64,000 bases of DNA from Stentor roeselii. Its lineage: Eukaryota > Ciliophora > Heterotrichea > Heterotrichida > Stentoridae. The notes beneath the pieces were generated by a model. It ran no database searches. It was not told the origin of the DNA and saw only the letters and a program-made list of their open reading frames with translations. This document shows, piece by piece, positions 1-64,000 of this stretch. The translations under genes were made by a program, and so were the position numbers. Positions within the stretch are counted from its first letter, which is position 1. Every line of letters starts with the position of its first letter. The DNA lies in NCBI GenBank assembly GCA_006503475.1, contig RSEH01000101.1, positions 89,527 through 153,526 on the forward strand, given 5' to 3'.

Positions 1-2784
1 AAACTTTTACTTGATGCGAGTGACTGTCAAAGTCGGGGCAGTTCACGAGGAGGTCATCTTTGTCAAAAGGAAAAATGCCTTGAGGACTTTTTAGACCGTT
101 CTTCAGATCAACTTGATAAAAACTTTAAACATTTTGAAGACATGATTGGGTCTTTTTCTGTATTGACTACAGGAAAGCAGGACGTGCATAACTTGAAAGA
201 GTGGTTCGGACATATGAAGGAGAAATACTTGAAAAATATCTCAAAAAACTCGGAAAATTTAGAAGATCGGAGAAAAATTTTAGAAAATTTCGATATTATC
301 ATCAAAACCGCGATGAAAGAAATGATTAGGCAAATTTCTATTCAGAGCTCTGATCGAGGTGAGGTTTTAAGTGACTTGGCGAATTACTCGAATAAATACT
401 ATAAACTAAAAAACTTGCATGTTGTTCAAGACTTAAAAACGAAAGTCAGTCAACTGGACTTGAAGAATCAAGAGATTCTTAGTGAAAAGGAAAAAATGAT
501 GAAGGAAAACTCGATTATGATTAAACAGGTACTTTTTAATCAGCTTACTTTTGAACTTGAAAGCAAAAAATCTACTCTTGTGATGAAACAGGTGGAAATA
601 GAAAGATTGAACGACCATATTAAAAGACTCAAAGCTGATAAGGTTTATAGGATAAAAAAAGAACTAGAAACTTACAACCAGATGCTTAGAACTTTCAAGG
701 AAAGAGAAAACCTTAAAGAAGACCCTAGTTTCAAACACGATGAACTCAAAGTGAAAAAGAAAATGCAAGAAGCAAACGAATCAATCAATCAAATCATCCT
801 AGCAAAAATGAAACTTGTAGAAAAAACTCACAAGGATCAAAATATTGCCTCAGAATCAATTGAAGAACCTTTTAAAGATCAAGAGATTCAAGCAATTCTT
901 AAAGTTGAGACTATTGAAAAGTCTTTTCAAGTTCAAGTAGAAAAAATTGATATTGAAGTTGAAACTGATGAACTTGTTGATTTTGTCAGTTTTCAGTCTA
1001 ATGAAAGTTCTTCACAAATTGAACTTCAAAATGAAAAAACTAGGGTTTTCAAATTTAGGCTGAAAATGGAAAAAGCATGTCAAACTGATAGCAGACTTCT
1101 TATTGAAAATATGAAGAAGGAAGAAGAAGATTTGATTAACTGGATGGTGAAGGATAGACAAGAGTACTTGAAAGGTATACAAAGACAAATATTGGTACAA
1201 AAACTTGAACTTAGCAAAGTTAAAGGAAAAGTTGTGCAAAGTCGGGTTAATTTAGGAGATTCTCTTAATTTTGACATGAAAAGTGGGTCAGATGGTAGTT
1301 CAAGTTATATTGTTGATGATGAAATGATTGACTCAGAAATTGAAAATTTGAGAAATCTTGGGATTATTGGTAATGAAATAGAAATAGACTCTTGGAAGCA
1401 TGGCTATTTCTTCGGATTCGATAAAGGAAAAATCGAAGGTTTCGGCGAAGGTGAAAAACTAGGTTTCGAAAAATCTGAACTCGAAAAAGACATGCAGCTT
1501 TCTTTCGACTCTTCTCAAATCGAGCTGAAAATCCCAAGAAAAAGTATAAGAAAAGCAACAATAGCAATCGAAGACATGAGAAAGTCAAGAAAAGTAACAA
1601 AATTCCAAGAATTCCACTTCCAAAGAAAAAACGTGAAAAGTGAAACAGTAGTAGGAGTAAACAAAAGAAACCTATTAGAAAGTTTTTTATCTGAACCAAT
1701 CTCAAACATAGTAAAATCCTCAAAAATGAGTAAAAAACTAGTGCTAAAGACAATATCCGGCATTTATTCATCTGCAATTGCAAAAAAAACTACTTTAATC
1801 GAACTTGCCGATTTCACATATGACGAGATTTTTTCAAAGTACAGTCAAAAAATGATGGTGGGGAAGAAGTACCTCGAGTTTGTAGCTGCTCTTTTGAAAT
1901 ACCCAGATTCAAGGCGCGTTATGACTTTTGTGAAGCTTTTCGGTATAGGAAAAAAATTGGGATTAGAAGATTATATTCGGCCTAAGGAGTCTTTTGCTTT
2001 TACTGTTAATCTTCTTGATAAGATTTCGAAGTCAAGCCTGGGAATCATTATCGATGCTGATGAAACATCTGATTATCAGTTTATTCCGACAATACGAGCC
2101 TTGGAATGCACGAAAGAAGTGATTTGTCCTTATGTTGACAGCAACAAACTTCAGTCAATTCTAGATTTTATTACAACGAAATCTTTTCTTGATCCAAAAA
2201 AAATCAATAAATCAGGGATTATCAGTCAAGAGCTTCTTGTCGATTTTTTACTTGATGAGCTGAACCTGCACTACAAGACCTACCTGACCCATCTTTCCGA
2301 GTTATTCAAAGCATCAAGCCTAAAAATTTCAACACAAGTCTACAAAAAAGACCTAATTACCCTATTAAAGCACATAAATCCACAGAAATTTGAAGCAATC
2401 GTAGGTAACAACGACCCGATTGATCTTCTAAACAAGTTCTGCAAATCTGGTAATGAAAAATATGAAGATATTGAAAAAATACAGGATTTATGTGTTCACT
2501 TCGGATTCTTGAACATCCATGACACTTCCGCTCTCTGGAATGATGAACTAGAAGATTTTCCTGCTTTAGTTGAAAAAGACATTCAGAATAACCAGCAAGT
2601 CTTTGATAAGCTGTTCAAAGATTGGAAAGAAATAGGACTTGATGAGGAGTATTCCAGGATTTTACTTGAAAAGTTAGAAGGATTTAGCAAGACTTCTGAT
2701 TTTGACTCAAAGTATCTGAATGTTGCTTGGAAGGCATTTCTTAAAGAAGTAAAAAGACTCACTGGGGCTGAGACTCAAGAGTAA
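1..2784 (+). CDS. Coiled-coil protein, 5'-partial (unknown function)
   Basis: The frame is open from base 1, so the gene enters from outside the window; the first ATG in frame is at 142, but nothing marks it as the true start. About 927 codons are visible, ending in TAA. The N-terminal half is rich in Lys, Glu and Leu with heptad-like spacing, suggesting coiled coil. A short Gly/Phe-rich stretch (near residue 420 from the ATG at 142) repeats a GxxxGF pattern. The C-terminal ~330 residues are more globular, with a hydrophobic helical pattern (for example the segment starting KKYLEFVAALL). No catalytic motif or known domain is recognised. A structural role is inferred from composition only. The next gene on the same strand begins 58 nt downstream. 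Confidence 0.8.
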   Translation, partial: KLLLDASDCQSRGSSRGGHLCQKEKCLEDFLDRSSDQLDKNFKHFEDMIGSFSVLTTGKQDVHNLKEWFGHMKEKYLKNISKNSENLEDRRKILENFDIIIKTAMKEMIRQISIQSSDRGEVLSDLANYSNKYYKLKNLHVVQDLKTKVSQLDLKNQEILSEKEKMMKENSIMIKQVLFNQLTFELESKKSTLVMKQVEIERLNDHIKRLKADKVYRIKKELETYNQMLRTFKERENLKEDPSFKHDELKVKKKMQEANESINQIILAKMKLVEKTHKDQNIASESIEEPFKDQEIQAILKVETIEKSFQVQVEKIDIEVETDELVDFVSFQSNESSSQIELQNEKTRVFKFRLKMEKACQTDSRLLIENMKKEEEDLINWMVKDRQEYLKGIQRQILVQKLELSKVKGKVVQSRVNLGDSLNFDMKSGSDGSSSYIVDDEMIDSEIENLRNLGIIGNEIEIDSWKHGYFFGFDKGKIEGFGEGEKLGFEKSELEKDMQLSFDSSQIELKIPRKSIRKATIAIEDMRKSRKVTKFQEFHFQRKNVKSETVVGVNKRNLLESFLSEPISNIVKSSKMSKKLVLKTISGIYSSAIAKKTTLIELADFTYDEIFSKYSQKMMVGKKYLEFVAALLKYPDSRRVMTFVKLFGIGKKLGLEDYIRPKESFAFTVNLLDKISKSSLGIIIDADETSDYQFIPTIRALECTKEVICPYVDSNKLQSILDFITTKSFLDPKKINKSGIISQELLVDFLLDELNLHYKTYLTHLSELFKASSLKISTQVYKKDLITLLKHINPQKFEAIVGNNDPIDLLNKFCKSGNEKYEDIEKIQDLCVHFGFLNIHDTSALWNDELEDFPALVEKDIQNNQQVFDKLFKDWKEIGLDEEYSRILLEKLEGFSKTSDFDSKYLNVAWKAFLKEVKRLTGAETQE

Positions 2785-2842
2785 TTTTTCAGTAATTAGT
2801 GCATGGTTAGTTATTATGATAAATTTATGAAATAATTAGTGA

Positions 2843-3520
2843 ATGGAACTGATTTTTAACACTCGTCAATCTGAAATCAATGTCATTCAACAATTCAGAA
2901 ATTCAGTCAAAGTTACTTTTGATCAGGATATCGAGAAACTAAAGATGATTTATTCATCATTTGATTCAATTATCTCTAAATATGTAGAAGATTTGGAAAA
3001 AGAAAAAAAAATCATAAAACCTCCTCCTTTTTGCAGCGAGTGTTGTATTTTATGCTACAACAAAGGCGAAATCGCTATAAATTCATCATCCTTCCACAAA
3101 ATCTGCAAACTGTGTCAAGGTTTAAACATAAAAAAAAATCTAATTTGCAATCACTGCAACTCATCAGTAAAGATCACAAAATTCCAACCTAAAGAATGTA
3201 CCTGTTCAATCCAGCACTTTCACTTACTCCTCACAATTCTAACCAAAACTGAAAATATCTGCAAGCCAATAGAACCAAGAACTTTGCCAAAACTTTTAAT
3301 TCCTGTATCTTCTCTCTTCGAATTTCTATCAAAATTTAATCAAATTCAAAATCCAGCTCCAAAAATCCCGAATCCAAAACTATCCTTACCAAGACCAAAC
3401 TCGAATCTTCCTAATGCAAACAGAAACGATTCAAGACATTCAATGAAAAATTTGAACTTAAGGACAAGTTCTACCACCTCATTTCCACCCAAATTAATCA
3501 AAACAACCCATTACAAATAA
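2843..3520 (+). CDS. Cys-rich putative zinc-binding protein, 225 aa
   Basis: The N-terminal ~60 residues are helical and charged. A cluster of Cys pairs follows from residue 64: CSECC, CYNKG, then CKLC, CNHC and CTC with interspersed His (SFHKIC, IQHFH). The spacing resembles paired zinc knuckles or a degenerate RING or LIM-like domain, but no family is recognised. The C-terminal ~70 residues are Pro/Asn/Ser-rich and probably disordered. The TAA stop is only 2 nt before the ATG of the uS9m gene, one of the tightest junctions in the window. Metal binding is inferred from the CxxC pairs. Confidence 0.75.
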   Translation: MELIFNTRQSEINVIQQFRNSVKVTFDQDIEKLKMIYSSFDSIISKYVEDLEKEKKIIKPPPFCSECCILCYNKGEIAINSSSFHKICKLCQGLNIKKNLICNHCNSSVKITKFQPKECTCSIQHFHLLLTILTKTENICKPIEPRTLPKLLIPVSSLFEFLSKFNQIQNPAPKIPNPKLSLPRPNSNLPNANRNDSRHSMKNLNLRTSSTTSFPPKLIKTTHYK

Positions 3521-3522
3521 AT

Positions 3523-5448
3523 ATGAGTTTAAGGCTTCTAAGAACTCAGAGGTACTTCGGCGAGCTTCACCAGATCTTCGCTACTAAACCGATTTACCCT
3601 GATGAACCTGTCAAGCCAGTTAGTTTTTCTATCGGAGCGTCCTCTGCAAAGGGCATGCGAGACCGTCGGCTTCACTTGTTGCTGAAGAGGGACAAGATGA
3701 ATGCATCACTGAAACAATACATCTACGGAATCAATGAAAATAACAAAGTCTTTGAAGAACCTCAAGAAGTCCTAAGAGATGATCTAACAGAAACACAAAG
3801 AATCAATAAAATACTTTCATTTTTCAACTTGAAAATGGACCTTGATACGAAACTTATCAGTGGAATGGGATTTGATAGTATGATTAAAGTTGCTAAAGAG
3901 AAAAATATGATTGAAAAGAATCAAGATAAACTTAGGGATATTTGGATCAATCTTGGATTTTATTCACCGGAAAAAGTTATTTCGGCTGTTCCTGGGATTG
4001 AGTTGGGAGATTCTGCTGAAAAAATCAATCGGAGGATTTATACTAATCGACATAAAATCACTCCTCCTCCTTATAAAGGAATTTTTAATGAAAGGGATCC
4101 GAGAAGTGAAGTTCTTGATTTGGAAGAGCCTGAGTTCTTTTCGGCTTCTTCAGAGGATATTGAAGAGGAAAATCTTGGCTTGATTGGGCTTAAAAAAGCG
4201 AAAGAAAAGTATGCGGAACAATTACATCAGAATGGGGATATTGATTCGGACGTTTTTACGGGTGGATCTTCACAGTATGAAAATGATTTCAAGGAAGATA
4301 AAATTGACGATATTTTCGATAAAATAAAACCAATCAATCCTATAAAAGCAAGAACTTTTTTAAAAAGTTTGAATATGCGAGATTCTAATATAATCAACCA
4401 CAATATCAAGACAGCCGGCCGACTGACAAAAAAATTACTAAAGGATAGTCTTCAACCTACATTTAAAATGATGGACAAGGATGATTATTTAAAGCAAGTC
4501 GACATGGAATATCATGTAAATAAGACATACGGACCTGTGCCGAGTTTCGCTGAAATTGTTGCAGAAGCTGAGGAAATCATCTTAAATAGCCCTGAGGCTT
4601 ATAAAGTATACCTTGTGGATGAGTATAAGAAAAATGTGCATTTTGAACCTAGGTATTTAGGAAAAGAGGTATCTGTTGAGGAATATCATTGGAGCTTCAT
4701 GCCTAAAAGAGAAGAAGCTCTATTTCCAGGATTTCTTACTGGGAAATACCCTTTTCGTCAAAGTCCGAATGTTTTGAAAAACTTTGAAAGTATTGTGAAT
4801 TCACATGATAGTAAAGGCTATTTTCCTGAAAAAAAAGATCTCAGTCGAAAGTCTCTGTCTTTAATGAAAAAGGATCCGAGTCATGAACATTATTTGAAAA
4901 ATCACTTGATGATGTGGATTGATGACTATAGGAAATTTATTAATTTTGGTGGATTTGGAAATCAGCACAAGACCATTCCAATGGTTCCATGGGAATATTT
5001 AAAACTTCAAAAGCCAAACCAACTAAAGGTAAAACGAGAATCAAAAGTAGCGATAGATGAAGAAGGTTACGTCTCATCAACCGGCAAAAGAAAAACCGCG
5101 CGAGCAAAGGCATCAGTCCGAAACGGTACGGGTATAATAACAATAAACGGAAAGAACATGGTTCATTATTGTCCAGATCTTATATCAAGAGACAGAATAG
5201 TCCGACCTTTAATGGTTTCAAAGCTGGTCGGCCTTATCGACGTGAAGGCTGAAGTCCACGGAGGAGGTTTCATGGGCCAAAGCTTTGCCTTAAGACAAGC
5301 GATTTCAAAGGCACTTATAAGGTACATCCCTGAATGTAGTAAAATCATCTGCTCATCAGGGCTAATCGAAAGAGACCCAAGACAAGTGGAGAGAAAGAAG
5401 ACGAGTAAGCACAAGGCAAGAAAATCTTACACTTTTGTTAAGCGTTAA
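3523..5448 (+). CDS. MRPS9: Mitochondrial ribosomal protein uS9m
   Basis: Residues ~515-641 form a complete uS9 domain: the GKRKTARA start, the loop with GGG (VHGGGFMGQ), the RQAISKAL helix, the RDPRQVERKK segment and the basic tail ending SYTFVKR, which in bacterial uS9 reaches toward the decoding centre. The product is therefore a small-subunit ribosomal protein; bacterial-type spacing and the long extension point to the mitochondrial rather than cytosolic ribosome. The ~510-residue N-terminal extension is unusually long: bacterial uS9 is about 130 residues and animal MRPS9 about 400. The extension begins MSLRLLRTQRYFG, a plausible mitochondrial presequence. The start lies 2 nt after the upstream stop, inside ATAAATATG. 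Confidence 0.93.
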   Translation: MSLRLLRTQRYFGELHQIFATKPIYPDEPVKPVSFSIGASSAKGMRDRRLHLLLKRDKMNASLKQYIYGINENNKVFEEPQEVLRDDLTETQRINKILSFFNLKMDLDTKLISGMGFDSMIKVAKEKNMIEKNQDKLRDIWINLGFYSPEKVISAVPGIELGDSAEKINRRIYTNRHKITPPPYKGIFNERDPRSEVLDLEEPEFFSASSEDIEEENLGLIGLKKAKEKYAEQLHQNGDIDSDVFTGGSSQYENDFKEDKIDDIFDKIKPINPIKARTFLKSLNMRDSNIINHNIKTAGRLTKKLLKDSLQPTFKMMDKDDYLKQVDMEYHVNKTYGPVPSFAEIVAEAEEIILNSPEAYKVYLVDEYKKNVHFEPRYLGKEVSVEEYHWSFMPKREEALFPGFLTGKYPFRQSPNVLKNFESIVNSHDSKGYFPEKKDLSRKSLSLMKKDPSHEHYLKNHLMMWIDDYRKFINFGGFGNQHKTIPMVPWEYLKLQKPNQLKVKRESKVAIDEEGYVSSTGKRKTARAKASVRNGTGIITINGKNMVHYCPDLISRDRIVRPLMVSKLVGLIDVKAEVHGGGFMGQSFALRQAISKALIRYIPECSKIICSSGLIERDPRQVERKKTSKHKARKSYTFVKR

Positions 5449-5504
5449 CCGCTAATAGGATATTCTCTAAAAGCCTTCTCATTATTCCCACCATTCAAAT
5501 CGCT

Positions 5505-6053
5505 TTACCTCTGCAAGGCTCTTCTTAATTTAATTATTATTATCACGAAGACCACTATTGCAGCAAGACCTCCACCGAACATTGTCCAAGGAAAAGCCTT
5601 TTTCGGTATTTTAGGTTGATAAGCTTTTAGGTCATGACGAGCGAATTCATCTTTTTCTACTACAAGTCTTTGGCTTTCTTCTTTTTTCTCCTCTTGCTGT
5701 TCTTTAGGTTCAGCCTCTGGAGGTTTGAAGATCGTGATGGTGAAAAGACTGGAGTCTTGTAATTTATACTCGAACTTTAAAGAATTGTCTTCTTTTACTT
5801 TAGCCTCATTTTTCTTGGCTTCTTGAAACCTTGAAACTGCATTTCTGAACTTTTTGATGCCGACGTTGGTTTTTTTAGGAGAGTCTTGACTTTTCTTGAT
5901 AAGTTCAAAAGAGTCTTTGCTTTCATTGCTTTCAGTTTCTGAACCTTTCTGAAGACCTTTTTCGGTTAAAGGGATGAGAGGGTCAGAGTCGACTGAATAG
6001 GAAAGAGGCAGGTTATCTAAAAAATTCGAGGGATTATTTTTGGGGTCTTCCAT
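5505..6053 (-). CDS. Tail-anchored membrane protein, 182 aa
   Basis: The first ~150 residues are acidic/basic, low in hydrophobics and likely disordered or coiled. A single hydrophobic segment near the C-terminus (WTMFGGGLAAIVVFVIIIIK) is followed by only a short basic tail (LRRALQR), the layout of a tail-anchored protein with its N-terminus in the cytosol. No signal peptide is seen. A short region around residue 95 (EYKLQDSSLFTITIFKPP) looks beta-like, but no family is recognised. It is convergent with uS9m (56 nt between stops) and is the last gene of an eight-gene minus-strand run. Confidence 0.75.
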   Translation of the reverse strand: MEDPKNNPSNFLDNLPLSYSVDSDPLIPLTEKGLQKGSETESNESKDSFELIKKSQDSPKKTNVGIKKFRNAVSRFQEAKKNEAKVKEDNSLKFEYKLQDSSLFTITIFKPPEAEPKEQQEEKKEESQRLVVEKDEFARHDLKAYQPKIPKKAFPWTMFGGGLAAIVVFVIIIIKLRRALQR

Positions 6054-6117
6054 TGGTAGAGAGCCTTCTTTATACCATTTTCAAGAGATTTCCTATCTAA
6101 GCCTTTAAATATTTCAT

Positions 6118-7602
6118 CTACAACATTCGCTTTTTACGCATTTCTTGTTCGAACTCTTGATGAATCTCTTGGATTGTCTTGACTTCTTCTTTAAAATTCT
6201 TCTTCCATGAGTTGTTCCTTTCATCTATCAAGTCCATGATCTTAAATCGAATCTTGGCAGTCAAAGAGTCGATCTTTAAAATCTCTGTCAAAGACTTGAA
6301 GATCTTTTCAGTTTCTTTTTGAAGTTTTAGCCTTTCAAAGCTACTTCCTCCAGTGGACAATAGAATGCAAGCGCCTTCTAACTTGTTTTCATCAACAGCT
6401 TCTTTAGAAATCAGATGTTCTGCACAGTTAAGAATTACTTTAGAAGTAATAAGACCAACTTTAAATAGTTCTCCAATAAACCTAACGTTTCCCAATGTTT
6501 TTTTCTTGTTCTGCTCTTTTTTCACCTCGATCTGGTCAGGTGGTAGGTTTGAGTAGTTTTCATCAGGATTTGAAGTAAAAGCTTGTTGACACCTTTCAAG
6601 AAGTTCGTATTTAAAAAGGTTTCTTTTGACGAAGTTCGGGTCATTTTCGAGTTCTGCGAAAACATATCCTTCGAACCTTTCCTTAAGAAATTTACACAAA
6701 TTGGCATAGGTCTGGGTGTACTTGACCTCTGACCAGGCCTTATCAAATATACATTCAACTAAAAAGATCAAGTTATTCGTGGTTTGCTTTCCAATGTCCA
6801 ATAACTGTTCTTGTAATTTTTCTAAATTCGTTGGTAGGACTTTGTTCAAGGTGCTCTTGATGGACCTTTTGATTTTATCATGTTCTTCTTTATTTCCAGT
6901 GATTTTCATCTTGTAAGCCTTAGCTTTCGAACTGATTTTTTCCTCTTCTTCTGTCTTCGGCTTCCTCCAAACGACAGTCGCGATTATTTCAGCTTCGTTG
7001 TCCCTCCAGTCGCCGCCTTTAAACCCTTCTTTATTTTTCCCTCTTCTCTTAGAACTGACAGTATTCATGACACGTCCAGCAAAATCCTTAACATATTCAG
7101 GAACCTTTTCAAACAAAGGATCCCCTCGAATTTCTTTATAGATACTCGAGATATCTTCAATCGAATACACATTTTTCACATCAACTTTAACCAAAACATC
7201 AGAAATTTTGATAGAAAAGTCCTCATCAACCAATTCACGATTGTGTATAATAAAAATCGGTTCATCAAACTTCTCATCAGGTAAATTTTCAGGCACATAT
7301 TCATTAATTTTTTCAGCTTTAAAACTAGGAATGTCTTTCGGTCCAGGTATTTTCGACATTTCGAAGACAGGTGCTTCTGAATTAAGGTTTCCTTTTATAG
7401 TTGGTTGAAAGTCAGAAGCCATTGCGTTGAGAGACTTGACAACAGGGATGTCCGCCAAGTCTGTCTTGACCGGAGCAGTCGGAGTGAATTCAACTGCTGA
7501 GGACTTGAGTCCTGAGTCGTTGATGGGGTACCTGTGAGAATAGGACCGATCTTGGTAGCCTCTGCCCCTGACGGGGTGGCTCGGGTAGAAAGATTGATAC
7601 AT
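6118..7602 (-). CDS. MIF4G-domain protein, eIF4G-like
   Basis: Residues ~240-470 match the MIF4G HEAT-repeat fold of eIF4G: the opening KSTLNKVLPTNLEKL, the YANLCKFLKERF helix, NLFKYELLERCQQAF, then the helix pair around RFIGELFKVGLIT and the CILLSTGG segment. In eIF4G this domain binds eIF4A and recruits mRNA to the 40S subunit. At 494 residues the protein is much shorter than animal eIF4GI, closer to short protist eIF4G or eIFiso4G forms. The N-terminus (YQSFYPSHPVRGRGY) is Arg/Gly/Tyr-rich. No clear YxxxxL-phi eIF4E-binding site was found, so it could be another MIF4G factor. The ATG lies in AATAAATG, 19 nt after the upstream stop. Confidence 0.85.
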   Translation of the reverse strand: MYQSFYPSHPVRGRGYQDRSYSHRYPINDSGLKSSAVEFTPTAPVKTDLADIPVVKSLNAMASDFQPTIKGNLNSEAPVFEMSKIPGPKDIPSFKAEKINEYVPENLPDEKFDEPIFIIHNRELVDEDFSIKISDVLVKVDVKNVYSIEDISSIYKEIRGDPLFEKVPEYVKDFAGRVMNTVSSKRRGKNKEGFKGGDWRDNEAEIIATVVWRKPKTEEEEKISSKAKAYKMKITGNKEEHDKIKRSIKSTLNKVLPTNLEKLQEQLLDIGKQTTNNLIFLVECIFDKAWSEVKYTQTYANLCKFLKERFEGYVFAELENDPNFVKRNLFKYELLERCQQAFTSNPDENYSNLPPDQIEVKKEQNKKKTLGNVRFIGELFKVGLITSKVILNCAEHLISKEAVDENKLEGACILLSTGGSSFERLKLQKETEKIFKSLTEILKIDSLTAKIRFKIMDLIDERNNSWKKNFKEEVKTIQEIHQEFEQEMRKKRML

Positions 7603-7621
7603 TTATTAATCTCATATTTAG

Positions 7622-10600
7622 TTAAACTTCTGGGAATTTTATGGAACTTTTTTCCATGTAGTAGGTTTTTATTCGTGAGTTTGAAACCTTCGCGTAGACG
7701 TCCTCGTCCCGGTTGAAGGTAAAGGCTTGAGGCCAGTGGTTGTGAAGGATTTCCATTGTGGATTCACTTACTTTTACACAACCTGCCTTACCGCTGCTTT
7801 CCATTTTGTTGGCGATGTAGACACTCACACCGTAGATGTCGTATCTTACTATGCTTGTACCTGCTATGCCCCCGATTAGGTTACCCGTGTGCATACCTAT
7901 TCGCATGTTTAGCTCTGTGTTGTTTTCTTTGTTTTTTCTTTTTATTATTTCTACAAGTTCTAAGGCGAAATTCGCTAAACGGAAACATTCGTTGTTCTCG
8001 CTTCGTGGTCTTACACCTGTGTAACCCATAGCTACGTAACAGTCCCCAATAGTATGAACTTTATAAACCTCCAGCTCTTTACACTTTTTATCAAATTCCT
8101 GAAAGAGTTCAGAGAGCATATTAACAACTTCATTCGGTTTCTTATTAGCAGACCAGGCAGTAAACCCAACAATATCAGCATACAACAAAGTGACCTGAGA
8201 GATACTTTCAGTGACCGAAATATAATCCCTCATATTTTCATAAGCATTTTTCGGCATCATTTCAGCAAGAAGAGCTTCAGACTTATCAATTTTCTTCAAA
8301 GCAGCTTTTTTAAGAGTAGTGAAAACTCTTAATTTATTTTCACGAGTATAAACCGAAAATAATAAAATAATGAAAAATGTTAAACTCGCTAGAATTTGAA
8401 GTATCCAGTTAGAATGTCTTGTGACACTCGCGAAGATGACCTGTGCTAAGACAGCGAAACAAGTGATTGATTTTAAGTTCTTGAATAAAAGATGACTGCA
8501 GTGGGCAGCTTGAAGCATATGATAAATATATTTGATGAAGATAAGCTCGTGATGCAGGTCTTCTCTACTGAAACGAAAAACTGCTCCAATGATGAAAACG
8601 ATGACCATAGTCCAACAAAACCATAACTTTTTATAATGTTTTTCAAGAAAATGCATCAAGACAATGACCACTGCAAGTTCAAGCACTAGTTTAATCACTC
8701 CTTCAAAATCTTGACTCTCATCAAGAGCCAACTTGATGATATTTAAAACTATCAGCAAAGTATTACAAATCACTCTAAAAAAAAGACCATATTTCACAAT
8801 AGGAAAAGTATTTTCACTAGTTTTGATTCGAAATTTACTTTCCTTTGCACTTTCTTTAAACCCAACAGAGAAAAAGTTAACTTTTTCAAGTCCCATTGTT
8901 TTTTTCTTAACAAACTCATTTCCAACAGCAACTTGTACTCCAAGTTCATCAATAAGACTAGATTTTCTTTTATTATTATCCTCATGAGCATTGTTCATCT
9001 GATAAAGCGTGATTTTTTTAGTAGTCCTGTGATTTCTCTTATGTTCAAGTGCAAATATCTTCGACATACTTCCAACAATAGACAAATTTTTCGTAGGTGA
9101 CTGTTCAGAGCTGATTTCAGGAACAGAAACCAAAAAAGTCTTCATAATTCCTTTTCCCTTAGCATCAACTTGGCTAGATTCAAGAGTTAATCCAGTTAAA
9201 TCACCAATAAGTTCCTTAGTTTCACTTGAAATCTGCAGGGTGTTAGGTGAAGGACATAAGCTCGCCATTCGGCTGGCAGTATTCACTGTATCCCCCACCA
9301 GAGAAAACTGCGGCTTATGAAATCCAACAACACCTGCAGTCACCGGTCCACTGTTAATCCCAATATTAAACTGAAGCACTTCTCGATTTTTCAAGTAAAT
9401 CTTTTCAGAATTCCTGATAATTGCCAAACCCATTTCAATACATCTCCGAGCGTGAGGAACACCTGTGTAATAAGGGTCCATCTCCACTTCAGAGTCCTGA
9501 AGACCTGCACAGGCCATGTAAGTCTTTCCAACTGTTTCTATTTTCGTGCACCCTGTCAGGGTGCAGATCTGGTCGAACTTTTGGTAAACTTCATCTAAAA
9601 AAGTTGCAAGTTCTTGAGGAGAGTAACTTTTTAATATGCTTTCAAAGTTGTAGATGTCACAAAAAATTACACTGATCACGCCTTGGTCGATTGAAATGTA
9701 CCTGATACCGTTTTCGACTCTTTTCATTACGAATGCTGGGAGAAGGTAGCTCAGGACACAGTTTCGCTTTGTTATCTCGACTTGAACTTTTTGAACAAGG
9801 ACGAATTCTTCACGTTTTGACTTGTCGATGTGGTATGCGATTAATGAAGAGGTGAAAAGAAGGCAGAGGTATACGATTGAGTAGTCAAAAATGTTGATCA
9901 CTGATAAAGAATTAGGTCCTTTTGAGGAAAATACGAAGGCAGAGATGATGACTGAGATTATACTGTTAGAAAGTGCTAAGATGTTCATTTCAAACCAGAA
10001 GTTACTGAAACCGATTAAATAGATCACAGGGAGATATGTTAACATTGGAAGACATGGCATTTCAAAAGCGACTTGTGAGATCAGGTAGAAAGTTTCTATT
10101 AGAAAGTAACTTAGGAATAGGTAAATCAAGGAATAAGTCTGGAAATTTAGGATCTTTGGGAGAAAAGTGCTGGATAACATTAAAAGACTTGAGAGAAGGT
10201 GGAATAGGATTGAACCTAGACCTGGCTTGTAATAGGAAAGTATGTAGATTGTGTAGATCATCGTTGAAAAACATGCAATCATCACGAATATTTTGAAGTC
10301 TTTAGCGTTTTCTGCTAGTTTGTCCATTTGGTATAGTCTTTCTCGTTGTTTTGAAAAGAATTTCAAGGTTTTGAAGTTTATTGCGTTGTCGTCGTATGTT
10401 GAATGGTTCACTAAATTTCCTGATTCTCGGTAAACACATTTTAGGGTTTTTTTGTACTGAGAAAGACGGTTGTCTAGTCGGAAACTAGCCGAGGGAGCCA
10501 TTTGTCTTACTTTTTCGATTATGCTTGGAAAGGAGAGGTATCGGAGTACCTTGAAACAGTAGATGACTAAGGAGTTGAATAGAACTGTCATGCAAAGATA

Positions 10601-13600
10601 TACCCATAGATTTGAGGATTCAATCATTATTTGTGAAAAACCTAACAGATTTTCATTAGTTTCCGTGAGTGGAACAGTGCAAACAATCATAAGCAAAATA
10701 CTAAAAACATAAAGTCCTAAAATCTTAAAGTGAATCGAGTAAGTTTCAATTAAAATAGTGATAAAAACCGTAGTAGAAATGATAAAAAACATCGAAACAC
10801 TAATCAACATATAATTTTCCGTCTTTCCATTCAAATCAACCTGCTGAAAATAAAGCATAGTACACAAAAACGTAAACCCGGCCTGTATCATGGCAGCAAG
10901 TATATAAAACACTACATTTTTCAAGTTAAGCAAAGAATTAAAAATACCAGCTTTATAAACCTTTGGAGTCAAATACGAGGAGCTACAGTCACTATCAAAA
11001 ATGCACATACAAGCGATAGGAAAGATATTAATAACCAGTCGATAAATAATACTAAGTTCAGGCAAAAGCACAGAACTAGCAGTCCACCGACTGATAGGAT
11101 TATAAAAAACAAGTTGGCTCTCTAAAAGAATCATGACATAAACCGAAAGCAAAATCATCTTCGAGAACTGAATATAATGTCTATGACCTTTTTCTAAAAT
11201 CAATTCTTTCAACTGACTAAAGTTCTTTAAAATCACATCAGCATTTAACCCAGCTTCCACCCCATCCTTTCCTTGAATTGCGACTCCAATATCAGCAACT
11301 CGAATCATTCCAATATCACTAGCTCCATCACCGACACTTAAAACAACAGGACTGAAGTTAAAGTTAAATTTGATGATTTTCACTACTTTTGTCTTCTGGT
11401 CAGGAAGAATCCCATGAAAACAGACAGCTTTTGCAGTGAAGAGCAAGGCAGTGAGGCATTTTTGATGTTCTTTTGAACTCATTCCGTATTCCAAACAAGA
11501 GCTGTCAAGACTTAAAACGAATTTCATGTTCTTCGGGTTGTATTCTCCTTCCAATGACGTGATCTGCCTTTTAATTGGAAGTTTTGCCATGAGTGGGTGA
11601 ATGGAAGGTTTGCGGACTTCATCTCTGACGAGAAGTGTTGACCGTCTTCGGTTCCTTCTGGGCACAGCTAAAGGAATCATATCCTCAACAGACAAGGAAT
11701 TAACAGACTGTGCTAAAGGCAACATCATTTCACTTTTCGCTTCTTTGACTCTAGGAATCTGGATTTCACTTTCTATTGAAGGACGTTCAGACCCTTTAGA
11801 AGAAAAAACGTTTTCTTTAATCGCCTCTTGTAAAGAGTTCATACATTCCAACTCTGATGAAAACCCTCCAAGTCTCACTATTTTATGTTCAGTGCTGAAG
11901 ACATCTGCTGCCACTGCCGCTGTCAAGGTGCTTTCTTCAGCATCTCCACTTACAACCCAAAATTTTATTCCAGCATTTTTAAGGATTCCGACAGTTTCTT
12001 TAGTTTCATCAGAAATTAAGTCTTCCAAGCCGACGATTCCAAGAAATTTTGAATTTTTCTCGATTTTTTTAAAGATATTCTCAACTCTTCCTTGTTTATT
12101 GATTGGAGTTAATAAAGCGGTTTGATAGTCAAATACGAAACTACCGATTTCCTGAGGTTCCATTTTACGAAATCCAAGAAATAACGTGCGAAACTGAATG
12201 ATACAATCTTCAATATCATGTCTTTCATAAGAAGAGTCATAAATATTGATCATTGACTCTCGGCTGCCTTTGACAAATAAAAAAACTTCATTTGTCTCCT
12301 GCTTTCGAACAACGATCCTCGACTTCTTCGTATCTGAGGAAAATGACTGAATCCCAAGGATGTCAAAAGCGACTTCTTCGTTGTTAAGACTAAGAATTAT
12401 CAGGTCCGGAGACCTGAAAATCATTCGGTACCCGAATTTTGAGGCCGTTCGTGCAAGGACCTTATCATCTTCTGACATCGCGACGAAAGTGTCGTCGGCT
12501 GGGAAGGACAAGTTGCAAAGAGCCAGGCAAGTTAAAAAAAGGTCGTAATCTGAACTTGATTGAATTTCAGTCTCCAAGTCAATAAATCTGGAATAGTCAA
12601 AGTCGATTCTGTCAGCTATTTTTCTCTTGGCCATCATCATTCGTTCGCTGTGGTCCTGGTCTTCTTGTTCTTCGTTTATGTAGAGACGATTGCCAATAAT
12701 CAACAAAGCCACGTCTAAGAAGTTTTGAGTCAAGGTTCCTGTTTTGTCTGTCACGATGTACTCGATCATTCCTAGGTTTGAGAAAATTCGAAAGTTTTTT
12801 AGTTGGATGGAACTGAAGAACATGTTTATGAGGAAGGTGAAGAGACGTACCACCTCGATGCTCAGGTAAAGGGAAATTTGGATGAAGTGGTTGAATAGAA
12901 CTAGATTTCCTAGGAATATCTCGGAAGGCTTGTAGGGCTTTGATGGATATGCTAGTGATATCAGAGTACTTATTAAGGAAATTGATAGAATCACTGAAAG
13001 GAATAAAACGTTCCACTTTTCCATTATTTTCCAGATTCTTGAACCGGAGCTTGATTGATTTAAGTTGTTTATCCAAATCTTGGTTTCTACTCCTGCGTAG
13101 ACTACTAGGCCTAAGACCCATTCAGTATTTTGCACCTTCATCCCCCTAAGCAACAAATTATCAGAATCAATCAAACTCGCCGAAGGCCTAACATCCAACT
13201 TAAACTTCCCACTAAAACTCTTAAAGCTTCTTGTCGGCTGTGAAGCCAAAATATCCGCATTAATCATCTTGAGCAATAAGCAAGCTTGTCCAAGATCCAA
13301 ACAATCAACCTTGCTCTGCACATCTTTAACCGGATGTTTTCTTTTCAAATTACATTCCCCAAGAACAGAAGAGACATCAGCATAGCATTCATGTTCTTCA
13401 TTCCCCACACACAACAACAACAAATCGGCAGGGGCAGTTTCCTGGTTCATCAAAAGGACGACTTGTCCGACATGCAACTCGCTGCATTTTATTTCAACAA
13501 TTTCATTTCCGTCCCAAACTTTTTGTAATTGAGAATTCATCTCTTGGTCAGACTTATGCCGCTGAAAGTCATTAAACCCTTCACGAATCAACTCAATAAG

Positions 13601-13861
13601 GATCAGCAGGAACAAGGGCAGGACAGTGCTAAAAGGCAGACTCGTTTCAGATAATCCTAAAAGCTCTAGAATGGAAATCAGCAGAAACCAGATCTTTGAT
13701 ATTGAAAAGAACTGAAGAAGAAGAGCTTTTGGTATAAAGTTGAGTTTTGAGTAACGAGATGAGATGATTGAGTTATTCGCGTAGGATTTGTGAGCTACTG
13801 GCTTTTGACCGATTAGGTCGATGTATCTTTGAAGGGTTGGTTTAATGTCAGAGCTTTGCAT
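7622..13861 (-). CDS. P-type ATPase/guanylate cyclase fusion, 2079 aa
   Basis: The N-terminal ~1100 residues are a P4-ATPase (flippase)-like module: an LGECNLK segment equivalent to DGETNLK, the phosphorylation loop DKTGTLTQN (Asp ~372) and a GDGASDIGMI hinge followed by membrane spans. A second membrane region and two cyclase domains follow, C1 at ~1395-1560 and C2 at ~1888-2050. C2 keeps both metal Asp residues (YADIVGFT, TIGDCYVA). C1 has Lys at the second metal site (TVGKTYMA) but keeps the Glu expected for GTP (KIETVG) and the NTASR transition-state residues. The split complementary sites imply C1-C2 pairing with the roles reversed relative to mammalian adenylyl cyclase, as described for alveolate guanylyl cyclases of Paramecium, Tetrahymena and Plasmodium. 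It probably makes cGMP at a membrane. No introns were needed. Confidence 0.93.
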   Translation of the reverse strand: MQSSDIKPTLQRYIDLIGQKPVAHKSYANNSIISSRYSKLNFIPKALLLQFFSISKIWFLLISILELLGLSETSLPFSTVLPLFLLILIELIREGFNDFQRHKSDQEMNSQLQKVWDGNEIVEIKCSELHVGQVVLLMNQETAPADLLLLCVGNEEHECYADVSSVLGECNLKRKHPVKDVQSKVDCLDLGQACLLLKMINADILASQPTRSFKSFSGKFKLDVRPSASLIDSDNLLLRGMKVQNTEWVLGLVVYAGVETKIWINNLNQSSSGSRIWKIMEKWNVLFLSVILSISLISTLISLAYPSKPYKPSEIFLGNLVLFNHFIQISLYLSIEVVRLFTFLINMFFSSIQLKNFRIFSNLGMIEYIVTDKTGTLTQNFLDVALLIIGNRLYINEEQEDQDHSERMMMAKRKIADRIDFDYSRFIDLETEIQSSSDYDLFLTCLALCNLSFPADDTFVAMSEDDKVLARTASKFGYRMIFRSPDLIILSLNNEEVAFDILGIQSFSSDTKKSRIVVRKQETNEVFLFVKGSRESMINIYDSSYERHDIEDCIIQFRTLFLGFRKMEPQEIGSFVFDYQTALLTPINKQGRVENIFKKIEKNSKFLGIVGLEDLISDETKETVGILKNAGIKFWVVSGDAEESTLTAAVAADVFSTEHKIVRLGGFSSELECMNSLQEAIKENVFSSKGSERPSIESEIQIPRVKEAKSEMMLPLAQSVNSLSVEDMIPLAVPRRNRRRSTLLVRDEVRKPSIHPLMAKLPIKRQITSLEGEYNPKNMKFVLSLDSSCLEYGMSSKEHQKCLTALLFTAKAVCFHGILPDQKTKVVKIIKFNFNFSPVVLSVGDGASDIGMIRVADIGVAIQGKDGVEAGLNADVILKNFSQLKELILEKGHRHYIQFSKMILLSVYVMILLESQLVFYNPISRWTASSVLLPELSIIYRLVINIFPIACMCIFDSDCSSSYLTPKVYKAGIFNSLLNLKNVVFYILAAMIQAGFTFLCTMLYFQQVDLNGKTENYMLISVSMFFIISTTVFITILIETYSIHFKILGLYVFSILLMIVCTVPLTETNENLLGFSQIMIESSNLWVYLCMTVLFNSLVIYCFKVLRYLSFPSIIEKVRQMAPSASFRLDNRLSQYKKTLKCVYRESGNLVNHSTYDDNAINFKTLKFFSKQRERLYQMDKLAENAKDFKIFVMIACFSTMIYTIYILSYYKPGLGSILFHLLSSLLMLSSTFLPKILNFQTYSLIYLFLSYFLIETFYLISQVAFEMPCLPMLTYLPVIYLIGFSNFWFEMNILALSNSIISVIISAFVFSSKGPNSLSVINIFDYSIVYLCLLFTSSLIAYHIDKSKREEFVLVQKVQVEITKRNCVLSYLLPAFVMKRVENGIRYISIDQGVISVIFCDIYNFESILKSYSPQELATFLDEVYQKFDQICTLTGCTKIETVGKTYMACAGLQDSEVEMDPYYTGVPHARRCIEMGLAIIRNSEKIYLKNREVLQFNIGINSGPVTAGVVGFHKPQFSLVGDTVNTASRMASLCPSPNTLQISSETKELIGDLTGLTLESSQVDAKGKGIMKTFLVSVPEISSEQSPTKNLSIVGSMSKIFALEHKRNHRTTKKITLYQMNNAHEDNNKRKSSLIDELGVQVAVGNEFVKKKTMGLEKVNFFSVGFKESAKESKFRIKTSENTFPIVKYGLFFRVICNTLLIVLNIIKLALDESQDFEGVIKLVLELAVVIVLMHFLEKHYKKLWFCWTMVIVFIIGAVFRFSREDLHHELIFIKYIYHMLQAAHCSHLLFKNLKSITCFAVLAQVIFASVTRHSNWILQILASLTFFIILLFSVYTRENKLRVFTTLKKAALKKIDKSEALLAEMMPKNAYENMRDYISVTESISQVTLLYADIVGFTAWSANKKPNEVVNMLSELFQEFDKKCKELEVYKVHTIGDCYVAMGYTGVRPRSENNECFRLANFALELVEIIKRKNKENNTELNMRIGMHTGNLIGGIAGTSIVRYDIYGVSVYIANKMESSGKAGCVKVSESTMEILHNHWPQAFTFNRDEDVYAKVSNSRIKTYYMEKSSIKFPEV

Positions 13862-13883
13862 TTAGAATTACTAAAGAGTTGGA

Positions 13884-15500
13884 TTAAAGCTTATTATCTT
13901 TACTTGAGATGTAGTCTGCCTTCGCTGCTTGTTCCGACAGCTTTGCTTTAAGGTAATTGTCATGGCAATTTTCTATCATTTTTCTGATTGTCGGGCCGGT
14001 GTACCTGTTAAATTCCACATTGTTGTGAAAAACATTTGACATGAAATCGACGACGTTATCCCATTTTTTCGTTACTGAGTAAGCGATGATTATAGTGTTT
14101 ACTGCGAAAGGTGTACAAAGTTTTTTGTCTTTAACTATCAGGTCTTGGATTTCTGTTATTATTTCTAATGCGGACTCTCCTAGGACTGAGCACATCCTGA
14201 GAATAGCGACGATGATTTTAGGAGTGTAGACGAAATTTGGATGAGCTGTGATCATTTTGTAAAGTCTTAAAGCCTTGAATGAGTCTTTTAGTTCTTCTTG
14301 GGCTTTGAAACAGACTTCAATTGATTCGAGTGAATAGTTTTCTTCTTCTAAGATTTTCATAACCATTTTGTGTGCCTCTTTTATTTCTCGAATGGATATC
14401 AGGAACTTTAAGTAGTTCATCGTGAAATTACTGAGTTTTTCTGATTTTTCTTCAGGAGTTGAACTGTTAGTTATAATCGCATCTTTAATCATTTTCAGAA
14501 GGAGCTCGTGAGATAAGTCATCATTGGCATCGGGTCGATCAATGGACATGAAAAATTTATCAATATATAGATGAATGAGTTCAAAACAGGGATTTGCACC
14601 ATTTTTCAAGGCCAAACTAAGAATCTCTTGAATTCTATAAAAGAATTCCTGATTATACCGATAATAATTCAAAACAGTAACCCAGACTCTATGAGGAATA
14701 GTTGCATTTTGTTTACATGAATAAGTAATCACAGTATAAAGTGCTCTTGGCCACTTTCCAGAAATACATTCTTCAACAAGATGCATTACCAGGTCCTGTG
14801 AAGGAATATGATTATAATGAGCCATATGATCAAGAACCCTTCGAATAAGTCTAACTCCAGTTTCCACATCTCCAACTCCCTGAACTAGGTCACAATATAT
14901 CTGGTTATTAAGTGGTCCATAAATAAAAGGACTGTGCTTAATCGTTCCTTCTTTAGTGATTCTTTGAATGTCTCCAAAGTCATCATCCGTAGGTGTGAGA
15001 GGCTTTGACCAGATAGATCGAAGAATAGAAGAAAATGTGAGTCCTTTTGATTTGATCTGCGGTGAGATTATCCAGGTTTTTTTCAACTTGAGTAAAAGAT
15101 CGATAGATTTCAAAGGGTTTTCTATAAGGTTCTTTTGTTGGTAGTAGTTGCGGTTTAAAGTACTTTTTGGAGATTACAGTAAAGTTTCTTCTAAACAGGT
15201 CTGTAATTCTATAGGGTCTTTGGCCGTTTCTAACTTGCTGATTATCTGAGAGGAATGGAGGAACTCATCTAATGGTGAAAGGAATTCTCTTGGTTTTTCT
15301 TTTATTATTGGTTGTTCTTTTGCTTTTAGGCTAGCTTGAGCTTCTAGCTCTACTTTTGCTTTTGCTTTTGCTTTACGCTCGATTTCTTCCTAGGTATAGA
15401 GTACTGCTTGTTGAAGGTAGGTCTTGAATACGTTTTCGAAGTCGTCGCCGAATCTTCGGAAAGGAAGAGCTAGCTTAAATAATCTTCGAATTGTGAACAT
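13884..15500 (-). CDS. Mitochondrial helical-repeat (PPR-like) protein, 3 exons
   Basis: The exons are 15405-15500, 15178-15389 and 13884-15162, joined by two 15-nt introns to give 528 residues. Without splicing the reading frame breaks at a TAG and at a TAA, both inside the introns. The N-terminus MFTIRRLFKLALPFRRF is a strong mitochondrial presequence. An Ala/Lys/Glu-rich helix follows, then long alpha-helical pairs with PPR-like spacing (for example SGKWPRALYTVITYS and RLYKMITAHPNFVYTPKIIV). PPR proteins bind organellar RNA or belong to mitoribosomes; which role applies here is not visible. The stop is 22 nt upstream of the cyclase ATG. Start in ATAAATAAATATG. Confidence 0.8.
15163..15177 (-). 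other. 15-nt intron 2 of the PPR-like gene
   Basis: Sense sequence GTAATCTCCAAAAAG, with A at position 10. Removing it joins ...EETLL to TLNRNYYQQK in frame; retaining it gives an immediate TAA. It is the only intron here ending in AAG. Confidence 0.85.
15390..15404 (-). other. 15-nt intron 1 of the PPR-like gene
   Basis: Sense sequence GTACTCTATACCTAG, with A at position 10. Its own terminal TAG is in frame and would stop translation after 37 codons if retained. Confidence 0.88.
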
Positions 15501-15621
15501 ATTTATTTATGGTGAGGGTTGGGATTGTTAACAGGAGGAATTTTAATCAAAGTATTTTAGTGATTGTTTATGTTACAATCAAAACTACTCCATCCTGCTA
15601 AACAACTTCCTTCATATTAAT

Positions 15622-17157
15622 TTAATGAATTTTTACTGTTTCTTTACCATTTCCTCGTTTCTTATTAACCTGCTGAGGTTTAACATCAACACTAGGACAA
15701 CATTCAACCAACTTTTTATTGATTTCCTGAAGCTGCCTATTCCTAACAATCCAAGATTTCATATCATCATTAGCATCCTTAATCCTCCCCTTGGCAAGTA
15801 AATCAATTTTTCCTTCAAGTTCTCTAATTTTTCCATGAAGCGAATCAATATTTTCCTGTAAATTTCTAATTTCATTCACATGAAACTCTTCTTTTTTCGC
15901 TAAACTTTCAACAAGACTATTATTTTCTTCATGAAGACGAAGATTCTCAAGTTTCGCCAATTGATTCACTTCATCAGGTCCAATTCGATCATTGATGATT
16001 TTTTCCAATTGTTGAACATTGCGAATATAGCAAATAATTAACTTTTTCGCATGCATTCGCTCAGCAATCGCTTTGTGAAGGTCACTTCGGACTAGCCTCA
16101 GCTCGTTTTCGTATTTTTTCGATTCGAAAACAACGAGTTTATGTCTGAGTTCTGAAATTTCGTTTAAAAAGCTGCTGATTTCAGCGTTTTTTTGGATTAG
16201 CTCTGAGAAGTGAAGGTCGTCGACTGATTTTTGTCTGTTGTAGAAATCAGAATAGTCTTTTTGGACTGAAGGGAGAAGGGATTTTGAGTCTTTTGGGTCG
16301 TCTTTTAGCTTTTCGAGAGAAGATTCTAGTGAATGAAGGGTTTCGTAGGATTTTTGGGTGTCACTTTTGGTGGTGTCGCTTTCGTCTTTTTTTTCGGTTT
16401 CTAGTTTTTTCTTGAGGGACTGGTTTTCTTGGAGTATTAACGCGATTTGCTCTTTCAGGTCTTTTTCTTTCATTTCTTTTGACTCTTTTAACTGAGATAT
16501 CACACTTTTTAGCTTCATTATTTCGTCGATACCTTCTTTTGTTAAATTTCTCTCTATTAATCTGTCAATTTTATCTTTTTCTGCTTTGAAATCTGCGAGA
16601 TTCTGAGCGATTCTTTCATTAAATCCACGAGAATTTCTGCCACTTTTTTTAAATTTTTCAATTTCTTTCTCCTTTTCTCTCAAAGCTTCATTTAATTCAT
16701 TAACTTTCTCCTCAAGAGCAAAATTTTTTTTAACTTCTTCCCTAAACCTTTTCTCCTTCTCATTAAAAGCATTTTCCAATTTCTTAACCTCTTCATTAAA
16801 CCCCTTCTCATTTTTTTCCCTCCTGTTTTTTTCCAAGTCAATTTTCAATTCTTTGTTTTCCATTTCTAAAATTTTCACTTTTTCCGCAAGTTCTTCATTA
16901 ATAACTTCCAAGTTTTTCTTATCTTCATTTAACTGAACGACAAGGTTCTGGCTTTTTTCAATCAAGGAGTTCATCATTTTTTTCTCGTCTTCCCAGAGAC
17001 TGGTTGAAGAAAGGTCGTTTTTACTTGACTTAAGTAAATTGTTAGTGCTTCTGTTTTGTTTTAACTTCTGTTCTCGAGCCGCTGACAGTTTTTGCATTAT
17101 CAAGTCGCGAAGGTTGGAGTTTCCTGCTGAGTTTAGCATGTCGGAAGAGTCTTCCAT
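15622..17157 (-). CDS. Long coiled-coil protein, 511 aa
   Basis: Apart from a Ser/Asn-rich N-terminus (residues ~1-55) and a short basic tail, the protein is an almost continuous Lys/Glu/Leu coiled coil, with breaks near residues 270-300 and 470. A conserved-looking non-coil patch (HAKKLIICYIRNVQQLEK, ~residue 380) may be a short folded or binding segment. No motor, EF-hand or enzyme motif is present. A structural or cytoskeletal (for example basal body) role would fit but is inference. Its ATG is 4 nt after the stop of the upstream gene, in TAAATAAATG. Confidence 0.85.
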   Translation of the reverse strand: MEDSSDMLNSAGNSNLRDLIMQKLSAAREQKLKQNRSTNNLLKSSKNDLSSTSLWEDEKKMMNSLIEKSQNLVVQLNEDKKNLEVINEELAEKVKILEMENKELKIDLEKNRREKNEKGFNEEVKKLENAFNEKEKRFREEVKKNFALEEKVNELNEALREKEKEIEKFKKSGRNSRGFNERIAQNLADFKAEKDKIDRLIERNLTKEGIDEIMKLKSVISQLKESKEMKEKDLKEQIALILQENQSLKKKLETEKKDESDTTKSDTQKSYETLHSLESSLEKLKDDPKDSKSLLPSVQKDYSDFYNRQKSVDDLHFSELIQKNAEISSFLNEISELRHKLVVFESKKYENELRLVRSDLHKAIAERMHAKKLIICYIRNVQQLEKIINDRIGPDEVNQLAKLENLRLHEENNSLVESLAKKEEFHVNEIRNLQENIDSLHGKIRELEGKIDLLAKGRIKDANDDMKSWIVRNRQLQEINKKLVECCPSVDVKPQQVNKKRGNGKETVKIH

Positions 17158-17161
17158 TTAT

Positions 17162-17764
17162 TTAATTACGTTTCGCGAAAAGGGCTGGCGATGCGCAAGT
17201 GTTTGGAGAGGTCTCGATTGAACTTCCTGATATTCGAAGGCTTGATGGTATTTTTGAAGGGTTGGAGAAGAAGGATTTTATTGGAGAGTGCTTTGTTGTG
17301 CTTGGGGTTTTTAGAAGATGGCTTGGGTTTGATGACAAGTCTTCGGTTTTTTGGGATTTTTTATGTTTTAAACGCTCTGCTGCTTTTAGAGAACATGTTC
17401 GAGGCTCTTTTAGGTCTTTTGTGTTTTGAGATGAAAGGGGTTTTGAATTGGATTCGGATTCTGAGGGTTTTAAAGACTTGGAGGATGATGACCTGCGATT
17501 TGAAGAGTTTTCGATTCGTTTTATTGCGGATGATAGGTCGTTTAATTCTTGCTTCATTAGTGACAGGGATTCTTTAATTGGAATGTAGCTCGGTGTGACT
17601 GATATGAGGTAGGATATCGATTTAATACTTAAATCTCTAGTCTTCATAGGTATTTTCCTAATACTATAAGTAAGAAGAAGTTCAGTGAGCCTCGGCCATT
17701 CACCAGCTTCAAAGATTTTCAAAAACGATTTGATTTCAGGATTTTTAAAAAAAAAGTCGAACAT
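17162..17764 (-). CDS. Unknown protein with N-terminal helical domain, 200 aa
   Basis: The first ~95 residues (starting MFDFFFKNPEIKSFLKIF) look like a compact helical domain, with a WPRLTELLLTYSI segment and a helix around SLMKQELNDLSSAI. The remaining ~100 residues are Ser/Lys-rich and probably disordered, with many potential phosphosites. The family is not recognised. The stop and the next gene's start are separated by 4 nt. Confidence 0.72.
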   Translation of the reverse strand: MFDFFFKNPEIKSFLKIFEAGEWPRLTELLLTYSIRKIPMKTRDLSIKSISYLISVTPSYIPIKESLSLMKQELNDLSSAIKRIENSSNRRSSSSKSLKPSESESNSKPLSSQNTKDLKEPRTCSLKAAERLKHKKSQKTEDLSSNPSHLLKTPSTTKHSPIKSFFSNPSKIPSSLRISGSSIETSPNTCASPALFAKRN

Positions 17765-17829
17765 TTACAATTTCGAATCATCAACTAAACCATGTTAAAA
17801 TCATTAAAATCCAGTCCTTATGCTTTTAA

Positions 17830-18546
17830 TTAAACAGACTTCCATTCGTCTATCTTCAACTTGCGGTTATTCCAAATGACTGAACCTACCAAGAGCAAGT
17901 TTCCACCAGTTATCAAAATTATTGACTGGAGTAATTCTCCTGATATTATCACTGCACAAGAAAAGCAAGCCAAAATAAAAGGAGCATAACAAACCATTTT
18001 GTGAGTTGTGTAGACTGAAAGAACTGTTATTAGAAGTAAAACGTAGGTCAAAGGCTTCAAAACTTCAAAGAAATCCACAAAACTACTTCCGAATGCTCCG
18101 AAAAAAGATGAAAAAACTGAGAGGTAAAAAGAATTGCAAGTACCTGTCATTGTGCAAACTGCTAATGGAGGTGCTAGTAAATTGATCAAAGGTGCTAAAA
18201 ATAGAGGAGGGTCTTGCAAAACTCTGCACACTGAATGCATTATAAATATCATGAATAGCGGAACAAGTGCTGGAGAAGTATCTAAACCTGCATCTTTTGC
18301 CTCAGCAAATAAAAGGGCTGAAGTTAGACAAAGGCCAAGAGTTGCCAAGTAAATAAGATATTCAATAGTTTTGCTTTGGGTGAGGTACTCATCATTAAAA
18401 ACAATCATCAAATTCTTTCCAATTTCAAGTACCAAGTAAACAACAACAGGCAAAACCTCAAAATACCACGACCCAACCTTAATCTGATACAAAAAAGCAA
18501 CCTGAAAAAGTCCACAAATACAAGCTTTCCAAGTAAAAATTTGCAT
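17830..18546 (-). CDS. Multi-pass membrane protein, 238 aa
   Basis: Six or seven hydrophobic segments of membrane-spanning length fill nearly the whole protein (for example SWYFEVLPVVVYLVLEIG, YLIYLATLGLCLTSALLFA, ALVPLFMIFIMHSV, KPLTYVLLLITVLSVY and SIILITGGNLLLVGSVIW). Several Gly and Pro residues lie within the spans, and the C-terminus is short and charged (NRKLKIDEWKSV). No transporter or channel signature is recognised. The start lies in TGTAAATATG, 12 nt after the kinesin-13 stop. Confidence 0.8.
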   Translation of the reverse strand: MQIFTWKACICGLFQVAFLYQIKVGSWYFEVLPVVVYLVLEIGKNLMIVFNDEYLTQSKTIEYLIYLATLGLCLTSALLFAEAKDAGLDTSPALVPLFMIFIMHSVCRVLQDPPLFLAPLINLLAPPLAVCTMTGTCNSFYLSVFSSFFGAFGSSFVDFFEVLKPLTYVLLLITVLSVYTTHKMVCYAPFILACFSCAVIISGELLQSIILITGGNLLLVGSVIWNNRKLKIDEWKSV

Positions 18547-18558
18547 ATTTACAACAAG

Positions 18559-20106
18559 CTAATTATTCTTAAATTCTAGAATTTCCGTCTGTAGCTGGTA
18601 GAACTTTTTGCTCATTTCCTCTTCAGTCCTCAAGTGATTAGTGAAATTTTCAAGTTTCTTCTGAATAATTTTGATACTTTTAAGTTTTTCTTCCAGCATG
18701 CGGTTCAATCCAGCGATATATTCATCAACATCACTTCCAGGCTGATCCACTTCATGCAAGATTCCCATTTCTTCCTTGACAATTCCTACCATATTATCAA
18801 TATGATTTCGATGTGCAGAAATAAGTTCTTCCTCTTCAGTAAGTATCAAATTAATAAGTTTTTCATGATTTTCCGACATTTCCTGCAAATCTTTTTCACT
18901 TCTAACCTGTGATCCAGAGTTTAAGTACTTAGCGACACTTTCAGGTGGTTTCTGGGTGTAAGGCTTTGCGATTTCCTTGCTCATTTCACTAGGCCGGAGC
19001 TGTTTAACCGTTGTTGCTGTTTATTTTTTACAGGGTTGTCTGGGAAGCATGAGTTGATCAGCTAAAGAGTCTTCTTTTCTTCCTGACTTTGTTATTTTCT
19101 TCAGTTCTTTGACCCGATCGGCATATCTCAGGGTGTTAAGCGTATGTTCCGAGTTGCTACTGCTAGGACTGACGTTGGCGATCATGACAGTCTGACACTT
19201 TCCCACAAAGCTGTCTTTAAGCACCTGAGTCAAGATGCTTCCCCTGAAAGGAGTATGTCGCTTGTCCTGGTCAAGTGCCCTGATGCACTCCTTAAGCGCC
19301 AGCAAGCTTTTATTTATTTCAGCGCCGTCTATACGTGTTTGTTTCGAGTTCTCTACAGTGTCCGCCCCTCTCTCAGAGCCCGCCAGGTCGATGAAGCTGA
19401 TTTTTCCATGAAGTCTATTCGCAGCTTTCAATGAAATTTGCAGAACAGCATGAGACCTGGAACTTTCATCATTCGCTCCTGTGACCCCGACCATTCTAAC
19501 AGAAAGTCCGAAATCAATGACTTTTAGAAGGTCTTCAACGTTGTTTACTGCCCATTCTTTAAGTCCTACAATGTTCACGTTTTGTTTTGAGTCTTCACGT
19601 GCGAAGAGCTGTTGTCGGTCGTTGAGCAAATCGTGAAGTTTGTTGCAGTAGATCTCGTAAAAACTGATGTAAACTTTAAGGCCTGTTTTACTTTTTGATA
19701 GTTGTTTGAAGAGGTCTTCTGCTGCCATCACGTAGAGGCCGGGGACTGACTTTTCTCCGATCATTGTAAAGGTTTTGCCGGAGCCTGTCTGTCCGTAGGC
19801 GAAGCAGGTGATTTTGGTTCGGTCGAATGCCGCTGAGATTAAAGGCTCGACGCAGATTTGGTAGATCTATTTGGAATGTACCTCTTGGTTCGAGGTTTCT
19901 TTGTCGAAGACCTGGTCGAAGATAAAGTTGTGACCTTCTATGTACTTGGTTAAGTCTACTTTCACTCTGAGTTGAAATTACTTTTCTTCTTTTACGATTA
20001 GAGTGTTGCTTGATGTCACTTCGACGATGTCCGTGTGGCTTTGACGTAACTCTTTTGAGGATAGCGGCCTTTTACGAACTACTACTTGGATTTTTGGTCT
20101 TTCCAT
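18559..20106 (-). CDS. Kinesin-13 microtubule depolymerase, 4 exons
   Basis: The exons are 19982-20106, 19882-19966, 19032-19866 and 18559-19016, joined by three 15-nt introns into 500 residues. The motor begins almost at the N-terminus (residue 6). It has the P-loop GQTGSGKT (~95-102), switch I SSRSH and switch [10 protein letters not shown]. The KVDLTKY segment (KVD at ~44-46) is the loop-2 finger typical of kinesin-13, the class that depolymerises microtubule ends. The last exon supplies the kinesin-13 C-terminal domain ([20 protein letters not shown] and [11 protein letters not shown]), which would look like a separate gene without splicing. Animal MCAK has a long N-terminal region before the motor; here it is absent, with only five residues before the motor. 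Ciliate kinesin-13 acts in spindles and ciliary length control. Confidence 0.95.
19017..19031 (-). other. 15-nt intron 3 of kinesin-13
   Basis: Sense sequence GTAAAAAATAAACAG, with A at position 10. Splicing joins LPRQP to [12 protein letters not shown] and so links the motor to the family-specific C-terminal domain. Confidence 0.92.
19867..19881 (-). other. 15-nt intron 2 of kinesin-13
   Basis: Sense sequence GTACATTCCAAATAG, with A at position 10. Splicing joins DKETSNQE to IYQICVEPL, restoring the conserved motor core. Confidence 0.95.
19967..19981 (-). other. 15-nt intron 1 of kinesin-13
   Basis: Sense sequence GTAATTTCAACTCAG, with A at position 10. Splicing within a Lys codon gives [11 protein letters not shown] and so creates the class-specific KVD loop. 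Confidence 0.95.
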
Positions 20107-20843
20107 TTTAAATAATATACCGCATGAGGGTTTATTTTGTTAAGGGTTTGAATTTGGGATGAATTGAAATGGTTTGTGTTGGAATTATTTGAGTTTTTGA
20201 GAATTGTGGAGTTGAAATAGTGATGAATTTTAAATGAATGGATTATCTAGGATTGGGAAGAAGTAGAAGTATTCTTGGTATAAGAAAAACAAAGAGAAAT
20301 GAAATCACAAAAGATAGCTTATAGTCGATCAGATTATTTATTATAAGGCATGTATATGTTTTAATGTAATCATATCAAATAGGATGACTTCGCACTTATA
20401 TCATTTCTATATAAAAATACATGAAGCACAGAGAATTGAATTTGGAGTAAAATAAAAATATCCTATACGGAATTTAGTAAGTCCACCTTCCTCTAGTTTT
20501 TTTTCATCTACTTCCTTTAGAAAACGTAAATTTAAGGTATTTTTGATACTTAAACATGGAAGAAACTTTCTATAAATAGGATATTATAGGGATTACACTA
20601 GGCGGGCAGTAATTTGAATTGATTTTTAGGGATTTGTGCATTAATCGTTTCATAAAGAGTTGATGTAATAATGAGACATACTTTGGATCTAGATGTGTGA
20701 AGGAATTGCGGGATTTCCTAGATTTCTTGATTTAAGATGCTGGTAAATATTTTAGTTTTAGATGATGAGGCTTTCACTGCTAAATTCATTTATTTTACGG
20801 TTTTACTACAAGAAATAAAGAAACAATCAAATAAAATAAAAAT
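20107..20843. other. Divergent intergenic region, 737 nt
   Basis: AT-rich DNA between the kinesin-13 start (minus) and the next plus-strand gene. No ORF with a convincing start, no RNA gene and no repeat was seen. It presumably holds both promoters. Confidence 0.6.
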
Positions 20844-21443
20844 ATGTACAACCCAAAGAGTAAAACTCCAAGCAAAGGCCAAAAGCCAAGCATTGACATA
20901 AAATCTCACACTCCTTCAAAAGTAATGATAAAACCTCGTAACACATCTCGTCCACTAAACACGAGTTTTTCGTCATCAAGAAGTTCAACGATCAGAGAAA
21001 GTTCAGCAGAGCCCTTAAGAATGAGCATAAAGCTGGAAGACATAATAAAATCAGGTACTCAGCAATCAAAAGCCGTGAATTTAAAACCAGAACTTATAGA
21101 ACCCGAAATCGAGTCATCAATTCCTTGCTTCGAGTACGCTCCAAAGTCAACTCATCATTTAAATGGAAAAAACAGCAAAATGAACGACATGTATCCAGAT
21201 GTCTCAAGACCGCATCAACCATTTGAAGACTTTTGCTTGGATAAAATGGACGACGACTGTAAAAACTTCGAGCGGAGTCTTATGAATGAAAACAAGAATG
21301 TTGAAGACGCTGAAAAGTTTTTGATGAATGTTTTTAATCAAAGAGTTAAACTGAAAATTCAAGGCAAACCAAGGGACCTACCTTCTGTTGTCTTGGTTAA
21401 AACTTCGAAAGGTTATGAGTATTATAATGTTATAAAATATTAA
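20844..21443 (+). CDS. Disordered basic protein, 199 aa
   Basis: Ser/Thr/Lys/Pro-rich N-terminal ~110 residues (several TPSK and SRSS clusters), then a more ordered acidic helix (FEDFCLDKMDDDCKNFERSL) and a short C-terminal domain ending EYYNVIKY. No family is recognised. Its TAA shares its last A with the ATG of the next ORF (TAATG at 21441-21445). No 15- or 16-nt GT...AG intron that fuses the two frames was found, so they are kept as separate genes. A single protein made by frameshifting, or an assembly error, is possible. Confidence 0.65.
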   Translation: MYNPKSKTPSKGQKPSIDIKSHTPSKVMIKPRNTSRPLNTSFSSSRSSTIRESSAEPLRMSIKLEDIIKSGTQQSKAVNLKPELIEPEIESSIPCFEYAPKSTHHLNGKNSKMNDMYPDVSRPHQPFEDFCLDKMDDDCKNFERSLMNENKNVEDAEKFLMNVFNQRVKLKIQGKPRDLPSVVLVKTSKGYEYYNVIKY

Positions 21444-21934
21444 TGCATAGAAAAGGTAAAACTGACGCTAGTTTTGAATCTCCAGAATTTTTTCACCTGA
21501 AATTCATTCCGCTAGTCCACGACAGGCCCATGGTTTCTCAAAAGCTTCTTCGTCCAGACTTAAAATACAGATGCAGTCCAGAAAACACTTTAAAAAATCA
21601 ATTCGAAAGTCCAGCCGTATCTCCTCAATATCCAAAATTCAGCAAAAACACTATAAATGATCATCCAAAACTAATAAAAGCAATCAGTTCTCTAGACCTA
21701 AACCAAGGTCTTCGCCCTTCAGTTCACTACAGCTCGTCCTTATATTCAGACTATCAAAGCACCTTAAAAGACTCAGGTTTCAACAGACACAAATCTAATT
21801 TTTATGAGAGTTCAACAGGCCGTATTTTGAGAAATGAATCAAAAGATTTAGATAAATTAAGAATGAGGATCTTAAGAGCTAAAGAAAAAAAACAACATTT
21901 ACTTGATTTTTTGAAGGGACTTAAGTCAAAGTAG
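21443..21934 (+). CDS. Disordered basic protein, 163 aa, overlapping the upstream stop
   Basis: Polar, low-complexity composition with Ser, Pro and Tyr (for example [11 protein letters not shown]) and a short C-terminal coiled helix ([22 protein letters not shown]). No domain is recognised. The frame is -1 relative to the upstream ORF and is open only five codons before the ATG, so the two reading frames barely overlap. The casein kinase gene begins 13 nt after its stop. Function unknown; it may be the C-terminal part of the upstream gene product. Confidence 0.55.
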
Positions 21935-21947
21935 TAATAAATCTATT

Positions 21948-22964
21948 ATGCAAGAGATAAAATTCGCAGGAAAATTCAAGTTAAGAAAAAAGATTGGATC
22001 TGGGTCTTTCGGGCAGATATACGAAGGACTGAACCTCCAAACAAACGAGATAATTGCAATAAAACTAGAAAAAGAAGACACACGTCACCCTCAATTGCTA
22101 TACGAAAGCAAAGTAATAAAGCACCTGCAAGGTGCTCCAGGAATTCCTTCAGTCCACTGGTCAGGTTCAGAAAATAACTACAACGTGATGATCCTAGACA
22201 TCTTAGGTCCATCACTAGAAGACATGCTGAACTTTTGCAATAGAAAACTCTCTTTAAAGACAGTTCTAATGTTGGCAGAGCAGATGCTTTGCCGCATCGA
22301 ATACGTGCATTCAAAGAACTTTCTTCATCGAGACATAAAACCCGACAACTTTCTGATGGGCCTGGGGAAGAAAACGAATTTAGTCTACATCATCGACTTC
22401 GGACTTGCGAAGCGATATCGAGACCAGAAGTCAGCGAAGCATATTCCTTATAGAGACGGGAAAAGCCTCACAGGGACTGCTCGATACGCTTCTATCAATA
22501 CACATGCAGGAGTCGAGCAAAGCCGACGTGATGATCTTGAAGCGATTGGGTATGTTTTGATGTATTTTCTTAGGGGAAACTTACCTTGGCAGGGCATCAA
22601 CGCCAGGAATAGAGATGATAAATATAAAAAAATAATGGAAAAGAAAATGATTACCTCGACTGAAGAACTTTGTAATGGTTTTCCGATGGAGTTTTTGAAT
22701 TATATTAATTATTGCAAAGTTTTGAAATTTGAAGATAGACCGGATTATGCTTATTTGAAGAGAATGTTGAAGGATTTGTTTGTGAGGCAGGAATTTGACT
22801 TTGATTATGTTTATGACTGGGAATTACTTAACTTTTCGGCGAATATGAATAAACCGAATTGTGAAGAAGCGAAAAAAGCGAAGGATGTTCAGAGGAAAAG
22901 CATGGAACGACTGCCGAAGGTTCAAAGTGAAATGAAGAAAAAAAAATCTTGTGTTGTTTTTTAG
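21948..22964 (+). CDS. Casein kinase 1 family Ser/Thr kinase with CaaX tail
   Basis: A complete CK1 kinase domain fills residues ~10-290: glycine loop [11 protein letters not shown], catalytic Lys in [25 protein letters not shown], and the CK1-specific replacement of APE by a SIN sequence ([11 protein letters not shown]). CK1 enzymes phosphorylate acidic or primed Ser/Thr sites. The C-terminus is KKKKSCVVF: a polybasic patch followed by a CaaX box ending in Phe, which predicts prenylation and membrane attachment, analogous to lipid-anchored yeast Yck kinases. The tail is short, without the long inhibitory extension of CK1 delta/epsilon. The start is 13 nt after the previous stop. Confidence 0.95.
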
Positions 22965-23027
22965 TCTTTTAATGTAATTCATTTTTTTTGGTGATTTTTA
23001 GAATTTTATGGGTTTCTTGGTTAGGGT

Positions 23028-26000
23028 TTAAACAACGTAATCTTTTAGGAAATCTTCTTCTTTTGATTGGTGAGATTTTGATACTTGAACGTGGTTACTG
23101 AAATCTTCGTCTCTATTGAAGATTTCGTTACAAAGTCTGCAGGATCTTTCTACTCTGTATCTGCTGAGTTCATCGAGGTATAGTTGCTCAAGGTTTTTAG
23201 CTTTATGGAAATTATCTTTCCAGAGATCTTCGTTAAGTTCTTCATATCTGAGCATAGGCAGTAAAACTTTTAGTTTAGCACTTCCAATAACATAAGTCCC
23301 ATCATTATCAGTCCACCCAACAAGATGCCCAGAATTACAGTATTCAAGTTGATGATACAAGAAAAACGTGCATATTTCATTGGCGAGCTGAGAATTATCA
23401 GGCTGGCTGCTTTCAACAAGAGCTCCATAACAAAATCTGATAGAAAACGAAAGCGGCTCTTTACTGTTGATCTTCACCTTAGAAATTTCAGTAATAATCT
23501 GCAGGCACTCTCCACAAACGAGATATGCTTGTTTAACATCATAAATTCTTGCATTTTTTCTTAGATTCTCTAAATAATCAATTTTCAGTTCTCTTACCTT
23601 TTTAACTTCTAGAGCAACCCAGCTAATGTCGTTGACAAGAGGAAGTAAAGGTATAGGAGGAAGAAAACCTCCATAATTTGTTGAATTTTCGAAATTTTTA
23701 TTAGGCTTTTGACTGAAGTTTATTATTTTTCTCCAGTCTGGATAGTTTGGGCAGACTCTTACTCTTTCAATTTCAGATAATTGAATAATTTCTGAAGAGA
23801 TTTCAGGGTTTAGGCCGGAGTCCAAAAAATAGTCATTATTTTGGGCAAAGTTCGAAATTCTATCACGTATTTCATTAATTTTCAAAGCATCTTCTTGAGT
23901 CAACAAAAAGTTAAACTCCACAGGCGAATGAGGAGGAACCGAAAATCCAGAATACCTATCTTGATCTTTACTTGCAACATAAAAAACCTGAGGAGTGAAT
24001 ATCAAAACCAGTAAATAAGGCAAGAACTCATTAATAGGCATCAAAGTTGTATTTTTCCCCACAAAATTTTTCGCTCTTTCCGAATAATCCGAGCAAACAA
24101 TACAAAACGAATGAGAAAGGTTAACATTATCAGTAAAAGTGATATAATTAACAGAATCCTCTTCAATTTTCACAGTCATTCCAGATGTCAAATCACGATA
24201 AGCGAGTTTATAAGGATATTCAAGTCTTTTCAAGTAATTGACTTCAAATCTTCTTCCTTTTTCAGAGACTGTATAACAAGATCCTTCTCTTCTGCTCTGA
24301 ACAGGGACTTTCGAGGTGATTAACGGATTAGGCTTGACATAAAAGTCTCTTCCTCCCTTTTCTTCCTTCAAGACGACCCATGCGGAATTCATGAATCTTT
24401 TGCTGTAGTTTCCAAGCCAAAGGACCATTTTCAATGTTTTTTCATGCACAGAAGGTTTATATTCAATGACCATCAACGAGTTCTGATGATGGACCTTGAG
24501 TGGTTTTTCAATGCAAACATCAAGCACCTGTAAAATATCCTCACTATTCACAGAACTCTGATGTAAATTCAGATAAACTTTATTAGTATCCTTTCCCAAC
24601 ATTTCTATTTCTCGGTTTCTCACCCGTTCCTCTGAAATCTCATAATGCGAGACTAAAATACGATCACAAAAAGCAGCAGCAATACAAAATTTCAATACTT
24701 TTTCATTCGATTCCTCTAGAAAATAAACTGGATCAACTCCAAAATCCAGTAATTTTTCTTTCATTTCTAAAAAATTCGAAAGAATTTCTCTTAAACTTCC
24801 AGCTTCCAAGAAAAACTCATTGCAAAACTTTTTTTCATCTAAACTGGCTCTAGCAGCTCTTAAATGTCGATGCCCATGTCTGAACATTTCCTTTTCGACA
24901 TGAATTCCAAACTTTTGATACCAAAAATTAAAAGCATTGACACTCATCATCAAGTCGCTGTCAGTCTTTCCAGAAAATTGAAGTCGTTTTTTATAAGCTT
25001 CTGGATGTTTCATTGATTCAGTTGCTTTTAAATTGGATAAGTTGGAAATTGGTTGTTTTTCTGAAGCCACAACAGCAGCACATAAAGTTGCTTTGTTTAG
25101 ACAGTGAAATAAAATCCCGAAAACGCAGAGGCGAGTTACTCGGATGTCGAAAGGCATGTCGATGTAAATTCTTCCGAGTCTTGATATCTTTCCGTGAAGG
25201 TCTATTGCGCCCATTTCGGTTAAAAATGACTCTGAGGCTGAAATCTGGTCGTTTGAAGGAGGCTGGATTGTTTCTAGGAGGATTTTTTTTGGGTCTTTGA
25301 AATTCATCAGCTTGAGACGAAGGATTATCTTGTCTAAACAGGTTCTTTGCATCTCTGGGGTCTGGTAGTCTGAAAGCTTCTCGTAGAAAAAGGAGGGAAG
25401 TAGACGGAAGACGGTTCCTTCTGAAACTCGACCACTTCGGCCTGCTCTTTGCTTCATTGTTGACTTTGCTGCCCAGACCAGGTCAAGACTTTCTGTCATT
25501 GTTCTCTGGTTAAAAAAAACTTCTCGACAGCAGCAGAAGTCAATCACATATGATACGTCTGGAAGAGTTATTGAACTTTCAGCAATGTTCGTCGAGAGAA
25601 TCACTCTTTTGCAATTGGCTTTAGGGGCCTTGAGAACTTTTTTATGTTCTTTTTCTGGAATTGAAGAATGTAGCATAATCACATCAAGTTTTTCAAAATC
25701 ATCAACCAACATATTCTGCAAACATTCATTCATTTTATTGATTTCCTGAATACCCGGAAGAAAAACCAGAAAAGTATCATTTTCCTTTCCAGGATTTTTA
25801 ATCACATAAAACAGTATCAACCTGCTAGCAAGACTAAAAATCAAAGGGTCAATTTCCTCAATAGCATCCAATTGTTGATTCCTAAAGATCATTTCAATTT
25901 CATGCAAATTAAAAATCGTAGTTTCTTTATCATAAGTCTTCAAATATTCAACAACATCTGAATGATTCGCAAGTTCAACAGCCTTCTCAAAATAAAAGAC

Positions 26001-26741
26001 TTTAATAGGAAACCTTCTCGAATCAGCAGAAAAAACTTCCAAAGTATCTTCTCCCCTAAGCATATCTCCAAATTTTTCATTATCCTTTCTCCTGTTAAAC
26101 TTAGACTCAGAAGGTTTCCACTGATCAGGGTCTCCATTCCAGTCAATAAAAAAATCATCCTCTTCATCCTTCAGCGAAAAATGTTTTTCTCTAAGCGCTG
26201 AAATATTAGAAATGCTGAAATAATTCGCAAGAATAGGCTGCATAGTCGCCGACATCAAAACAAGTTTAAAAATTTTTCCCTTTGCCAGAAAATACTTAAA
26301 AATAACGAGTAAAAAGTCGATTTCTATCGACCTTTCATGTACCTCATCCATAATCACATAGTCCCAGGGGAGGTCGTCATTGATGCCGATGTGTGAGACG
26401 ATTTGAATTAAGATGCCTGAAGTCATAAAGGTGATCTGAGTGCTTTTACTCTCGCAACTCTCTCCTTTTATGTGATACCCAACTTTAGACCCAAGTTTCA
26501 CATTCATTTCATTTGAGACTCGTGTGGCTACTGCGATTGCCGGCATGCGCCGAGGCTGGGTTATTGCAATTTTTGCGCTTGGGTCTGAGGCGAGGATAAA
26601 TTGAGGAATTTGAGTTGATTTTCCGCTTCCTGTCTCCGCTTGAATGATTGAGACCATGTTTCGGTTGATCATTTGAATGATTTTTTCCTTGTCTTTGAAG
26701 ATTGGAAGATTTTGAGTGACATTTGAAGAAGATGATTTCAT
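23028..26741 (-). CDS. DEAH/RHA-family RNA helicase with C-terminal C2H2 finger
   Basis: All DExH helicase motifs are present: motif I ETGSGKST (~36-43), Ia TQPRR, II DEVH (~132-135), III SAT (~164), V STNIAESSITLPDV and VI QRAGRSGR, followed by winged-helix/HA2-like and OB-like regions. These enzymes unwind or remodel RNA using NTP hydrolysis. The 1237-residue length and a long divergent C-terminal half resemble DHX57/TDRD9-type proteins, but no Tudor domain could be recognised. A C2H2-like finger (CRLCNEIF...HVQVSKSH) lies ~30 residues from the end and may bind RNA. The ATG sits in GATAAATG, facing the thioredoxin-like gene across 70 nt. Confidence 0.93.
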   Translation of the reverse strand: MKSSSSNVTQNLPIFKDKEKIIQMINRNMVSIIQAETGSGKSTQIPQFILASDPSAKIAITQPRRMPAIAVATRVSNEMNVKLGSKVGYHIKGESCESKSTQITFMTSGILIQIVSHIGINDDLPWDYVIMDEVHERSIEIDFLLVIFKYFLAKGKIFKLVLMSATMQPILANYFSISNISALREKHFSLKDEEDDFFIDWNGDPDQWKPSESKFNRRKDNEKFGDMLRGEDTLEVFSADSRRFPIKVFYFEKAVELANHSDVVEYLKTYDKETTIFNLHEIEMIFRNQQLDAIEEIDPLIFSLASRLILFYVIKNPGKENDTFLVFLPGIQEINKMNECLQNMLVDDFEKLDVIMLHSSIPEKEHKKVLKAPKANCKRVILSTNIAESSITLPDVSYVIDFCCCREVFFNQRTMTESLDLVWAAKSTMKQRAGRSGRVSEGTVFRLLPSFFYEKLSDYQTPEMQRTCLDKIILRLKLMNFKDPKKILLETIQPPSNDQISASESFLTEMGAIDLHGKISRLGRIYIDMPFDIRVTRLCVFGILFHCLNKATLCAAVVASEKQPISNLSNLKATESMKHPEAYKKRLQFSGKTDSDLMMSVNAFNFWYQKFGIHVEKEMFRHGHRHLRAARASLDEKKFCNEFFLEAGSLREILSNFLEMKEKLLDFGVDPVYFLEESNEKVLKFCIAAAFCDRILVSHYEISEERVRNREIEMLGKDTNKVYLNLHQSSVNSEDILQVLDVCIEKPLKVHHQNSLMVIEYKPSVHEKTLKMVLWLGNYSKRFMNSAWVVLKEEKGGRDFYVKPNPLITSKVPVQSRREGSCYTVSEKGRRFEVNYLKRLEYPYKLAYRDLTSGMTVKIEEDSVNYITFTDNVNLSHSFCIVCSDYSERAKNFVGKNTTLMPINEFLPYLLVLIFTPQVFYVASKDQDRYSGFSVPPHSPVEFNFLLTQEDALKINEIRDRISNFAQNNDYFLDSGLNPEISSEIIQLSEIERVRVCPNYPDWRKIINFSQKPNKNFENSTNYGGFLPPIPLLPLVNDISWVALEVKKVRELKIDYLENLRKNARIYDVKQAYLVCGECLQIITEISKVKINSKEPLSFSIRFCYGALVESSQPDNSQLANEICTFFLYHQLEYCNSGHLVGWTDNDGTYVIGSAKLKVLLPMLRYEELNEDLWKDNFHKAKNLEQLYLDELSRYRVERSCRLCNEIFNRDEDFSNHVQVSKSHQSKEEDFLKDYVV

Positions 26742-26811
26742 TTATCTGGGAATTTGAGATTTTTTAATTAGGAAGAATGGGTTGATGGTTTTTTAATGAG
26801 AAAGGATAAAT

Positions 26812-27378
26812 ATGAGGTTTTTGGCGATTTTGGCGATTTTTTTAGTCGGGAATTGTCAGGAAGGTGAGGAACTTGTGACGCTTAATGAAGATAACTTTGA
26901 ACATCTTACTCAGGTTGCAACGGGAGCCACTACTGGTGATTGGTTTGTTTTATTTCATAAGGGATCTGCTGAATGCTGTCAGAAATGGATTGAGTCTTGG
27001 ACTGATCTTGCGTATTTGGTTAGAGAAACATCGGAACTACAGTTGTCGATCGCGAAAGTTGATGGAACCTCGAACCCTGAACTTGTTAGGAGGTTTAATG
27101 TTTCTATGCCTAGTGCTCTTTACTTCAGATTAGGAAAACTTTACAGAGTTTCAGTAAAACCAGATGCTCCTCAACTATTGAAATTCGTAAAAGAATCAGG
27201 CTACAAGTCCTTTAAACCCGAGGCCGTTCCAAAACAATTAACAATCTTCAGCGATTTCTCCCTATCCTCCTTAAAAACCTATCCATTCAACCTAATTCTT
27301 CTCAGTGTCCTCATCGTGGCAGCACTAGTAAAACTCTTTAAGCCAAAAACCATTTCAGAAGCTAAGAAGTCTAACTAA
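26812..27378 (+). CDS. TMX-like ER membrane thioredoxin-fold protein
   Basis: Signal peptide (MRFLAILAIFLVGNCQ), thioredoxin-like domain ~20-130 (VTLNEDNFEHL, WFVLFHK, cis-Pro in NVSMPSALYF), a transmembrane helix ~155-173 and a cytosolic tail ending KKSN, which fits the KKxx ER-retrieval signal. This is the TMX/PDI layout. The usual WCGHC active site aligns with SAECC, so the first Cys of CxxC is displaced or lost; oxidoreductase activity is doubtful and a chaperone or adaptor role is possible. Its TAA overlaps the convergent glycogen phosphorylase TAG by 2 nt. Confidence 0.85.
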   Translation: MRFLAILAIFLVGNCQEGEELVTLNEDNFEHLTQVATGATTGDWFVLFHKGSAECCQKWIESWTDLAYLVRETSELQLSIAKVDGTSNPELVRRFNVSMPSALYFRLGKLYRVSVKPDAPQLLKFVKESGYKSFKPEAVPKQLTIFSDFSLSSLKTYPFNLILLSVLIVAALVKLFKPKTISEAKKSN

Positions 27379-30152
27379 TTATCTTCCTTTGATTTTTCTT
27401 CATGATTTTCCGAGTCAATCAAGCTCTTCTGCAAGAACTCACTGGGAATTTCTAAAATAATAGACGCTTCCTTGTCTTTCAGTGATTTTCTTCTACTTTG
27501 CAACCTTAAATCAGCGGAGGCCAGATTCGGTTGACTTCTCACCCTGTTGATGGCGCTCGAGCTAGGAGCAGGTATTTTTACCCTTTCGATGTCCCAGATG
27601 TCTGCAGCGTACTCGTTGATTGTTCTATCACTGGAAAATTTTCCCATCTTTAATGCACCAGCAATTGACATTTTAAGCCATTGGTCTTTGTGACTGTAAA
27701 GCTTATCAGCCTTTTCCTGCGCTTCTAAATACAAATAAAAGTCATGTTTGACAATATAAAAATCATTATTTTCCAAATTCTCAACAAGCGAAGTGAGTTC
27801 TCTCGGATTTCCAATAGTTCCATTCCTAATATAATCAAAGCACTTTCTAAGCCTAGACCCAGCCTGTTCCCGTTTAGCCCGAATAGCTTCAACTTCATCA
27901 ACTTTCGCTCCAAAAATAATAATATTATCAATTCCGACCTCTTCTGCGATTTCAACATTGGCCCCATCAAGAGTTCCAATAATAACAGCTCCATTCATGA
28001 CAAACTTCATATTGCTAGTTCCAGAAGCTTCAGTTCCAGCCGTAGAAATCTGTTCACTCAAGTCAGTTCCCGGGATGATGACCTGTGCATTGGACACATT
28101 GTAATTCGGCAAAAAGATAACTTTCATGAGATCACCGACGTCAGGGTCTTTATTGACGACATCTCCAATTGAAGTAATAAGTTTTATAATTTTTTTAGCT
28201 GCGATGTACCCGGGGGCGGCTTTGCCGCCCACCATAAAAACTCTTTTAACAATATGGCCTCGGTTTTCAGGTTTTGTTTCTTTAATCCAGATATATCTGT
28301 AGATCATGTAAAGCGCGAAGAGATGCTGCCGTTTGTATTCGTGGATTCGCTTCACCTGCACGTCGAACATGGCTTCTGTTGTGATTTCGACCCCGCATTC
28401 TTTTTTCACCCACTCGGCTAGTCTTTGCTTGTTTTGTTGTTTTATTGAGTCGAAGTCTGAACGGAACGACGGGTCTTCGATGTTTGGAAGAAGGTCTCGG
28501 AGAAGGTCTAGATTTTTCAACCAGGAATAAGAACCTAAGGCTCGAGTCCAGAGAGATGATAGAAGAGGGTTTGAACAGTGGATCCAACGACGAGGCGTCA
28601 CACCGTTTGTCTTGTTTCTGATCTTTCCTTCGAAGTATTGGTCAAAGTCGTGGAATAAACGGGTCCGTAGTAAAGTTGTGTGAATCGCTGCTACACCGTT
28701 TACTGCGTGAGATGATACCATACAAAGATTAGCCATTCTAATCATCTTCGGTGTAGACTCTTCAACAAGTGACATAGAAGCCATGAGTTGATGTCGATTC
28801 GGATGATTACAGTACTTTTTATTAACTTGTTCCATGAAGATATGATTAATCAAGTAAATAATTTCAAGATGTCTAGGAAGCAATCTTCCAAGTAAATCAA
28901 TTCCCCATTTTTCAAGAGCTTCAGGCATGACAGTATGATTAGTATAAGCAAAGATCTTATGACACAAGTTCCAAGCCTTCTGCCAAGGAACATTATGCAA
29001 ATCAACTAAATTCCTCAATAATTCCGGAATACTTATCGCTGGGTGAGTGTCATTCAACTGAATCGCGATTTTATCAGGCAGCTCTTCCCAACTTCTTTCC
29101 TTTTTCAAAAAGCGTCGCAAGACATCTTGAATAGTTGCAGAGCAAAAGAAGTACTGTTGCTTCAATCTCAGTTCTTTGCCGGAAGGTGTTGAGTCATTCG
29201 GGTAGAGGACGGAAGTGATGTACTCTGCTCGTTGTCTGGCTTCAATCGCTTTGAAGTAGTCTCCTGAGTTGAAACTTTGAAAGTCGAATTCATTTGTAGG
29301 ACGCGCTTTCCACAGACGAAGGTTTATTGTGTTGAATGTGTCGTAACCTGGAATTGGAGAATCGTAGGCCACTGCTCGAACTGTTTCTTCTGGAATCCAT
29401 ACTGAGACTTCTGTGTTGTTTATTCTTTGCTTTTCAACTCGACCTCCGAAGTGAACGTCGTAACTCACGTCTGAACGCTCGATTTCCCAGGGATTCATCT
29501 GTGCAAGCCAGTAGTCTGGCATCTCGACTTGGTAGCCTTTTAGGATTTTCTGACGGAATATACCGTAGTCGTATCGGATACCATACCCCCAAGCAGGATA
29601 ATCCAAAGTAGCCAAAGAGTCCAAAAAGCAAGCAGCAAGTCTTCCAAGTCCTCCATTTCCAAGTCCAGGATCAACCTCTTCTTCATACAACTCTTCTAAT
29701 TTAAACCCGAGTTCCTCAAGAGCTTCCCGATACCTTTTTTCAAGATTCAAATTAACCAAAGCATTTTTCATAGACCTTCCCATAAGAAACTCAAGCGACA
29801 TATAATAAACTCTTTTATAGTCTTCAGCAGTGAAGAGTTGTTGAGTATCATTCCAAGATTCAATGAGTCGATCTCTGATAGACATAGCTGTAGCTCGATA
29901 ACAAGCATTCTTATCAAAGTTAAACCTAGTCCTAGCCAAAGAGAACTCGACATGCGAGACAATCGAGCTCTGAATGGTAGGAATTTCCGAATCAATGTAC
30001 TCAGCCATCAATTCCCACAACTTTAAATTGGTGGAAGCTTCACGGTCAGCAGGGTAGAACTCAGGTCTGAACTGTTTCCCAGAAGTCAAGTCACTTCTTA
30101 AATTCCGAGAGTCCGAAGGAGGTAAAAAGACTCCTGAACTTGTTGTTTTCAT
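27375..30152 (-). CDS. Glycogen phosphorylase, 925 aa
   Basis: The protein matches glycogen phosphorylase along its length: the N-terminal YYLS-type segment (YKRVYYMSLEFLMGRS), GLGNGGLGRLAACF, NGVTPRRW, the PLP-Lys region EASGTSNMKFVMNG and GTLDGANVE. It releases glucose-1-phosphate from glycogen or a related storage glucan. An upstream in-frame start would overlap the divergent gene; the ATG at 30152 is chosen because it sits in GGATATAATG, like other starts here. A C-terminal extension of ~70 residues (with RRKS, a possible kinase site) goes beyond the usual end. The stop overlaps the convergent TMX-like stop. Confidence 0.96.
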   Translation of the reverse strand: MKTTSSGVFLPPSDSRNLRSDLTSGKQFRPEFYPADREASTNLKLWELMAEYIDSEIPTIQSSIVSHVEFSLARTRFNFDKNACYRATAMSIRDRLIESWNDTQQLFTAEDYKRVYYMSLEFLMGRSMKNALVNLNLEKRYREALEELGFKLEELYEEEVDPGLGNGGLGRLAACFLDSLATLDYPAWGYGIRYDYGIFRQKILKGYQVEMPDYWLAQMNPWEIERSDVSYDVHFGGRVEKQRINNTEVSVWIPEETVRAVAYDSPIPGYDTFNTINLRLWKARPTNEFDFQSFNSGDYFKAIEARQRAEYITSVLYPNDSTPSGKELRLKQQYFFCSATIQDVLRRFLKKERSWEELPDKIAIQLNDTHPAISIPELLRNLVDLHNVPWQKAWNLCHKIFAYTNHTVMPEALEKWGIDLLGRLLPRHLEIIYLINHIFMEQVNKKYCNHPNRHQLMASMSLVEESTPKMIRMANLCMVSSHAVNGVAAIHTTLLRTRLFHDFDQYFEGKIRNKTNGVTPRRWIHCSNPLLSSLWTRALGSYSWLKNLDLLRDLLPNIEDPSFRSDFDSIKQQNKQRLAEWVKKECGVEITTEAMFDVQVKRIHEYKRQHLFALYMIYRYIWIKETKPENRGHIVKRVFMVGGKAAPGYIAAKKIIKLITSIGDVVNKDPDVGDLMKVIFLPNYNVSNAQVIIPGTDLSEQISTAGTEASGTSNMKFVMNGAVIIGTLDGANVEIAEEVGIDNIIIFGAKVDEVEAIRAKREQAGSRLRKCFDYIRNGTIGNPRELTSLVENLENNDFYIVKHDFYLYLEAQEKADKLYSHKDQWLKMSIAGALKMGKFSSDRTINEYAADIWDIERVKIPAPSSSAINRVRSQPNLASADLRLQSRRKSLKDKEASIILEIPSEFLQKSLIDSENHEEKSKEDN

Positions 30153-30188
30153 TATATCCATTGGTTGAATCATGCGAAGGGATATAAT
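30151..30188. promoter_or_regulatory. Bidirectional promoter with mirrored TATA-like boxes
   Basis: Only 36 nt separate the chosen start codons of glycogen phosphorylase (minus) and the transporter (plus). ATTATATCC (30151-30159) and GGATATAAT (30180-30188) form a perfect 9-bp inverted repeat, placing one TATA-like box right at each ATG. Confidence 0.55.
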
Positions 30189-31619
30189 ATGGATAAAATA
30201 CAGAGGTACTACCTCGGCTTCGCACTTGTCAGAATGGTCACTGGACTTAAAAACTTTTGGGTTTTGACGAAGGAGTATCACAGGTCGAGACTTTATATGT
30301 TTGAGACTCGGGATGATTTGAATCAGCTGGAATTAGTTACGACTTTGACTAATTTGTGTGAGTGTCTTGGGCTTGTGATGGGGTATTCTGCTTATAAGAG
30401 GTTTAGGGTTAGGACTACAGCGATTATCTGCATTTTAGCTACGATTATTGGGTTTTTGAATAGTCATCTTGTCACTGATGATAAATTTTTCATGGTCATT
30501 TATCCGGCAACTGTTGGGTTTTTCAATGGGATTATTGCGATTATTATTATTTTCCCGTTGTTGAAGGTTTCTATTGATAAAGCTGGGTTTTTACTTGGGT
30601 TTTCTAGAGCTGCTTTTATTTTTGGAGTGTTTCCTGCGTATGGACTGATTAAAATTGTTAATCCTGATGATGAGGAGATGGTGATCACTGATAATCAGAA
30701 AGGAAATCGCATTATGGCTTATGAGCCTTCACTCATGGGAAGGTTTACTAAAGTAATGTGTTATTACTGCATCAACATCTTATGTTTAGGAGTAATCGGT
30801 GTCTTGATAATGAACAGAAACCTCAAAGTCCAAAATAAATACTCCAGAGACCAAAACCGAGTAACAAGAAATCCTGAAACCCAAGAAAATACTGAAACTC
30901 TAGAAAAAAATGAAGAGGTTTCAAAAGAGTCAAAGAGAAGAACTTTTTTGAATTCAAATTTAAGCATCTTTGCGATTACAGTGATGTACTTCGTGATGTT
31001 TTTCCATTACAACTACTACGAAAACTTTTATAACGATCATTCAAATTACAAGAAGTATTCAGAGATAATCTTTTTAGTGGACATCATCGCTTTGATAATT
31101 ATAGGAAAGTTTTACGACCTTTTAAGAAAATCAAAAGGATCGAATTACTCTTTTTACTTCAATTTTATATCGTTAACTGGCTTCGCTCTTCATACAGTAG
31201 CGATAAACTACTTCCCAAGTGAAAAAGCGATCATTCTTTACGCTCCTTTTTCAGTTTTGACTAATTCAATTGAAATGGTTGTCGTTATGAGCTTGATTAA
31301 TATCTTTGAACAAGAAGAAAACTTGAAACCTGCACCTAGAGCCATTCAAGCACTTGCAACTTTTTCACTTGTTTCAGTTGGGCCTGTCATTGCTTGTTTG
31401 CTTAATTTATATTGGGAAAATCAAAATTCTGGAAAGAAAAGACTTGGAAGGTCTGATAAGTACAAAGAGCCGAATACTTTTGAGATATCTGTTTCAATTG
31501 GGATGATTTCTTTTTCATTTTTGTTGTTAGCCATCGCGAACTTTACTAGAAAGGCTCCAATATCTTCAGAGAATCTTCAACAGAACCTCTTAAAGAAAGA
31601 TGACCAAAAAACAGCATAG
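30189..31619 (+). CDS. Polytopic membrane transporter, MFS-like, 476 aa
   Basis: About 11-12 hydrophobic spans in two halves are separated by a charged cytosolic loop (~residues 215-260, rich in Arg, Glu and Thr), the usual MFS layout. Examples are AIICILATIIGFLNSHL, IIAIIIIFPLLKV, FAITVMYFVMFFHYNYY and SVSIGMISFSFLLLAIA. The FSRAAFIFGVFPAYG loop resembles MFS inter-helix segments. No substrate can be assigned. The ATG at 30189 is preferred over an in-frame one 24 nt upstream because it lies in TATAATATG and leaves a shared promoter with the phosphorylase. Confidence 0.82.
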   Translation: MDKIQRYYLGFALVRMVTGLKNFWVLTKEYHRSRLYMFETRDDLNQLELVTTLTNLCECLGLVMGYSAYKRFRVRTTAIICILATIIGFLNSHLVTDDKFFMVIYPATVGFFNGIIAIIIIFPLLKVSIDKAGFLLGFSRAAFIFGVFPAYGLIKIVNPDDEEMVITDNQKGNRIMAYEPSLMGRFTKVMCYYCINILCLGVIGVLIMNRNLKVQNKYSRDQNRVTRNPETQENTETLEKNEEVSKESKRRTFLNSNLSIFAITVMYFVMFFHYNYYENFYNDHSNYKKYSEIIFLVDIIALIIIGKFYDLLRKSKGSNYSFYFNFISLTGFALHTVAINYFPSEKAIILYAPFSVLTNSIEMVVVMSLINIFEQEENLKPAPRAIQALATFSLVSVGPVIACLLNLYWENQNSGKKRLGRSDKYKEPNTFEISVSIGMISFSFLLLAIANFTRKAPISSENLQQNLLKKDDQKTA

Positions 31620-31805
31620 TCAAAAATAATAAATTAGATTAAACTATTATCTTGCATGAAAATCACTAAATCCTTATAAACCTTTTCTTAAACTATCCCA
31701 ATTTTCTTAAATTTATCATTTGTGTTCAATCAACTTATCAAGACAACTTAAAATTTTTAATCATTTTTTAAATTCGTAGTCATTTTCTACGTCCAAATAA
31801 ATACA

Positions 31806-33245
31806 ATGCAACCCAGCTTCGAAAGGGACTCGCTGACAGAAGCTCTTTTTGAGTGGGCTGAGTCATTAGGAGTGTGGTTAAACCCTAAACTGAGGTACCC
31901 AGTGCGTTTTCCCCCAGGGTACCTGGGCATTCAAACGACCGAAGCGATTCTTCCAGGTGAAAGCATTTTATCAGCTCCGAACCAGTCAATGCTTTCCACA
32001 AAGTTCATAAACCACCCATCTTTAGAGCCTCTTTTTACATCAAATCCTTCTCTTTTCTCTATTCCTGATAAGAATCATGAAGACAATCGTTTTTTGACTT
32101 ACTTTCTCTGGGAATACTCGAAAGGTAGGTCTTCATTTTGGTTTACATATTTTGAGTACCTTCCTAAAGACCTTGAGACTTTAGTTGACTGGACTGATGA
32201 TGAGCTTCTTGAGTTGCAAGATGATGACTTAAGAATGAATGTAAAGAGAAAAAGGGAAAAAGACTTCAACAACTATAACTTGCTTAGATCATCTTACTTG
32301 AAGTTTCCAGACCTTTTCTGTGAAGACGACGTAGAAATCCACAGAATTCACTGGGTATGGAAAATAATATGCACGAGGTCCTACTCAGGAAAGATTCCTT
32401 ATACAACTTTAATCCCAATAGCAGACCTGTTTAACCACAGCAACGTAAACACCAACTATTTCTACGGAACAGAAAAAGAAGAATCTCCAGATGCAGATGA
32501 TTTAAAACTAGAAGAAAATCCTTATGATGACGACGACCCAATAAACGACACAGAAAAAGTAGTCCAGCTTTCAAACCTGAAACTTTACCGACTAAGTCTA
32601 GGACCTCCCTCGAAGTTCAACAAGGTACAAATGCAGAAAAACAACGAAATCTTAAAAGAAGCAAAAATTCTAGACCAAAAAATATTTCTTCAAAGTAACA
32701 CCCAAGCAGAAATGACGAGTGCAACTAAAGGAATCAATACTTCTGGAGTAGGAGAGTCAGATACTCACAAGTTTCGCATGACCTGCAGTAAATTTGAAAG
32801 ATTTGAAGCAGGTTCTGAAGTGTTTATCAGATACGGGAACTACTCCAACCGTCAGTTGCTGCTTCACTATGGCTTCGCGATGAAGGACAATTGTTACACT
32901 TATGCAAGGATTAAGACCAGTCTCGACTTTTTCTTGAGTCCCAGGCAAAGACAGGACCTAAGCGGAGGGTACAGCTTGAACGATACTGTTATTTTTAAGG
33001 TTAGGAGTAATGAACTGTGTCTTGATATCATTAAGGCCTTTAGAGGGTTCTTGTGGGATATTGACATTCATGACTCTGAATCGTTTTTAAATCCGAAGGA
33101 TAAAGAATTGGAAGAAATCGCTGTGGAAATGACTTTGGACTTCCTTTTTAGAACTTTTCATTCATTTCGGACTAGTATTGAAGAGGATGAGCAGGAACTG
33201 AAGACTGCTGAGTATAAAAAGTACTTCGCCGTATTTGCAAAGTAG
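31806..33245 (+). CDS. SET-domain protein methyltransferase, SETD3/RLSMT-like
   Basis: The layout fits the RuBisCO-LSMT/SETD3/SETD6 class. An N-terminal SET-N region has GYLGIQTTEAILPGESILSA, an inserted helical domain follows, then the conserved substrate/AdoMet motif DLFNHSNVN (~residues 212-220). The C-terminal SET motif is in RYGNYSNRQLLLHYGF (~344-359), with the catalytic-type Tyr. Enzymes of this class methylate Lys or His of non-histone proteins. An acidic, probably disordered loop (~225-310) interrupts the SET domain. The start lies in AAATAAATACAATG. Confidence 0.9.
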   Translation: MQPSFERDSLTEALFEWAESLGVWLNPKLRYPVRFPPGYLGIQTTEAILPGESILSAPNQSMLSTKFINHPSLEPLFTSNPSLFSIPDKNHEDNRFLTYFLWEYSKGRSSFWFTYFEYLPKDLETLVDWTDDELLELQDDDLRMNVKRKREKDFNNYNLLRSSYLKFPDLFCEDDVEIHRIHWVWKIICTRSYSGKIPYTTLIPIADLFNHSNVNTNYFYGTEKEESPDADDLKLEENPYDDDDPINDTEKVVQLSNLKLYRLSLGPPSKFNKVQMQKNNEILKEAKILDQKIFLQSNTQAEMTSATKGINTSGVGESDTHKFRMTCSKFERFEAGSEVFIRYGNYSNRQLLLHYGFAMKDNCYTYARIKTSLDFFLSPRQRQDLSGGYSLNDTVIFKVRSNELCLDIIKAFRGFLWDIDIHDSESFLNPKDKELEEIAVEMTLDFLFRTFHSFRTSIEEDEQELKTAEYKKYFAVFAK

Positions 33246-33507
33246 GTCACTTATCGACTTGGGGTGAAAAATGTCATCCTTAAACAAATTCAAATGGTCC
33301 AAATGGTCAAAAAGTTCTTAGAAAGATTGAGAAATAGGGAAAATCCCTTTGAAAACGGTAAAAAATAAGTAGAATCAGGAGTCAATTCTAGTATTCAAGG
33401 GTATATTGAAAGTTTGAAGAAAAATTTAAGTGATGGGAATAGTTAAGCTTAGTTAATCTGAATGATTAGTTCCGGCTTTTCGGGATTTTTAACTTGAATT
33501 GCCTTTT

Positions 33508-35358
33508 CTATCTTTTTATTACTTTTTCGAACTCTTTTAACTTTTCAATGCGGAATTGCTTTTCTTGCCTTTTTTTCTCTTCTGATTCTCGAAATTGCAC
33601 CTCAGGTAAGGCTTTGTAGTTCTTTTTACTTAAACTGTACATTTCTTCCTTTGATATCTTCGCACGTTGGCCTGAGAGAAGCCTGTCAGTTAATTCTGAG
33701 CTTTTTTGACGTCTTCTTGGAGGACTTTTTGATTTTTTCTCTGAATTCGTGCCTTTTAAAAGGTTTTTTCTTATTTCAATTAACTGGTCTTTAGATTTTT
33801 CTTTATGAGTTGATTTTTGAAGGTTTTCTTCGCGAATTTGAAGTTTTTCTGCAGTTTTCGGTTTGCGTTGAAAGAAAATTTCTGATAAAGGCTTCGAGTC
33901 GGTTTCTCCGATTTCAATGAAAACAGGTTTTTTTAGAAAAGTTTCTTCGCTTCGACTGTCGGAGAAGTCCGGGTCTTGGTTTATGTCGATTGAGTCATCG
34001 CCGAAGGTAGGGATGTGCTCTTCTTGGTGAAGGTCAGCGACTGGTTCAGTTTGTGGACTTGTTTCAGAATAAAAACCTGGCTTTTCTTGCGTTTTTGAAG
34101 AATCTTCATTATTTTTCGTTCTTGATTCTGAGTTTTTTGATGTTTTTTTCTCGTTTTTTTCACTTTTTAAGTCATTTTCAGAATTTTTCTCTTTTTTCAG
34201 GTTTTCATCAAAATTTTTCTCGTATTCGTCGAATTTGTAGATGAAGTCATCATTTTGTGTAAAACATCTTTGGTCATCAGTTCCAAATAAAAATGGAAAA
34301 GCAGTCTTTTCACTGATTTCAGTTTTCATGTAATGATCCAGGTTGGTTGAAGGGTAAAACGTCGAAGGGTCTTGATAAAAGTTGCTTTGATAAACTGGGT
34401 AATGAAAAGGGTAGAAACCTTGAAAAGGATAAGCAGGAAAAGGGTGAAAATTTCCAACATTTAATTGTTTATCTCTTCTTTTCTTGTCTTTTCCTCGTTT
34501 TCTATCAGAAGAGGACCTGCAAGTTTTACGGTTTTTTTCAATTCCAGCTTCATTTGGCATCTTTTCCACAGATTGAACCCTGTCCATATCTCTTAAAATT
34601 TCTTTTTTCCCTTTGTCCAGTGCAGGTCTAATTTCAATATTATTCGATTCAATTGTAAACTTTCTTTTATTTTTCAGCGTTTTTTCCTTTTCAACCTTTT
34701 CAACCTTTTCAGCCTTTTCAAATTCCTCATCTTTTTCATTTAAAAAACTTGTAAGTCTTTCTTGAAGTGCTGCTTTTCCTGTGACAATCCGACTTTTCGG
34801 CTTTAAAACACTTTCATGTTTAGGAGATTTGAAAGGATTTGAATTAAAAGAGATCGAAATACTTGGAGCCTCGTTGTTTTTAGTGCTGATATCAGAAAGG
34901 TTGCAAATCGATGTGAAATTGTTGCAGGGTTCAGGTTTTTGATGTTTTGGAGGATTCCTCATCGCTTCCAGGTCGAGTTTTAGTTGTTGGTACTCTCGGT
35001 CGATGTAGGTCTTGAAATCCTCTGCTTCGTGATACAATGGAAAGTCTTCGGGTTTTTCAGAAATTTTTGAAGGTTTGGGTTTTTCTAGGGTTTTTGTGGC
35101 TGGAAACTCGGGCTTTGAAAGAATGTTTCTTTCTTTGTGTCGTCTTCTTGCTTCTTCTAGAAGGTTTAGGTCGGTTGAAACTGGCTTTGAAGGGTTTTTG
35201 GCTTCGTTTAACTGTCTTAGGGTCTCTTCTCGGTCGCGCTCGAGGGACTCGATTTGTAATTGCTTTTCTAGATAACGTTGTTTCTATGTTTTGCTTACGA
35301 GTTCCCAGATCCTTGACTCGTCGGGTTGATCTCTGAGAAAAGTCCTTTCAGAAAACAT
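33508..35358 (-). CDS. Disordered Lys/Glu-rich protein, 2 exons, 611 aa
   Basis: The exons are 35299-35358 and 33508-35283; a 15-nt intron separates them. Splicing joins MFSERTF...IWEL to KQRYLEKQLQIESLERD in frame. The N-terminal ~140 residues contain coiled coil, the middle is charged and low-complexity (alternating Lys, Glu, Ser, Asn) with a Pro/Tyr/Phe-rich patch (HPFPAYPFQGFYPFHYP, ~residue 312), and the C-terminus is a basic helix ending KLKEFEKVIKR. No family is recognised. The ATG lies just after AATATTAAAACA and faces the otubain-RBR gene. Confidence 0.78.
35284..35298 (-). other. 15-nt intron of the disordered protein gene
   Basis: Sense sequence GTAAGCAAAACATAG, with A at position 10. 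The TAG at its end would stop translation after 24 codons if retained. Confidence 0.88.
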
Positions 35359-35533
35359 TGTTTTAATATAATCGAAAGAGGGTATTCCTCGCAATTTACC
35401 TAACTTGTATCCCAACTTTTCCAACAGTAGTAAGTTCAGAAATAGCTTGATTATTGTCTTTTAGTTCTTAAATATCCAAATAGACATTTAGTAAATCAGA
35501 AGTTCTTCTCTATAAAAATAAAACACTTTTACA

Positions 35534-38305
35534 ATGAAAGCTTATGGATACATACACAAAATTGAAAGTGATAAATCTTTTGTATACTTCCCTGCTCTTG
35601 GATTGTTCGGAACAATGAACTATGTCAATTGTAATCCAAAAGATATCTTTGAATTTGAAAAAATAGATGACCAATTATCTTACCCTAAGAAATGTGAAAA
35701 TTTAAGCCAAGAGTGGGGAAAAATAATTGAAGTGTCATCAGCAACTCTAAAAGTAAAGCTACAAAACTCAATAAACTACACTCTTCCAATCCACTTTTTC
35801 GTAAAAACAATCGACGAACTTTCCATCGGCCAGCAAGTAAAAACCATAAAAAATTCTCAAGGAATGATAATCTACTGCGAAATAGTAGAACCAGTTCAAG
35901 AACCAAAAGAAGAAAACGACTACCCGGACACCATAAGTAAGAAGCACCCTTTAAAATCAATGAAAGATTCATTTAAATTCAATGAAAAGATAAAAAACTC
36001 GATCAAAACTCTTCAAAATTTCTATTCTTCATACAGAAAGATAAGAGGAGATGGAAACTGTTACTATCGAGCAGTAGGATTCGCTTATATTGAATATCTG
36101 AGCAGAGGATCTTGCCCTACATCGAAGTTTATCGATTATATCAACACGAGTTCCTCAGAATTTCGACCAGTTCTCAAGTATTTGTTTGAAATCAAGCAAA
36201 GGTTTGGATCCGCTGTTGATTATTGTGAAGAATTGTTCTCGAATAGGCAAAATGACTTGATGCTTGTCAAGGATATCAAAGATCGAGTTGCAAAACATCT
36301 TTTAAATGACCCGGAAAAGTTTAAACCTTTTTTAACGCACTCTTTGGAACAAGAAATTCAAAATGTTTTGGAAATGGGAAGAGAAGCGGAAGGAGTTCCT
36401 TGTAGCTTTATGACGGAGATTCTTGGGATTAGTATACAGAATGTCTTGCTTGATAGAGAAGGCGTTGTGCAGAATAAAATTTTGAATGATGATTCTGGAA
36501 ATTGCATATTCTTGTGTCTTAGGACTGGCCACTATGATCTGCTCTATACATATGAGCAAGATTGCGAAGATTTCTCCAAACACCCACCAAACAATTCCTC
36601 AAATCCCGAGCTTCTAATTCTCCTACTAAACCACACAAAATACCTCTACGAAAAGCTATTTACCCTAAGTTACAACTACAACATTCGTCTAGGCAGTTAT
36701 TTCCCCGATTCAATTCCAAAAATCGCAGATTTTTGGCAAGAATTCTCAAAACTCAGCGAAAAAACCTCAGAAGCACGAGAAATAAGTGAAAAGTTATTAG
36801 AAACCGTTTCAGAAAAGAACTTCATCAGTGAAGTACTCGGTCTCTGTTCCTATTGCCTATCATCCCAAAGCGATTTTAAATTATTCTGCGGTCATCTAAT
36901 GTGTAAACAAGACTCTTTCGAAGGTCTAAAGTCCTCAACCAAAGGTCTCTTCCTTCTAAACGATTTCGAAGGACCTCCATCTGAATGTTTAGTCTGCAAA
37001 GCTCTTTTAACCACAGAAGACCTAAAAAAAATCCTCGATAAAGACTTCCAACTTTACGAATCTCGTCGTTTAGAACGTCTTCAAAAACTTGAAGAAGCTG
37101 AAGACCGTTCAAAAGGTCTTAATTTCTGCAAGTCCTGCCAAAAGAAAAAAAAACAAAGCGAGTTCAACCAGCACCACCTTTGCATCTGCACATCATGCAT
37201 TCCATCATCACTAAAAAACAACTCCTGTATACACTGCGGTAAGAAATTTTCAAGAGATTATTTAAAATCACTGAAACTCATCTGTGCCCTTTGCGAGTTG
37301 CCTTCAAAAACTGTGATAATTTCTCATTCATCTCATATAATTTGTGAAAACTGCGAAAAACAGTGTCTTTTATCATCAAAATGTCTTGAATGTGCCAAGG
37401 CTTTAACGAGTGAAGAAATTTCTTTACTTTCAGAAAAATATTTCCAGAGTTGCTTTGTTTGTGGAAAATTTTTACCTGAGAAGAGCCTGGGTGTTAAAAA
37501 ATGTGGATGTCTTGTTTGTGACGCTTGCTTTTCCAGGTGCTTGGCTGAAAACGCAGGGTGTTGTTTTGTCTGTGGACAGAGACTGGCCCAGGCAAAGACT
37601 CAGTGCGTGATTTGCACTGATCTCTTCGCTCGTGATCAGATGTTGACTTTGAACTGTGACCACTTTTTTTGTGGAGAATGTCTTCGTCAACATGTCAACA
37701 ATTCAATTTCAGAGGGACAGGAAAAGGTTTCTTGTCCTTCTTGTGAAGAGATTATTGATGGGAATATTATTTTTAGTCTTGTTGATGAGAAACTTTGGGA
37801 TATTTATAATAAAGCTTCTATTCGGAAGCATTTTAGACTTGTTGATTGTCCTAAGTGTGAGTCTTACTTTGAAACCCAGGAAAATATTGCGAAATGTATC
37901 AGTTGTAAGTTTAAGTTTTGTGTTGGGTGTAAAGAACCAGCGCATGCTGGAGGATGTGATGACCAGAAAATAAAAAAAATCATCAAAGAAATCGAAGATC
38001 GGGGGGAAAGGGTTGCACAGTGCCCTGGGTGCAAAATTCCATACACCAAAGATGAAGGCTGTGAACATGTAGCTTGCACTAATCCTCAATGCGCCACTGA
38101 GTTCTGCTTTACTTGCTCTTGTCATCGGGCTCCTACTTTAGCACATGGAAACCATTATCATCGCGAAGACTGCAAGTTTTATGGAAAATTTGATGGACCT
38201 GATAAGTTTTCTGAAAAGTGTGGAAGATGTAAGGCTTCTGGAAAACTTTGTAAAAGGCCGAAGAAGCTGAAAGTGGCTCGAAGGTTTTTACCTGGTGAGG
38301 AATAA
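35534..38305 (+). CDS. Otubain-RBR fusion: deubiquitinase plus E3 ubiquitin ligase
   Basis: From the N-terminus of this 923-residue protein: a beta-rich region possibly of two small OB/S1-like folds (1-120); an otubain-type OTU peptidase (~150-340) with DGNC (Asp173, Cys176) and HYDLLY (His333, Asp335); four tandem CxxC-rich RING-like units (~438-488, 532-568, 583-620, 640-680); then a full RBR set, RING1 (~691-737, CVICTDLF), IBR (~772-808) and RING2 (~830-861, CPGCKIPY and EGCEHVAC). Cys843 matches the catalytic Cys that carries ubiquitin in parkin and HOIP RING2. Thus one chain appears able both to remove and to attach ubiquitin. The frame is continuous, so this is not an artefact of adjacent genes. 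Substrates are unknown. Confidence 0.93.
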   Translation: MKAYGYIHKIESDKSFVYFPALGLFGTMNYVNCNPKDIFEFEKIDDQLSYPKKCENLSQEWGKIIEVSSATLKVKLQNSINYTLPIHFFVKTIDELSIGQQVKTIKNSQGMIIYCEIVEPVQEPKEENDYPDTISKKHPLKSMKDSFKFNEKIKNSIKTLQNFYSSYRKIRGDGNCYYRAVGFAYIEYLSRGSCPTSKFIDYINTSSSEFRPVLKYLFEIKQRFGSAVDYCEELFSNRQNDLMLVKDIKDRVAKHLLNDPEKFKPFLTHSLEQEIQNVLEMGREAEGVPCSFMTEILGISIQNVLLDREGVVQNKILNDDSGNCIFLCLRTGHYDLLYTYEQDCEDFSKHPPNNSSNPELLILLLNHTKYLYEKLFTLSYNYNIRLGSYFPDSIPKIADFWQEFSKLSEKTSEAREISEKLLETVSEKNFISEVLGLCSYCLSSQSDFKLFCGHLMCKQDSFEGLKSSTKGLFLLNDFEGPPSECLVCKALLTTEDLKKILDKDFQLYESRRLERLQKLEEAEDRSKGLNFCKSCQKKKKQSEFNQHHLCICTSCIPSSLKNNSCIHCGKKFSRDYLKSLKLICALCELPSKTVIISHSSHIICENCEKQCLLSSKCLECAKALTSEEISLLSEKYFQSCFVCGKFLPEKSLGVKKCGCLVCDACFSRCLAENAGCCFVCGQRLAQAKTQCVICTDLFARDQMLTLNCDHFFCGECLRQHVNNSISEGQEKVSCPSCEEIIDGNIIFSLVDEKLWDIYNKASIRKHFRLVDCPKCESYFETQENIAKCISCKFKFCVGCKEPAHAGGCDDQKIKKIIKEIEDRGERVAQCPGCKIPYTKDEGCEHVACTNPQCATEFCFTCSCHRAPTLAHGNHYHREDCKFYGKFDGPDKFSEKCGRCKASGKLCKRPKKLKVARRFLPGEE

Positions 38306-38691
38306 AAAGTTAATAGATTAATCAATTGTTTAGGTTAAGGTGAAAAAAAAAAGGATGAAAAAAATGAAGGTTTATTATTTTAGAAAAAGATTAAAGAAAT
38401 AATAAAGTTTTTAAAAATTACATAATTTGGAATCCATATAAAAATCATATCAGTTTAGTAAAGGTTCATGATTGTTCTTTAGCAAGTGAACGTTATTTTC
38501 ATTCTTCTGCCTGCCAATTCGAATAAAATTCTAAATTTTCAATTATTTTGGATAAACCAGCTCCTAAAATGAATATTTTATAATTTAGTTATCTGTTTTT
38601 ACAAAAGGTGCCTTTATTAAATAAAAACATGAAAACAGAGAGAGTATTAATTTCATAAGCATTTCATCCATAACTAATAAATTAAGTCTAA
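38306..38691. other. Convergent intergenic region, 386 nt
   Basis: AT-rich DNA between the stops of the otubain-RBR gene and the ABCG gene. No ORF, repeat or RNA signal was seen. Confidence 0.6.
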
Positions 38692-40524
38692 CTAACTCTT
38701 GACTATCTTGATATTTTTTATCTGCAGCCTAAATATTAAGAGAGTAATGGTTGCAAGGACAACAATATGCACAATACTAATTAAAGAGTTCTCAATGATA
38801 CTTCCATCATAGTTATATCTATCTTCAGGTTCATAAACAACATCATCATCAAGGTCCAAGTCATCGAACTCATTCTTCAACATAGCATTTCTCAAAAAAT
38901 AATAAGGTGTAAGAAATCTCAGCCAATTAATAAAATCAGGAGGACTTTCAGCGTCAGTAATAAATCCTCCTAATAAAAGCATTCCCATTGAAATCGTTGA
39001 TGAAATGGGCTGTGATAATATCGGAGTCACTGCCAGAACTCCTCCTAACAAGCCAGAGACGAATCCGACTGTATAGGTCAGCATAGATATCAAGATCATA
39101 TTCACAATTTTATATGCACCATCCTGGTTGAGGTCAGCAACGAAATAAGTGCTAAAAATCATAACTAATATCGTGAAGATCATCAATGGGATTTCGAATA
39201 TTGACTTAGTGAATAAGTAAAGGTAAGGCGAGTAAAGACATTCTTTTATCTCTTTCAAAACAATACTCCTCTCATTCGCCACATTCATCGAAGCATTGAA
39301 ATTCGGGATAAAAGTGAATATAAAAAAGATGAGAAGTATGAGTCCTCCTCTATCTTCAACACCTTCACTATCATAATCCAAATTATGAAACAACATATCG
39401 AACAATATTGCAAATAAAAAAGTTTGAAAAACTTTAACAGTGCAACAAAATGGATTCCTTCTGATGTTGATAGTTTCTCTCCAGACCATCCAAAGAAAAC
39501 TCTTAAAAAATTTAGTTTCAAAATTCAATTCTTTTGCTGAGTTTCCAGCAACATCCTTGTTAATATCATCCCAGATGCTTTCCCCCAAACTATCGTACTT
39601 TTCACTTAAAATTTTTATAGTTTTTAATTCTTCTTCAGTCAAATTGTTCCTGTCTTCAATTCTGATAATTTTAATAAAGTGCTCTGGAGGGTTAACATGA
39701 TCACCAATTTGATATCCTATATCATTGAAATAATCTACTGATTTACTTGCCCTGCCTTGGTAGACAAATCTTCCTTCTTGCATCAAGCAAAGTCGGTCAA
39801 TCATTTTGAACATGTCAAAACTTGGCTGATGAACAGTTGTGATGACAGCGACTCCTAAATCAGCTGCAATTTTCAAAGACTCAAAAACACTTTTCGCAAG
39901 ATAACTATCAAGACCTGAAGTGGGTTCATCTAAAATAAGCACTGATGGAAGTAGCATCATTTCTGAAGCAATAACGACTCGTTTTTTCTCTCCTCCAGAT
40001 AAACCTTTCACAATGTTTCCACCAATGATGCTATGTTGGACTTTAGTGAGTTTGAACTGGGTTAAGACTTTATTGATTCTTTCTTTGATTTCTTGTTTTG
40101 TGCCTGAAACTCGAAGATTCAAGTTGAACTTCAAGAATTCGAAAGGACTTAAAAACTCGAATAGAATACTTTCTTGAGGAATGAACCTGATAATGCTTGA
40201 AGTGTTGATGTTATCTGTATTTACTGTATTTAACCACATGTCACCTTTTATTATGAATTTCGATTCCATGACCAATTGATTTGAGAGTAAGGAAAGTAAT
40301 GTTGTTTTACCGCAACCTGATAGGCCCATAATTGCTAGAATTTCTTGAGGGTTTGCAAAGCCTGAAACACTTTTAAGGATATTCAGTGGTTTATCTGATG
40401 AATCGATTGAAAAGCTTAGGTTTTCCCATTTCAAGACGACTTTCTGGATTTCATCTGCTGTTGCTAAGGTAAGAGGTTGTTCTTCGGCGAGTAAGTGAGA
40501 AGTTTCTTTCTGACGATCTGACAT
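38692..40524 (-). CDS. ABCG-family half-transporter, 610 aa
   Basis: The nucleotide-binding domain comes first (ABCG order): Walker A GLSGCGKTTLL, signature VKGLSGGEKKR, Walker B LILDEPTSGLDS and the H-loop TTVHQPS. Six membrane spans follow in the C-terminal ~270 residues. ABCG half-transporters dimerise to export lipids, sterols or xenobiotics. It is closely similar to the product at 56265-58115 (long shared blocks such as QHSIIGGNIVKGLSGGEKKR), so the two are paralogues on opposite strands. The start lies in TTATAAATG. Confidence 0.95.
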   Translation of the reverse strand: MSDRQKETSHLLAEEQPLTLATADEIQKVVLKWENLSFSIDSSDKPLNILKSVSGFANPQEILAIMGLSGCGKTTLLSLLSNQLVMESKFIIKGDMWLNTVNTDNINTSSIIRFIPQESILFEFLSPFEFLKFNLNLRVSGTKQEIKERINKVLTQFKLTKVQHSIIGGNIVKGLSGGEKKRVVIASEMMLLPSVLILDEPTSGLDSYLAKSVFESLKIAADLGVAVITTVHQPSFDMFKMIDRLCLMQEGRFVYQGRASKSVDYFNDIGYQIGDHVNPPEHFIKIIRIEDRNNLTEEELKTIKILSEKYDSLGESIWDDINKDVAGNSAKELNFETKFFKSFLWMVWRETINIRRNPFCCTVKVFQTFLFAILFDMLFHNLDYDSEGVEDRGGLILLIFFIFTFIPNFNASMNVANERSIVLKEIKECLYSPYLYLFTKSIFEIPLMIFTILVMIFSTYFVADLNQDGAYKIVNMILISMLTYTVGFVSGLLGGVLAVTPILSQPISSTISMGMLLLGGFITDAESPPDFINWLRFLTPYYFLRNAMLKNEFDDLDLDDDVVYEPEDRYNYDGSIIENSLISIVHIVVLATITLLIFRLQIKNIKIVKS

Positions 40525-41023
40525 TTATAACCAGGTTATTAGTTGTAAGATATGCGTTTTTTATAAACTCAGAGGAATTTATTTAAAATCTTTAGATTTT
40601 AATAACTTTTATTAGTTGAAATTATGATTATTTTGTTTGGTTAAATCGATAAATTGAGAGGTGGATTTAGTTCATCTTACTGATTGGGAAGGTAATTCGT
40701 TAATATGATAGGGATTCGAAAGAGAATTATTCCATTTTATTATCACAGAAAAATATTAGTACAATTATACAAATAATTCGACTAAAAAGATGAAATTTTT
40801 TCAGAGTTTACTGAAATTTAAATATATTTTCTTAAGGTTTTATGATTATATATAATTGCAGACAATTCTTGAATTTGTTTTTTTTTTCTTTCGAAATTTC
40901 CCGTGAAATAAGAATTGAAAAATCATTAATATTATGCTTTTTTAAACTTTATCATGACTTAAAGTAACTATTTCTAGATTTCTTGAATGCAAGGCAAACA
41001 ACTATATTCTTTAATCTATCTAA
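40525..41023. other. Intergenic region, 499 nt
   Basis: Upstream DNA of the ABCG gene and downstream of an unrelated plus-side gap; both flanking genes are on the minus strand. Very AT-rich with a T10 run. No gene or repeat was recognised. Confidence 0.6.
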
Positions 41024-41788
41024 TTAAGTCTCTTTCGAAGAATGATGATTGCTATGAGTAGCTTCCGGTTCTTTATGAGCTCCTCTTTCAGCTGGTGCTT
41101 CTTCCTTCAATTTCTTTTTCTCTTCATGCAACAAATGTTTCCCTCGATGCTTAAGTTTCTTCCTTAATTCAATAGATTCAAAATACCCTTTATTTTGATC
41201 ATCCTCAGCCCACTTAACAAAAGCAGCTCCCATGACACTTGTGCACTTATTGACAAATAAAGCTTCAAAAATCTCATTTTTAATTGATTCAGTCGCCGCT
41301 TGCATGTATTTAAGTGACTTTCCTAATTCATCAGCAGTATAATTATTATTCGAATCCGGAGGAGGCACAAATCTAGGAAGTTCAACAGAAACCAACTCGA
41401 AAGCCAAATCAAGAAACTCAAAAAGTCCTTTTTTACTTAAAGCCTTCGCTTTAACCACCATAAAAGTCTCGAATATCGCACTTGCCTTTGAGGAAACTGA
41501 TCCTTTGCTTAGCAAGGCAGTCAAAGTCACTAAGAACTTGAGTGGGTATTTGTTGTCAGTCATTCTTTTTTCATAGAAAGCTACAAATCGCTCTTCTTTG
41601 AACTGTAAACCGAAGTGGTCAATGAACAGCTTAAAATTTTGCTTGGAAATATAGCCGTTTTCGGCTGACTTGATGTAAAATGCATGAAGGTCTGTGAAAT
41701 TGTAACTGGTGTAAAGAAGGAGGTTTTCTCCTGTTGCAACCGCAGCTTCTTCATAAGTCAGGTCAGAACGTGACTCAAAGCAGCCCAT
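41024..41788 (-). CDS. Putative N-myristoylated helical protein, 254 aa
   Basis: The N-terminus MGCFES fits the N-myristoylation consensus (Gly2, Ser6), with Cys3 available for palmitoylation, so membrane attachment is likely. Residues ~25-200 are helical with an EF-hand-superfamily-like rhythm (AFYIKSAENGYISKQNFKLF), but the Ca2+ loops lack the full DxDxDG pattern, so calcium binding is doubtful. The C-terminal ~45 residues are Lys/Glu/His-rich. The family is not recognised. The start lies in ATATAAATG. Confidence 0.78.
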   Translation of the reverse strand: MGCFESRSDLTYEEAAVATGENLLLYTSYNFTDLHAFYIKSAENGYISKQNFKLFIDHFGLQFKEERFVAFYEKRMTDNKYPLKFLVTLTALLSKGSVSSKASAIFETFMVVKAKALSKKGLFEFLDLAFELVSVELPRFVPPPDSNNNYTADELGKSLKYMQAATESIKNEIFEALFVNKCTSVMGAAFVKWAEDDQNKGYFESIELRKKLKHRGKHLLHEEKKKLKEEAPAERGAHKEPEATHSNHHSSKET

Positions 41789-41872
41789 TTATATCCATTA
41801 ACTAAAATCTAATAAAATTGACCCTTTTCAGTATAATTCAATCTTTCTATTCAATTAATCGTCATTTCTATC

Positions 41873-42931
41873 TTAACTATTCATTTCAACACTCTCTGAA
41901 GCGTCTTTACCTTCTAAGGTTCTTAGTCTTTCTTCAAGAGATGCAATTAGCTTTTCTTCTTCACTGATCATCTTTGTTGCTTGCTCTTCGGTTTTTAGTC
42001 TTTGCTGTTGCTCGTGGACTAGTTTTTTGGCAAGGGCGATGCAGAGTTGTTTTTGGAGTTCGGGTGAACTTTTTCTTTCAACTTCTTGGAAAAGATAGAC
42101 TATTTGTTTGTCGATGTATTCTCCGTACTCTTCCTCATTCTGAGGAGGTTCCATGTCCCTCCACTTGTTTTCCTCTTGCAAAATCTCACTTCTAGAAGAA
42201 TTTCTAGATTCATTTCTAGAATTAGAATTAGTGCTTTCCCCCTTGCTCTACTTAAAAATTACAGCAATAAGTGCTTTGAGTCTCTCATTTTCCTTCTGTA
42301 ATTCAGATAATTTCTTATCCATAACCTGTGCCTCTTCTCTTACGACTTCCAAGAGTTTTTCAGTTTTTTTCTTATAAGCCCTGCTTAATTCTCACATTTC
42401 TGCTGCTTGAACACTGTCAAACTGTTCTTCTTTTGCACGATTTTTGCTTAAAGATTCTTTTATCATGTTGATGACTTCGATTTCCTTCTCTTGTTGTTCT
42501 TTAATTTTTTCGTCAAGGTTTTGACGGGTTTTCATCAAACTTTCCACGAGTCCTTCGATCTCTGTCAGGGACTCCATCGGCATTGACTTCCCTTTAGACT
42601 CTGAGGGTCTTGGGGTTAAAGCTGCGGGCTTTGAGGATATTGAAGGAGCTCCTCGGGATTTAGGGGTGATTGACTTTTGTGGTGAAACTCGCTTTCCTCC
42701 GACAGGTTTGGATAAAACTACTTTGGAGCTTTTTAGTGCATCTGATGGAGGCGTTGGATCTCGACCTGACTTAAGCGGAGATATGCTTGAGGGAACTGGG
42801 GGCGGTTTCGATATTGACTTCTGGGGAGTAATCGAACGAGTTGGAGTATGTGTCGGAGACTTGTTCGGCTGGGAACTGAGTTCTTTAGCTCTCTGTATGA
42901 ACGCAAGAACTCTTTGGGTGTTTTCAGACAT
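41873..42931 (-). CDS. Disordered/coiled-coil protein, 3 exons, 342 aa
   Basis: The exons are 42396-42931, 42263-42380 and 41873-42247. Two 15-nt introns must be removed to join what otherwise look like two short ORFs. Residues ~1-120 are Ser/Pro/Lys-rich with repeated TP/SP sites (for example SPTHTPTRSITPQKS), resembling microtubule-binding or CDK-substrate tails. Residues ~120-225 and 260-330 form coiled coil (KKTEKLLEVVREEAQ and LIASLEERLRTLEG), separated by a short Asn/Ser/Arg repeat (NSRNESRNSSRS). Function unknown. The start lies in GTATAAATG. Confidence 0.82.
42248..42262 (-). other. 15-nt intron 2 of the coiled-coil gene
   Basis: Sense sequence GTAATTTTTAAGTAG, with A at position 10. 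It lies between codons (LKALIA | SKGEST); its terminal TAG is in frame. Confidence 0.9.
42381..42395 (-). other. 15-nt intron 1 of the coiled-coil gene
   Basis: Sense sequence GTGAGAATTAAGCAG, one of two introns starting GTG; A at position 10. Retention gives a TGA right after an ATG; splicing gives ...AAEMAYKKKTEK. Confidence 0.9.
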
Positions 42932-43221
42932 TTATACTGCTGGAGAGTTATAACAAGGCGAAGATTATACAACTTTCCAAAAAGAATCGCAGATTATTTA
43001 AGCTACTAAATATTAGGCTAAACTAATTAACAATCATTAAAACCAAATGATACTCAAAGTAAATCAAATTTCATAAGGAACAGTGAAGTAAAGTATTAAT
43101 GATAATCTTATAATAAAACATCTGATTTTCAATAATCAAGAAAATAAATCACCCTTAAACTAAACTTATCCAAACAACTAAAATTAATTAATAATTAAGC
43201 CAGAAAACATCTAAAGTTACA

Positions 43222-43809
43222 TTAAACCCTTGACTTAGTCGACGTGAAATCTTCAGAAAGTTTCTCAGAAATATACCTAAAAATCCTTTTCCCCATATTA
43301 AGTTCAGGAGTATGTTTCGGGTTTTTATACTCTTCATCTTTATGCAAATACGCCCACTCAATGACATCTCCAATACTTAAGTTATTCTGATTTTCCGCTT
43401 TCGGAAGATGAAGTAATTCCAAAACAGATCCTTTTAAATTACAGATTTCTTTCAAAAGTTTCATTTCTCCAATAGTAAAAGCGAATCCATATCTTGAGTA
43501 ATCAGTGATGATCCCGATCTCATCCTGAGGGTCATTAGTCTTGATAAAAGCCATGACAATATGAGAATGTTCAGACTTTGTTTCAGTTTTCGCCTTGACG
43601 CACCTTATATCCGAAGGCCGGTACTTCAAAAAATAAGAATTCAGAGCTTTCGGGTCTTTGATTTCTTTGAGGCCGATAAGGACTTGGGTGTAATCCACGA
43701 TTTTAAAGTTTTCTTCTATTATAATCACTGCTTGTTCTATTCCTTTACCTTCTTTGACAAATGGCAGAGGCTGGCTTTTCTTAGCCTTGGTCGAAACGCA
43801 TGTTCCCAT
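43222..43809 (-). CDS. Putative N-myristoylated protein, 195 aa
   Basis: Begins MGTCVSTKAKK: Gly2 and Ser6 fit N-myristoylation, Cys4 could be palmitoylated, and the nearby Lys residues add electrostatic membrane binding. The body (~35-180) looks like a compact alpha/beta fold (FKIVDYTQVLIGL, SHIVMAFIKTND, GIITDYSRYGFAFTIGE). No family is recognised. It lies in the same minus-strand series as the MGCFES protein, with one gene between them. Confidence 0.78.
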   Translation of the reverse strand: MGTCVSTKAKKSQPLPFVKEGKGIEQAVIIIEENFKIVDYTQVLIGLKEIKDPKALNSYFLKYRPSDIRCVKAKTETKSEHSHIVMAFIKTNDPQDEIGIITDYSRYGFAFTIGEMKLLKEICNLKGSVLELLHLPKAENQNNLSIGDVIEWAYLHKDEEYKNPKHTPELNMGKRIFRYISEKLSEDFTSTKSRV

Positions 43810-43864
43810 ATTTAAATATATTGTTTTCGTATCTTTTTACTTAGTTTATAATGATTAGTTACAA

Positions 43865-46072
43865 TCACTTCTTTCTTCGCTTTGGAACTTTCAGTGGAGA
43901 CCCTTGGCTTATTGCTTCTACTGTGCTGTGGATTATTCGAGCGGCTCGTTGAGGAGACATACCTGGCTTGCCTGAAAAGCGGTTTAAGGTTTCGGCCATG
44001 TTTGGAGCTGCTTCTTCGATTATTTCTTCTTGACGTTCGAGCTCGCTGCTTGTGTAGATCTCGATAAACTCCTCGATGTTTGTATACCCTCCACCGACCC
44101 TAATTTTGATATTATTATTCTCCAGTTTCAAGAATACTCTCTTGGTGCCAAACAAATAAATTCCTTCATTTTCCCGTGTGAAAGGTATAAGAATCGGACT
44201 ATCTAAAGAGTTTAGATACTCACTCAAAGCAACATCAACAGGATCATCAGGTTTAGGCATATAAGGTGCAGATCTAGTTTTAGCTTCTCCAACCATAATC
44301 TTGAGGTTATCAAGTTCATAGTCCTTATTATCAAGCGAGTCAATCATACAATCAAGTTCCCTAGTCTCCTCAATAATAACATCACTTTCCTTCATAACAT
44401 ACTCAACACCCTGTTCAAGTCCCTTCAAAATAATATCCCTTCCATCATTATGAATTTTCTGTACCTTTCCAAGTTCTTCAATCATATTCGAGACATCACT
44501 TTTAATGCAATACATTTCCTCCAAAGCAATCTGATTACTAGTAGCCTCCACAATTTTCCGTTTCAAGTCAATAACAGTATTTTCCTTATTTTCCAATTCA
44601 TGTTCCAAAGACGAAATCGACTGACAGACAGTTTTTCGATTAGCGATCATATTTTTGTGTTTATTTTTAAAGTCCTCAATTTGAGCCTGCATAGAATGAA
44701 TGAACTCTTGAAGGTCATAATAAACCTGATCCCTTCTAGACCCTTCAATAGCGCTATTATTTCTAGCTTCTTTCAACAGTTGTTTAATATTTTGTTCAGA
44801 GTTCATCCTTTGCTTGATGTCATTAAGTTGTCTTTTTAAATAATTATTATCGCTCAAGGCTGAGTCTTTTCTTTTCGTCAAATCTTTCAGTGAGTTGGCA
44901 AGTTCTTCTTTTTCCTTTTTCAGTCGGTCTTTTTGATGCTCTGTCTTTTCCTTCAATGACTTCAGCTGGGCTTCAACTGACTGAAACGCCTTCTCCAAGT
45001 TGGTCTTTCGCATAAGTCCTTCTTTCACCTGAGCCTGCAACTCGCGATGGACTTTATCAGCGTCGCCGTAGCGAAGACATTCAGCTTTAAGTCGAATATT
45101 TTCACTTGTAGCAAAAGCGATAGAGGACTTTAAAGCGTCGACTTCAGTTTCCACCATTCTGCAATTTTCTTCTTCTTTCTGAAGAGTTTCATTTAAAGTT
45201 CTTCGTTGTTCTAAAAGTTGGGCAAGTTCTTGAGCCTTGTTTTCTGAAGTCTCTTGAATGCTTTTGCTGACGTTTTCAGCTTCTTTGTGCTTGTCAAGTC
45301 TTTCTTGGATTTTCAAACTTAAACTGTTTCTTGCAAGAGGAAGGTTTAGAGAAGAGCAGACATTGGTTTTCACTTCTTCCGCTAAGGACTTTAAAAGTTT
45401 TTTCAATTGAAACCCGCCAATTTCTTTAAGTTTCTGCAGGTCCAGGGTGTCCAGCGAAGACACATTGCATGAGACGGTCTCAGTCCCAGGCTTATTCAAA
45501 GTTTCCGGTTCTAAAGTGATACGAATTGTTTTTTCAATGTTGAGATCTCCAAGAAATCCTCTTTTATCCCAGATTTTTCCGATTTTTTCATCATTTTCTT
45601 CACTTTTCGCAACTTTTTCAATGTAAGGACATTTGATGGCCTCCTGTCGGCCTTGCTTAGAAATGGAAAAGTCGAGGGACTTGTTTTCACCGAGTCGAGG
45701 AGAGACTTCAGAAGGTTTCGGCTTTTCTTTTACGTTTGGACCAAGAAGACCTGCGAGTTTTACTTTCAGGTCCCGGCCTGAAGGGTTGACTTCTTTCAAA
45801 CGAACCCATTTTTCGGACTTGCCTGAAAGTGCTTCTCCGAACATTGCGTTGAAGCTTACACGACAGATACCGATGGCTTCTCCTGATTTGGAAAGGGTTA
45901 TTGTTATAACTGTTGTCAATGAGACCTCTTCTAAAACACACACCATCGGGGTTTTCATGTCGACGATACTCGAAAAACCGGCGACTTCGATCTTGCATTG
46001 GGTTAGACCTGCCGGAATACCTGTCATGTCTTTCAGCTCTAGTTGAAGTTTGTGACTTTTTGATTTAGACAT
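43865..46072 (-). CDS. C2-like/coiled-coil protein with GAR-like C-terminal motif
   Basis: Start chosen at 46072 (MSKSKSHK); an in-frame ATG 54 nt upstream would run into a tandem repeat. Of 735 residues, ~1-110 resemble an N-terminal C2 domain (KLQLELKDMTGIPAGL...), ~235-570 form long coiled coil, and a C-terminal globular part contains GTKRVFLKLENN and IRVGGGYTNIEEFI. The latter resembles the RVGGGWxxLxEF core of the GAS2-related (GAR) microtubule-binding domain. The order suggests a centriolar or cytoskeletal linker. The GAR assignment is tentative, since the zinc-ligand Cys residues were not clearly seen. Confidence 0.78.
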   Translation of the reverse strand: MSKSKSHKLQLELKDMTGIPAGLTQCKIEVAGFSSIVDMKTPMVCVLEEVSLTTVITITLSKSGEAIGICRVSFNAMFGEALSGKSEKWVRLKEVNPSGRDLKVKLAGLLGPNVKEKPKPSEVSPRLGENKSLDFSISKQGRQEAIKCPYIEKVAKSEENDEKIGKIWDKRGFLGDLNIEKTIRITLEPETLNKPGTETVSCNVSSLDTLDLQKLKEIGGFQLKKLLKSLAEEVKTNVCSSLNLPLARNSLSLKIQERLDKHKEAENVSKSIQETSENKAQELAQLLEQRRTLNETLQKEEENCRMVETEVDALKSSIAFATSENIRLKAECLRYGDADKVHRELQAQVKEGLMRKTNLEKAFQSVEAQLKSLKEKTEHQKDRLKKEKEELANSLKDLTKRKDSALSDNNYLKRQLNDIKQRMNSEQNIKQLLKEARNNSAIEGSRRDQVYYDLQEFIHSMQAQIEDFKNKHKNMIANRKTVCQSISSLEHELENKENTVIDLKRKIVEATSNQIALEEMYCIKSDVSNMIEELGKVQKIHNDGRDIILKGLEQGVEYVMKESDVIIEETRELDCMIDSLDNKDYELDNLKIMVGEAKTRSAPYMPKPDDPVDVALSEYLNSLDSPILIPFTRENEGIYLFGTKRVFLKLENNNIKIRVGGGYTNIEEFIEIYTSSELERQEEIIEEAAPNMAETLNRFSGKPGMSPQRAARIIHSTVEAISQGSPLKVPKRRKK

Positions 46073-46093
46073 TTTTAACGATTGAAGAAGGAT

Positions 46094-46173
46094 GAAAATC
46101 GAAGAAGATGAAGAATGAAAAATCAAGAAGATGAAGAATGAAAATCGAAGAAGATGAAAAATGAAAAATAAAG
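46094..46173. repeat. 23-nt tandem repeat, about 3.5 copies
   Basis: Three near-identical 23-nt units (46094-46116, 46117-46139, 46140-46162; core GAAAATCGAAGAAGATGAAG) and a partial fourth. They lie in the divergent promoter region between the C2/coiled-coil gene and the CFAP99-like gene. Confidence 0.85.
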
Positions 46174-46381
46174 AATTTTCACTGAAGGGTGATTTTTGTT
46201 TAATTCGTTTTATTTCTGAGAAAAATACCTTAACTGTATTAAATTTCAGATGAAAACATTAGATCTTCTTTAAATTGAAATATTTAAATTGTTCAAAACT
46301 CTTTGATTAATCAAAAACAAAGAAAATGATTAAATACTTCGAGATTCAAAGATTCAGTCCTGAACTTTACTCATATTTAAA

Positions 46382-47854
46382 ATGGCTGAAAACTCTCAAG
46401 AAAAGAAAACCTTTCGTAAAAAGGTTGAACTTCCGAGCGATAAAGATGAAACTCAGGTCAAAGTCAGAGCTATAAAAGCTCCGAAGTACGAAAAAAAGTC
46501 AGCAGCTATTCGGTTGAACGCGGCAGCCATTCTAAGAGAAGAAGCTCGCTTGAAAAAGCAGGAAGAGGATGAAAAAAAACGCATCGCGAATTTTATGATT
46601 GATATGAGAGACGACCGTGAGTTTGACCGCTGGCAGAAAGCAATGAGGGCTAAGGATGATTTGGATAAGATAGAAAAACTCCAGGCTCGCAAAATTGAGA
46701 TGGAGTTAGCAAGGGAAGAAGCGATTGAATCTCTGAAACAGAAGTACATGGAAAACAAACTACTAGCGGCAAAGATAAAAGAAGAGAACAAGAACCAAAT
46801 GGAAGACAAGCAGATCGAATTCGAGAAAGAACTAGAAGACAAGAAAAAGCAAGCAATCGATATATACGAAAGCCGGGCCAACATCCAAACGGAGCTTGAG
46901 AAAGTGAAAGCCAACAAGAAAAAGATAAAAGACGATCTCCAAAAAGAAATCCAAGAAGCCATCAACCAGCGTCGAGAAGAAGAAGCCCAAGAGCAAGCCC
47001 GTCGCGACGAGCTGATCCGTCAAATCCGTGACTTAGAGCGCCAGCCGATAAGCCGGACAAAAGGCTTCGACCCCAACGAAATCATGGGTTTCGGCCTTTT
47101 AGAAGAAATGAGCCTTGCACAGCTACGAGAAAGACTCGAAAATCGCAAACAAGAAATCGAAAACGAAATAAACGCCCGTCGAGATGAAAACATTAAAAAC
47201 AAAGAACTAAAAGCTCAAGACCTCACCAACAAAGCCAATAAAATCATTGAACATCGCAACATCCGTGCACAGATGTTCGAGGAAAACAAGCGAAAAAAAC
47301 AAGAAGAACAGGAAAAAAAACAAAAGGCTTATCAAGACATGAGAGAAAAAGGACTACTTCTGGCTTATGAAAAAATCAATGCGAAAAAAGAAGCTCGTCT
47401 TGCAGAGCAGAAGAAATTGGAAAAAGAATTGAAAGAAATCAAGTTGAAAAGACAGTATTTGAATGCGAATCGAGCTCTTGTTGAGGAAAAAGCTTGGAAG
47501 GAACATGAAGCTGGAGCTGAAAGAGAGGCAAGGGAAAGGCAGGCTGATGCACTTATTGAACAGGAAAGGGTTGAAAGGATTAAATTGTCAGAAACTAATC
47601 TTAGGGCAAAGGCTGCGAAGGAACTTGCAAAGCAGAAAGTTGGAGTCATCAAAGGATATGAAAACTCACTTGCTGATGCACATGAAGAAAATGAATTCTT
47701 GCAGAGGGAGGATCGAAGGGAAAAAGTTGCGAAACATCAGAATCAGAAAACTTTTGAGGAAAGTCATAAACAGAAAATGGATGAAAGGCAACCGTATGCT
47801 GCTAAGATTAGTAACAGCAGTATTAAGAATGCGAGGTCTCTTAGTAAAAAGTAG
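46382..47854 (+). CDS. CFAP99: CFAP99-like ciliary coiled-coil protein, 490 aa
   Basis: Almost entirely charged alpha-helix of the kind found in axonemal proteins (Arg/Lys/Glu-rich, many KKQEE runs). Around residues 228-250 a non-repetitive block with FDPNEIMGFGLLEEMSLAQL followed by RERLE resembles the GLLEEMS-type motif I associate with CFAP99, a cilia- and flagella-associated protein. The basic C-terminus ends KNARSLSKK. Codon use here is more GC-rich than in neighbours, as in other abundant structural proteins. The CFAP99 name rests on that motif; a related TPH-type axonemal protein is the alternative. Confidence 0.7.
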   Translation: MAENSQEKKTFRKKVELPSDKDETQVKVRAIKAPKYEKKSAAIRLNAAAILREEARLKKQEEDEKKRIANFMIDMRDDREFDRWQKAMRAKDDLDKIEKLQARKIEMELAREEAIESLKQKYMENKLLAAKIKEENKNQMEDKQIEFEKELEDKKKQAIDIYESRANIQTELEKVKANKKKIKDDLQKEIQEAINQRREEEAQEQARRDELIRQIRDLERQPISRTKGFDPNEIMGFGLLEEMSLAQLRERLENRKQEIENEINARRDENIKNKELKAQDLTNKANKIIEHRNIRAQMFEENKRKKQEEQEKKQKAYQDMREKGLLLAYEKINAKKEARLAEQKKLEKELKEIKLKRQYLNANRALVEEKAWKEHEAGAEREARERQADALIEQERVERIKLSETNLRAKAAKELAKQKVGVIKGYENSLADAHEENEFLQREDRREKVAKHQNQKTFEESHKQKMDERQPYAAKISNSSIKNARSLSKK

Positions 47855-48184
47855 ATAGTTTTATAGTAGTTTAATATGGTTTACTTGATTGGAGGTTCTT
47901 TGGAGGTTTTTTTTGGAGTGGTTTTAATTGGTTTGTGTTTTTTTGAGGTTGGAGACACTACATTAAAAATGAATAATAAGAGCAAGATCTTGAGTATCTC
48001 TATTTAATGATATTTGCTATGCAATTCTAATACTATTAATGAAACAAAAAATTCGATAATATCAGTTCCCACAATAAATCAAGGGCTATTGAAAACCGAA
48101 ATTCAATCTCTCCTATTTTAAATAAATTTCCAAATTCCCTAAACTATAAAAACCTCATAATTTAAATTGCTATAACCCTCTTAA
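47855..48184. other. Convergent intergenic region, 330 nt
   Basis: AT-rich DNA between the stops of the CFAP99-like and pirin genes. Nothing recognisable was seen. Confidence 0.6.
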
Positions 48185-49042
48185 TTAATAGGTAATATAC
48201 CTTGGTTCCCATCCAACAGCCCCTTCAAACCCATTGACTCCTCTAGTATAATCATGAATACACTTCTGTATCTCCTTCTGCGTATTCATAACAAACGGTC
48301 CATGATTAACAACAGTTTCCCCAATAGGCCTTCCAGCAAGTAACAAAAACCTCGCATTTCCCTCAGCCTTAAAAACAGCCTTTTCCTGCTCAGTAGTCAA
48401 AACCGCAGCTTTTTTCGTTCCAACTCGTTGTTGCCCTATTCTAACAGCTCCTTCAAAAACATAAATAAAAGAATTCCAGCCTCTTTCAATATCCTGTTCG
48501 AACTCAACCGAGTCTTGAAGTTCGACGTCTAAATAAATCACTGGAGTTCTTGTCCTTGTTGGAGAAACGACTCCCAACGCATTTCCCGCAATGATTGTTA
48601 CTTTGACTCCTTCAGCTAAAACTTTAGAAATTGTCTCGTTTTTCATTTCTTGATATCCAGGTTCGCACATTTTTTCTGATGATTTCAGATTCACCCAGAG
48701 CTGGAAACCTTCTACTTCATCTGTTTGAGGCATCTCAACATGAACGATTCCTCGACCGGCTGTCATCCATTGAACATCGCCTGCGTTTAGAGTTCCGAAG
48801 TTTCCTTTGAAGTCTTCATGCCAATTTGTTCCTTTGATGATGTAGGTTATGGTTTCAAATCCTCGATGAGGGTGAGGAGGAAATCCATTTGGCTTGCCTA
48901 CTTTAGCATGATCTAACATTAAAAATGGGTCGATCGCTGGAAGTTGAGAGGTCCCTATTATTCGATTTACCCTCACCCCTCTTCCCTCTGATACTTCTGG
49001 AGGATTTATGAGCTGCTTGATCTGCTTAAGTGCAATGTTCAT
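48185..49042 (-). CDS. PIR: Pirin (cupin-fold Fe protein), 285 aa
   Basis: Typical bicupin length. The N-terminal cupin has PHPHRGFETITY and GRGIVHVEMP, which carry the metal ligands of pirin (two His in PHPH, then His and Glu in HVE), preceded by RVNRIIGT and DPFLMLDH and followed by FQLWVNL. The second cupin is more divergent, with the family's C-terminal GPFVMNT. Pirins act as redox-sensing transcription cofactors or as quercetinases; which applies is not visible. The ATG lies in TCCTAATG, and the stop is convergent with the CFAP99-like gene. Confidence 0.94.
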   Translation of the reverse strand: MNIALKQIKQLINPPEVSEGRGVRVNRIIGTSQLPAIDPFLMLDHAKVGKPNGFPPHPHRGFETITYIIKGTNWHEDFKGNFGTLNAGDVQWMTAGRGIVHVEMPQTDEVEGFQLWVNLKSSEKMCEPGYQEMKNETISKVLAEGVKVTIIAGNALGVVSPTRTRTPVIYLDVELQDSVEFEQDIERGWNSFIYVFEGAVRIGQQRVGTKKAAVLTTEQEKAVFKAEGNARFLLLAGRPIGETVVNHGPFVMNTQKEIQKCIHDYTRGVNGFEGAVGWEPRYITY

Positions 49043-49335
49043 TAGGAGAAATTATTAATGAACGGATAGAAAAATATTTGGGAAATTTCACACGATACCT
49101 AATTTAGAAATTTACATTGGTAATTCATAATCTTTTTAAATAATTGAAGCTTTTAGTACTTAGTATTGAGATTTGGAAGTTTCTTCTAGAAAGTTCATGT
49201 ACTAGATAAATACTCAAATCTATAATTTATCTAAATCAAATCTGGCTCTTCTTTTATCTATTCTCGTTATTATATCAAAAAAATTAATCAACAGTATTTA
49301 TGTCAGCAATAAGATAAAATTTTACTTATAAAATT

Positions 49336-50541
49336 ATGGAGTCAGTATTTGATTCTTTAGAAGTTAAGTATTGGGATGATGACCTCACTCAAATCAAGAA
49401 ACTTAGCCCATATTGTACAAAATCTTTTGAATTTAAGTCAAGAAAGCTTAGGCAATGGGTAAAACGGAGTTACAGTATTGCAATAGACCATATCATCCAA
49501 TTAGATGAAACAGGAAATCCTAAGAAATATTCAAAGACAAGATTCAAACTTTTCCAGCCATTCATCGAAGAATCAATCGATAATCCGCTATTCGGTTTTC
49601 GTCTAGGGCAGAAAGAGTTCTACGTAGAGTCCTCATCAGTCCTCGACGAGGTAATTGAGCAACTTTCAAAATTTTGCATATTAGATTCATTTGAAGAAGA
49701 CTTCGCTGTGATAAAACAAATCGGAAGAGGAAGTACATCAACAGTGCACTTGCTGGAAGAACTTGAAAGTCATTCACAATATGCAGGAAAATGTATAAAA
49801 AAAACTCATTTGCAGTCAAGGCCTACAAGTTTAGCCAACCTGCACAATGAAATAAGCATTTTGTTTGAACTTGATCATTCCAGCATTGTTAAACTGCATC
49901 AAGTGTATGAAACTACTGATTTTATATACCTTATACTTGATTACCTTCCTCATGGGGACTTGTATAAAAGAATATCGCAGAAAAAGGTTTTTAGTGAAGA
50001 AGATTCAGCGAAGTTTACTAGGAATTTGCTTGAAGTACTTGATTATATTCATAGCAAGGATATTGTACATAGAGATCTTAAGTTAGAGAATATTATGATG
50101 ACTGATGATAATGATTTTAATTTCAAAATTATTGACTTTGGACTTGCCTCCAGGTGTCTCAGTGGTCTCTTCGGAAAATGTGGTTCTCCTGGATACATCG
50201 CCCCAGAGATTCTTCAAGACAAAAGCTACAATACAAAAGTTGACATTTTTAGTGCTGGAGTTCTTGTGTACATAACAATGACAGGCGCTCATCCTTTCAA
50301 TGCATCAAGCACTTCAAAAATACTCGAAAAGAACTCGAAGTGCAGTTTTAAAGTTGAAGGACTTCTCAAGGGATATGCCAGAGATTTCATTAGATTCATG
50401 ATCACCGCTGAGCCGGACTCCAGGATGGATGCTTGGCAATTATTGGAGCAGCCCTGGCTAGGCAATTGCAGAAGAGGATCAGTTTGTGGTGCTTTTGCTT
50501 CGTATTCTACGGTGGCAGGCTCCATAGCTTTTATTAACTAG
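49336..50541 (+). CDS. PH-like domain plus CAMK-family protein kinase, 401 aa
   Basis: The N-terminal ~115 residues look like a PH-type fold (SYSIAIDHIIQLDE, then FGFRLGQKEFYVES and a C-terminal helix). The kinase domain at ~125-375 has the Gly loop IGRGSTSTVHLL, VAIK-equivalent AGKCIKK, HRDLKLEN, DFGLA and APEI. The CAMK-like CGSPGYIAPE segment lacks a Thr at the usual activation-loop site (GLFGKCGSP), so activation probably does not depend on a canonical T-loop phosphate. PH-CAMK kinases are common in ciliates. It is preceded by a 293-nt divergent region shared with pirin. Confidence 0.9.
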   Translation: MESVFDSLEVKYWDDDLTQIKKLSPYCTKSFEFKSRKLRQWVKRSYSIAIDHIIQLDETGNPKKYSKTRFKLFQPFIEESIDNPLFGFRLGQKEFYVESSSVLDEVIEQLSKFCILDSFEEDFAVIKQIGRGSTSTVHLLEELESHSQYAGKCIKKTHLQSRPTSLANLHNEISILFELDHSSIVKLHQVYETTDFIYLILDYLPHGDLYKRISQKKVFSEEDSAKFTRNLLEVLDYIHSKDIVHRDLKLENIMMTDDNDFNFKIIDFGLASRCLSGLFGKCGSPGYIAPEILQDKSYNTKVDIFSAGVLVYITMTGAHPFNASSTSKILEKNSKCSFKVEGLLKGYARDFIRFMITAEPDSRMDAWQLLEQPWLGNCRRGSVCGAFASYSTVAGSIAFIN

Positions 50542-51112
50542 TTAGGTAGTTTTCGGATTTGTTTGGAGTAATAACTATTTCGACTTTGAAGATTATGATT
50601 ACTTTTCTTAATTTAATTAGATGATTAACTATAAATTGCCTATTCCTGTTCAAGATCCTTGTAATTCACAACACAAGAGAACCCAAACAAAAAATTTTTG
50701 GTTTTTTGATAATTCACACTAAAAAATACAGAAGATAGATTATGAATAGTTATAATTCAATCAATTCTATGAGGATTTAATCCAAGCAACGTAAGGAATG
50801 CTAAATCCAATCCTTGCTTATTTCATGTTATGCATCGAGAGAATCCAAATAAATTTTCTTCGTTAATCCAGACATATTTTCACAAAATACTAAAAAATTT
50901 CCTAAAATATCTTATTCACTCCAACCAAAATCATTTTTCCACAAATTCAAAATTTTTCAAGTTCCGCCAAAACAATATCAAAATCACCAAAAAGCCTTCT
51001 TTCAAAAATTGATAGAAAATAACCCAAAAAAAACTAAATAATCAAATAAATAAAACAACAGTACATGAGAGTATATTATCCTAATACAAATATTACTGAC
51101 TACTGATTATAA
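50542..51112. other. Intergenic region, 571 nt
   Basis: AT-rich DNA between the kinase and a small plus-strand gene. A 60-codon ORF (50830-51012) is low-complexity and was not accepted. Nothing else was seen. Confidence 0.55.
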
Positions 51113-51247
51113 ATGGAAGAGTATATTATTACTGGGCTGTCTCTCCTGATGCCTTGCTTACTAGCTATCTACGGCCACTACGCCAAAAAGAAATGCGATG
51201 AAACACTAGTCTACATCAAGACTCCGGTCAAATATTTCACGAGTTAA
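51113..51247 (+). CDS. Small single-span membrane protein, 44 aa
   Basis: The ATG lies in TTATAAATG, exactly the start context of larger genes here, and the ORF stands out as more GC-rich and non-repetitive than the surrounding DNA. The product begins MEEYIITGLSLLMPCLLAIY, a likely membrane span, followed by a basic segment (GHYAKKKCDE) and a short tail ending VKYFTS. No family is recognised; small subunits of respiratory or translocase complexes look like this, but that is only a comparison. Coding status rests on context and composition. Confidence 0.6.
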   Translation: MEEYIITGLSLLMPCLLAIYGHYAKKKCDETLVYIKTPVKYFTS

Positions 51248-52160
51248 GGGATTTAACCTGCTATATCATAATCTAATAAAAACTCACGATTAATTCAAGT
51301 TTCTTCATCAAATCCACTAGTCTTCTCCATTACTCTAAAATTTTTTTCCCTTTTTCCAAAGTCAAAAACTTTTTTTAGGTCATTGTCAAAAAAAATTTTC
51401 TTGAAAAGATTTTTTGGATTTTTTCTTTGATTTGATTGAATTTGAAAGATTTGAAAACGATTTGTTTTGAAAAGAACGGAAACAGACTTGATGATTTTAG
51501 GTTCTTTTTAGATATATCTTGACAAGGGAGCATTGTTAAGTCTTGATATGATTTGATTATTATTAGAGTAGATGGAAATAGGGGAAGACCTTTAATTTTA
51601 AGAAAGGGGTTGGGAAGAATTAGATGTGATTGCGATTTCCGCCATGATTAGAATATTATAGTCAGTTCTAGAATTTTAATTATTATTGGCCAAAATGAAT
51701 TAATTTAACATAACCAGAAATATGATGAAATCAGTAATCACGTGTTATACAAGGCTTAGTAATTTATTTTTTATTGGATTGTCTTGGTTGTGCCACTTTT
51801 AAGTCTGCGAACTACATAACTTAATAAAAAAACTTGAGTATAACCAACTTATATCTGAAAAACACAAGCATAACATTCCATCAAGTAATTAATTAAAGTA
51901 ATTATGTTAACCTCAGCCATTAAACATAATAAAAAATCCCAAACCAAACATCTGCTATCATTAAGGTTAAACATTTTTCTAGTTTCATAAAAACTCCCCA
52001 AAATAAATCAAATACCAAAAAACTCCAAAATTCTTAAAAATCTTTCAATAATCAATCATTTTTCAAAACTAAAAAAAAATAATGAATCACATCCAAAATA
52101 TATCCTCTCTTCCACCTCAAAAACCCAAAAAATCAAGAAATAAACTATTTTCCCATCCTA
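51248..52160. other. Gene-free region, 913 nt
   Basis: AT-rich DNA between the 44-residue gene and the convergent Romo1/Mgr2-like gene. No ORF with a start-box, no convincing tRNA or snRNA and no repeat was found. A somewhat less AT-rich patch (~51630-51680) has no recognisable content. Confidence 0.5.
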
Positions 52161-52601
52161 TTAATCTACTCTATACTTTTCCTTCCAAGCAGGGGGAAGT
52201 ACAACAGTTTGTCCATGAATAAAAACGATTCTATCACAAGATACTCTAGTGTCATCACTTCTAATAACAGTTCCAACCCCCATGAAAAACCCAAAAGAAA
52301 AGGCCATGCTCAAGGCAACAAGCGGAATATAAATAACCTTTCTATGCTGAATGAATGAAACAAGCCCGAAGACAGTCCCAGCACATCCCCCGACAGTCGC
52401 TCCCATCATCGCTCCTTGAATGAACTTTCCACTTACCCCAGAACTTCCGAACAAGGTGTTACTTATTCTGTTCAACTTCACTTGAAGCCTGCTTTCTTTC
52501 TGGCTATCGCCGAAGTTTTTAATGTCGTAGATGTCTTCGGTTTCTTCAACTCGACTTTTAAGCATGTTAGAAAAAAGTCCAGAGTCTTTTTCGTTTGACA
52601 T
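52161..52601 (-). CDS. Romo1/Mgr2-like mitochondrial inner-membrane protein
   Basis: Residues ~58-113 contain two hydrophobic Gly-rich segments (GAMMGATVGGCAGTVFGLVS and ALSMAFSFGFFMGVGTVIRS) joined by a short basic turn. The spacing of Gly residues and the terminal VIRS resemble Romo1/Mgr2, a small subunit of the TIM23 presequence translocase. The N-terminal ~55 residues and a ~30-residue C-terminal extension (FIHGQTVVLPPAWKEKY) go beyond the usual 80-110 residues. It could instead be another Tim17-like Gly-zipper protein. The start lies in ATATAAATG. Confidence 0.65.
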   Translation of the reverse strand: MSNEKDSGLFSNMLKSRVEETEDIYDIKNFGDSQKESRLQVKLNRISNTLFGSSGVSGKFIQGAMMGATVGGCAGTVFGLVSFIQHRKVIYIPLVALSMAFSFGFFMGVGTVIRSDDTRVSCDRIVFIHGQTVVLPPAWKEKYRVD

Positions 52602-52831
52602 TTATATGGAAAGGAACTGGAATGAAAAGGTAGGAATGATGATTGGAAGGATTTTTTTAGGATTTTAGAACTTTTGAGGAAATATGAGGAAAATAAATCA
52701 TTTTTTTAAGTTTTGTAGTTTTTTATTGATTTTAGAAAAGAAGATGAAGATTTTTTTGTAGGGTAAAAGAAAAGATTTTTTAAGTGTTTTTAGATAAATG
52801 TGGAGAATTATAATGAGGACAGTGGTAAAAT

Positions 52832-53125
52832 ATGAAAGAGTTTTGTAAGAATTATTGTCTTATCCTTTCAGTTGTTGGAGCTGCTTATTTGGTATTTTTT
52901 AATTAGATTGGACTTGGAATTGCACTGGTATCGGACTATGAATACACTCATATAGAAAATAAATCTTCAGGATCAATAGCGTGTTTTATTGCAGGATCGA
53001 TTTATCTAGCTTACCCGGCTTACCTCATATTTTTCTTTTTCAAATCACTTTTCAAAAGAAAGAAAAAAGTCCATGTTATAGAAATTCCTTTGGTTGACCT
53101 AAGCCGAGACAGCTTTACTTCTTGA
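52832..53125 (+). CDS. Small two-span membrane protein, 2 exons, 92 aa
   Basis: The exons are 52832-52891 and 52907-53125. A consensus 15-nt intron interrupts a hydrophobic segment; splicing yields MKEFCKNYCLILSVVGAAYL followed directly by IGLGIALVSDYEY, one continuous membrane span. A second span (FIAGSIYLAYPAYLIFFFF) is followed by a basic patch FKRKKKVHV and a polar tail; the stop is TGA. With the intron retained, translation ends at its TAG after 24 codons, so ordinary ORF finding misses this gene. Function unknown. Coding status is supported by the intron, the start context AAAATATG and the sensible protein. Confidence 0.75.
52892..52906 (+). other. 15-nt intron of the small two-span membrane gene
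   Basis: GTATTTTTTAATTAG, with A at position 10. It sits between codons 20 and 21 of the product. Confidence 0.82.
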
Positions 53126-53213
53126 GTATAATAATTAGAGTAGTGAATTTTATCCAGTTCATTATTATTCAACACGATTTCCCTCTGTCAGAAACTAAAA
53201 TAGTTTATCCTAA

Positions 53214-53597
53214 TTATAAGCTAGGATGCACAACATCTTCTAAGAAGTCAAAAATAGCTGTGTGCATAATCGCATCGGCAATGTCTGACTTCTGTAAAGT
53301 CCTTCTTTTGTTTTCCTCAGTGTACACCCAAGACCTTCTGGTGATCTCAAGAATAAAGAATTCACAAGCTTTGGCAAACAAGACAGGTGTTTCAGAGCTG
53401 ATCATTTTCACATCTTCATCAGTTTTCATAATCTTCTTAACCCTAGCAAGTGGAAGTTGATGATTTTTCAGTTCATTCGGCATCATCCTCTTGATTTCCG
53501 TGGTCTGGTTCTGAATGAGTTGATTGAGTGCGACTTCAATGTCCTCAAAGTTCTCATTGACGGGCCAGTACTCTCCTTCTTTCTCAAGATCTACCAT
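53214..53597 (-). CDS. NFYC: NF-YC (HAP5) histone-fold transcription factor subunit
   Basis: Residues ~47-120 are a near-complete NF-YC histone fold: [28 protein letters not shown]-type [18 protein letters not shown], and [19 protein letters not shown] pairs with NF-YB and then NF-YA to bind CCAAT boxes. The start is the ATG at 53597 ([12 protein letters not shown]). At 127 residues it is little more than the histone fold, without the Gln-rich activation region of animal NF-YC. It lies 17 nt downstream of the preceding minus-strand gene's stop. Confidence 0.95.
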
Positions 53598-53614
53598 TTG
53601 CAATTAAAACATAA

Positions 53615-53968
53615 TCATTTAAGTAAGTATTTTTTTTTGAGAAGCTTTGCAACAGAAGCTATTTAATAATTACCTTGGATCTTTGGGAACTCTTTTTCAG
53701 TCGTGCTTGCCTTTATTGGAAGGTTGAAGAGATGATTGCTTAGCTCTTCACATGATTGGGTGTATCTCGGAGGCATGAATTTCTCTTTTTCCATCTTTGA
53801 CATTCTTAGTATTGTTTGTTTGTAGCCTCGCTTCCAGGAGTCTAGGTCTATTTCTTTGTTGTTCATTGAACTTAGAACTTGGTCTTGAAGTCGGAGAAAA
53901 AGCTCGAAAGTTAAGTCGTTGTAAAGAGTTTCTTTCTTTCGTGTGCTGAAACCATTGTAAACTGCCAT
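53615..53968 (-). CDS. Unknown conserved-looking protein, 2 exons, 112 aa
   Basis: The exons are 53674-53968 and 53615-53658. Retaining the 15-nt intron gives a stop within it and a 101-residue product ending IQGNY; splicing extends the C-terminus to ASVAKLLKKKYLLK and ends at a TGA 17 nt before the NF-YC start. The spliced form is preferred because the intron matches the consensus exactly. The protein is helical and begins MAVYNGFSTRKKETLYND, with a conserved-looking MSKMEKEKFMPPRYTQS segment. I do not recognise the family. The start lies in TATTAAATG. Confidence 0.78.
53659..53673 (-). other. 15-nt intron of the 112-aa protein gene
   Basis: Sense sequence GTAATTATTAAATAG, with A at position 10. 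The in-frame TAA inside it would truncate the protein. Confidence 0.78.
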
Positions 53969-54133
53969 TTAATATAATATTCAAGAAATCAAATTCCTTT
54001 ACTCCAATTACTAATAAAATAAACATATCAGATCCTATAAATGCTAAAAAATCAAAATTATCAAAACCCATTCAAATTCAAACCTAATTCATAATATTAG
54101 CTATAAATTAACTAATTATTAATGGAATATACA

Positions 54134-55288
54134 TTACTCATCAGTGACCTCGATATTATCTCCAAACGAAGGAGTAGCATAAACCGCAGTCCCTCCACAA
54201 GTTTTGATCCAAGCATGATCTAAAACCTGTCTTGCATTAAGTCTCAATTCAGGGTTCTGCACCAAAATTTTCCTAATTAAATCGGCACATAAAGGAGAAA
54301 CCGAAGCAGGAATCTCAAACTTTCCTTTTTTAATCTTGTTAAAAACCCTTTTCTCAGTATTCCCTTTGAATGGAAAATCCCCAGTCACCAATAAAACAAG
54401 TACAACTCCACAAGCCCAGATATCAACAGGAGGTCCGAAGTATTCTACCTTATTGATGATCTCTGGGGCCATGTAACTTGGAGATCCACAATAAATCAGT
54501 GATTTTTTATTGGAAGGAATGCAAGTCGCGAATCCGAAGTCGATAAGTTTGACGTTGGAGTGAAGGTCAAGTTGTATATTTTCAAGTTTTATATCTCGAT
54601 GTGTTATGTTTCTTTCATGACAATATTGCAAGGCTGATATTACTTGAGTGAAAATGTGACAAGCTTCAAACTCTTGAAGTCTTTTCAAACTTTTTGCGAT
54701 TAGGTGGTTGTTAAGGCCGATACCTTTTACATACTCCATTACTAGGTATAAGTTTCTTTCACCAATTATTTGCTCGTAAAACTTTACGATATTTTTGTGA
54801 TCTATCATTTGTAGTATCTTTATTTCTCTCAAAACGTTTTCTTTTAAGGCTGAATCTTCTAAACTTTTGTTTGAGTAGACTTTGATTGCGCATTTCTGCA
54901 TTGTTTCTCTGTGTGTGGATAACTTGACCACTGCATAAGAACCTTTCCCAATTTCAGACCAAATATTATAGTTTTCCAACTGGTCCATCTCGACAACTCG
55001 GGACTGGTCAGACAGGTCTTTATTCGGAATGATGAAAGCCTTGGCCTTAGGACCGAAGGGAGCACTAGGAGATAATGGAATTTTGTGAGATGGGGTCCCA
55101 CTAAAGACTATTCCTTTCATCGCGCATGATCTTCGAACTGGATTCGGACTGATTATCTCAGAATGGAACATCTCTGAAGAAACCTCTTCGAATGAGTCGA
55201 GGCTCTCATTCGAGTCCAATCTTGTGAGGATTATTTCTGGCTTTTTCGAACGGAATGAGGGCCTTTTGCTTTTTTCGCAAGGAATCAT
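54134..55288 (-). CDS. CAMK/AMPK-like Ser/Thr protein kinase, 384 aa
   Basis: A Ser-rich, probably disordered N-terminus (~1-105) precedes a kinase domain (~107-368): IGKGSYAVVKL, CAIKVYSN, HRDIKLENIQ, DFGFA, CGSPSYMAPE and the WACGVVLVLLVTGDFPF helix, with the subdomain XI Arg in ELRLNARQVLDHAWI. This order and the CGSP signature place it near AMPK/MARK/SIK kinases. The Thr normally phosphorylated two residues before CGSP is replaced by Ile (SLIYCGSP). No UBA or KA1 domain is present, as the protein ends ~15 residues after the kinase. The start lies in ATATAAATG. Confidence 0.92.
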   Translation of the reverse strand: MIPCEKSKRPSFRSKKPEIILTRLDSNESLDSFEEVSSEMFHSEIISPNPVRRSCAMKGIVFSGTPSHKIPLSPSAPFGPKAKAFIIPNKDLSDQSRVVEMDQLENYNIWSEIGKGSYAVVKLSTHRETMQKCAIKVYSNKSLEDSALKENVLREIKILQMIDHKNIVKFYEQIIGERNLYLVMEYVKGIGLNNHLIAKSLKRLQEFEACHIFTQVISALQYCHERNITHRDIKLENIQLDLHSNVKLIDFGFATCIPSNKKSLIYCGSPSYMAPEIINKVEYFGPPVDIWACGVVLVLLVTGDFPFKGNTEKRVFNKIKKGKFEIPASVSPLCADLIRKILVQNPELRLNARQVLDHAWIKTCGGTAVYATPSFGDNIEVTDE

Positions 55289-56264
55289 TTATATGTGGTA
55301 CTGTGAAAACTGTTTCTTCATTGGAATATGGAAGTTTTGAGGAATTAGATTTTTTTTTTTGAAGTAGGAGGATTTGAGGGTTTAGCTTTGGAGAGGTTTA
55401 AATTTAGGAGGATAGAAAATATTTAGGGGTCTTAAAGCTTGCATATTGTTTTAGGTGGTTTTTTCATGAATTTCTTTACACTTCAAATGGATTGAAATGT
55501 TTATTATTTTGAGGAAAAACTTTCTGGGTGTTATATTTGTACAATGCAATTGGTATAAAGATTATATATTTATTTGTTAAAAATTTTTATGGGTTAAATC
55601 TTTGGTTAAAATTTTATGATGATTATAAAAGCTGTTTTAAATTTAGTATTGTAATTGAAATACTTATAATCTTATAGCATGAAAAGAATATAGCTGGAAA
55701 TATGATTATCGATCTAATGATGTTAAAGATGAATATGTCTTCATTCTTACAACGTAATTTCTCAAATAAAATTGTGAAAAAATTTGTAAATACTAAATTT
55801 GATGCTCTATGGTCATATATAATGTTTAAATGCGAATAAACTTTTCATTAAATATTGGCTTATAGGGTATATAATATCTAATCTCAAAAATAATTGGTAT
55901 CAAGCAAAATCTATTTATAAATTTTCAGGAATTCTTATTTATCGATACTTCTTACAATTATTTAACCTACAGGTTTATTCTAGTGCATAGTAGATATCAA
56001 AAATTGTTTTTTTTTATTATACTGCTAGAATGATAAATAATATTGTGATAAATACTAATATAAACTGGATTATACTTGGATAAAATACAATTTTTAAAGT
56101 TTCTAACTAATAATTACTCTAAGATACGTCAATAAACAACAGAATATTCTAATTTCTTTACAGATCCATCTTTGAAACTATAACTTTTCGAAATTCCCTA
56201 CTTGACTCAGAAATTCTTAAATTGTTAAATTTAACGAAATGCAGTCCAAATATTTCACCATAAA
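55289..56264. other. Divergent intergenic region, 976 nt
   Basis: Very AT-rich DNA between two divergent genes (kinase, ABCG). No ORF, repeat or RNA signal was seen. It is long for this genome, but nothing explains the length. Confidence 0.55.
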
Positions 56265-58115
56265 ATGGAAGACAATCAGAATGAATCCTCAAACTTACTG
56301 AATCCCAAAGATCCCGAATCATCAAATAATAATGATACGATCCAAAGAGTAGTCCTTCGATGGGAAAATCTCAACTTTTCTCTCTCATCAAGTTCAATCC
56401 AAATCCTAAAAAATGTTTCAGGTTTTTCAAATCCTGAACAAATCTTCGCTATAATGGGTGCATCAGGTTCCGGAAAAACTTCTCTTCTTTCCTTGCTTTC
56501 AAACCAGTTGATGATGCAGTCAAATTTCAACATCGAGGGGGAAATTTATGCGAATTCCTCGAAATTTGAAGAAATTGATACATCAAATTTAATTAAATTC
56601 GTTCCTCAAGAAAATATTTTATTTGAATTTCTGACTCCGAAGGAATTTCTTACGTTTAACTTGAATATGAAAAGTTTAAGTTCAAAGCAAGAAATTAAAG
56701 CAAAGATTAAAACTATCTTAGAACAGTTTAAATTAACGAAAGTTCAGCATAGTATCATTGGGGGAAATATTGTGAAAGGTTTATCAGGAGGGGAGAAAAA
56801 AAGACTTGTTATTGCTGCGGAAATCGTTGTACTTCCATCAGTTCTTATTTTAGATGAACCGACTTCAGGACTTGATAGTTATTTGGCGAAACTTATTGTT
56901 GAGTCTTTGAAAACTGTTGCTGGATTAGGAGTCGCTGTTATCATGACTATTCATCAGCCTGGTATTGAAATTTTTCAAATGATTGATCGACTTGCTTTGA
57001 TGCAAGAAGGAAGGTTTGTTTATCAGGGAAAAGCGGATAAAGCTTCGGATTACTTTCGAGATTTAGGGTTTTTTATTCCTGAACATATAAATCCTCCTGA
57101 GTTCTTCATTAAAGTTATTAGGATTGAGAATCGGTTCAATTTGACGGAAGAAGAAAAAAGGATTTCTAAACTATTGATTGAAAAGTATCAAGATTCTATT
57201 GAGTTTATTTGGAATGATATTGATAAAGAATATTCGAAAAGTGAAATCAGAATAATTAAAAGTAAACAACCGTTTTTGAGAAGTATTTCGTGGTTGTTTT
57301 GGAGAGAATTTCTAAACTTCAAAAGAAATCCTCTAATGAACACTTTTAAGATGACTCAAATATTTATATTCGCTCTAATCTGTGATTTACTCTATTATAA
57401 AATAGGATACGGTAACAAAGGAGTAGAAGAAAGAAAAGGAATGTTGATATCTTTCTTATTCATTTTTAACTTCATCCCCGCATTTACCATCTCAATGAAT
57501 CTTGCTTATGAGCGTAAAATTGTATTAAAAGAGCTAAAAGAAGGCATGTACGGCATAAATCCTTATTATTTGATTAAACTAGTCATAGAGTTGCCCATGA
57601 TATTTCTTGCACCTTTTATCCTAACCATTTGCACATACTACATCGTTGATCTCAATCAAGAAAGTACAAACAAGATATTCATTCTGATTTTAATCGGAGA
57701 AGTCACTTATCTCAATGGTTTCGCCATCGGTTTATTAGCAGGATCCGTTTCAATCTCTCCAATTCTTGCAAATGTTTATGGAGCCTCCATTTCAACTTGT
57801 TTCATGCTTTTTGCTGGATATTTTCATGACCCTGAAAGTGGACCAAGTTCGACTTCTTGGTTGAGGTTTGTTGTTCCTCATTATTATTTAAGGAATGCTA
57901 TTCTGAAGAACGAGTTTGATGATTTGAATCTTGATGATGAGGTTGTTTATATGCCTGAAGATAGATATAATTATGATGGAGAAGTCGCTGATAATACTTT
58001 GATCACTTTTGTGCACTTTTTTGTGATTTATTTCTTGGCAGTTGCTTGTTATTCCATACAAATACATTATTCCAGGATAAAAAAAAATAGTTTTTATGGA
58101 AATAATACTAAGTAG
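56265..58115 (+). CDS. ABCG-family half-transporter, 616 aa (paralogue)
   Basis: Same ABCG order as the gene at 38692-40524: Walker A GASGSGKTSLL, signature VKGLSGGEKKRL, Walker B LILDEPTSGLDS and MTIHQPG, then six membrane spans. The NBD block from QHSIIGG to the Walker B is almost unchanged between the two, and the extracellular C-terminal loop also matches (FDDLNLDDEVVY here, FDDLDLDDDVVY there). The membrane domains differ more, so substrates may differ. The start lies in CATAAAATG after a long AT-rich region. Confidence 0.95.
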   Translation: MEDNQNESSNLLNPKDPESSNNNDTIQRVVLRWENLNFSLSSSSIQILKNVSGFSNPEQIFAIMGASGSGKTSLLSLLSNQLMMQSNFNIEGEIYANSSKFEEIDTSNLIKFVPQENILFEFLTPKEFLTFNLNMKSLSSKQEIKAKIKTILEQFKLTKVQHSIIGGNIVKGLSGGEKKRLVIAAEIVVLPSVLILDEPTSGLDSYLAKLIVESLKTVAGLGVAVIMTIHQPGIEIFQMIDRLALMQEGRFVYQGKADKASDYFRDLGFFIPEHINPPEFFIKVIRIENRFNLTEEEKRISKLLIEKYQDSIEFIWNDIDKEYSKSEIRIIKSKQPFLRSISWLFWREFLNFKRNPLMNTFKMTQIFIFALICDLLYYKIGYGNKGVEERKGMLISFLFIFNFIPAFTISMNLAYERKIVLKELKEGMYGINPYYLIKLVIELPMIFLAPFILTICTYYIVDLNQESTNKIFILILIGEVTYLNGFAIGLLAGSVSISPILANVYGASISTCFMLFAGYFHDPESGPSSTSWLRFVVPHYYLRNAILKNEFDDLNLDDEVVYMPEDRYNYDGEVADNTLITFVHFFVIYFLAVACYSIQIHYSRIKKNSFYGNNTK

Positions 58116-58423
58116 GTTATTGGATAAGTAGTTTAATTTGAAATATCTTTCAAACTTTAAGGAGTCTTGGTTAAATTTCAAGTAATTTAAATTTTAAGAT
58201 TTTTTTTTGTGAAATAATTTGATTGAAATCGTGATAAGATGTCATTAAATAAAAAGTAAGTAAATAATCATAGAATAGATGAAACTGGTATTGACTCAAT
58301 GTTTAATTTAAGATATTTCAGTTTATTTGAGGTAAAGATATGATAAGAGTTAGCCTTTGAACTTTATTTGATTTAGAAAATTACTTATATTATTAATAAT
58401 GAATATAAAATGCTTTATTTGAT

Positions 58424-58430
58424 AAAAAAA
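58424..58430 (-). terminator. T7 run, candidate Pol III terminator of RNA copy A
   Basis: Seven A on the plus strand (T7 on the minus strand) directly after the 3' end of the GC-raised island. Confidence 0.5.
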
Positions 58431-58666
58431 TAAGAAACCCAGCTAGTTAGCGTAATCTTTTGTCTAGGAAAAATTTCAGATTCTGACCACTGGTTACCAC
58501 CAGGCTTATTAAGCACTTCTACCTACAGAGGTATCTGCTTATCCTTCTCTCGACTAATCCTCAACCAAAGGCAATCCTTAATTGGTAGACTTGAACCTGA
58601 TGCTGTTTATTGAGTGGTCATCGCTCGTCAACGAACGTTTTGGGCTCTTTCAGGAGGGAGTGTCAG
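58431..58666 (-). ncRNA. Candidate structured ncRNA, copy A (unknown family)
   Basis: This 236-nt minus-strand segment aligns with 59492-59730 on the plus strand. Shared blocks are GACCACTCAATA (plus 58608-58619), a TTCGTT before it, and a 52-nt block at 58493-58544 with 37 identical positions over the 51 aligned. Internal hairpins include ACCT-CTGT-AGGT, CTGGT-GGTA-ACCAG and AAGG-ATTG-CCTT, and GACCACT can pair with AGTGGTC near the 3' end, closing a multibranch fold. A T7 run follows. It contains GGTTCAAGTC, like a B box, but does not fold as a tRNA. No match to U1-U6, U3, SRP, RNase P/MRP or 5S was recognised by eye. Confidence 0.58.
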
Positions 58667-59299
58667 TTATATGGTATTAAGTGGGGATATATGATCAAGT
58701 AATTAAAAATGGAAGATGAAAATTTTCTTAAAGTTATCACTACAGTGAAGAAGACTATAATTATAAAAAATGTTTGATTAAATATGGTTAATAGATTCTA
58801 TGAAGGGGACTGTAATACATTAGAAGAAATCCTTTGTGTAGTGGTTCATTGAAATTATATTAATTTCATATATTATAATTATTTAAATCTATTATTTTGA
58901 GATGACAGAGAGATTTTAAAGGAATAAAACGAGTTTATTTCTATTGCTTATTTTGCTTTATTTCTATTTTAAGTACCCAAGTAATTGTTTTAATTGAAAT
59001 ATGATTTATCACGAACGAATTAAATGAAAGATTTATAATCCCAGATTTTCATTTAAAATCTCATTCGAGTCCACCAGTAATTCCATTACTATATGTTTTC
59101 ATAATTTTTCATATATATTATGCTACATTTTCAAATCACATGAAATTTATAATTACATAAATTCCATTCTATATGAAATTTGAGTATCATATAATCATTT
59201 CTAAATAATAATTATTTAAGAATATTTTACATCGAAATTATTAATATCATTGAATAAACATTTCATAATACACTAAAAATTTAGCAATTATAGCTCATT

Positions 59300-59485
59300 T
59301 CTGTTTTGAAGTAGAGTCCTTCTCAATACCTGTTTTTTTGAGTTGGGCTGTTTTCGTCGTCCAATAAGTACCCTGAGGACGCCGTGTGTGGGCTGGTCAC
59401 CCGATATGCGCAGTGATATCTAGTTTTTGAGCTGGGATTATTTTTATCCTTGCTCTCAAAATGATAGGATGGGCGTCTTCCAGTA
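59300..59485. ncRNA. Candidate structured RNA island, strand unclear
   Basis: A GC-raised stretch immediately upstream of RNA copy B with no counterpart next to copy A. It can form a 9-bp long-range helix (GAGGACGCC at 59375-59383 with GGCGTCTTC at 59472-59480, one G-U), enclosing a hairpin with stem TTTTGAG/CTCAAAA (59425-59431, 59455-59461). It may be a separate RNA or a promoter/leader for copy B. The family is not recognised. Confidence 0.4.
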
Positions 59486-59491
59486 TAATAC

Positions 59492-59730
59492 CTGACCACT
59501 GACTATTTCTCCAAATCTACGCAAAATTTCGTTAATGAGCTAAGACCACTCAATACTCAGCTAAAGCTTCGAGATAATCAATCTAGGGTTAGATTAATTG
59601 AGAATTCATCCAGATGAGGATAAGTTATTTCCCTGTGGGCGGCAGTGATTAAGAAGTCTGGAGGTAACTGTTGGTGTTGGAGAAGGATCTGAATTCTCGC
59701 GGAAGCGAGAGTCAAGATAAAGATAATAGA
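59492..59730 (+). ncRNA. Candidate structured ncRNA, copy B (unknown family)
   Basis: A 239-nt diverged homologue of copy A in opposite orientation, 0.8 kb away. Both copies start near CTGAC and end just before a T run (T6 here), with almost the same length. Conserved blocks are TTCGTTnnnGAGC, GACCACTCAATA (59544-59555), and 59618-59668 starting GGATAAG and ending GGTAAC. The ACCT/AGGT hairpin of copy A is CCC/GGG here, including a compensatory T-A to C-G change. A terminal hairpin TCTCGC-GGAA-GCGAGA (59695-59710) closes the 3' end. Conservation of structure and length supports a functional RNA, probably Pol III transcribed. Confidence 0.6.
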
Positions 59731-59736
59731 TTTTTT
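59731..59736 (+). terminator. T6 run, candidate Pol III terminator of RNA copy B
   Basis: TTTTTT directly after the terminal GGAA-loop hairpin and a short AT-rich tail. Confidence 0.5.
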
Positions 59737-60220
59737 GTTTTTGTTAATTATTATATAAATCTTTATGCTATTTAATATAGTAAATATTTTTTTAGATTAA
59801 TCTGAATTTTTTATATGATAAGCTTGCGAATTAAAACAATCAACTATTGATTTTAACAATACAGGTATGTCACTAGATAATAATCAATATTTTGAATAAT
59901 CTTCGATTTCTACTTAATAGTTGAATACCTATTAAGTATTTCATGAATAAATTAACAAACACTTTCAGGATGATTAATTAGATTTCAGAATTAGCTATAA
60001 TCTAAATTTAATACTTACTTTAAAATTTATTAAAAATTTTTATATATTTAATGATATATTCCGAGGTGAGAATAACCTCAAAGCAAATCAATAATAATAT
60101 CAAAAGAATCTTAATACTAACCTTTTATTAATTTTATCACATTCAACGAATTCGAAACCAAGAATTCAGCGAAAATCATATTATTTATAAAATTGTTGTT
60201 TATCAAAAAATCATAAATTT

Positions 60221-60323
60221 CTTAATCAATTAATTACTAAAAATCATCAATCGCGAATTTTTCATCAATGCTTAATCAATAAATTACTAAAAATCATCAT
60301 CAATTGCGAATTTTTCATCAATG
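60221..60323. repeat. Tandem duplication of a gene's 3' end (50 and 53 nt)
   Basis: Copy 1 is 60221-60270 and copy 2 is 60271-60323; both run from CTTAATCAAT through TTACTAAAAATCATCA to TTCATCAATG. Copy 2 holds the last codons and stop of the E2-variant gene (ending EKFAIDDDF); copy 1, downstream of the stop, encodes the same ending with one Asp codon fewer. Confidence 0.9.
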
Positions 60324-61750
60324 CTTAAATTTTTTGGTTTTTGCGAAGTCTTCAAAACCTCTTCATTCAAACCTTTCACATCTTGTCCCTTATTGAGTCC
60401 TTCAGAGATCGCCGGTTCAATAGACCCAGAAGAATATGCCGATTCTTCAAACCCTTGAAAATTTTTTTCAATAGATTCATCTTTAACATCATCAGAATCA
60501 CTACTAATTTCTAATTCAGGATCTTGAGGAAGGGTATAAGATAATTCCTCACAAAACTCATCTTCTACAAAATTCTTTTCTTTTTCTACTTTTTCTTCTT
60601 CCTTTGCACCTTCAGGTAAACTGACTGAAGATATTTGTGTATCAATTTCAGAATCCTTTAAATTACTGATTTTCTGTGAACCTTCCACATTTTTTCCTTG
60701 TAAAACCGCAGAAACCCTTTCATTCAGCAGAAGTTTATGCATTTTTTCAAGGTATACCTGAAACTGCATATCTCCAAAAGCAGTAAAGTACTCAATAACA
60801 TGCTGGTAAAGTTCCATTAAATGATTCACAATATTAAGACTAAGATTCTGTTCAAGATGTCTTTCAATCAAGTTGATTTCTTCTAAAATTTCTCCGATTT
60901 TCATGTTTTTGATAGTTTTTCCAGTCATTTCTTCTTCTTTAAATACCTTTTTTTCACTGAGTTCTTGGTTAAGCTTGTTGATTCGTTTTATGTTTGCTGA
61001 GATAAGGTCTATCAACTGGTTTGCCTGTGGAACTTTGAACTGCTGGCAAAAAGCTGGATTTTCTCCGATTTTTTTCCATTCGAAGGTTAGTCTGTCGGAC
61101 TCGTTGATGGCTCTTTTGATTGAGTTTAAAGACTGAAGAGTTGCCCAGCTGATTAAGTATCCAACATCGATTATTTGTGTATTTAATTCAAAAATCAATA
61201 TCAAAGTATGAGTTACTACAATCATTCTTTCTTTCATGTATCGGGTGTTGTTTAGATCATTTTCAGTGCAGTAAAAATATGACATTAGCTCCTTTCCGTA
61301 CCACAGGTCTAGAAGATATGGACTTCCCAAATGAAATTTGCCGTAGTTTTTGTTAAAGAGTTCCGGTTGATTTTTTAAAATGCTTTCTTGGTAAAACTTT
61401 GGAATTTGTCCTACAATGTCTGCACATGTGATGCTTGGTGACCATCTAGTACTCAAGAGCTCTTCAATCAAATCTCGTCCATCAGCAACAGAAGGAAACC
61501 CAGAAACCGTCTCACAGAAAAGTTTAGGACTTTGAAACGGGTACTTTCCTTCTAAATACAAATCAAAATGCACCTCATCAGCCGAAAGAACTTTAGACTT
61601 AAAAATGATTCTGATGATGACTCCAAAAGGAGCTTTTCTGGGAAAAACTTTGATTCCAGGAAGAGTAGAAAGAATTTTGATTTCTGATTAACTCTCACCT
61701 TTTTCAAATCTCTTTTGTTGTATTTCACTTGAGTGAGATTCAGAGGCCAT
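60287..61750 (-). CDS. E2-variant (UBC-like, no active-site Cys) protein, 2 exons
   Basis: The exons are 61699-61750 and 60287-61683, separated by a 15-nt intron; 482 residues. The N-terminal ~145 residues have an E2 fold: FGVIIRIIFKS, FDLYLEGKYPFQSPKL (the YPFxxP motif) and TRWSPSITCADIVGQI. The HPN tripeptide is replaced by FPS and the stretch after DG has no Cys (GRDLIEELL), so it cannot form a thioester; it is a UEV-type ubiquitin-binding or scaffold protein. Helices follow to ~residue 330, then an acidic, Ser/Glu-rich tail with possible CK2 sites. The ATG lies in GTAAATAATG. Confidence 0.85.
61684..61698 (-). other. 15-nt intron of the E2-variant gene
   Basis: Sense sequence GTGAGAGTTAATCAG, the second GTG-type intron; A at position 10. 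Splicing joins QQKRFEK to EIKILSTLPG and adds the N-terminal helix expected of an E2 fold. Confidence 0.9.
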
Positions 61751-61859
61751 TATTTACAAGAAAAATGAAAAACCATTAGTTCGAACCAAATGATTCAAAG
61801 CTAATTATAAGTTATAATCAATATTTAAATATTCATGCCCTAGAAACTCATTTTTTCCC

Positions 61860-62642
61860 TCACAACTGAAAACTTTTGAAGTTTCTTTTCGGAAAACTCG
61901 TCACTGGACGAGTGGTTTCTTCTGTGTCCACAAAAAGCGCTGAGTACTTCGAAGAGTACATTTTTGATAGAGAACTTTCAACTTTTTCTCTTGATGGACA
62001 AAGTCGCTGAGTTAAGTTGTCTTGGGCTTTCTTTGAAGTTTCTATTGAGTGCTCTGGTGATCTTCTGAAACTTGGTTGGGGAGTTTGAAGAGATCTTTTT
62101 TCGTAGTTTTCGCGGTCTTTATCGTATATTTTAGTTATTTCTCGTATTTTAGGACAGATTAAATAGCCTGAGTCCATCTTGAAGTAGTAAAGTGAAATTG
62201 ATTCGTGTTTTTTGTTGCTGGAGAATCTACCTCTTTGTCTTTTTGCTTTGTTTTTATTTAGAAGTCTGAACTTACGAGTTAACATTTCTAGGTTTTCGCT
62301 CATTTTGTCAGGTTTCAAGTCTTTTTTGAAATGTTCATTTGAAAAGTTTTCTGAGTCGTTGTAGGGTTGGTGGAGGCCAAATGGGAGCTTTGGAAGATCA
62401 TAAATTTGAACTCCAGTTGAATTCTTATGCTGAGTTTTCAAATAACTAGTCAAAGTATCATCTGGAGCCTTTTGCCTAGTCTTAGGTCTCGGTTCTACAG
62501 AACTTCCCCCTTTTCCAGAAATCGCAGCTTTTTCAAGCAAAGAGATCGAGTCAAAATCAAGACTTTCTCGATAAATTGATTTATTGACCTTGCTGAGTGC
62601 AAGTTTAACCGAATTAAATTTTTTGTTTTTCAAGTTCAACAT
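61860..62642 (-). CDS. Unknown basic protein, 260 aa
   Basis: Lys/Arg/Ser-rich and largely without hydrophobic core; short ordered patches are IYDLPKLPFGLHQPYN (~79-94) and SLYYFKMDSGYLICPKIREI (~150-169). Several SP/TP sites lie near the C-terminus (TPQPSFRRSPEH). No domain is recognised. It is divergent from the R2 gene with 303 nt between them, and its start context (AACATG) lacks the TATAAATG box. Confidence 0.7.
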   Translation of the reverse strand: MLNLKNKKFNSVKLALSKVNKSIYRESLDFDSISLLEKAAISGKGGSSVEPRPKTRQKAPDDTLTSYLKTQHKNSTGVQIYDLPKLPFGLHQPYNDSENFSNEHFKKDLKPDKMSENLEMLTRKFRLLNKNKAKRQRGRFSSNKKHESISLYYFKMDSGYLICPKIREITKIYDKDRENYEKRSLQTPQPSFRRSPEHSIETSKKAQDNLTQRLCPSREKVESSLSKMYSSKYSALFVDTEETTRPVTSFPKRNFKSFQL

Positions 62643-62945
62643 GTTTACATGAAAAATTAGTTCTGGGTATTGGAAAAATCATTTTCCATTTTTCATTCCT
62701 TCAAAACTCATTCTCACTTTGAAAATTTAAACAATTCATAAAGTCCAGTTAAAACTTTACTGACAATAAATCCAATCAAATCAACCCTTTTCCGAATACC
62801 CAAACCCCAACTATTCCTCATAACCCAAAGGCTCTAAAATGATCTTCACTCTCTACTCCCCCTTCACTCCAACCTCTCAATACACCTCCATCATCTCAAC
62901 TTAAATCATTGGCGCCATGTAAAAATCCAAATGGCGCCAATATAA
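62643..62945. other. Divergent intergenic region, 303 nt
   Basis: Shared upstream DNA of the basic protein and R2 genes. The proximal R2 side carries the GGCGCC inverted repeat; the rest is AT-rich, with a C-rich plus strand near 62840-62900 and no other recognisable element. Confidence 0.6.
62908..62941 (+). promoter_or_regulatory. E2F-like inverted repeat upstream of R2
   Basis: ATTGGCGCCAT (62908-62918) and ATGGCGCCAAT (62931-62941) form a perfect 11-bp inverted repeat with a 12-nt spacer. Each arm contains TTGGCGCC, matching the E2F/DP consensus, and ends in CCAAT or ATTGG. It abuts the TATAAATG start box. R2 genes are classic E2F targets in animals and plants. Confidence 0.7.
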
Positions 62946-63932
62946 ATGAGTCAAAAAGATATGCAAGAAAGCGAGCCTCTGCTTCGAGAGAACCCGAACC
63001 GATTCGTGATGTTTCCTATTCACTACAACGACATATGGACGATGTATAAGAAACAAGAAGCATCTTTTTGGACAGCTGAAGAACTTGACTTGGCCCAAGA
63101 CATGCGCGATTGGGAAAAGTTGACTTCCAACGAAAAACACTTCATAAAGAAAGTCCTGGCATTTTTCGCCGCTTCTGATGGAATCGTTCTTGAGAACCTG
63201 GCAACCCGCTTTTTTAATGAGGTTCAGATTCCAGAGGCGCGAGCTTTTTACGGCTTCCAGATCGCAATGGAAAACATTCATAGTGAAACTTACTCCATGT
63301 TGATTGACACATACATCACTGATTCCGCAGAAAAACATGAACTTTTCAATGCGATCACAAATTTCCCATCTATCAAGAAAAAAGCTGATTGGGCACTAAA
63401 GTGGATTCACAGTGATGCCAGCTTTGCACAGAGACTTGTTGCTTATTCTGCTGTTGAAGGGATTTTCTTCTCTGGAAGCTTTTGTGCTATTTTTTGGATG
63501 AAGAAAAGAAGCTTGATGCCCGGACTTACCTTTTCAAATGAACTTATTAGTAGAGATGAAGGACTTCATACGGACTTTGCATGTTTACTTTATTCACATA
63601 TTGTTAACAAGTTGAGTCAAAGCCAGATCCATGCGATTATTTCAGAAGCTATTGAGATTGAGAAAGAGTTCATCACGGAAGCTCTGCCTTGTGAATTGAT
63701 TGGAATGAATTCAAGATTAATGTCGCAGTATTTGGAGTTTGTAGCTGATCGACTGTTGGTTACTTTAGGAGTTGATAAGCTTTATAGAGTTTCCAATCCT
63801 TTTGAGTGGATGGAAATGATTTCAATGCAAGGTAAAACTAACTTCTTTGAGAAGCGGGTCAGCGAATACCAAAAGACAGGTGTGATGGCAAAGAAGGAAG
63901 AGCAGATGTTTAGACTTGACGTTGATTTCTAG
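62946..63932 (+). CDS. RRM2: Ribonucleotide reductase small subunit R2, class Ia
   Basis: Full-length eukaryotic R2 (328 residues). Diiron ligand motifs are [22 protein letters not shown] and [10 protein letters not shown], the radical Tyr lies in ARAFYGFQ, and the C-terminal tail ends FRLDVDF, equivalent to the FTLDADF tail that docks on R1. The enzyme reduces ribonucleotides to dNTP precursors for DNA synthesis. The N-terminus is short, without the KEN-box extension of animal RRM2. The start lies in ATATAAATG, directly after an E2F-like palindrome, suggesting S-phase control. The stop is TAG. Confidence 0.97.
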
Positions 63933-64000
63933 AAATAATATTATATTATATGATGGTTTGATGATTATTATATACCATAAAAATTATCATATATTCAGGT

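Follow-up and report, generated by a model that had tools for sequence, protein, structure and literature searches.

Two inverted, diverged copies of a candidate small non-coding RNA gene in Stentor roeselii

Introduction

In the 44.4-Mb genome assembly of Stentor roeselii (522 contigs), two related stretches of DNA lie inverted and head-to-head between a 626-aa open frame (56235–58115, plus strand) and a 466-aa open frame (60287–61687, minus strand). The question raised by this locus is what, if anything, the two stretches encode. The DNA analysed here, which we call the window, is 64 kb long and forms the right end of its contig (89527–153526); its long open frames are complete under the standard code. 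An original prediction, made from the letters alone, took minus 58431–58666 and plus 59492–59730 to be paralogous Pol III genes for a structured RNA of unrecognised family. Both copies are GC islands, mostly 30–48% GC in 60-base windows versus about 10–30% in their flanks.

The 626-aa frame is ABC transporter-like, as judged by eye rather than by domain search. A 610-aa frame at 38692–40524 (minus) appears on the same visual basis to be a related ABC transporter; only the frame at 56235–58115 adjoins an RNA-like copy.

Results

The two copies are homologous at the positions at which they had been proposed. Local alignment of the minus with the plus copy gave a score of 159, compared with 51.4±6.7 after shuffling, and global alignment gave 142, compared with 26.4±10.6; in neither case did any of 1000 dinucleotide shuffles reach the observed value. 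Within the 64-kb window, blastn aligned the copies at 69% over 143 columns (E 1e-9). Across the whole alignment 153 of 242 columns are identical (63% identity), the indels are of 1–2 bases, and conservation is highest in the middle and lowest at the ends. The similarity extends from a shared AATACC block through to the T runs and includes the stretch upstream of CTGAC. The CTGAC region, predicted to be a common start, is thus truly similar, but the similarity reaches further upstream into the AATACC block. Likewise, the flanks, predicted to be dissimilar, are so only beyond that block and not between it and CTGAC: further out, blastn at the sensitivity used detected no similarity, and comparison of the 300 bases upstream of each copy returned a best local score of 31, in AT-rich DNA. 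The coordinates of the copies and their features are collected in Table 1.

Table 1. Positions in the window of the two candidate RNAs and of their associated features.
Feature	Positions	Strand	Basis or remark
Proposed RNA, minus copy	58424..58651	-	Homology; start at 58651 predicted from TATA-like spacing and terminal stem; T7 at 58430-58424
Proposed RNA, plus copy	59513..59736	+	Homology; start at 59513 predicted likewise; T6 at 59731-59736
TATA-like block TTAATACC	58673..58680	-	29 nt before predicted start; AATACC common to both copies
TATA-like block TATAATACC	59484..59492	+	29 nt before predicted start; AATACC common to both copies
Weak match to the genome's upstream element	58701..58715	-	-64 of predicted start; score 7.3
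Block GACCACTCAATA	58608..58619	-	Identical in both copies
Block GACCACTCAATA	59544..59555	+	Identical in both copies
Conserved block AGTGNTTAANAAGNCTGGNGGTAAC	58493..58517	-	Alignment and genome pattern search
Conserved block AGTGNTTAANAAGNCTGGNGGTAAC	59644..59668	+	Alignment and genome pattern search
Predicted 3' hairpin, minus copy	58454..58482	-	Outer stem AATCT/AGATT, probability 0.77; holds internal T5
Predicted 3' hairpin, plus copy	59687..59718	+	ATCT/AGAT and ATTCTCGC/GCGAGAGT, probabilities 0.88 and 0.98

Could the copies be what is left of protein-coding exons, degenerate or broken in frame? Their GC content, above that of the flanks, would agree with this. However, no open frame fits either copy, stops occur in every frame, the small indels break the frames, and the mismatches between the copies fall 34, 28 and 27 by codon position, with no rhythm. 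We consider this origin very improbable.

Nor do the copies match any of the RNA families searched. Rfam covariance models found no family at curated cut-offs in the 64-kb window, and a permissive scan of 58380–59800 gave six matches with E values of 0.37–5.3, far under their cut-offs and none spanning a copy. The absence of an Rfam match supports the original prediction on this point. Five standard RNAs, each without a match at the pair, exceeded their cut-offs at other places in the genome: RNase P on contig C97 (87.5 bits), RNase MRP on contig C402 (70486–70685, 73.1 bits), SRP RNA on contig C288 (95.5 bits), U3 on contig C402 (81101–81295, 56 bits) and U2 on contig C18 (142.6 bits). In a control set of 14 prokaryote genomes, SRP exceeded its cut-off in 2 of 14, and not one genome gave RNase P, MRP or U3 over the cut-off. 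The RNase MRP and U3 RNAs lie on one contig, about 10 kb apart.

ARAGORN predicted no tRNA or tmRNA gene in the window. Visual inspection also took in the motifs of group I introns, hammerheads and snoRNAs, and Rfam gave no such match in 58380–59800. A box-B-like block (GGTTCAAGTC in the minus copy, GCTTCGAGAT in the plus copy) was also judged by eye; the plus version departs from the consensus and no box A was seen, so we give the block no weight.

Ciliate telomerase RNA (RF00025) is a Pol III-type RNA that ends in a T run and is similar in size to the pair. In contrast to it, the pair has neither a template nor an Rfam match. The longest match to a (CCCTAACA)n template is 5 bases in the minus copy and 4 in the plus copy, equal to that in random stretches of the window. 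Searching the genome with RF00025 returned one place, whose score of 23.8 bits (E 3.1) is below the cut-off of 52. The (CCCTAACA)n repeat itself occurs at 621 places in the genome, among the listed ones contig starts such as those of C26, C40, C48 and C56, and permutations of CCCTAACA make up the telomere repeat reported for the heterotrich Blepharisma (PMC9942806). No literature combining Stentor with telomerase RNA was found. Among the literature listed on ciliate Pol III and non-coding RNA, Heterotrichea, Stentor, Tetrahymena and vault RNA, a limited test, nothing on the pair was found.

Vault RNAs resemble the pair in being small RNA genes with T runs. They differ in that the Vault model has 99 positions and finds nothing in 58380–59800 at E values up to 10. 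Elsewhere, on contig C179 at about 65311–67038 (loci L054 and L055), there are three distinct Vault RNA matches of 23–25 bits (cut-off 34, E 0.05–0.19), possibly a Vault RNA cluster. Two of the three lie just downstream of an upstream element described below, and a nearby locus, L053, shares the element and, on visual inspection, resembles them. On contig C391 (L057, 1369–1481, minus), beside another occurrence of this element, a U11 match reaches 38.3 bits (E 0.0003), where the cut-off is 39; since Rfam places U1 and U11 in one clan, a diverged U1 is an alternative.

Since these Vault-like and U11-like matches stay under their cut-offs, Rfam models can miss RNAs in this genome, and the pair might belong to a known family that has diverged beyond its model. 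We hold this to be improbable: the five standard RNAs covered (RNase P, MRP, SRP, U3 and U2) are all accounted for elsewhere, a telomerase template is missing, and the permissive scan gave nothing better than E 0.37.

How many copies does the genome contain? Three patterns built on conserved blocks singled out only the two known ones in the 44.4 Mb. The first, with 18 places and up to 3 mismatches, occurred at 250 places in the genome versus 226 in a control; with no mismatch it hit 2 places, both of them the known copies, with one mismatch none, with two 17, and the remainder had three. A sequence profile, applied to 28 of the 250, recovered the two known copies and nothing else. Besides the two copies, the second pattern hit a single place, with 3 mismatches, that the profile did not match, and the third pattern hit nothing further; the control gave 0 for each. 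The profile gave 0 matches on 24 other loci, including all 10 from viral contigs, and the prokaryote genomes gave 0 matches to the pair, though prokaryotes and viral contigs are unlikely homes of ciliate relatives. The count of two is a count by sequence patterns, which diverged copies could escape; a DNA search of the genome misses one copy when started from the other, which places distant copies beyond its reach. The many transposon-like copies that had been named as a refutation were not seen, the three patterns finding only two places.

These counts bear on the possibility that the pair is untranscribed DNA, for instance left over from an ancient inverted duplication or forming both arms of a foldback element, with similarity and GC content that owe nothing to RNA. 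The inverted arrangement would suit such an origin, as would folding and consensus values near chance (see below). Against it, only two copies were found by the three patterns, the agreement between the pairing maps described below speaks for RNA, and no target-site duplications were seen, by eye only. The outer ends are moreover the least conserved parts, unlike terminal inverted repeats; in this and in copy number the pair differs from a foldback element or MITE, with the proviso that distant copies could escape the patterns. We regard an untranscribed remnant as rather unlikely, but as a real rival.

The ends of the copies offer further hints. The predicted T7 and T6 ends are present in the minus and plus copies, respectively. 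T6 occurs with a frequency of 0.045 per 22-base noncoding stretch of the window, so that such a run in both copies by chance would have a probability of about 0.2%. The minus copy also has an internal T5 (58473–58469), while the plus copy has no earlier T4; the RNase P RNA gene of the same genome apparently ends at T4. Because the CTGAC block lies between the TATA-like box and the predicted terminal stem, the RNA, if transcribed, probably begins further downstream than first proposed, by 15 nt in the minus copy and 21 nt in the plus copy.

With such starts, the pair would have its TATA-like box at nearly the same distance as the RNase P gene of this genome, which has TATAAA 28 nt before the 5' end of its RNA. 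The pair also resembles the RNase P and SRP RNA genes, which are of the gene-external type 3, in its size class of 200–300 nt, its lack of coding capacity and its T-rich 3' end. Unlike the pair, those two genes carry ATCCCATATTAAATC at about -60. When the upstream regions of RNase P and SRP were turned into a search pattern, the genome had 13 occurrences versus 6 in the control. The 13 include the RNase P, SRP, U2, U11-like and Vault-like places, and 6 of them are without an Rfam assignment. A near match occurs at -57 of U3, and none at MRP. At the minus copy the match is weak, 7.3 compared with 21.0 at RNase P, a value reached by 0.5% of 3000 random intergenic draws; near -60 of the plus copy there is none (best score -1.3). 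Pol III transcription of the pair is a possibility, against which stand the lack of a strong upstream element and the internal T5 of the minus copy.

Folding of single sequences was close to chance. The minus copy had z -1.00, with 33 of 200 shuffles folding as well, and the plus copy z -0.04 (95 of 200). In a fixed-column consensus fold the proposed strand gave z -0.30 (115 of 300) and the reverse strand did better, at z -1.71 (22 of 300); the one exception was the 3' tail, with values of -2.41 (8 of 300) and -1.91 (15 of 300), respectively. By eye, the predicted folds nevertheless share a layout with shifted helices: a terminal stem, a long-range helix pair that encloses hairpins, and a 3' hairpin. 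The predicted terminal stem, next to the T run, pairs 58649–58641 with 58441–58432 in the minus copy and 59513–59519 with 59727–59733 in the plus copy, where the pair probabilities are only about 0.2. Two pairs of the 3' hairpin (columns 214–227 and 216–225) differ on both sides between the copies, U-A pairs in one facing C-G pairs in the other, in keeping with the compensatory change described for one hairpin in the original prediction.

A sliding test measured the agreement of the two pair-probability maps, with pairs allowed to shift by a number of columns, against column shuffles. On the proposed strand, at tolerances of 0, ±1, ±2, ±3, ±4, ±6 and ±8, the observed agreement was reached by 58, 53, 27, 13, 5, 2 and 1 of 280 shuffles; on the reverse strand the counts were 31, 42, 33, 42, 58, 96 and 112 of 280. 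An earlier run at 0, ±1, ±3 and ±6 had given 34, 32, 3 and 0 of 150, and 15, 21, 27 and 56 on the reverse strand. The maps thus agree beyond chance when sliding is allowed, on the proposed strand only, and at chance level without it. Folding energy outdid the column shuffles whichever strand was taken (10 and 13 of 280). We read the sliding test as moderate support because it was devised after the folds had been seen and several tolerances were tried. Support for a conserved structure is moderate at best, and covariation statistics would need more than two sequences. The structured RNA of the original prediction is moderately supported by the map agreement and not by single folds or the fixed-column consensus.

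Discussion

We think that the pair probably represents two paralogous genes, whose products would be non-coding RNAs of about 225 nt from a family without a name, although our confidence goes only a little way beyond even. The copies are homologous and non-coding, have no Rfam match, end in T runs, number two in the genome by our patterns and agree in their pairing maps when sliding is allowed.

The other real rival is that only one copy functions as an RNA gene, its duplicate being in decay or put to another use. Here the evidence disagrees on which copy would work: the internal T5 of the minus copy would stop Pol III early, yet this copy folds somewhat better and has the weak upstream element that the plus copy lacks. 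Neither copy has lost its T run, TATA-like block or core blocks, which argues against decay, and we judge this alternative unlikely.

Were both copies genes, as we favour, an inverted duplication would have given rise to two genes that have since diverged. Transcription would begin about 29 nt past the TATA-like box and stop at the T run. A short terminal stem would close the ends of the RNA, and the 3' hairpin would adjoin the U tail. A U tail at the 3' end of an RNA is the usual binding place of La-type proteins. The conserved core blocks (GACCACUCAAUA; AGUGNUUAANAAGNCUGGNGGUAAC) may bind a protein or another RNA, so that the transcript would serve as the RNA component of a small RNP. What is said here of transcription and polymerase, of the RNA ends, and of the RNP and its function is read from sequence. 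A more speculative proposal, which we put forward as somewhat short of an even prospect, is that the pair belongs to a small-RNA family restricted to heterotrichs, with no described counterpart, and that its two diverged copies are kept for separate RNP roles. If transcribed, the pair would constitute a new small-RNA family, missed by Rfam models that do recover the tested standard RNAs of this genome. Having two diverged copies next to each other opens structure, promoter and a possible division of labour to direct tests.

Immediately upstream of the plus copy, at 59310–59490, lies a second GC-rich island (up to 57% GC). It shows a small folding advantage over shuffles (z -2.1, 7 of 200), has no Rfam family and no further match in the genome, and holds on its minus strand a 59-aa open frame without Met. 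It may be a further RNA or belong to the plus transcript. More GC-rich stretches outside frames of at least 80 aa are found at 15281–15540, 51081–51260 and 62741–62900, with a composition like that of the RNA-like islands.
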